A stretch of 23,920 nt of DNA from an uncultured Caryophanales bacterium. GTDB lineage: Bacteria > Bacillota_I > Bacilli_A > RF39 > UBA660. The translations under genes and the position numbers were made by a program. Positions within the stretch are counted from its first letter, which is position 1. Every line of letters begins with the position of its first letter. The notes under the pieces were generated by a model that worked only from the letters and a program-made list of their open reading frames with translations, ran no database searches and was not told the DNA's origin. Below, piece after piece: positions 1-23,920 of this stretch. The stretch covers positions 1 through 23,920 of the forward strand of contig CAMOVZ010000011.1 in NCBI GenBank assembly GCA_946628045.1. The letters run 5' to 3'.

Positions 1-53
1 AATACGGCCTTGCCAAGGCTGTGATGGGGGTTCGATTCCCCTCATTCGCTCCA
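1..53 (+). tRNA. tRNA-Gly (GCC), 5'-truncated by window edge
   Basis: The anticodon loop TTGCCAA (anticodon GCC) is flanked by a CGGCC/GGCTG stem. A T-arm with loop TTCGATT follows, then the acceptor strand CATTCGC, discriminator T and an encoded CCA at 51-53. The acceptor 5' half and D-arm lie outside the window. A terminator follows directly, so this is the last gene of its transcript. Confidence 0.93.
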
Positions 54-61
54 TTTGAAAT

Positions 62-89
62 AAATTAGTCTTAGGACTAATTTTTTTAT
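62..89 (+). terminator. Intrinsic terminator of tRNA-Gly
   Basis: The inverted repeat ATTAGTC/GACTAAT (64-70 and 75-81) has a 4-nt loop and is followed by a run of seven T. It lies 9 bases after the tRNA CCA end. Confidence 0.85.
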
Positions 90-97
90 TTGATATA

Positions 98-126
98 TTG
101 CTTTATTTTTTTGTTTAATATATAAT
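98..126 (+). promoter_or_regulatory. Sigma-A type promoter for the 185-aa gene
   Basis: A -35 TTGCTT (98-103), a 17-bp spacer and a perfect -10 TATAAT (121-126) lie 21 bases before the start codon, downstream of the tRNA terminator. Confidence 0.6.
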
Positions 127-147
127 ATTTCGAAATGGAGAGTTTAA

Positions 148-705
148 ATGAAAGAAGAAACATTAAAAAAATTTAGAGAAGAATATACTACATACTTAGA
201 AGCAGCTGACAGTGAATTCAAAGAAATAGATAAATTAGAAAAAGAACTAGAAAAAGATTCTAAAGTTATACAATTAAAAAAATTACAAGAAGAGATTAAT
301 AATGATCCTAGAACAAAGAGATTGGAAGAATTAAAAAAGATTAAAAAGGATTATGAACAACAAAAACAAGAATATGGTTATTGGAATTATACAAATAGTT
401 ATTATGCTTATATCAAAACAAGACCAATTATCAATGGTGAAGATTCTTGTGGAATATTAGTTCGTTTCGCATCTCGATTGGATGAAGAAATTTATTTCTA
501 TTTAGATGTAGAAAATTTAGACGTGTTTACAATAGAAAAGCACAAAGCTGAAGAATTTGAAAAAGGACACATCGTTATACCTGTTCCAAGTGATGCCAAT
601 GAAGAAGTAATAAGAAGAGAATTCTTAATCGGATGTATCACAATGACTCCAGAAGAATCAGCTAAACAATTAATTAAAAAATATAGTACAAAGGAAGAAG
701 AGTAA
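148..705 (+). CDS. Hypothetical protein with N-terminal coiled coil
   Basis: I do not recognise this family. It encodes 185 aa. Residues 1 to about 75 are almost entirely charged and helical (Glu/Lys/Leu with heptad-like spacing), so a coiled coil is likely. From about residue 80 there is a compact beta-rich part with several Tyr and the segment CGILVRF, ending in a polar helix rich in Lys/Glu. No signal peptide or membrane segment is visible, so it is probably cytosolic. The start is chosen because GGAG sits 8 bases upstream. It has its own promoter after the tRNA-Gly terminator. Its stop codon lies in the loop of its terminator hairpin. The real-gene call is firm from length, RBS and flanking signals; function is unknown. 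Confidence 0.85.
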   Translation: MKEETLKKFREEYTTYLEAADSEFKEIDKLEKELEKDSKVIQLKKLQEEINNDPRTKRLEELKKIKKDYEQQKQEYGYWNYTNSYYAYIKTRPIINGEDSCGILVRFASRLDEEIYFYLDVENLDVFTIEKHKAEEFEKGHIVIPVPSDANEEVIRREFLIGCITMTPEESAKQLIKKYSTKEEE

Positions 706-717
706 TCTTCTTTTTTT
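695..717 (+). terminator. Intrinsic terminator with stop codon in the loop
   Basis: AAGAAGA (695-701) and TCTTCTT (706-712) pair around the loop GTAA, which contains the TAA stop of the upstream gene (703-705). A T run follows to 717. The stem therefore uses the last coding codons. Confidence 0.85.
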
Positions 718-718
718 A

Positions 719-727
719 TGTTATAAT
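719..727 (+). promoter_or_regulatory. Extended -10 promoter TGTTATAAT
   Basis: TGT precedes a perfect TATAAT (722-727), directly after the terminator T run and 19 bases before the next start codon. No good -35 is present because that position is filled by the T run, which fits an extended -10 type promoter. Confidence 0.65.
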
Positions 728-746
728 TTATATAGAGGTATTTAAT

Positions 747-1124
747 ATGTTAAAGAAAGATATAAAACATATAGAAAGAATTATTACTAATATCAATGAA
801 TTAACAATTCTAACAAAGAATAGAGATTCAGAGTATTTCTATAATAGTTCTGAAATGGTTATTTTATGTACATTAGTAAATGAAATAGATGATTCATTAA
901 TAGATATTAATGAAAAACTTAAAAACAAATATAAAAATATTAACTGGAATATTATAAGTAGTCAAAAAAATAATGAACAATCATTAACAGTTGGTAAAGT
1001 ATGGGAATTATCTTCTCACCTTTTAAAAGATGATATATATAATGAATTAAAGTCTTTATTATCAAAAGAATTACCAATCTATTATAAAAACTATTGTGAT
1101 AAAAAAACTAGACAAGAAAAATAA
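747..1124 (+). CDS. Hypothetical small protein
   Basis: This encodes 125 aa that I cannot assign. It is polar, rich in Asn/Lys/Ile and predicted mostly helical, with no membrane segment. One Cys lies near residue 41 and one near residue 117. The RBS AGAGG is 7 bases before ATG. The upstream extended -10 promoter and the downstream hairpin support an independent short transcription unit. Its closeness to the 185-aa gene, separated only by a terminator-promoter cassette, hints at linked but separately controlled expression. It could be a lineage-specific protein. Confidence 0.75.
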   Translation: MLKKDIKHIERIITNINELTILTKNRDSEYFYNSSEMVILCTLVNEIDDSLIDINEKLKNKYKNINWNIISSQKNNEQSLTVGKVWELSSHLLKDDIYNELKSLLSKELPIYYKNYCDKKTRQEK

Positions 1125-1126
1125 AG

Positions 1127-1156
1127 AACTAAACTATATTGTTTGAGTTTTTATTT
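1127..1156 (+). terminator. Probable intrinsic terminator
   Basis: AACTAAAC and GTTTGAGTT pair with one bulge around a 6-nt loop and are followed by TTTTATTT. It lies 3 bases after the stop codon. The 3' arm overlaps the -35 of the next promoter. Confidence 0.6.
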
Positions 1157-1170
1157 AGGTGTGTTATAAT
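1143..1170 (+). promoter_or_regulatory. Promoter with extended -10 for a possible small RNA
   Basis: TTGAGT (1143-1148), a 16-bp spacer and TATAAT (1165-1170) preceded by TGT (1162-1164) form a promoter. No ribosome site or open frame follows before the terminator at 1255. Confidence 0.65.
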
Positions 1171-1176
1171 GCTTAT

Positions 1177-1277
1177 AGATATGGGTGATTTATATATCAT
1201 CCTCGTGTGAGAAAAAAGTTGTGTAATCACTCAACTATCGCTCCATAAAAAAACAAGCAAGTTAATACTTGCTTTTT
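1177..1277 (+). ncRNA. Candidate structured small RNA of about 100 nt
   Basis: The segment lies between a clear promoter and an intrinsic terminator and has no usable reading frame. It folds into three hairpins. GGGTGAT/ATCATCC (1183-1189 with 1196-1202) has 7 bp including one G-U. GTTGTGT/ACTCAAC (1218-1224 with 1229-1235) has one mismatch and a 4-nt loop. The third is the terminator stem. A short A-rich linker (1211-1217) separates the first two. I do not recognise it as SRP RNA, 6S, tmRNA or a known riboswitch. It could also be a convergent antisense leader, because the minus-strand gene ends at 1278. Confidence 0.45.
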
Positions 1278-1279
1278 TT
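1247..1279. terminator. Bidirectional intrinsic terminator
   Basis: AAGCAAG (1255-1261) pairs with CTTGCTT (1268-1274) around TTAATA. T runs lie on the right for the plus strand, and an A run (1247-1253) lies on the left, read as U on the minus strand. It serves the candidate small RNA and the convergent minus-strand gene. Confidence 0.85.
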
Positions 1280-2129
1280 ATTTTTTCTTTTTTATAACAT
1301 TATCAGGAATTTCAAAATCTTTAGAAGCGGGCTCTAACATTAATTCTGGATGCGAAAATAAATATTCTATTGCTTTTAATGCTCTACAAAAATAGAAACC
1401 ATCTTCAATTCTTTCATCTAAAGTAATTCCTAAATTCATTATATATTTATTATTTTCTTCTCTTATTTCTCCAAAAGTAGCAAGTCCACTAGAAGTACCT
1501 AAATTAGCTAAATTATGATGAATTCCAGGCGTTCTAAATGTACCTAGGTTAGATACAATTATTGAACTATAATAAATATTTTCATCAGCTATACTACCAG
1601 GTAATCCAAACTTTTTATCAACCCATTTTAATATTCCAACAATAGATGATCTTAATGGTCTCCAAATATGACCAATTTTATCAACTACATTATTAGCACC
1701 ATCTGTATTAACACTTGATTTTTTATCTCTTATTTTATCAACTTTAGCCTTTATATTTTTAGATATATCTATAATAGTATCATTTTCACCAATAGGTAAG
1801 CATGTCATAAACTCTTCACTTGTATCATTAAACTCTGCTTTAGCAACAAAAGCTATAGATATATCATCATGTTCATATAAAGTTCTATTTTGAACAAATC
1901 TATTTAGTTTAGGATATTTATAAAAAGTCTTACCTAATATATATACAAACCCATGAAAGAATGTTATATCTTTATCATCTTTCTTTAATTTCTTAACAAA
2001 TTTAACAAATTCAGTAACATCAACATCTACATTCATATACACTTCAGAATCACATCTATTAGGTTTTAAGTCAAACATAATATTTTGCATTCCAGTTACA
2101 TCTTTAACTTTATGTCCTTTTCTTGCCAT
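1278..2129 (-). CDS. Stand-alone 2-oxoacid dehydrogenase E2-type (CAT-fold) protein
   Basis: The 283-aa protein matches the catalytic domain of dihydrolipoamide acyltransferases and chloramphenicol acetyltransferase-like proteins. It has no lipoyl or subunit-binding domain. The segment SNLGTFRTPG (193-202) corresponds to the conserved SNxG motif. LDERIEDG (237-244) aligns with the E2 active-site motif DHRxxDG, but the catalytic His is Glu239. Asp243 and Gly244 are kept. Known E2 and CAT enzymes need that His as general base, so this protein may have lost acyl transfer or do other chemistry. No E1, E3 or lipoyl genes are nearby. The start codon is ATG, with a GAGG ribosome site 7 bases upstream and an extended -10 promoter further upstream. 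Fold call is fairly sure; substrate unknown. Confidence 0.75.
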   Translation of the reverse strand: MARKGHKVKDVTGMQNIMFDLKPNRCDSEVYMNVDVDVTEFVKFVKKLKKDDKDITFFHGFVYILGKTFYKYPKLNRFVQNRTLYEHDDISIAFVAKAEFNDTSEEFMTCLPIGENDTIIDISKNIKAKVDKIRDKKSSVNTDGANNVVDKIGHIWRPLRSSIVGILKWVDKKFGLPGSIADENIYYSSIIVSNLGTFRTPGIHHNLANLGTSSGLATFGEIREENNKYIMNLGITLDERIEDGFYFCRALKAIEYLFSHPELMLEPASKDFEIPDNVIKKKK

Positions 2130-2164
2130 AATAATTTACCTCAATTCTTCAACCTTATATAAAC

Positions 2165-2194
2165 ATTATAACATCGTAATATAACTTAATGCAA
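2165..2194 (-). promoter_or_regulatory. Promoter of the E2-like gene
   Basis: Read on the minus strand: TTGCAT (2194-2189), an 18-bp spacer and TATAAT (2170-2165), with TGT directly upstream of the -10. This is another extended -10 element. Confidence 0.65.
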
Positions 2195-2206
2195 AGTTAT
2201 TTATAA

Positions 2207-2235
2207 ATAAAAAAAGAATAAATTAATTATTCTTT
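2207..2235 (-). terminator. Intrinsic terminator of the HD gene, stop in loop
   Basis: AAAGAATAA (2213-2221) pairs with TTATTCTTT (2227-2235) around a 5-nt loop. A U run follows on the minus strand (A run 2209-2215 on plus). The gene's TAA stop (2225-2223) lies in and beside the loop. Confidence 0.75.
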
Positions 2236-2927
2236 TTATCCAAATATTCCTTAACAAGCTTTTTATATTTATATTCTAGTTCTGTAATACGTGAATTGTT
2301 TTTAATTTTATTATTTAATGCATAATTAGATACAGCTATAAAATTTTCATCATACGAATAAGTTCTTTGACCAAATATTAACCACATTTCTTCCCAAGTA
2401 TAGCCTTCATTAAGTAAACTTTGTACTTTTTCATTATAGAATGTAGCATTGTTCTTTTGTTCTGTTAAATCAACTAAATTATCTTCACCATATAATTTTG
2501 ATTGTAAATCACATTCTAATTTGTCACATAAATGTGCAAATTGCGCTTCTTTAGTTTTTCTTTCATCAAACTCTAAATATATTTTTTCAATTTGTTCACC
2601 ATCTAATAAATCACTCAATATATCATGAACAGCCATATGTTCAATGATTTTTTTATTTTCTTTAGAAATTTGAAATTGTGTTAAATCATCAATAAGGCAT
2701 TCACCTAATTCATGAATAGCTAACATATATGCTACTTTCATAATATCTATGTTATATTGGTATTCTGACTTCATAGCAATTGCAAGCATTATGGTACTAT
2801 AGATATGTTCAGCAACACTTTCACGCCTTACAGCATGAACACTCCAATCAATCCATCCCTTTCTAATTAATGTTTTTAATTTATTACACATTACATAAAA
2901 ATTAACTACATTACTTTCTTTACTCAT
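2223..2927 (-). CDS. HD-domain phosphohydrolase, YfbR/HD_3-like
   Basis: The 234-aa protein has the layout of the YfbR-type HD family, which are metal-dependent 5'-deoxynucleotidases. RRESVAEHIYS (34-44) contains the first metal ligand His41. IHELGE (71-76) sits where the HD dyad belongs. AHLCDKLE (131-138) contains the distal metal ligand Asp135. In the dyad the Asp is replaced by Glu (His72-Glu73). Family knowledge suggests hydrolysis of a deoxynucleoside monophosphate or another nucleotide; the exact substrate cannot be read here. The C-terminal 90 residues are helical and Lys-rich. It has its own promoter and diverges from the membrane-protein gene at 3043. The start is supported by an AGGTGAT ribosome site. 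Confidence 0.78.
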   Translation of the reverse strand: MSKESNVVNFYVMCNKLKTLIRKGWIDWSVHAVRRESVAEHIYSTIMLAIAMKSEYQYNIDIMKVAYMLAIHELGECLIDDLTQFQISKENKKIIEHMAVHDILSDLLDGEQIEKIYLEFDERKTKEAQFAHLCDKLECDLQSKLYGEDNLVDLTEQKNNATFYNEKVQSLLNEGYTWEEMWLIFGQRTYSYDENFIAVSNYALNNKIKNNSRITELEYKYKKLVKEYLDKKNN

Positions 2928-2945
2928 ACTATCACCTGAAAATTT

Positions 2946-2974
2946 ATTCTAATAATTAAGTATAATAAAGTCAA
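2946..2974 (-). promoter_or_regulatory. Promoter of the HD gene
   Basis: On the minus strand: TTGACT (2974-2969), a 17-bp spacer and TAGAAT (2951-2946), about 20 bases before the start codon. Confidence 0.55.
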
Positions 2975-2990
2975 ATATTTTTTATTATAC

Positions 2991-3019
2991 TTGAAAATAT
3001 TAAAAAAAATTAATATAAT
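2991..3019 (+). promoter_or_regulatory. Promoter of the 258-aa membrane protein gene
   Basis: TTGAAA (2991-2996), a 17-bp spacer and TATAAT (3014-3019) are followed by the RBS GGAGAGG. It is divergent from the HD gene promoter, with only 16 bases between the two -35 elements. Confidence 0.7.
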
Positions 3020-3042
3020 TAAGAAGAATAGGAGAGGGTTGT

Positions 3043-3819
3043 ATGGAAACAAAAAAATCACCTACATTATTAATAATTATATTAATATTAATAGTATTAG
3101 GATTAGCAGGTTATATTGTATATGATAAATTTATATTAAGTATGCAAGAAGAAAAAAAATATACTACAGTAATAGACGATGTAAGTATAGATGTCAATAA
3201 ACTATATAAAGTAGGAGAAATGTTAAATACTTTTGATAAAGCTTTTAAAACAAATGATACTAAATACTTAGGATATATTTATAATAGCAAAAGTATTAAT
3301 GTAAAAGATTTTGATAAAACAGCGGCAATATATGTATCATTATATGATGAGTTAATAAGATCTAATACAGAACAAAATATATCTAATGAAAGAATAAAAA
3401 ATAATTATGAAAATATATTTGGTAAAGTACTAGAATATAAGCCAAAAGATATTGATTTAGGAGAAAACATAAAAGTAATATATGATGCGGAAAATAAAAT
3501 ATATAAATATACAGCATCAATTACTAATAATGATCATAAAAGTGAATATTTAGCTAGAAATATGAAAACTACTCTAACAGCTGACTTAGTAATAATCACA
3601 AGAAAAGTATTCTTTGTAGAATATTCTGGTAATACTGCTAGTATTTATAAAGATTCTACTAAAGAGACAAAACTAGGTGATATTAAATTAAATAATGGTG
3701 AAGTAAATTTACAAGAAGTAACAGGAAAATATGGGTCTAAATTAAATACATATGATTTTACATTTAAATTAGGCAGTGATGATAGTTATAATTTTTATAA
3801 AATAGAAAGAACTAAATAA
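3043..3819 (+). CDS. Membrane-anchored extracytoplasmic protein, unknown function
   Basis: This encodes 258 aa. Three positively charged residues near the N-terminus are followed by one hydrophobic helix (about residues 8-28, rich in Leu/Ile/Val). There is no Cys lipobox and no obvious signal peptidase site, so it is probably a single-pass anchored protein with the rest outside the cell. The outer part is polar, with mixed helices (about 45-125) and a beta-rich C-terminal half (about 135-258). I do not recognise a family. The RBS GGAGAGG is well placed. The stop codon is within the terminator loop. It is monocistronic by the flanking promoter and terminator. Confidence 0.82.
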   Translation: METKKSPTLLIIILILIVLGLAGYIVYDKFILSMQEEKKYTTVIDDVSIDVNKLYKVGEMLNTFDKAFKTNDTKYLGYIYNSKSINVKDFDKTAAIYVSLYDELIRSNTEQNISNERIKNNYENIFGKVLEYKPKDIDLGENIKVIYDAENKIYKYTASITNNDHKSEYLARNMKTTLTADLVIITRKVFFVEYSGNTASIYKDSTKETKLGDIKLNNGEVNLQEVTGKYGSKLNTYDFTFKLGSDDSYNFYKIERTK

Positions 3820-3833
3820 TAGTTCTTTTTTTG
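3806..3833 (+). terminator. Intrinsic terminator with stop codon in the loop
   Basis: AAAGAACT (3806-3813) pairs with AGTTCTTT (3821-3828) around a 7-nt loop that contains the TAA stop at 3817-3819. A T run follows. Confidence 0.85.
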
Positions 3834-3872
3834 TAAAGTAGTTGTATTTATTATAATTATTTAAAAATATTA

Positions 3873-3881
3873 TGATATAAT
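3873..3881 (+). promoter_or_regulatory. Extended -10 promoter of the hydrolase-murF-ddl operon
   Basis: TGATATAAT: TGn directly before a perfect TATAAT (3876-3881), 18 bases before the chosen start codon. No strong -35 is seen. Confidence 0.6.
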
Positions 3882-3899
3882 AAAAATGGAGTGATTTTT

Positions 3900-4619
3900 A
3901 TGCAAATAAAAGTTCAAGGAATAAATATCAACTACATACAATATGGTAAGGGTAAAGATATTTTACTATTACATGGTTGGGGACAAAATATAGAAATGAT
4001 GAAACCAATAGGTGATGGTTTCTGCGATAGATTTAGAATTACTATAATAGATTTTCCAGGTTTTGGTAATAGTGAAGAACCAAAAGAGGCATGGACAATT
4101 GACAAGTATTCACTGATGTTAGAAGAATTTGTTAAACAAGTTGGTATTAAAAAACCAATCGTTATGGGACATTCCTTCGGAGGTAGAGTAGCAATAAGAT
4201 ATTCTGCTAGAAATAATATTGAAAAATTAGTATTATTTGGAAGCCCATGTATTAGAATACAAGAAGAATTACCATTAAAAGTAAAAATATTAAAGAAGTT
4301 AAAAACTCTTCCAGGTATGAATCAATTAGGCGAATATATGAAACAATTTATTGGATCTAGAGACTATAAAGCAGCTAGTCCAATAATGAGAGAAACTCTA
4401 GTAAATGTAGTAAATGAAGATTTATCTAAATACGCTAGAGAAATAGAAGAGCCAACACTATTAATATGGGGAGAAAATGATGAAGAAGCCCCAGTAAATG
4501 AAGCAAAAGAATTAGAAAAACTAATGATAGATGCAGCACTTATAATATTACCTGGTACACATTATGCTTATCTAGAAAATTTAGCAAGAGTAATAACTAT
4601 ATTAAATAGTTTTATATAG
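3900..4619 (+). CDS. Alpha/beta hydrolase
   Basis: A 239-aa single-domain alpha/beta hydrolase of usual length. HGWGQN (25-30) is the oxyanion-hole segment. GHSFGG (90-95) is the nucleophile elbow with Ser92. GENDEEAP (191-198) supplies Asp194 and GTHYAYLE (219-226) supplies His221, so the catalytic triad is complete. No signal peptide is present, so it is cytosolic. A GTG nine bases upstream is in frame, but ATG at 3900 is preferred because GGAG (3888-3891) is then 8 bases away and would otherwise overlap the start. It is first in an operon with murF (9-base gap) and ddl, which suggests a cell-envelope or housekeeping ester/amide hydrolase role. The substrate is unknown. Confidence 0.88.
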   Translation: MQIKVQGININYIQYGKGKDILLLHGWGQNIEMMKPIGDGFCDRFRITIIDFPGFGNSEEPKEAWTIDKYSLMLEEFVKQVGIKKPIVMGHSFGGRVAIRYSARNNIEKLVLFGSPCIRIQEELPLKVKILKKLKTLPGMNQLGEYMKQFIGSRDYKAASPIMRETLVNVVNEDLSKYAREIEEPTLLIWGENDEEAPVNEAKELEKLMIDAALIILPGTHYAYLENLARVITILNSFI

Positions 4620-4628
4620 GAGGTATTT

Positions 4629-6233
4629 ATGTTATTAGTAAATATATTATTTCTAATTTCATTATTATTTATAAATATCTATAAATCAAAAAGACATTTA
4701 CACATGATGCAACAAAATTTATATAATGAGAATAATAGATATGTTAGATGGATCTTAAAAAATAGTAAATTTATAAATATAGAATTACTAACAATACTAA
4801 TAGTAGTAATAGCTATATTTATAAAAGTAGATCAAAATATATTATTAATTTCAACAATATTAGTGATTTCGATAATATTCTTATTAAGTGGATTATCATG
4901 GAGAAAACTAATATTGACAGATCAAAATAAAAAGAAATTAGTAATAACTGCAAGAATAAAGAGATTGATATTCACAATATTTATACTGTATTTAATACCA
5001 ATTATATTCTTAGTAATTTATAATTTACTTTCTATGGTATTAGTATTATGTATAATGACTTATTTAAACTGTATGGTAGTACTAATTGCTATGTGGATTA
5101 ATACACCAATTGAAAAATTAGTTTATTTATACTATAAAACTAAAGCTCAAAGAAAATTAAAATCTATGAGTAATCTAAAGATAATAGGTATAACAGGAAG
5201 TTATGGTAAAACTAGTAGTAAAAATATATTAAGTGATATTTTAAATATTAAATATAATGCACTACCTACACCTAAGAACTTAAATACATTTAATGGACTT
5301 ATAATGACAGTAAATAATCACCTAGATAAATTTACTGATATATTTATAGCTGAAATGGGAGCTTATGTAAAAGGTGAAATAAAAAGACTTTGTAAATTGA
5401 TAAAACCTAAATATGGTATTTTAACTAGAATTGGTACAGCACACTTAGAAACTTTTGGATCACAAGAAAATATTCAAAAAGGTAAATTTGAACTTATTGA
5501 AAGTCTTCCAAGTGAAGGATTTGGAATACTTAATGGAGATGATCCACTACAAGTATCATACAAATTAAAAAATAAAGTTAAAATTATATGGATAGGTATA
5601 GATAATGAAGATGTAGATGTACGTGCTACGAATATCAAATGTTCTAATAAAGGTACTAGTTTTGATGTAGTTTTAAAGAATGATAAGAATAAATATAAAT
5701 TTGAAACTAAGCTTTTAGGAGATCATAATGTGTATAACATATTAGCAGGAATTGCTTGTGGATTAGAATTTGGTATTGATATAGAGTCACTTCAAAAAGC
5801 AGTTGCAGGAGTAAGACCTATAGAGCATAGATTAGAGTTGAAAAAAATAGCTAACTTCAACATGATAGATGATGCTTATAATTCAAATCCGACAGGAGCA
5901 AAAAATGCTTGTAAAGTATTAGGAATGATGCCGGGCGTGAAAATAGTAGTAACACCAGGTATGATTGAATTAGGAGATAGGGAAGATGAGTACAACAAAG
6001 AGTTTGGAACACAAATAGCAGAAGTTGCAGATTATGTTGTATTAATTGGAGAAAAGAAAACAAGACCAATAAAAGAAGGATTATTAGAAAAGAAATTTGA
6101 CGAAGATAAAATAATTGTATTTAATGATGTAAGAGAAGCATATCCTTTTATAGGTAATATTGCTACAAACAATAAAAAAGAAGTATATGCATTATTTGAA
6201 AATGATTTACCAGATACATATAATGAGAAATAG
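4629..6233 (+). CDS. murF: Membrane-anchored MurF-like ligase
   Basis: A 534-aa Mur ligase. MurF joins D-Ala-D-Ala to UDP-MurNAc-tripeptide using ATP. The P-loop GITGSYGKTSSK is at 187-198 with Lys194. AEMGAYVKGEI (241-251) and RIGTAHLETFGS (268-279) are central-domain motifs. The segment YNSNPTG, near residue 415, and the C-terminal segment LFENDLPDTY are typical of MurF rather than MurC/D/E. Unusually, about 180 residues precede the ligase, with about five hydrophobic helices (roughly 1-17, 51-66, 70-88, 112-132, 134-157). Soluble MurF has a non-membrane N-terminal substrate domain instead. AGGAGG overlaps the stop of the preceding gene, indicating translational coupling. ddl follows after 12 bases, which supports the assignment because Ddl makes the dipeptide that MurF uses. 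Confidence 0.88.
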   Translation: MLLVNILFLISLLFINIYKSKRHLHMMQQNLYNENNRYVRWILKNSKFINIELLTILIVVIAIFIKVDQNILLISTILVISIIFLLSGLSWRKLILTDQNKKKLVITARIKRLIFTIFILYLIPIIFLVIYNLLSMVLVLCIMTYLNCMVVLIAMWINTPIEKLVYLYYKTKAQRKLKSMSNLKIIGITGSYGKTSSKNILSDILNIKYNALPTPKNLNTFNGLIMTVNNHLDKFTDIFIAEMGAYVKGEIKRLCKLIKPKYGILTRIGTAHLETFGSQENIQKGKFELIESLPSEGFGILNGDDPLQVSYKLKNKVKIIWIGIDNEDVDVRATNIKCSNKGTSFDVVLKNDKNKYKFETKLLGDHNVYNILAGIACGLEFGIDIESLQKAVAGVRPIEHRLELKKIANFNMIDDAYNSNPTGAKNACKVLGMMPGVKIVVTPGMIELGDREDEYNKEFGTQIAEVADYVVLIGEKKTRPIKEGLLEKKFDEDKIIVFNDVREAYPFIGNIATNNKKEVYALFENDLPDTYNEK

Positions 6234-6245
6234 GAGAGTGAATTT

Positions 6246-7466
6246 ATGAGAATTAGAGTAGGAGTAATTTTTGGTGGAGAAAGTGTAGAACACGAGGTAA
6301 GTATTATTACTGCAATCCAAGCAATGAATAAGATAGATGAGGAAAAATATGAAATAATTCCTATCTATATTACAAAGGATAGAGAATGGTATACAGGTGA
6401 TATGTTAAAAGATATAGAAGTATATCAAGATCTAAATTTAATTAAAAAATATAGTACTAATGTAGTTTTATATTACAAAGATGGAAGTTATGTATTACAA
6501 AAGAAAAAAGGACTATTCAAAAGTGTAGTAAAAGAAATAGATATTGCATTTCCAATAGTACATGGTACAAATGTAGAAGATGGTGTTCTACAAGGTTATC
6601 TTCAAACTATAGGTATACCATTTGTTGGTGCTAATGTTTATGGCTCAGTTGCAGGACAAGATAAAGTTATAATGAAAGACATTTGGAAAGAAGCAGATCT
6701 TCCGATGACTAAATATGTTTGGTTCTATGATTCTGAATATAGACAAGATAAAGATGAAGTATTAGATAAATTAAAAAAATTAAAATATCCATTAATAGTA
6801 AAACCAGCAACAACAGGATCAAGCGTAGGTATTAGTTTCTGTGATGATGTTAATAGTCTAAAAGAAGGTATAGAAGAAGCAGCACAATATGATACTAAGA
6901 TTATAGTAGAGGAAGTTGTTCAAAATTTAAAAGAAGTAAATATCGCTGTTATGGGTAATTATGAAAATCAAAAGGTTAGTGCTATTGAAGAAGTTCTTTC
7001 AGGAAATAAATTCTTAACTTTCCAAGATAAATATATCGGTGGAGGAAAAGGTAAATTAAAAGGATTTAAAAAAGGTGCTATTAAAACATCTAGTAAAGGA
7101 ATGGCTTCGGCAAATCGTAAATTACCAGCAGATCTAGATCCTAAGATGCAAAAAGAAATAGAAGAAATTGCTATGAAAGCATTTAAAGTATTGGGATCAA
7201 GTGGTAACTCTAGAATTGATTTCTTAGTAGATGAAAAAACTAAAAAAGTTTATATTAATGAAATTAATTCAATTCCAGGAAGTTTAGCTTTCTACTTATG
7301 GGATGCCAAAGACATTAATTTTACTCAAGTATTAGATGATATGATTCAAATAGGAATTAAAGATTATAAGAAACGTATTAGTAAAACACATTCGTTTGAA
7401 TCAAATATCTTAGCAGGATTTGCTGCTAATCATGGAGTAAAAGGAATGAAGGGTAAATTAAAATAG
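6246..7466 (+). CDS. ddl: D-alanine--D-alanine ligase
   Basis: A 406-aa ATP-grasp enzyme that condenses two D-Ala for the pentapeptide terminus. FGGESVEHEVS (9-19) is the N-terminal signature. KPATTGSSVGIS (186-197) is the ATP-binding loop. GNSRIDF (320-326) contains the active-site Arg323. NEINSIPGS (338-346) is the metal and D-Ala2 site. Tyr263 in DKY matches the residue associated with D-Ala-D-Ala rather than D-Ala-D-Lac products. The loop after it (264-297) is long and rich in Gly/Lys, and with a C-terminal tail makes the protein longer than the common 340-370 aa. It is last in the hydrolase-murF-ddl operon and cytosolic. Confidence 0.95.
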   Translation: MRIRVGVIFGGESVEHEVSIITAIQAMNKIDEEKYEIIPIYITKDREWYTGDMLKDIEVYQDLNLIKKYSTNVVLYYKDGSYVLQKKKGLFKSVVKEIDIAFPIVHGTNVEDGVLQGYLQTIGIPFVGANVYGSVAGQDKVIMKDIWKEADLPMTKYVWFYDSEYRQDKDEVLDKLKKLKYPLIVKPATTGSSVGISFCDDVNSLKEGIEEAAQYDTKIIVEEVVQNLKEVNIAVMGNYENQKVSAIEEVLSGNKFLTFQDKYIGGGKGKLKGFKKGAIKTSSKGMASANRKLPADLDPKMQKEIEEIAMKAFKVLGSSGNSRIDFLVDEKTKKVYINEINSIPGSLAFYLWDAKDINFTQVLDDMIQIGIKDYKKRISKTHSFESNILAGFAANHGVKGMKGKLK

Positions 7467-7477
7467 TTTATTTATAA

Positions 7478-7507
7478 ACAAAAAAAGAACTTATTTAAGT
7501 TCTTTTT
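7478..7507. terminator. Bidirectional terminator between ddl and tRNA-Lys
   Basis: AAAGAACTT (7484-7492) pairs with AAGTTCTTT (7497-7505) around ATTT. The flanks are A-rich on the left and T-rich on the right, so it can end both the ddl operon and the convergent tRNA-Lys transcript. Confidence 0.85.
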
Positions 7508-7518
7508 GCTTTTAAAAA

Positions 7519-7594
7519 TGGTGGGCTGTTAGGGATTCGAACCCTAGACCCACTGATTAAGAGTCAGTTGCTCTACCAACTGAGCTAACAGCCC
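7519..7594 (-). tRNA. tRNA-Lys (CTT)
   Basis: Full 76-nt cloverleaf on the minus strand. The acceptor GGGCTGT pairs with ACAGCCC. The D-arm is canonical (AGCTCAGTTGGTAGAGC). The anticodon loop CTCTTAA gives anticodon CTT. The T-arm has TTCGAAT. Discriminator A and an encoded CCA (7521-7519) follow. Confidence 0.97.
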
Positions 7595-7613
7595 ATTTCC
7601 AAGTTGCAATAAT

Positions 7614-7642
7614 ATTTTAACGTAAATTTTAGATATTTACAA
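7614..7642 (-). promoter_or_regulatory. Promoter of tRNA-Lys
   Basis: On the minus strand: TTGTAA (7642-7637), a 17-bp spacer and TAAAAT (7619-7614), 20 bases before the tRNA 5' end. Confidence 0.7.
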
Positions 7643-7662
7643 GTATTTTTACCAAAAAAATC

Positions 7663-7692
7663 TTGACTTAACTCATTTTTTTATAGTATTCT
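7663..7692 (+). promoter_or_regulatory. Possible upstream promoter of the tRNA cluster
   Basis: TTGACT (7663-7668), an 18-bp spacer and TATTCT (7687-7692). It is the weaker of two tandem candidates and reads toward tRNA-Ile. Confidence 0.4.
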
Positions 7693-7735
7693 ATTATTGC
7701 AGTCGAAAAAAATGCATTAAAATTACATTTTCTTC

Positions 7736-7764
7736 TTGCAAAAAACATAATATTATAGTAAACT
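7736..7764 (+). promoter_or_regulatory. Promoter of the tRNA-Ile/Asn/Glu transcript
   Basis: TTGCAA (7736-7741), a 17-bp spacer and TAAACT (7759-7764), 20 bases before tRNA-Ile. Confidence 0.5.
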
Positions 7765-7783
7765 AATGAAGTACGAATGAAAT

Positions 7784-7860
<77 letters not shown>

Positions 7861-7867
7861 TTAAAAT

Positions 7868-7944
7868 GCCTCAATAGCTCAGTTGGTTAGAGCACTTGAC
7901 TGTTAATCAAGGGGTCCTAGGTTCAAGTCCTAGTTGGGGCGCCA
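7868..7944 (+). tRNA. tRNA-Asn (GTT)
   Basis: 77 nt. The acceptor GCCTCAA pairs with TTGGGGC (one G-U). The anticodon loop CTGTTAA between CTTGA and TCAAG gives anticodon GTT. T-stem CTAGG/CCTAG, discriminator G and encoded CCA are present. It starts 7 bases after tRNA-Ile. Confidence 0.97.
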
Positions 7945-7953
7945 TTTTAATTT

Positions 7954-8030
7954 GGCGAGTTGGTGAAGCGGCTTAACACACTGCCCTTTCACGGCAGCAT
8001 TCACGGATTCGAATTCCGTACTCGTCACCA
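7954..8030 (+). tRNA. tRNA-Glu (TTC)
   Basis: 77 nt. The acceptor GGCGAGT pairs with ACTCGTC (one G-U). The anticodon loop CTTTCAC between CTGCC and GGCAG gives anticodon TTC. T-loop TTCGAAT and encoded CCA are present. It is the last of the three-tRNA transcript. Confidence 0.97.
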
Positions 8031-8041
8031 ATTGAATATCG

Positions 8042-8064
8042 ACACCAACTTTGGTGTTTTTTTT
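8042..8064 (+). terminator. Terminator of the tRNA-Ile/Asn/Glu transcript
   Basis: ACACCA and TGGTGT pair around a short loop (8042-8057), followed by a run of T, 11 bases after the tRNA-Glu CCA. Confidence 0.85.
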
Positions 8065-8155
8065 GTTAGCGCCCAATATAATTTACCCTTGATTAACAAT
8101 ATTGGTAAATATTAAAAAATACTGAAGATTTTTTTGTTTTATAATACTCATTTTC

Positions 8156-8184
8156 TTGACAATAAAACAGTCTTTATGTAATAA
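8156..8184 (+). promoter_or_regulatory. Promoter of tRNA-Ser
   Basis: A consensus -35 TTGACA (8156-8161), a 17-bp spacer and TAATAA (8179-8184), 19 bases before tRNA-Ser. Confidence 0.65.
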
Positions 8185-8203
8185 TATATATGCGGACGCA
8201 TTT

Positions 8204-8295
8204 GGAGTGATACTCAAGAGGCTGAAGAGGCGCCCCTGCTAAGGGTGTAGACCGGGAATACTGGTGCGAGGGTTCAAATCCCTCTCACTCCGCCA
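8204..8295 (+). tRNA. tRNA-Ser (GCT)
   Basis: 92-nt class II tRNA with a long variable arm. The acceptor GGAGTGA pairs with TCACTCC. The anticodon loop CTGCTAA gives anticodon GCT. T-loop TTCAAAT, discriminator G and encoded CCA are present. It is a separate transcription unit from the other tRNAs. Confidence 0.96.
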
Positions 8296-8305
8296 TTATA
8301 AAAAT

Positions 8306-8329
8306 AACTCAGAATTTCTGAGTTTTTTT
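8306..8329 (+). terminator. Terminator of tRNA-Ser
   Basis: ACTCAGA (8307-8313) pairs with TCTGAGT (8317-8323) around a 3-nt loop, followed by seven T. Confidence 0.85.
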
Positions 8330-8361
8330 GTGGCTTAATTATAGTTATTAAGCATAAAATA

Positions 8362-8370
8362 TGGTATACT
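8362..8370 (+). promoter_or_regulatory. Extended -10 promoter of the glucan synthase gene
   Basis: TGGTATACT: TGn directly before TATACT (8365-8370), 20 bases before the ATG. No convincing -35 is seen. AAGGAG (8377-8382) is the ribosome site. Confidence 0.6.
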
Positions 8371-8390
8371 TTGTATAAGGAGTGTAGCCT

Positions 8391-11300
8391 ATGAAAAAGA
8401 TAATTAAGAAGTTTTTTTATGAGTTTGAAAATATCACAGATTATTATAATTTTTTAGTTAATAAAACTAAAAATCATGAGTATGTAGAAATCGCAAATGA
8501 ATGGTTAATAGATAATTATTATTTATTAGTGGAACACAAAAACAATATCTTAAATTCAAAAAAAGAATTATCAAAAAATTATAAATTAATTGTTAATAAC
8601 TATCTTTTCTTTAAAAATATGGTTACAAATAAAAACTATAATATTAGTTTTAAATACTTAGTAGATGAATTAAAAAAATATCAAAAAGAAACAAATAAAA
8701 TATTTACTTATAAAGAATTATCATTAGTCTTTACCACATTAGTACTTATTTATATTGAAAGATTAAATAACTTAGTAAATGAAGAAAAACAAATACTATT
8801 AAATAAAGATAAAATAAAAACAATAATTAATAGTAATAAATTAGTAAAATTAACTGATTTTCTAACAGATGATTTTAATGTGGAAAAAAACTCTAACTAT
8901 ATATTTGAAATAAACAGTAAAATAAATAAAGTTAGTGAAGGAAGTAGTGAATTATTTAAAGATTTATATGAATATCTTGAAAGAAAAAATATAAGTCTAA
9001 AAGAATTGATAAATGAAGAATATCAAAGAAAAATAGATAATGATATTTTGATATCTAATATATTTAGTGATTTAAAAGAAATTTTTGAATATTCATTAGA
9101 TGATTTATATGACAAAGTATCTTTATGCGAAAAACTATTATTAACAGATTCTGTGTATAAAAATATGACAGCAGAATCAAAAAGTGTATATCGTGATAGA
9201 ATTGTATTTTTAGCTAAGAAAAATCATATGAATGAATATAAATATTTAGAAAAAAAATTTAATAAAGATGAGCATATAGGATTTAAAATATTTAAAGAAA
9301 AAGATAATACTTTTGAACTAATACTTTATCTGATTGTTATATTAGGAGTTACATGTACAATCTCATATTTTTTAGTTGGATATTTTACTAAATATTTTAT
9401 ATTAAGTTTTATTATGATTTTAATTCCAATTGGGCAATTAGTTATTCAGATTATTAATGAACTTTTAAATAATAATGTTCCAATTAAATATATTCCAAAA
9501 TTAGATTACTCTAAAGGTATACCTGAAGAATCTAGGACTATGGTAGTAATACCTACCATAATATCTGATACTAAAAAGGTAAAAGAAATGTTTGATATAT
9601 TAGAAACATTTTATATTATTAATAAATCAGATAATTTATATTTCACATTATTAGGTGATGCTAAAACTAGTAATAATGAAGTAGAAGACTATGACAAAGA
9701 AATAACAGAATATGGAATTGAATATGCTAAAAAGTTAAATAAAAAATATAATAAAGAGTTATTTTATTTTATGTATCGTAAAAGAGTATGGCATGAAGGT
9801 GAAAATGCATTTTTAGGATATGAAAGAAAACGTGGAGCACTTTTACATTTTAATAAAATATTATTAGGAAAGAAAATAAGTGAAAAGAAGTATTTTAATG
9901 CCAATACTCTTCATAATAATAAATTAAATATTAAATATGTTATTACATTAGATACAGATACTAAATTAGTATTAAATTCTGCCTTAAACTTAGTAGGGGC
10001 AATGGCACATCCAGTAAATAGACCAATTCTTAATAAAGATAATACTAAAGTAATTAAAGGATATGGCATTATGCAACCTCGTGTTAGTGTCGATATAGAA
10101 GCAACTAATAGAAGCTTATATAGTCAAATATTTGCAGGTATTGGAGGTTTTGATACATATTCATATTTAACCCCAAATACATACCAAGATAATTTTGGAG
10201 AAGGTAGTTTTGTAGGTAAAGGTATATATGATTTAGAAATATTTGATAAATTATTAAGTGATACATTTAAAGATAATCTAATCCTATCACACGACTTACT
10301 AGAAGGTAATTATTTAAGATGTGCTTATGTTTCAGATATAGAATTAATAGATGATTTTCCATCTAAATTTTTAGTAGATGTAACAAGACAATCGAGATGG
10401 GCTAGAGGAGATACTCAAATAATTGGATGGTTAGCACCTACCGTTAGAAATAAAGATAATAAAAAAGTTAAAAATCCAATCAATTTATTAGGTAAATATA
10501 AAATACTAGATAATATTATTAGAATGTTTTTAAACCCTATGTTACTAATTATATTATTAGTAGCATTTACAGGTGGTTTTAAAAAATCAATATTTTGGGT
10601 TTCATTTGTAATATTGGAAATAGCTATATCAATGATATTTTTTCTACGAAGTAAAATGAGTAGAAAAGCTAAAAATCAAAAAGAAATATATTACCGAAAT
10701 ATATATTTTGGTTTTAAGTCACTACTACTTAGATCATATATAGTATTTGCAACTATTCCATATTATGCAAAATTGTACATGACTGCATTTTTTAAATCTT
10801 TATATAGATTATTAATATCACATAAAAATTTACTTAATTGGATAACTGCAGAAGAAGTAGCTAAAAATTCTAATAATAGTTTATTTAATTATATTAAAAA
10901 CTTTTGGTTTAATACATTAACTGCATTAGTATTCATAGGAATATTTTGTATCACCAAAAATCCAATATCTTTAATTATTTCTATTATATTTATAAGTGCA
11001 CCATTTGTATTATATTTAGTAAGTAAAGATATCGATCATACTGAAGTAGAATTAAAAGATAAAAAGATAGAAGAAATAGAAGATATTGCATACAAAACTT
11101 GGAAATATTTTGAAGATAATTTAAAAGAAGAATATAATTTTTTAATTCCTGATAACTATCAAGAAAATAGAGAAGAAAAATTAGATATGAGAACTTCTCC
11201 AACAGCTATAGGTTTTTCACTAACTAGTATAGTAAGTGCTTATGAATTAGAATTTATTACAGAAAAAAAGGCTATTTATTTATTACAAAATATATTAGAA

Positions 11301-14300
11301 AGTATAGATGGATTAAAGAAGTGGCATGGGCATTTATATAACTGGTATAATATTAAAACTAAAGAAGTATTAAGACCTAATTTTATTTCTACAGTAGATT
11401 CAGGTAACTTAGTATCATCACTTATAGTAGTAAGAGAATTTTTAAATAAATTAGAAGAAGAAAAATTAACAAAGTTATGTGACAAACTAATAAGAAATAC
11501 TAACTTCAAAAAATTATATACTAAGAAAAACGTATTCAGTATTGGATATGATGAAGATGAAGGAAGATTATCAGTATATAATTATAATAAGTTTGCATCA
11601 GAATCACGTCTAACTAGTTATTTAGCTATAGCGTTAGGCGATATTTCTAGTAAGCATTGGTTCAGTTTAGATAAGTCACTTACTACATATAAAAATCATA
11701 AAGGATTGATCTCATGGAGTGGAACTTCTTTTGAATACTTCATGCCATTCCTATTTATGAAAAATTATCCTAATACATTATTAGACGAATCATATAACTT
11801 TGCTTTATTATGTCAAAAAGATTATATAAATAAAATAGACCATCACTTACCATGGGGTATATCAGAATCAGCATATAATGAATTGGATAATTCATTAAAT
11901 TATAAATATAAAGCTTTCCATACTCCATATTTAAAGGCAAAAGAAGATAAGGAAAATAGAATAGTAATTTCTCCATATTCATCTATTATGGCAATGGAAC
12001 TAGCTCCAACTGATGTATATGATAATATAAAGAAATTTAAAGAATTAGAAATGGATTCTATTTATGGTTTATATGAATCATATGATTATGATAATAAAGG
12101 TGTAGTTAAATCTTATTATGCGCATCATGAAGGAATGATTTTACTAGGAATAACTAATTATTTAAAGAAGGATATTATTAAAGATTATTTTCATTCAAAT
12201 GTAAATATAAAGACATTCGAAATATTATTAAAAGAAAAAGTTCAAATTAAATCAAGTATAGACATGAAAATGGCTAAATATAAGAAATATGATTATAATA
12301 AAGAAACTATTGAAAATGATATAAGAGCGTTTAATTATATTTCATATTTACCAGAAGTATCTGTCCTATCTAATAGAAAGTATTGTTTATTAATGAATGA
12401 TAGAGGTAATTCGTTCTCAAGATATAGAACACTACAATTAAATAGATATCGTAAAGTAACAGAACAAGAATATGGTATATTCCTATTCATAAAAGATATA
12501 AAAGATAATTATATATTTAGTAATACCTATGCACCTATGAATATCAAACCTGATAAATATGAAGTAGTATTTGCATCAGACAAAATAAAGTATTTAAGAA
12601 GAGATAATATGATATCTACTAAAACAGAAATAGTAGTATGTAGAAATCATCATGCAGAAATAAGAAAAATTACTTTTAAAAATGAATCAGATATTGATAA
12701 AGAATTAGAATTAACTAGTTATACAGAACCAATTTTATCTGAGAATATGGATGATGTAAGTCACAAAGTATTTAATAATATGTTTATAAAAACTGAATAT
12801 GATAAAAATACAAATAGTTTAATAGCAAAAAGAAGAAGTCGAGGAGATTCTCCTATTAATAGTTATATGTTAACTAGATTAATAATTGATGAACCATTAG
12901 ATAAATATACGTATGAAACAGAAAGAAGTAATTTTATTGGTAGAGGTAATACAATTAATACAGCTAATGCCCTTAATAATAAATTAAGTAATTATAATGG
13001 AGAAAATCTAGATCCTGTATTATCACTAAGAAATAAAATATTACTTAAGGCTAATTCATCTACATCAGTATATTTATTAGTAGGATTTGGAAGAAGTAGA
13101 GAACAAATTAATGAAATAATTAAGTATTATGATAATAAATATAATTTAGAAAAAGCATATGAAATAGCTACATTAATGAATGTGTCTGATACAAAAAATA
13201 TGAATATTACAGGTGAAAATATGAGAACTTATAATATCATGTTAAATTACTTGTATCAGACAACAAAACTTTCAGTTTCAGAAGAGAGAATGGATTTCTT
13301 AAGACGTAATGCACTTTCTCAAACAGGATTATGGAAATTTGGTGTAAGTGGAGATAGACCAATTATCACAGTAGAAATAAGTGATATTAGTGATATAAGT
13401 TTTATAAAAGAAATATTAAAGGCATTTGAGTATTATAAAAATAAATCTATCTTCGTAGATATAGTTATTATTAATAATGAAAATGCTGGATTCAAGGAAT
13501 TAATAAAAAAACAAATAGATGATGAATTATATAGAATATATACACTTAATAGTTTCTATCATACACCAGGCAGTGTTACAGTGATAGATGGATCTATCTT
13601 AACAAGAGAAGATAAAAGTCTATTAAACGTAGTACCTAGACTTAGATTTGTAATAGAAAATCATATGACATTAAAAGAAGCAGTGGAAGATCTACAAACT
13701 AAGAATAAAGTTAGTGATTATCAAAAATCTGAATTAGAAGAAAATATAAAAGTAAAAGAAAAAGATAAATTAGTATTCGATAATAACTATGGTGGATTTA
13801 AAAATAATGGAAAAGAATATGTTATTTATAACAAATTAACTCCTATGCCATGGTCTAATGTCATATCTAATAAAACTTTTGGTACTATAATTACTAATAA
13901 TGGTTGTGGATATACTTACGCATATAATTCTAGTGAATTTAAAATATCTAGTTGGACTAATGAAACAGTAATTAATGATAGAAGTGAAGGATTCAAATTT
14001 AATAATAAAATATTTGATCCAGAAAAATGTACACATGGATTTGGATATAGTATTTTAGAAAGTGAAACAAAATCTTTAAATCATAGTATTACAGAATTTG
14101 TAGCAAAAGAAGATAATGTAAAAATATATTTATTAAAATTATCAAATAAAGAAAAGAAAAATAATAAAATAAATATAGAATATTACATAAATCCAACTTT
14201 TGGTAATTTTGAAGAAAAAACAACTAGACATATATTATCTGAATTTATGGGTGAAGATAATTATTTAAAACTACGTAATGTATATAGTATTAATTATAGT

Positions 14301-16022
14301 GATGTTAATGTATTTATGACTTCGAGTGAAAAAATTACTAAAGCTGAATGCAATAAGATGTTAGTAAAGAGTATTAGCTTTGATATAGATTTAAAACCTA
14401 ATGAAGAAAAAGAAATAGTTTTTGCATTAGGATGTAGTCTATCAGATGAAGAAAATTTAGAATTAATAAATAAATACACTAATATTAATAATTGTAAAAA
14501 AGAATTAAAATTGGTTAAAGATTCATGGGATGATATCTTAAAAACTATTAAGGTTGATACACCAGATGATAGTTTTAATTATATGATTAATGGTTGGTAT
14601 CTATATCAAACAATATCATCTAGAATATGGGCAAAAGCAGGTTTTTATCAAGTAAGTGGTGCTTTTGGATTTAGAGATCAACTACAAGATGCTATGAATA
14701 TTTGTTTAGTAAAAGAAACAGATACAAGACGACAAATCCTAATAAACGCTGCACATCAATTTATAGAAGGAGATGTCCTACATTGGTGGCATGAAAAAAA
14801 TCATTTTGGATTAAGAAGTAGATATAAAGATGATTATTTATGGTTAGTATATGCTACTATTCATTACTTAGAACTTACCGAAGATTATGATATTTTAGAA
14901 GAAAAAATACCATACATAGAAGGAGAAAAAATAAGCGATTATGAGAATGAAAAAGGAATCATATTTAGTTATTCTAATAAATATGATACATTATTAAATC
15001 ATTGTATAAAGTCTCTTGAATTATCTATGAAATCTTTAGGAACTCATAAAATACCTTTAATGGGTGGAGGAGACTGGAACGATGGAATGAATAGAGTAGG
15101 TATTAAAGGAAAAGGAGAAAGTGTCTGGTTAGGATTCTTCTTATATGGAATTATTGATAAGTTTACTAAAATAATAAAAAAATATGATAAAGAATTTAAT
15201 ACCACAAAATATATTGAATTCAATGATAAATTAAAAGAAAATTTAAACAAAAAAACTTGGGATGGTGCTTATTATTTAAGAGCTTTCTTCGATAATGGAG
15301 ATAAACTAGGCTCTCATGAAAACTATGAATGTAAAATAGATTTAATATCACAAAGTTTTTCTATACTAAGTAATGTAGCTCCAAAAGAAAAGATAGAAAA
15401 AGTCATTACTTCAGTCGAGGAAGAATTAGTAGATAAAGATAATAAAATCATAAAATTATTAACTCCAGCATTCTCAAAGAGTCTAAATAATCCAGGATAT
15501 ATTATGAATTATCCAAAAGGTATAAGAGAAAATGGAGGACAATATACTCATTCAGTTTCATGGTATATAATGGCCTTAATAAAAGCAGGGTATTATGATA
15601 GGGCATATCAATACTATCAAATGATAAATCCAATTAATAGAACTAAAAGTGAAGAAGATATAAATAAATATAAAGTAGAGCCTTATGTAATCGCTGCTGA
15701 TATATATTCAAATGAGAATTTTGCTGGCCGTGGTGGTTGGACATGGTACACAGGATCTGCTGGATGGTTCTATAGAGTAGGTATAGAAGAAATATTAGGT
15801 ATTAAACGTCATGGAAATAAATTATCTATTAAGCCTAATATACCAAGTTCATGGGATTCATATAAAATAACATATAATTATAAAGATACTATATATGAAA
15901 TTCAAATTATTAAAGGAAATAAAGAAGGTATATTACTAGATGATAAAGAAATAGTATCTGATACATTTATCTTGAAAAATGATAAAAAATCACATAAAAT
16001 AATTGTTAATATTCATAAATAG
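8391..16022 (+). CDS. ndvB: Cyclic beta-1,2-glucan synthase-like giant membrane glycosyltransferase (NdvB/Cgs family)
   Basis: The 2,543-aa protein has the three-part layout of cyclic beta-1,2-glucan synthases, which build the chain from UDP-glucose, cyclise it and trim its length. The first part is a GT84-like synthase: LDTDT (520-524) with the DxD metal motif, SHDLLEG (633-639) with the base-type Asp635, and RQSRW (666-670), the (Q/R)QxRW motif. Hydrophobic helices flank it at about 308-355, 712-755 and 838-880. The second is a central glucoamylase-like region (from about 933, with TVDSGN at 1001-1006 and HHEGM at 1245-1249) that corresponds to the cyclisation domain (GH189) of such enzymes. 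The third is a GH94 phosphorylase-like domain: FGFRDQ (2092-2097), GDWNDGMN (2227-2234) with a likely general acid Asp2231, and RGGWTWYTGSAGW (2447-2459). All motifs look intact. Related proteins in proteobacteria are near 2,850 aa. Whether the product is cyclic or linear cannot be read. The gene uses the same AT-rich codons as its neighbours. Confidence 0.88.
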   Translation: MKKIIKKFFYEFENITDYYNFLVNKTKNHEYVEIANEWLIDNYYLLVEHKNNILNSKKELSKNYKLIVNNYLFFKNMVTNKNYNISFKYLVDELKKYQKETNKIFTYKELSLVFTTLVLIYIERLNNLVNEEKQILLNKDKIKTIINSNKLVKLTDFLTDDFNVEKNSNYIFEINSKINKVSEGSSELFKDLYEYLERKNISLKELINEEYQRKIDNDILISNIFSDLKEIFEYSLDDLYDKVSLCEKLLLTDSVYKNMTAESKSVYRDRIVFLAKKNHMNEYKYLEKKFNKDEHIGFKIFKEKDNTFELILYLIVILGVTCTISYFLVGYFTKYFILSFIMILIPIGQLVIQIINELLNNNVPIKYIPKLDYSKGIPEESRTMVVIPTIISDTKKVKEMFDILETFYIINKSDNLYFTLLGDAKTSNNEVEDYDKEITEYGIEYAKKLNKKYNKELFYFMYRKRVWHEGENAFLGYERKRGALLHFNKILLGKKISEKKYFNANTLHNNKLNIKYVITLDTDTKLVLNSALNLVGAMAHPVNRPILNKDNTKVIKGYGIMQPRVSVDIEATNRSLYSQIFAGIGGFDTYSYLTPNTYQDNFGEGSFVGKGIYDLEIFDKLLSDTFKDNLILSHDLLEGNYLRCAYVSDIELIDDFPSKFLVDVTRQSRWARGDTQIIGWLAPTVRNKDNKKVKNPINLLGKYKILDNIIRMFLNPMLLIILLVAFTGGFKKSIFWVSFVILEIAISMIFFLRSKMSRKAKNQKEIYYRNIYFGFKSLLLRSYIVFATIPYYAKLYMTAFFKSLYRLLISHKNLLNWITAEEVAKNSNNSLFNYIKNFWFNTLTALVFIGIFCITKNPISLIISIIFISAPFVLYLVSKDIDHTEVELKDKKIEEIEDIAYKTWKYFEDNLKEEYNFLIPDNYQENREEKLDMRTSPTAIGFSLTSIVSAYELEFITEKKAIYLLQNILESIDGLKKWHGHLYNWYNIKTKEVLRPNFISTVDSGNLVSSLIVVREFLNKLEEEKLTKLCDKLIRNTNFKKLYTKKNVFSIGYDEDEGRLSVYNYNKFASESRLTSYLAIALGDISSKHWFSLDKSLTTYKNHKGLISWSGTSFEYFMPFLFMKNYPNTLLDESYNFALLCQKDYINKIDHHLPWGISESAYNELDNSLNYKYKAFHTPYLKAKEDKENRIVISPYSSIMAMELAPTDVYDNIKKFKELEMDSIYGLYESYDYDNKGVVKSYYAHHEGMILLGITNYLKKDIIKDYFHSNVNIKTFEILLKEKVQIKSSIDMKMAKYKKYDYNKETIENDIRAFNYISYLPEVSVLSNRKYCLLMNDRGNSFSRYRTLQLNRYRKVTEQEYGIFLFIKDIKDNYIFSNTYAPMNIKPDKYEVVFASDKIKYLRRDNMISTKTEIVVCRNHHAEIRKITFKNESDIDKELELTSYTEPILSENMDDVSHKVFNNMFIKTEYDKNTNSLIAKRRSRGDSPINSYMLTRLIIDEPLDKYTYETERSNFIGRGNTINTANALNNKLSNYNGENLDPVLSLRNKILLKANSSTSVYLLVGFGRSREQINEIIKYYDNKYNLEKAYEIATLMNVSDTKNMNITGENMRTYNIMLNYLYQTTKLSVSEERMDFLRRNALSQTGLWKFGVSGDRPIITVEISDISDISFIKEILKAFEYYKNKSIFVDIVIINNENAGFKELIKKQIDDELYRIYTLNSFYHTPGSVTVIDGSILTREDKSLLNVVPRLRFVIENHMTLKEAVEDLQTKNKVSDYQKSELEENIKVKEKDKLVFDNNYGGFKNNGKEYVIYNKLTPMPWSNVISNKTFGTIITNNGCGYTYAYNSSEFKISSWTNETVINDRSEGFKFNNKIFDPEKCTHGFGYSILESETKSLNHSITEFVAKEDNVKIYLLKLSNKEKKNNKINIEYYINPTFGNFEEKTTRHILSEFMGEDNYLKLRNVYSINYSDVNVFMTSSEKITKAECNKMLVKSISFDIDLKPNEEKEIVFALGCSLSDEENLELINKYTNINNCKKELKLVKDSWDDILKTIKVDTPDDSFNYMINGWYLYQTISSRIWAKAGFYQVSGAFGFRDQLQDAMNICLVKETDTRRQILINAAHQFIEGDVLHWWHEKNHFGLRSRYKDDYLWLVYATIHYLELTEDYDILEEKIPYIEGEKISDYENEKGIIFSYSNKYDTLLNHCIKSLELSMKSLGTHKIPLMGGGDWNDGMNRVGIKGKGESVWLGFFLYGIIDKFTKIIKKYDKEFNTTKYIEFNDKLKENLNKKTWDGAYYLRAFFDNGDKLGSHENYECKIDLISQSFSILSNVAPKEKIEKVITSVEEELVDKDNKIIKLLTPAFSKSLNNPGYIMNYPKGIRENGGQYTHSVSWYIMALIKAGYYDRAYQYYQMINPINRTKSEEDINKYKVEPYVIAADIYSNENFAGRGGWTWYTGSAGWFYRVGIEEILGIKRHGNKLSIKPNIPSSWDSYKITYNYKDTIYEIQIIKGNKEGILLDDKEIVSDTFILKNDKKSHKIIVNIHK

Positions 16023-16032
16023 AGGTGTTAAT

Positions 16033-16500
16033 ATGAACTTGCATAAAGATAAATATATTATTGTAGAAGTAATTCCTACACATAGTGATAATGAGAAAGG
16101 GTTTATTGCTCAAATAAGTGCTTTAAAACTAGATGGTATAAAATTATTAGATAGATTTGATTATAGAGTAAAAGATGAACTTATAGAAAACCCAGATTTA
16201 CAAAATTTAATTTCTTATGATAAAGAAATGTTTACATATGTAGATAATATTTACTTTATAATAGAAAAATTTAAAAGATGGGCTGAAGATTTACCTTTAT
16301 TAATAATTGAAAACGAATATACTCCTAAATATTTAAATGAATTAGAAAATACAAAAGAACTTATTTATCCATATATAGATATGGAGTATAGTGAAGATGT
16401 GTTTAATAAAATTTTAGATAAATATAAGATAGAACCAACTAATCATTTAGTAGATATCTTATATGAAGCAATTATATTTTGTGATAAAAAGGAAGATTAA
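16033..16500 (+). CDS. Possible exonuclease-fold (DnaQ-like) protein, probably inactive
   Basis: A 155-aa protein. An ATG 30 bases further upstream would overlap the glucan synthase gene and lacks a ribosome site, whereas AGAGGTG lies 5 bases before 16033. The order of elements resembles a short DEDDh 3'-5' exonuclease. There is a first strand YIIVEV and a hairpin ending in ALKLDG. A central ENEYTPKYL occupies the place of the NxxFD motif. The final NHLVDILYEA resembles the HxxxD motif. The first DxE and the second-motif Asp are missing, so nuclease activity is unlikely. This is a weak fold-level guess; it may be another small protein. It starts 10 bases after the glucan synthase and is probably co-transcribed. 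Confidence 0.5.
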   Translation: MNLHKDKYIIVEVIPTHSDNEKGFIAQISALKLDGIKLLDRFDYRVKDELIENPDLQNLISYDKEMFTYVDNIYFIIEKFKRWAEDLPLLIIENEYTPKYLNELENTKELIYPYIDMEYSEDVFNKILDKYKIEPTNHLVDILYEAIIFCDKKED

Positions 16501-16514
16501 ACTTCCTTTTTTTT
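16489..16514 (+). terminator. Intrinsic terminator with stop codon in the loop
   Basis: AAGGAAG (16489-16495) pairs with CTTCCTT (16502-16508). The TAA stop (16498-16500) lies in the 6-nt loop. A T run follows to 16514. It ends the glucan synthase transcript. Confidence 0.85.
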
Positions 16515-16521
16515 ATGAATA

Positions 16522-16530
16522 TGATATAAT
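16522..16530 (+). promoter_or_regulatory. Extended -10 promoter TGATATAAT
   Basis: TGA precedes a perfect TATAAT (16525-16530), 7 bases after the terminator T run and 28 bases before the next start codon. Confidence 0.6.
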
Positions 16531-16558
16531 ATACTGCATCTAATGAAAGAGGGATAAT

Positions 16559-17551
16559 ATGGAAAAACCAATTATTATTGATTTATTAAAATCGTCTGAA
16601 TATAGACAAATAGTTACAAATATGTATTTTAATGCAAAACAATACTTAGATGAGGAATTTCAAATTGAAGATGATAGAACTATGATTTCATATGTCAGAG
16701 CTCATTTTACTAATGTCTATGAATCAATAGATAATGAAAAGGCAAAACAATTATTTTTAATGTCATTGAATAATGGTTTTACATTTGTAGAATTAATGGA
16801 TGATTTTATAGAAAAAATAAATGCTACAAAAGCAACAATGGGTGATTTAATTCATAAAGAAATAGTAAAAGAATTTGAAGAATTAAAAGACTATAAAGAT
16901 ACTAAAATAAATCAAGAATTATCAAAAAGTAATAAAGAAATAGCAAAGATAATAAATGAGTTTCATGGGTATACTACGCCAACAAAAATTAGAAGAAATA
17001 TAAAAGAAGGTATTATATCTCAAGAATATAATATATCAGAGGAAGAATTACAAATAATAGAAAGAACAAAAAAATACTTTATGCCTAATCAATTAGCACA
17101 TATGCTTTATGATGAAAAGAAAGATTCTGATTATTGTTGTGACCATGAAATAAATAATGATGATGAAATGTTAAAGAAATTACTAGTAAGTACTAATAAA
17201 GATAATCCTAGAATAGAAATTGTATTCCCAGATGGAATAATTGTAGATTATTATAAAGGTGATATAAGAGTAAAACCTTATAAATATAGTCAAGTAGTTG
17301 AATATACAAAACTATTTTGTGCAGCTCATTACGAGGAAATGAAAACATGTTTTGAAGCTACATTACGTATAATGGGTAGTAATGATGATTACCCATCATA
17401 TGAATTAGGTAAACAAATGATTTTAAATTCATTTGTAAATGTATATACAATGTTACATTCTTATGAAGAAATATATACTCAAAAGATGATAGATGATTCT
17501 AAGAAAGAATTTGTAAAAATGAAGGAAACTGCAAATAAATATTATTTATAA
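16559..17551 (+). CDS. Hypothetical protein, 330 aa
   Basis: I do not recognise this family. The protein is soluble and mostly helical and acidic in its first two thirds, with a Lys/Glu-rich stretch around 95-130 that may form a coiled coil. A short segment DYCCDHE (around 195-201) contains two Cys and a His, a possible metal or redox site. A beta-hairpin-like part follows (around 220-245, IEIVFPDGIIVDYYKG), then a helical C-terminus. The RBS AGAGGG is 6 bases before ATG. It is its own transcription unit between an extended -10 promoter and a hairpin terminator. Neighbourhood (glucan synthase upstream, pgi downstream) gives no clear role. Confidence 0.8.
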   Translation: MEKPIIIDLLKSSEYRQIVTNMYFNAKQYLDEEFQIEDDRTMISYVRAHFTNVYESIDNEKAKQLFLMSLNNGFTFVELMDDFIEKINATKATMGDLIHKEIVKEFEELKDYKDTKINQELSKSNKEIAKIINEFHGYTTPTKIRRNIKEGIISQEYNISEEELQIIERTKKYFMPNQLAHMLYDEKKDSDYCCDHEINNDDEMLKKLLVSTNKDNPRIEIVFPDGIIVDYYKGDIRVKPYKYSQVVEYTKLFCAAHYEEMKTCFEATLRIMGSNDDYPSYELGKQMILNSFVNVYTMLHSYEEIYTQKMIDDSKKEFVKMKETANKYYL

Positions 17552-17554
17552 TAA

Positions 17555-17577
17555 AAGAAGAGTAATCTTCTTTTTTT
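17555..17577 (+). terminator. Intrinsic terminator
   Basis: AAGAAGA pairs with TCTTCTT around GTAA, followed by a T run. It is the same hairpin as at 695-717, but here it lies 3 bases after the stop codon, and the GTAA in the loop is not the gene's own stop. Confidence 0.85.
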
Positions 17578-17578
17578 A

Positions 17579-17587
17579 TGTTATAAT
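17579..17587 (+). promoter_or_regulatory. Extended -10 promoter of the pgi operon
   Basis: TGT precedes TATAAT (17582-17587), 21 bases before the pgi start codon. The -35 position is occupied by the T run. Confidence 0.65.
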
Positions 17588-17608
17588 AAATTTAAGGATG
17601 GTGATAGT

Positions 17609-18802
17609 ATGATTAAATTTGATTTTAAAACATATGTAAAACCTTTTATAGATGAAAATAAGTTTAATGAATTATATAATAAGAAAGATGAATATATAAC
17701 TAAATTAAATTCTTGTAATATGATTGGTTGGACTAAAGAAATAAATAAAGAAGTTGTTAATGACATAGAAAATACTGCTAACTATATTAAAAATAATTTT
17801 GATTGTTTAGTAGTTGTAGGTATAGGAGGATCATTCTTAGGTAGTTTTTCTTTTCATAAAGCATTTCAAAAATATTTTAATGATAAATCCTTTGAAGTGA
17901 TTTATACAGGTACAACACTTTCTAGCAAATATTTAGATGAGTTATATGATTATCTAAAAGATAAAAATTATTGTATTAATGTTATTAGTAAGAGTGGAAC
18001 GACTTTAGAAACTAATATCACATATAATTTGTTGAAAGACTTATTAAAAAGAAAATATAATGAAGAAGAAATCAAAAAAAGAATTATTATCACAACAGAT
18101 AAAGAAAATGGTGCTTTAAGAGAAGAAGTTAATATGAAAGGATATAAATCTTTTGAAATACCAAATGATATTGGTGGAAGATTTTCATTTATGACTCCAG
18201 CTCATTTATTACCTTTAGCACTAAATCATAATTTAAATAGTATTGTTGATGGATATTATGATGGTAAAAGATTTATTGATAAAGCATATGAATATGCAGT
18301 AATAAGAAAACTTTTATTTGATAATAAAAAGCAAATAGAATGCTTCTCTGTATATGAAGAAAATCTATCTTACTTTACTGAGTGGTTAAAACAATTATTT
18401 GGAGAAACTGAAGGTAAGAATAATAAAGGTATATATCCAACTTCAATGGTACATACAAGAGATCTTCACTCATTAGGGCAATTCATTCAAGAAGGTAATA
18501 AAATTATATTTGAAACATTTATTAAAATTGATAAATCTAATCACTTTATTAAATATGATAATAATGATTTACATACAATAAATAATATAGTAGAAGATTC
18601 TGTAGAAAAAGCACATTTTATAGGCAATACACCATGCTTAGAAATAGAAATGGATGAATTAAATGAATCTAACTTATCTGAACTTATGTATTTCTTTATG
18701 TTGGCTGCTGCATTCAGTGGATTATTATTTGAAATAGATCCATTTAATCAACCAGGTGTTGAAGTATATAAAAAAGAAGTTAAAAAATCATTAAATAAGT
18801 AG
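17609..18802 (+). CDS. pgi: Glucose-6-phosphate isomerase
   Basis: This enzyme interconverts glucose-6-phosphate and fructose-6-phosphate in the cytosol. VVGIGGSFLG (69-78) and ISKSGTT (126-132) are the sugar-phosphate binding SIS motifs. GGRFSF (189-194), GETEGK (265-270) with the catalytic Glu, LHSLGQ (286-291) with His287, and QPGVEVYK (381-388) with Lys388 are all present. At 397 aa it is about 50 residues shorter than the usual bacterial form. The loss is spread over an early segment, a loop near 330-345 and the C-terminal tail, not the active site. It leads a probable operon with the PAP2 gene 8 bases downstream. Hexose phosphate is the route to UDP-glucose, which the glucan synthase upstream would need; that link is inference. 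Confidence 0.95.
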   Translation: MIKFDFKTYVKPFIDENKFNELYNKKDEYITKLNSCNMIGWTKEINKEVVNDIENTANYIKNNFDCLVVVGIGGSFLGSFSFHKAFQKYFNDKSFEVIYTGTTLSSKYLDELYDYLKDKNYCINVISKSGTTLETNITYNLLKDLLKRKYNEEEIKKRIIITTDKENGALREEVNMKGYKSFEIPNDIGGRFSFMTPAHLLPLALNHNLNSIVDGYYDGKRFIDKAYEYAVIRKLLFDNKKQIECFSVYEENLSYFTEWLKQLFGETEGKNNKGIYPTSMVHTRDLHSLGQFIQEGNKIIFETFIKIDKSNHFIKYDNNDLHTINNIVEDSVEKAHFIGNTPCLEIEMDELNESNLSELMYFFMLAAAFSGLLFEIDPFNQPGVEVYKKEVKKSLNK

Positions 18803-18810
18803 GTGAAATA

Positions 18811-19437
18811 ATGAAGAAAAGATATATTATTTCAGCTATCTTCTTTTTATTATTTATTTTATTAACAATATTAATAACTACAAATAATATTAGATTATTT
18901 GATGATAATGTTTATAATTATATTAGTAGTTTTAGAAATAGTTATTTAGATAATATATTTAAAATAATTACTAAATTTGCGAATCCAATATCTATAACTA
19001 TATTAGTATTAATATTATTGATTATTTTAAAAAAAGAAAATATATATAAATTAATATTAACTGTATCAACAACAGTATTACTTAATCAAGCATTAAAACA
19101 TCTTATAAGAAGACCAAGACCAGATCATGTAAGATTAGTAAGTGAAAAAGGATTTTCTTTTCCTTCAGGTCATTCTATGATATCGATTGCTGTATATGGC
19201 TTTTTAATATATTTAGTTTATAATAATATTAAAAATAAATTTTTAAAGACAATATTAATAATATTATTAGTAATATTAATATTAGGAATAGGTATTAGCA
19301 GAATATATTTAGGAGTACATTATCCAACTGATGTATTAGCGGGATACTTCTTAACTATTTCAATAATTATATTAATAATTAGTCAAATAGATAATCATTT
19401 TAGGGGGAATATAAATGATAAGGATGGTAGTAAGTAG
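18811..19437 (+). CDS. PAP2-family membrane phosphatase
   Basis: A 208-aa integral membrane protein with about five or six helices. It carries the full three-part PAP2 signature: KHLIRRPRP (96-104, KxxxxxxRP), PSGH (118-121) and SRIYLGVH (163-170, SRxxxxxH). These enzymes dephosphorylate lipid phosphates. Short members like this act on undecaprenyl diphosphate or phosphatidylglycerol phosphate, with the active site facing outside. The exact substrate is not readable. Its last 23 bases overlap the start of the next gene in another frame, indicating coupled translation. Confidence 0.9.
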   Translation: MKKRYIISAIFFLLFILLTILITTNNIRLFDDNVYNYISSFRNSYLDNIFKIITKFANPISITILVLILLIILKKENIYKLILTVSTTVLLNQALKHLIRRPRPDHVRLVSEKGFSFPSGHSMISIAVYGFLIYLVYNNIKNKFLKTILIILLVILILGIGISRIYLGVHYPTDVLAGYFLTISIIILIISQIDNHFRGNINDKDGSK

Positions 19438-20116
19438 TTTTTATAATACTTTAATTAATTATGAAGAAGCAATTCCAACTTCTACTATGTTAGAAATAGA
19501 TAGAATTAGGAATAATAATGTTTTGTTTACTGTCTCAACAAATGGGCTTTATAATGAAATATTAGATTATAATAAAGACTTTCCATTTGTTGATTATATT
19601 ATTTCTTTAAATGGAAGTTATGTTTATGATGTTAAAAATAATAAATGTATATATAAACAAAAAATAGCTAAATTGGATGTAAAAAAAATATATAATAGTT
19701 TTAAAAATTATAAATTAAATTACTATACTGAAAATAAAATATTAAATAATTATAATGAAACATTAAATAAGGATATTTATAAAATAGAAATAGAAGATTA
19801 TAGTGATACAAATATAGAAAGTATTAATTGTAATTTATCAATCCTTGAAAAAAATAATAAAAAATATTTAGAAATAATTTCTAATAAATGTAATTCTTAT
19901 ATATCTCTAGAAAAGATAAATAATTATACTAATATAAAAGAAAATGAAGTGTTAGTAATAGCTGGTAATGATAGTGATATAAATTTATGTAAAAACATAA
20001 AAAATAGTTATATAGTTGAAAATGCAAGTAATCAATTAAAAAATATAATTAAAAGTAAAACAATGTCAAACAATGAATATGGTGTTGAAAATGTAATAAA
20101 AGATGTGATAAAATAA
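19415..20116 (+). CDS. Degenerate HAD/Cof-type hydrolase homologue (likely pseudoenzyme)
   Basis: The 233-aa protein follows the Cof-type HAD layout: a first beta strand with a loop (5-14), a second motif FTVSTNG (38-44), the ISLNGSYVYD segment (63-72) where Cof proteins read FNGAxVYD, a cap region, and AGNDSDINL (183-191) in place of GDxxND. In motif I, which should read DxDGTL, the residues are SFYNTL (8-13), so both catalytic Asp residues are gone. Hydrolase activity is therefore not expected; a binding or regulatory role is possible. A GGGGA ribosome site precedes ATG 19415, inside the PAP2 gene. A second ATG at 19424 is possible but has a poorer site. Confidence 0.7.
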   Translation: MIRMVVSSFYNTLINYEEAIPTSTMLEIDRIRNNNVLFTVSTNGLYNEILDYNKDFPFVDYIISLNGSYVYDVKNNKCIYKQKIAKLDVKKIYNSFKNYKLNYYTENKILNNYNETLNKDIYKIEIEDYSDTNIESINCNLSILEKNNKKYLEIISNKCNSYISLEKINNYTNIKENEVLVIAGNDSDINLCKNIKNSYIVENASNQLKNIIKSKTMSNNEYGVENVIKDVIK

Positions 20117-20141
20117 ACATAGAAAGAATAGAGGAGATTTT

Positions 20142-20447
20142 ATGAAAGAAAAATTTTTGCCAATCGGAACAGTTGTAAAATTAAAAGGATCAAATAGAAA
20201 AATAATGATTACTGAATTTTTAGTATTTTCTCAAAGCAATAAAGATTCTAAAATATATGAATATGGAGCATGTCCATATCCTACAGGATTAGAAAAAAAT
20301 GTAGCTATAGGATTTAATCATGATAGTATTGAAGAAGTTGTACATATGGGATATGTTGATGAAGAATTTAAAAAATTAAATGACTTCTTTAAAGAAAATG
20401 AAGATAAAATAAGAAATGAAATAAAAACTAAACTGTCAAACAAGTAA
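20142..20447 (+). CDS. DUF4176-like protein
   Basis: The 101-aa protein begins LPIGTVVKLKGSNRKIMI (residues 6-23), the pattern of DUF4176 proteins. The following beta-strand-rich part contains YEYGACPYPTG, and the C-terminus is a charged helix. In other Firmicutes this family is commonly encoded in type VII secretion/LXG effector loci as an accessory of unknown role. That fits the helical protein and giant open frame about 1 kb downstream. AGAGGAG is a strong ribosome site. It is 25 bases after the HAD gene, so it is probably the end of the pgi operon. Confidence 0.68.
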   Translation: MKEKFLPIGTVVKLKGSNRKIMITEFLVFSQSNKDSKIYEYGACPYPTGLEKNVAIGFNHDSIEEVVHMGYVDEEFKKLNDFFKENEDKIRNEIKTKLSNK

Positions 20448-20454
20448 TAAAAGT

Positions 20455-20484
20455 AAACTTAAGGTTAATGTCTTAAGTTTTTTT
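20455..20484 (+). terminator. Intrinsic terminator after the DUF4176-like gene
   Basis: AAACTTAAG (20455-20463) pairs with CTTAAGTTT (20472-20480) around an 8-nt loop, followed by T. The sortase-like gene begins 14 bases later without a clear promoter, so some read-through is possible. Confidence 0.8.
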
Positions 20485-20498
20485 AATAAGAGGTTTAT

Positions 20499-21266
20499 AT
20501 GAAAAAGAAAAAATTAATAAAAATATTAATAATAATTATATTAGGATGCATACTAGGATTATTAGGATATTATATATACGATAAAAATAATAATAAAATA
20601 ATACCTAGTGTAAAACAATTAATAGAAGAAAAGAAAATTAAAAATTATAATGATAAAAATGATGATCAACCTAATATAGAGCAATATGTTAATAGATTAA
20701 ATGAATATCGTAGTGAATATAACAATTCCAATATAATGGGTAAATTAGAAATTCCTAATTTAAATATAGATTCATTAATTGTTAGGACAACTAATAATGA
20801 ATATTATTTAAATTATAATTTATATAATCAATATGATGGATTAGGAGCACCATTTTTTGATTATAGAAATACTGATTTAGCAAATAATAGACAGATTAAT
20901 ATATATGGACATAATACAAGAAATGAAAAGTATTTTAAGGATTTACCGTTTATTAATTTAGAAGCATATGTTGATAAAAATATATTTGATAATTATAAAA
21001 ACATATATTTAAGTATAGATGAAAAACAGATTTCTTATGAAGTTATAGCAGTAAAAATTATTAATAATAGTGATAATGAACATATGAAAGTGATTTTTTA
21101 TAGTGATGAAGATTATTTAAATCATGTTACTAAATTGTTAAAAAACACTTTATATAAAAATGATAATATTACTATTAATAAAGAAGACAAATTAATAGTA
21201 TTACAAGTATGTCATTATAATCCTGAAGGAACTTATTTATTAGTAATAGGTAAAGAAAAAAAATAA
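20499..21266 (+). CDS. Sortase-B-like membrane protein lacking the usual Arg
   Basis: A 255-aa protein with one N-terminal membrane helix (about 6-26, Lys-rich start) and an extracytoplasmic sortase fold. Sortases cleave a sorting motif and join the protein to the cell wall. IYGHNT (135-140) gives the catalytic His138, and IVLQVCHY (233-240) gives the catalytic Cys238 in the TLxTC position. The Arg that normally follows seven to ten residues after the Cys is absent; the segment reads GTYLLVIG (244-251). It therefore may be altered in activity. The GH(N/S) and overall spacing best match class B. It has the ribosome site AGAGG. Its own sorting substrates are not visible in the window. Confidence 0.72.
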   Translation: MKKKKLIKILIIIILGCILGLLGYYIYDKNNNKIIPSVKQLIEEKKIKNYNDKNDDQPNIEQYVNRLNEYRSEYNNSNIMGKLEIPNLNIDSLIVRTTNNEYYLNYNLYNQYDGLGAPFFDYRNTDLANNRQINIYGHNTRNEKYFKDLPFINLEAYVDKNIFDNYKNIYLSIDEKQISYEVIAVKIINNSDNEHMKVIFYSDEDYLNHVTKLLKNTLYKNDNITINKEDKLIVLQVCHYNPEGTYLLVIGKEKK

Positions 21267-21295
21267 AGTGTAAATATTTACACTTTATTTTTTAT
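21262..21295 (+). terminator. Strong intrinsic terminator (14-bp perfect inverted repeat)
   Basis: AATAAAGTGTAAAT is followed at once by its exact reverse complement (21262-21289), then a T-rich tail. The stop codon lies in the 5' arm. Confidence 0.85.
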
Positions 21296-21309
21296 TTGAA
21301 TTAATAAAA

Positions 21310-21338
21310 TTGTAAATTAATATTAAATTTAGTATAAT
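21310..21338 (+). promoter_or_regulatory. Promoter of the helical-protein/large-protein pair
   Basis: TTGTAA (21310-21315), a 17-bp spacer and a perfect TATAAT (21333-21338), 31 bases before the start codon. It shows that the last two genes form their own unit. Confidence 0.75.
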
Positions 21339-21369
21339 ATAAATTAAGATAGTAGGTATAGGTGATTTT

Positions 21370-21759
21370 ATGGGATATGGCATAACAAGTAGAGATCAAA
21401 TAATAGATATATCAGAAATCAAAAAGAAAATAGGTATATTACGATTGTATGTAGGCGATTTTGGTGATGCAATAGATCACGTGGAAAATGCGGGTGAAAT
21501 ATGCACGTCAGAAGCCTTATTAATAGATGGAGTTGCATATATTAATCAAACTCTTATTAATTTAGCAGAAGAAATGCACCAACAAAAGCAAGCGTTCATG
21601 GCTTATTTAGATTCCTTAGAAGAAGAAACACAAAATGTTTATGATGCTCAAGTTGCTGAGTTAAATAATTATATAGCAGAACAGGAAGCAAATAGAAGAC
21701 GACAAGAAGCAATAAAGCAACAACAGCAGCAGCAAGAATCACTTAATAAAACACGATAA
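21370..21759 (+). CDS. Small helical protein, possible WXG/LXG-type partner
   Basis: A 129-aa, almost fully helical protein. The first 60 residues include SEIKKKIGILRLYVGDF, and a long amphipathic helix runs from about 55 to 110. It then ends in an Arg/Gln tail with six Gln in a row (about 118-123, CAA/CAG codons). No membrane segment or signal peptide is present. Its size, helical nature and position directly upstream of a very large protein resemble the small helical partners of LXG or WXG100-type substrates of type VII secretion. No WxG motif is visible, so this is inference from context. The GGTGA ribosome site and strong promoter support the start. It is 31 bases from the next gene. Confidence 0.7.
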   Translation: MGYGITSRDQIIDISEIKKKIGILRLYVGDFGDAIDHVENAGEICTSEALLIDGVAYINQTLINLAEEMHQQKQAFMAYLDSLEEETQNVYDAQVAELNNYIAEQEANRRRQEAIKQQQQQQESLNKTR

Positions 21760-21790
21760 AAAGTACTACTGATAAATAGAAGGTGAAGAT

Positions 21791-23920
21791 ATGGATGGAA
21801 TATTAAATTATAATCCAGATTTGGTTGAAGACACGTTAGACGAATTATATTCAGCAATGCGACAAATAGGTAAAAAATCAATGTTTTCTAGAATACCAAT
21901 GCCAGAACAATTTTTACGTGAATTTAATGCAATAAGAGGAGTACATTGCATTCCAACAAAAGGTGTAGAATCAATGTTTGATACTGTTGAACAATATCAT
22001 GACATTATAGTGGACATTGTGAATTACTTAGAGGGAGTACAAGAAAGAATTGATGAATATAATGAAGATGATTCAGAACCATGGCTTAGAGCTCTAGCAA
22101 CTGTTGCATTCGGTGGCATAAGAACATTAGAAGGTGTAGCAGAAGCAGGTGAATGGATTGTTGATGGATTTGCATCTGGAATAGCATGGGCTGGAGGAGC
22201 AACAGGATTAATGAGTGATGAAACTCAACAACAATGGGCAAACTTCATAGAAACAGATCATGTAGGAGATGCCTATAGTATATATTATACTGATACATGG
22301 ATTGGTAGAAATAGCTATATAGGCCCAGATGATACTGCAGGAAAAATATTTAAAGGTGCAGGTAATGTGTTAGGATTCATATCATATATAGCTGTAGGTG
22401 GAGCAATAGGTGGAGCAATAGGAGAAGGAGTAGGCCTTGCTACAGGAGCCACAACAATAACAGGAGGATCTAGTGCTTTAGCGGCATCACCAGTAGCTGC
22501 AATCTGGGGCGGAGCTTTATCTGGTGCCGGAACAGCCACAGGATCACTCGGAATTGCTACAGCAACAGCAGGTATTTCTGGTATGGGTAGAGGAACTCAG
22601 GCAGGATTACAGGCAGGACAAACTTTTAATGAAGCAGCTGGCACAGGTTTAAGAACAGGGTTAACTTCTGCTGCCACAACTTTAGCTGTTGCAGGAGTTA
22701 CAAAATATGTAATAGGGCCAGCACTAAGCAGATTATTATCAAGAGGTGGTAGTAGCGCTCTTTCAACTGAATTTGCAACAACTCAAAGTAGAACAGTATC
22801 TGATATATTATCTGATTTTAATAACGGAACAATAAGTGCGGATGTAGCGGCACAACAAATGGCAGACGCGGTATCAAATCCAGCAACAGGAGATTTTTTA
22901 GCTATACAAATACAACAAGGAATAAATGCAGGTCAAGCAGCAGGAATGACAGAATCTCAAATTGCAGAGCAACTAGGAATATATTTATCAGGGGAACCAA
23001 TTTTAGAAACAGCAGCAGGAGCTGCATCAAGCGCAGCAGCTGGTACAGCAGCAAATGCCGCTGCCGAAGCAGCAAGCGGTACTGCAGTATCATCAGTAGT
23101 ATCAAATACTGCAACTACAACTGGAACAAATGCATTATCAGTTGTAACAAATAGCGCAGTATCAGAAGGATCAACAGTATTATCAACATCGCTATCACCA
23201 TTAGCTACAGGTGTAGCTAATTCAATAACTCCAGTAGCAACAGGTGGAAGCAATGCATTAGCATCAGTATTAAATAGAACAACTAATTCATTAATGTCGG
23301 GTGCAACAAATGTAAATCCATCAGTAGTGAATTCACCTACATATGATATAAATGACGTAAGCGTATCATTAAATCCAACATCACGAACATCAATAGATAG
23401 GGTTTTATCACAAGCGGCAGAAACACCAGCACCATCGTCAGTAGCACCATCAGGACAAACTTCAGTAGAAATTGCACGTGATGCTGTCAGAGCAGCAGAG
23501 GAAGAACTAAACACTGCACAATCACAATTGGATAGATTAATGAGCATGCGTAATGGAACTATTAATACTTCAAATAGTACTACTACCAATAGTAATATAT
23601 CTCGCATATTAGATAATATGCCAGGGCAACAAAGGGTTAATCAAGTAGTTCATAATGAAGCAAATAAAATATTAGACGAGATGATTGCTAGTGCAGAGCA
23701 AAGAGTTTCAACAGCACAAACTAATTTAAATGTTGCAACAGAAACATTACAACGTGAACAACATGCTGAAATGATGAATTGGGCTGAAGAAATAAATAGT
23801 TCGGCAACGGCAACACCAAGTAATAGTGGAGTAAATGAAATAATAGAAAATGCAAACAATTCATTACCAACAGAATTAGCAACAACACCAAGTAATAATG
23901 GAGTAAATGAAATAATACAA
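21791..23920 (+). CDS. Large secreted or surface protein / LXG-like effector, 3' truncated by window edge
   Basis: The frame opens at ATG 21791 (AAGGTGA ribosome site) and stays open for 710 codons to the window end. Residues 1-95 are helical and soluble. Residues 96-190 are Trp/Tyr-containing with two amphipathic helices. Residues 190-310 are rich in Gly and Ala with glycine-zipper hydrophobic stretches (AVGGAIGGAIGEGVG at 201-215), possibly membrane inserting. A low-complexity Ala/Ser/Thr/Val part follows to about 550, then coiled-coil helices (about 557-665), and the start of a 24-residue tandem repeat. No signal peptide, Cys lipobox or LPxTG is visible so far, which suits a type VII-like export route. 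Base composition is visibly less AT-rich than its neighbours. The C-terminal domain, where a toxin would lie, is outside. I do not recognise a named family. Confidence 0.8.
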   Translation, partial: MDGILNYNPDLVEDTLDELYSAMRQIGKKSMFSRIPMPEQFLREFNAIRGVHCIPTKGVESMFDTVEQYHDIIVDIVNYLEGVQERIDEYNEDDSEPWLRALATVAFGGIRTLEGVAEAGEWIVDGFASGIAWAGGATGLMSDETQQQWANFIETDHVGDAYSIYYTDTWIGRNSYIGPDDTAGKIFKGAGNVLGFISYIAVGGAIGGAIGEGVGLATGATTITGGSSALAASPVAAIWGGALSGAGTATGSLGIATATAGISGMGRGTQAGLQAGQTFNEAAGTGLRTGLTSAATTLAVAGVTKYVIGPALSRLLSRGGSSALSTEFATTQSRTVSDILSDFNNGTISADVAAQQMADAVSNPATGDFLAIQIQQGINAGQAAGMTESQIAEQLGIYLSGEPILETAAGAASSAAAGTAANAAAEAASGTAVSSVVSNTATTTGTNALSVVTNSAVSEGSTVLSTSLSPLATGVANSITPVATGGSNALASVLNRTTNSLMSGATNVNPSVVNSPTYDINDVSVSLNPTSRTSIDRVLSQAAETPAPSSVAPSGQTSVEIARDAVRAAEEELNTAQSQLDRLMSMRNGTINTSNSTTTNSNISRILDNMPGQQRVNQVVHNEANKILDEMIASAEQRVSTAQTNLNVATETLQREQHAEMMNWAEEINSSATATPSNSGVNEIIENANNSLPTELATTPSNNGVNEIIQ
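23813..23920 (+). repeat. 72-bp (24-residue) tandem repeat, one and a half units
   Basis: Bases 23813-23848 recur at 23885-23920 with two changes, giving a period of 72 bp in frame. The unit begins TPSNSGVNEII and contains NANNSLPTELA. It probably continues past the window edge. Confidence 0.75.

Follow-up and report, generated by a model that had tools for sequence, protein, structure and literature searches.

A candidate type VIIb substrate linked to a class-B-like sortase in uncultured Bacilli

The window analysed here (the whole stretch of 23,920 nucleotides) ends in a large open reading frame, named BIG, which is probably a type VIIb substrate that is anchored by a dedicated sortase rather than released as a toxin; from sequence comparisons we put the probability of this reading at roughly 0.6. 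Because the C-terminus of BIG lies past the end of the contig, the case rests on its relatives, which come from uncultured Bacilli and for which gene order, families, tail sequences and co-occurrence counts were observed directly. The relatives sit with type VII genes, and BIG is therefore likely to be exported by type VII secretion. Those relatives that adjoin this type of sortase end in a tail resembling a sorting signal, and BIG is therefore predicted to be fixed to the wall by the sortase.

All four frames listed by the first-pass annotation were present in an ORF check of the window, all on the + strand. The first encodes a DUF4176 protein (20142..20447, 101 aa; PF13780 76.4 bits, cut-off 25), and it is followed by a class-B-like sortase with an N-terminal membrane segment (20499..21266, 255 aa), a small helical protein, PART (21370..21759, 129 aa), with a family motif around ITSxSQLID, and BIG (21791..23920), which is open to the contig end and has at least 710 aa. 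BIG consists of a conserved N-domain (residues 1-330), an Ala/Gly/Ser/Thr-rich middle (these four residues make up 52-70% of residues 214-497 by blocks), and then helical and linker stretches. The contig may break off here because of repeats; the repeats that had been described in the large protein were not found as a long run in the part present, which has one 28-base array (22395-22422) and none at the very contig end. The order of sortase, helical protein and BIG is not a matter of chance, since it recurs in genome G007 (locus L007) and in other genomes. An AT-rich terminator-like hairpin with a T run (21265..21297, + strand) lies between the sortase and PART genes; it was read by eye and is absent from the output of the terminator scanner, which requires three G-C pairs. 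A weak promoter-like site, TTGTAA-17-TATAAT (21310..21338, + strand), precedes the PART gene, and sites of this type numbered 23 against 20.9 expected in shuffles.

The proposal that this is a type VII/LXG-like locus stands in its type VIIb part. Small helical partners and DUF4176, which mark a type VIIb substrate locus in the wider sense, are both present and recur in the relatives. In relatives the BIG N-domain again has WXG100-like pairs, partner proteins and DUF4176 as neighbours, and G250 shows an uninterrupted run of WXG-WXG-PART-BIG-DUF4176-sortase-EssC. Of 8 syntenic genomes, 6 have EssC over cut-off, and it is present in 13 of the 14 genomes with a strong BIG match, against 128 of 277 others (Fisher p 5.5e-4); at a looser BIG cut-off the figures are 25/27 and 116/264 (p 6e-7). 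Two BIG genomes without an EssC match, G139 (strong BIG) and G030 (weak BIG), count against the type VIIb reading, as do the loci with the sortase directly upstream, in which no WXG100-like pair was found beside PART. One pair member (G103:C32:1836-2087) passes the Pfam WXG100 family (PF06013, 43.4 bits, cut-off 27.3), and none of three A and three B WXG100-like proteins scanned singly was over that cut-off. The LXG part of the proposal did not survive: PF04740, the LXG domain, had no match in BIG and none over cut-off in 12 genomes (one match, in G003, was below it; the Bacillus subtilis control was positive), and membership of BIG among LXG proteins was dropped on these grounds.

PART had been described as all-helical, and AlphaFold2 agrees, predicting a two-helix hairpin (helices 14-44 and 57-128) with a mean pLDDT of 91.3. 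PART is likely to be an export partner of BIG, and the DUF4176 family has been reported to aid the export of some LXG proteins (PMC11322744, PMC11481500). Kinship of PART with the WXG100-A family was unsupported in a profile comparison (probability 1.6%), a Foldseek search gave no match at E <=0.001, and a direct protein look-up returned only PART itself. Several EsxB chains appeared near E 3 in the Foldseek results, a value without evidential weight.

All 16 complete strong relatives of BIG close with a hydrophobic segment and a charged tail, and the next gene encodes DUF4176 in 11 of them, with the contig end or another gene elsewhere; the expectation of an effector with a toxin domain and an immunity gene was thus not borne out in these relatives. 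The motif Y-x-x-I-P-[N/D/K]-T stands directly before the hydrophobic segment in 6/6 complete tails with a sortase of this subfamily next to them and in 0/12 without one (p 5.4e-5), a count which omits the eight of 24 strong BIG rows that are cut by a contig end (the window, L007, L059, L060, L061, L070, L071 and one of three in L182), includes on the sortase side the tail-only frames L161 and L162, whose ends were read by eye, and uses a regular expression chosen after the first tails had been seen, in related genomes that are not independent. The remark in the first-pass annotation that the sortase is the unusual part of the locus is also supported, and the sortase does belong with the other genes. 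After the hydrophobic segment, motif-bearing tails run for 18-30 residues (10 frames) and motif-less tails for 52-117 (12 frames). A profile of nine tails matched 9 of 20 genomes at E <=1.6e-10, all nine having the sortase subfamily; eight of these genomes had contributed rows to the profile and the ninth, G467, had not. G467, which was found through its sortase alone, also has a BIG tail with the motif, and in the N-domain tree this BIG falls in the branch whose members are without the motif, which means that the motif there follows the sortase and not kinship. As a DNA pattern by itself Y-x-x-I-P-[N/D]-T is not specific: in 13 genomes it matched 26 times and the reversed control 12 times, and 9 of the 26 lie in BIG-type tails. 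A sorting motif, hydrophobic segment and charged tail, the features by which a sortase substrate is recognised, are thus seen in the sortase-adjacent relatives and G467, and for the window gene, which is cut before its tail, an IP[N/D/K]T ending is predicted by kinship.

Relatives were found for the N-terminal ~330 residues of BIG, and, as the first-pass annotation had it, the protein belongs to no family that can be named: no Pfam or NCBIfam family was over cut-off. Its kinship with the WXG100-A and WXG100-B profiles was unsupported (probabilities 24.9% and 0.6%), the best match of the N-domain profile in the PDB was a coiled coil at E 0.021, too weak to be of use, and neither a direct protein look-up of BIG nor contig scans with the N-domain returned a match. 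In the N-domain tree, which took in 17 of 39 collection proteins, the window BIG sits in a 19-row branch that holds every sortase-linked BIG (support 94/99), although its own long branch (1.92) counts against this placement. A weak match at L077, in a phage-like locus (E 8.9e-5), was set aside because it probably reflects chance similarity in glycine-rich sequence.

It has to be considered whether BIG could be a polymorphic toxin released by type VIIb secretion, whose toxic C-terminus and immunity gene would lie past the contig end. The C-terminus of the window BIG does lie there, DUF4176 goes with LXG toxins elsewhere, and a related N-domain heads toxin-like proteins, of which the one at L184 ends in NAGPA (PF09992, 48.3 bits, cut-off 25) and the one at L178 has a metallopeptidase-like region that is under cut-off. 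We regard this as unlikely, however, because the hydrophobic segment and charged tail close every complete strong relative, because a Pfam scan of 13 complete relatives (L183, L238 and 11 others; L180, L181 and the two of L182 were left out) found no domain over cut-off, because the window BIG groups with the sortase-linked BIGs and because it has no LXG domain.

The sortase-B-like character noted for the frame at 20499-21266 holds: it matches PF04203 (32.2 bits, cut-off 26.6), the class B family TIGR03064 tops its list but at 97.8 bits falls below the cut-off of 153.75, and sortase B structures are its nearest matches in the PDB (E 7.5e-18). The catalytic His138 and Cys238 are invariant across eight aligned members of the subfamily. 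The position of the catalytic Arg after the Cys is Tyr246 in these eight and Arg in the aligned sortase B sequence u82085; five further members read have the same Tyr. The missing canonical Arg leaves it doubtful whether the sortase is active. The Arg is absent from several further sortases in these genomes too, so the idea that its loss sets the BIG-linked sortase apart was given up as a main claim; in this comparison the L007 and L060 copies were judged from the eight-member alignment and L183 from its visible end only. With a limit of E 1e-100 the subfamily has members in 7 of 291 genomes (the first match beyond the limit is at 2e-58), and a strong BIG match was found in six of these seven against 8 of 284 others (p 2.6e-8); in the seventh, G222, a BIG-type tail adjoins the sortase.

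A further possibility is that the two genes lie together by chance, the sortase belonging to a PGI-PAP2-HAD cluster and serving other proteins, with BIG a plain type VII substrate or membrane-anchored. Of the 13 sortase loci that could be read, three (G002, G004, G426) have the sortase after HAD without an adjacent BIG, and these genomes yielded no strong motif tail, nor did G003, whose sortase contig is cut. In G467 the sortase adjoins only a short BIG (216 aa) and the motif-bearing BIG is ~113 kb off, and a terminator-like hairpin separates the sortase from the PART-BIG unit in 6 of 7 loci (the window and six relatives), all of which count against the link. The tail motif nevertheless tracks the sortase, and the two genes are linked in differing settings: they follow HAD in the window and L007, a penicillin-binding-protein gene in L060, and genes for DHFR and DUF975 in L058, and they precede EssC in L062. 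We therefore consider chance proximity improbable.

The first 60 residues of BIG hold no hydrophobic stretch of the kind expected for an N-terminal export signal peptide: the best 19-residue hydrophobicity mean is 0.26 in the window BIG and -0.56 to 1.26 over 24 rows, against 1.69-3.10 in nine sortase anchors. This difference, together with the association of BIG with a partner, DUF4176 and EssC, makes it very unlikely that BIG is a conventional adhesin, exported by Sec, anchored in the wall and only by accident near type VII genes, even though the stalk and sorting-like tail of its relatives are adhesin-like; of the idea of an ordinary surface protein with a sorting signal, the tail is matched in sortase-linked relatives, whereas the absence of a Sec-type signal and the type VII neighbours oppose it.

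Under the preferred reading of BIG as an anchored type VIIb substrate, export, cleavage and anchoring are predicted to proceed as follows. PART, DUF4176 and a WXG100-like pair, encoded in the locus or supplied from elsewhere, would hold and target the N-terminal helical domain of BIG, and the EssC ATPase, proposed as the motor because no Sec signal peptide is seen, would drive it across the membrane. An Ala/Gly segment followed by Lys/Arg would halt transfer with the stalk and N-domain left outside. The sortase would then cut Y-x-x-I-P-[N/D/K]-T on the C-terminal side of its Thr and link BIG to peptidoglycan, so that the glycine-zipper-like N-domain would be displayed on a Pro/Thr-rich stalk. 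Members without this sortase would be held in the membrane by their longer tail.

Type VIIb systems are known to release WXG100 proteins and LXG toxins. A type VII substrate and a sortase are each of a known kind; their pairing would be new, and our literature search found no paper describing a type VII substrate and a dedicated sortase together. If the reading is correct, a type VII protein kept at the surface with its own sortase would point to a structural or contact role for the system, would offer a clear readout (wall-bound versus membrane-bound) together with a testable class of sortase motif, and would open a set of as yet unnamed proteins from uncultured Bacilli to experiment.

Among type VIIb systems, TelA/TelC/TelD, TspA and BltA are LXG effectors that come with Lap partners and DUF4176 (PMC9600955, PMC11322744, PMC11481500). 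BIG resembles them in its N-terminal helical region, the small helix-turn-helix partners, the DUF4176 gene in the locus and the EssC in most relatives' genomes. It differs in having no PF04740 domain, another partner family, relatives with an anchor-like tail instead of a toxin, and no recognised immunity gene. Class B sortases are described as having dedicated substrates, for example the NPQTN of IsdC (PMC3297441), and here too one accessory sortase is linked to one substrate, which in the relatives has an xPxT-type motif, a hydrophobic segment and a charged tail. In contrast to these systems, the motif in the relatives is IP[N/D/K]T, with G, N, S, M or K as the next residue, the tail starts basic and ends acidic where the classical one is positively charged, the window sortase is without the usual Arg, and BIG is without a Sec signal peptide.

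Sortase substrates are described as entering via Sec (PMC12445088), and Tat-dependent candidates have been reported (PMC10924467). The latter share with BIG a position outside the Sec route but have Tat signal peptides, and export of BIG by type VII would represent a third route. We tentatively suggest, at somewhat less than even odds, that signal-peptide-less proteins cross by type VIIb and are joined to the wall by a dedicated sortase without the classical Arg, where they would display a glycine-zipper-like domain that has relatives at the front of toxin-like proteins. Streptococcus suis WapA, like BIG, is a giant protein linked with a class B sortase, SrtB; it is reported to cross by Sec and to carry a toxin (PMC12704120), whereas BIG has no signal peptide and its relatives no toxin domain. 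TelE, an LXG toxin with a glycine zipper (PMC10434224), likewise combines a glycine-rich hydrophobic region with type VIIb secretion; in BIG that region lies in the conserved N-terminal third and the relatives have an anchor-like tail. As an aside, a transglutaminase-like C-terminus was observed at L076 (PF01841, 28.3 bits, cut-off 23).

The right end of the window carries, all on the plus strand, genes for PGI (17609-18802), PAP2 (18811-19437), a HAD phosphatase (19415-20116), a DUF4176 protein (20142-20447), a class-B-like sortase (20499-21266), a helical partner protein of 129 residues that we call PART (21370-21759), and BIG, a giant open frame of at least 710 codons running from 21791 to the contig end. 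The last four were recovered in the order described by the first-pass annotation. The contig stops within the BIG reading frame, and our evidence on the BIG C-terminus and on EssC comes from the sequences of relatives rather than from the window itself. Contigs break inside BIG elsewhere too, often at low-complexity stretches (window end at 23920, L007, L059, L060, L061 and L070), and such breaks probably hide the gene's full length in draft genomes.

Our preferred reading, to which we give a probability of roughly 0.6, is that BIG is a type VIIb substrate anchored by a dedicated sortase. The model, which follows from the locus, the tails and the sortase, is that BIG would be exported, held by a stop-transfer step, cleaved and linked to the wall. 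The portion of the open-licence literature that was searched contains no description of a sortase-anchored type VIIb substrate, which is not proof that none exists.

Single-sequence searches of the protein collection returned no match for BIG and only PART itself for PART, and contig scans that used the conserved N-terminal domain of BIG (N-domain) directly found no relatives. Scanning with PGI, a neighbour in the window, turned up eight loci (L001-L008), all from uncultured bacteria, their records labelled Bacilli, Erysipelotrichaceae, Bacillales, Mollicutes or simply bacterium. The succession PGI, PAP2, HAD is found in seven of these, with no match to PAP2 or HAD in L008. HAD is followed by the sortase in L002, L004 and L007, and by a pseudouridine-synthase-like gene (its homologue in L217 is PF00849) in L001, L003, L005 and L006. 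In L007, downstream of the sortase, come a helical protein of 151 residues and a relative of BIG that is truncated at the contig end and shares 30% identity with the window BIG over 303 residues. BIG relatives were found in 17 of the 291 genomes of one family with a two-row profile (E 0.001 or better) and in 27 with a 16-row profile (E 1e-5 or better), 14 of the latter being strong (E 3.1e-29 or better). Most syntenic loci also have, ahead of PGI, a relative of a 2543-residue window protein with GH94 and glucoamylase-like domains (8391-16022), which in the window is preceded by tRNA genes.

The sortase subfamily is present in 6 of the 385 genomes of the order (E 1e-60). Among 14 sortase loci, ten have an adjoining BIG, BIG tail or short BIG (the window, G005, G007, G103, G149, G165, G222, G250, G252 and G467), three have the sortase alone after HAD (G002, G004 and G426) and one is cut by the contig (G003). 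Its neighbourhood varies: the sortase lies downstream of HAD, downstream of a gene for a penicillin-binding protein (L060, PF00905; similarly sized genes in L183, L216 and L240), downstream of genes for DHFR and DUF975 (L058, with identical order in L063), or ahead of EssC (L062). Because the linkage repeats in such differing settings, it argues for the sortase and BIG forming a functional unit. The sortase and PART are probably separate transcription units, because a hairpin and T run lie between them in six of seven compared loci (L007 has only a weak one). The window sortase has an N-terminal membrane segment and the invariant His138 and Cys238, with Tyr246 at the position of the arginine of aligned sortase B, a residue that is catalytic in known sortases. 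That arginine is also absent from several other sortases of these genomes and kept in some; among class-B-like sortases of the family (L129-L151), several have Tyr, Phe, Leu or another residue at the site and a few have Arg.

All 16 complete strong BIG rows end in a near-terminal hydrophobic segment, basic residues and an acidic tail. The layout in relatives is a Pro/Thr/Ser-rich stalk, in some cases the motif Y-x-x-I-P-[N/D/K]-T, an Ala/Gly hydrophobic segment, Lys/Arg and acidic residues. Counted as Y-x-x-[IVL]-P-[NDKQS]-T in strong rows with a readable end, the motif is present in 4/4 with the sortase within four genes and 0/12 without; it is 6/6 versus 0/12 (p 5.4e-5) once two tail-only frames that adjoin DUF4176 and the sortase (G222, G103) are included. 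Motif-bearing ends (10 frames) have 18-30 residues past the hydrophobic segment, as against 52-117 in the 12 motif-less ones. The sortase-linked BIGs of G007 and G165 are cut, and in each of these genomes a motif tail with DUF4176 after it is present on another contig (L209, L208). A tail profile matches 9 of 20 genomes (E 1.6e-10 or better), and the sortase subfamily occurs in 9/9 of these versus 4/11 others (G002, G003, G004, G426; p 0.005), eight of the nine matched genomes having contributed rows to the profile. The motif is present in 16 of the 39 BIG relatives in the protein collection, and in a second, short BIG-like gene of G005 (415 aa) with no adjoining sortase. On its own, the DNA pattern encoding Y-x-x-I-P-[N/D]-T is non-specific, with 26 matches in 13 genomes, nine of them in BIG-type tails, against 12 for a reversed control. 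A BIG-like gene of G002 (L239:3342-5088), its tail lacking the motif, reads as a pair of frames of 410 and 183 aa, and the motif-less BIGs of L067, L068, L180, L181 and L182 share a short, conserved C-terminal end, [E/D]LA[D/E/S][L/I/V/M]Q, carried by a longer acidic tail.

The first-pass annotation had proposed a possible type VII/LXG-like effector locus. The type VII setting is supported by WXG100-like pairs, DUF4176 and EssC in relatives; an LXG toxin is not supported by the tails or by PF04740, which exceeds its cut-off in none of 12 genomes (a single sub-cut-off match, in G003). Many relatives' loci encode two WXG100-like proteins, A (~96 aa) and B (~91 aa), together with either PART or another type of partner, BIG and DUF4176; the pair is missing where the sortase sits immediately ahead of PART. 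Protein A of G103 exceeds the Pfam WXG100 cut-off; of three A and three B proteins scanned individually, none reached it. Against the PDB, the protein A profile matched EsxA best (E 0.0034, on a par with an unrelated helical protein), and the protein B profile gave no match of the EsxA kind. In two papers, a DUF4176 protein is reported to be required for export of TelA, not of TelC, and to contribute to TspA export (PMC11322744, PMC11481500).

EssC (TIGR03928) is above cut-off in six of the eight syntenic genomes and was found in 141 of the 291 family genomes (138 above cut-off). It accompanies BIG in 13/14 strong-BIG genomes versus 128/277 others (p 5.5e-4), and in 25/27 versus 116/264 at the looser cut-off (p 6e-7), both comparisons being of draft genomes, among which related ones are not independent. 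The BIG genomes without a match, G139 and G030, are drafts, so these absences are soft. In G250 the complete set lies in one place, with the sortase and an EssC of 1546 residues among its members.

A Pfam scan of 13 complete BIG relatives (L058, L062-L069, L072, L073, L183 and L238) found no domain above cut-off; precomputed Pfam numbers are attached to 3 of the 39 relatives in the collection (PF08044 twice, PF08226 once). A related N-domain also heads toxin-like proteins of the same bacteria: L184:7673-9217 has a C-terminal NAGPA domain (48.3 bits, cut-off 25) and L178:8153-11080 a metallopeptidase-like region (21.8 bits, under the 27.4 cut-off). Because the N-domain occurs both on these and on BIGs with anchor-like tails, it looks like a targeting module, with BIG as the surface-retained branch. 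L076:6617-10324 likewise has a BIG-like N-domain, with a transglutaminase-like C-terminus; the N-domain matches of all three proteins are moderate to weak, and the three may form a family of polymorphic type VII proteins distinct from LXG.

Of 42 N-domains placed in a tree, 19 form a branch (support 94/99, inner order open) that contains the window and every sortase-linked BIG in the tree. The window row is long (branch length 1.92), so its position is not firm. The same branch has all motif-bearing rows except that of G467, which is placed with a motif-less group (98/96). G467 was located by its sortase alone. Its BIG, of 786 residues and ending ...PEYEVIPDTKVGG..., and its PART follow relatives of PGI, PAP2 and HAD, mirroring the window, and precede a pseudouridine-synthase-like gene; the sortase, on the same contig at a distance of ~113 kb, adjoins another partner and a short BIG.
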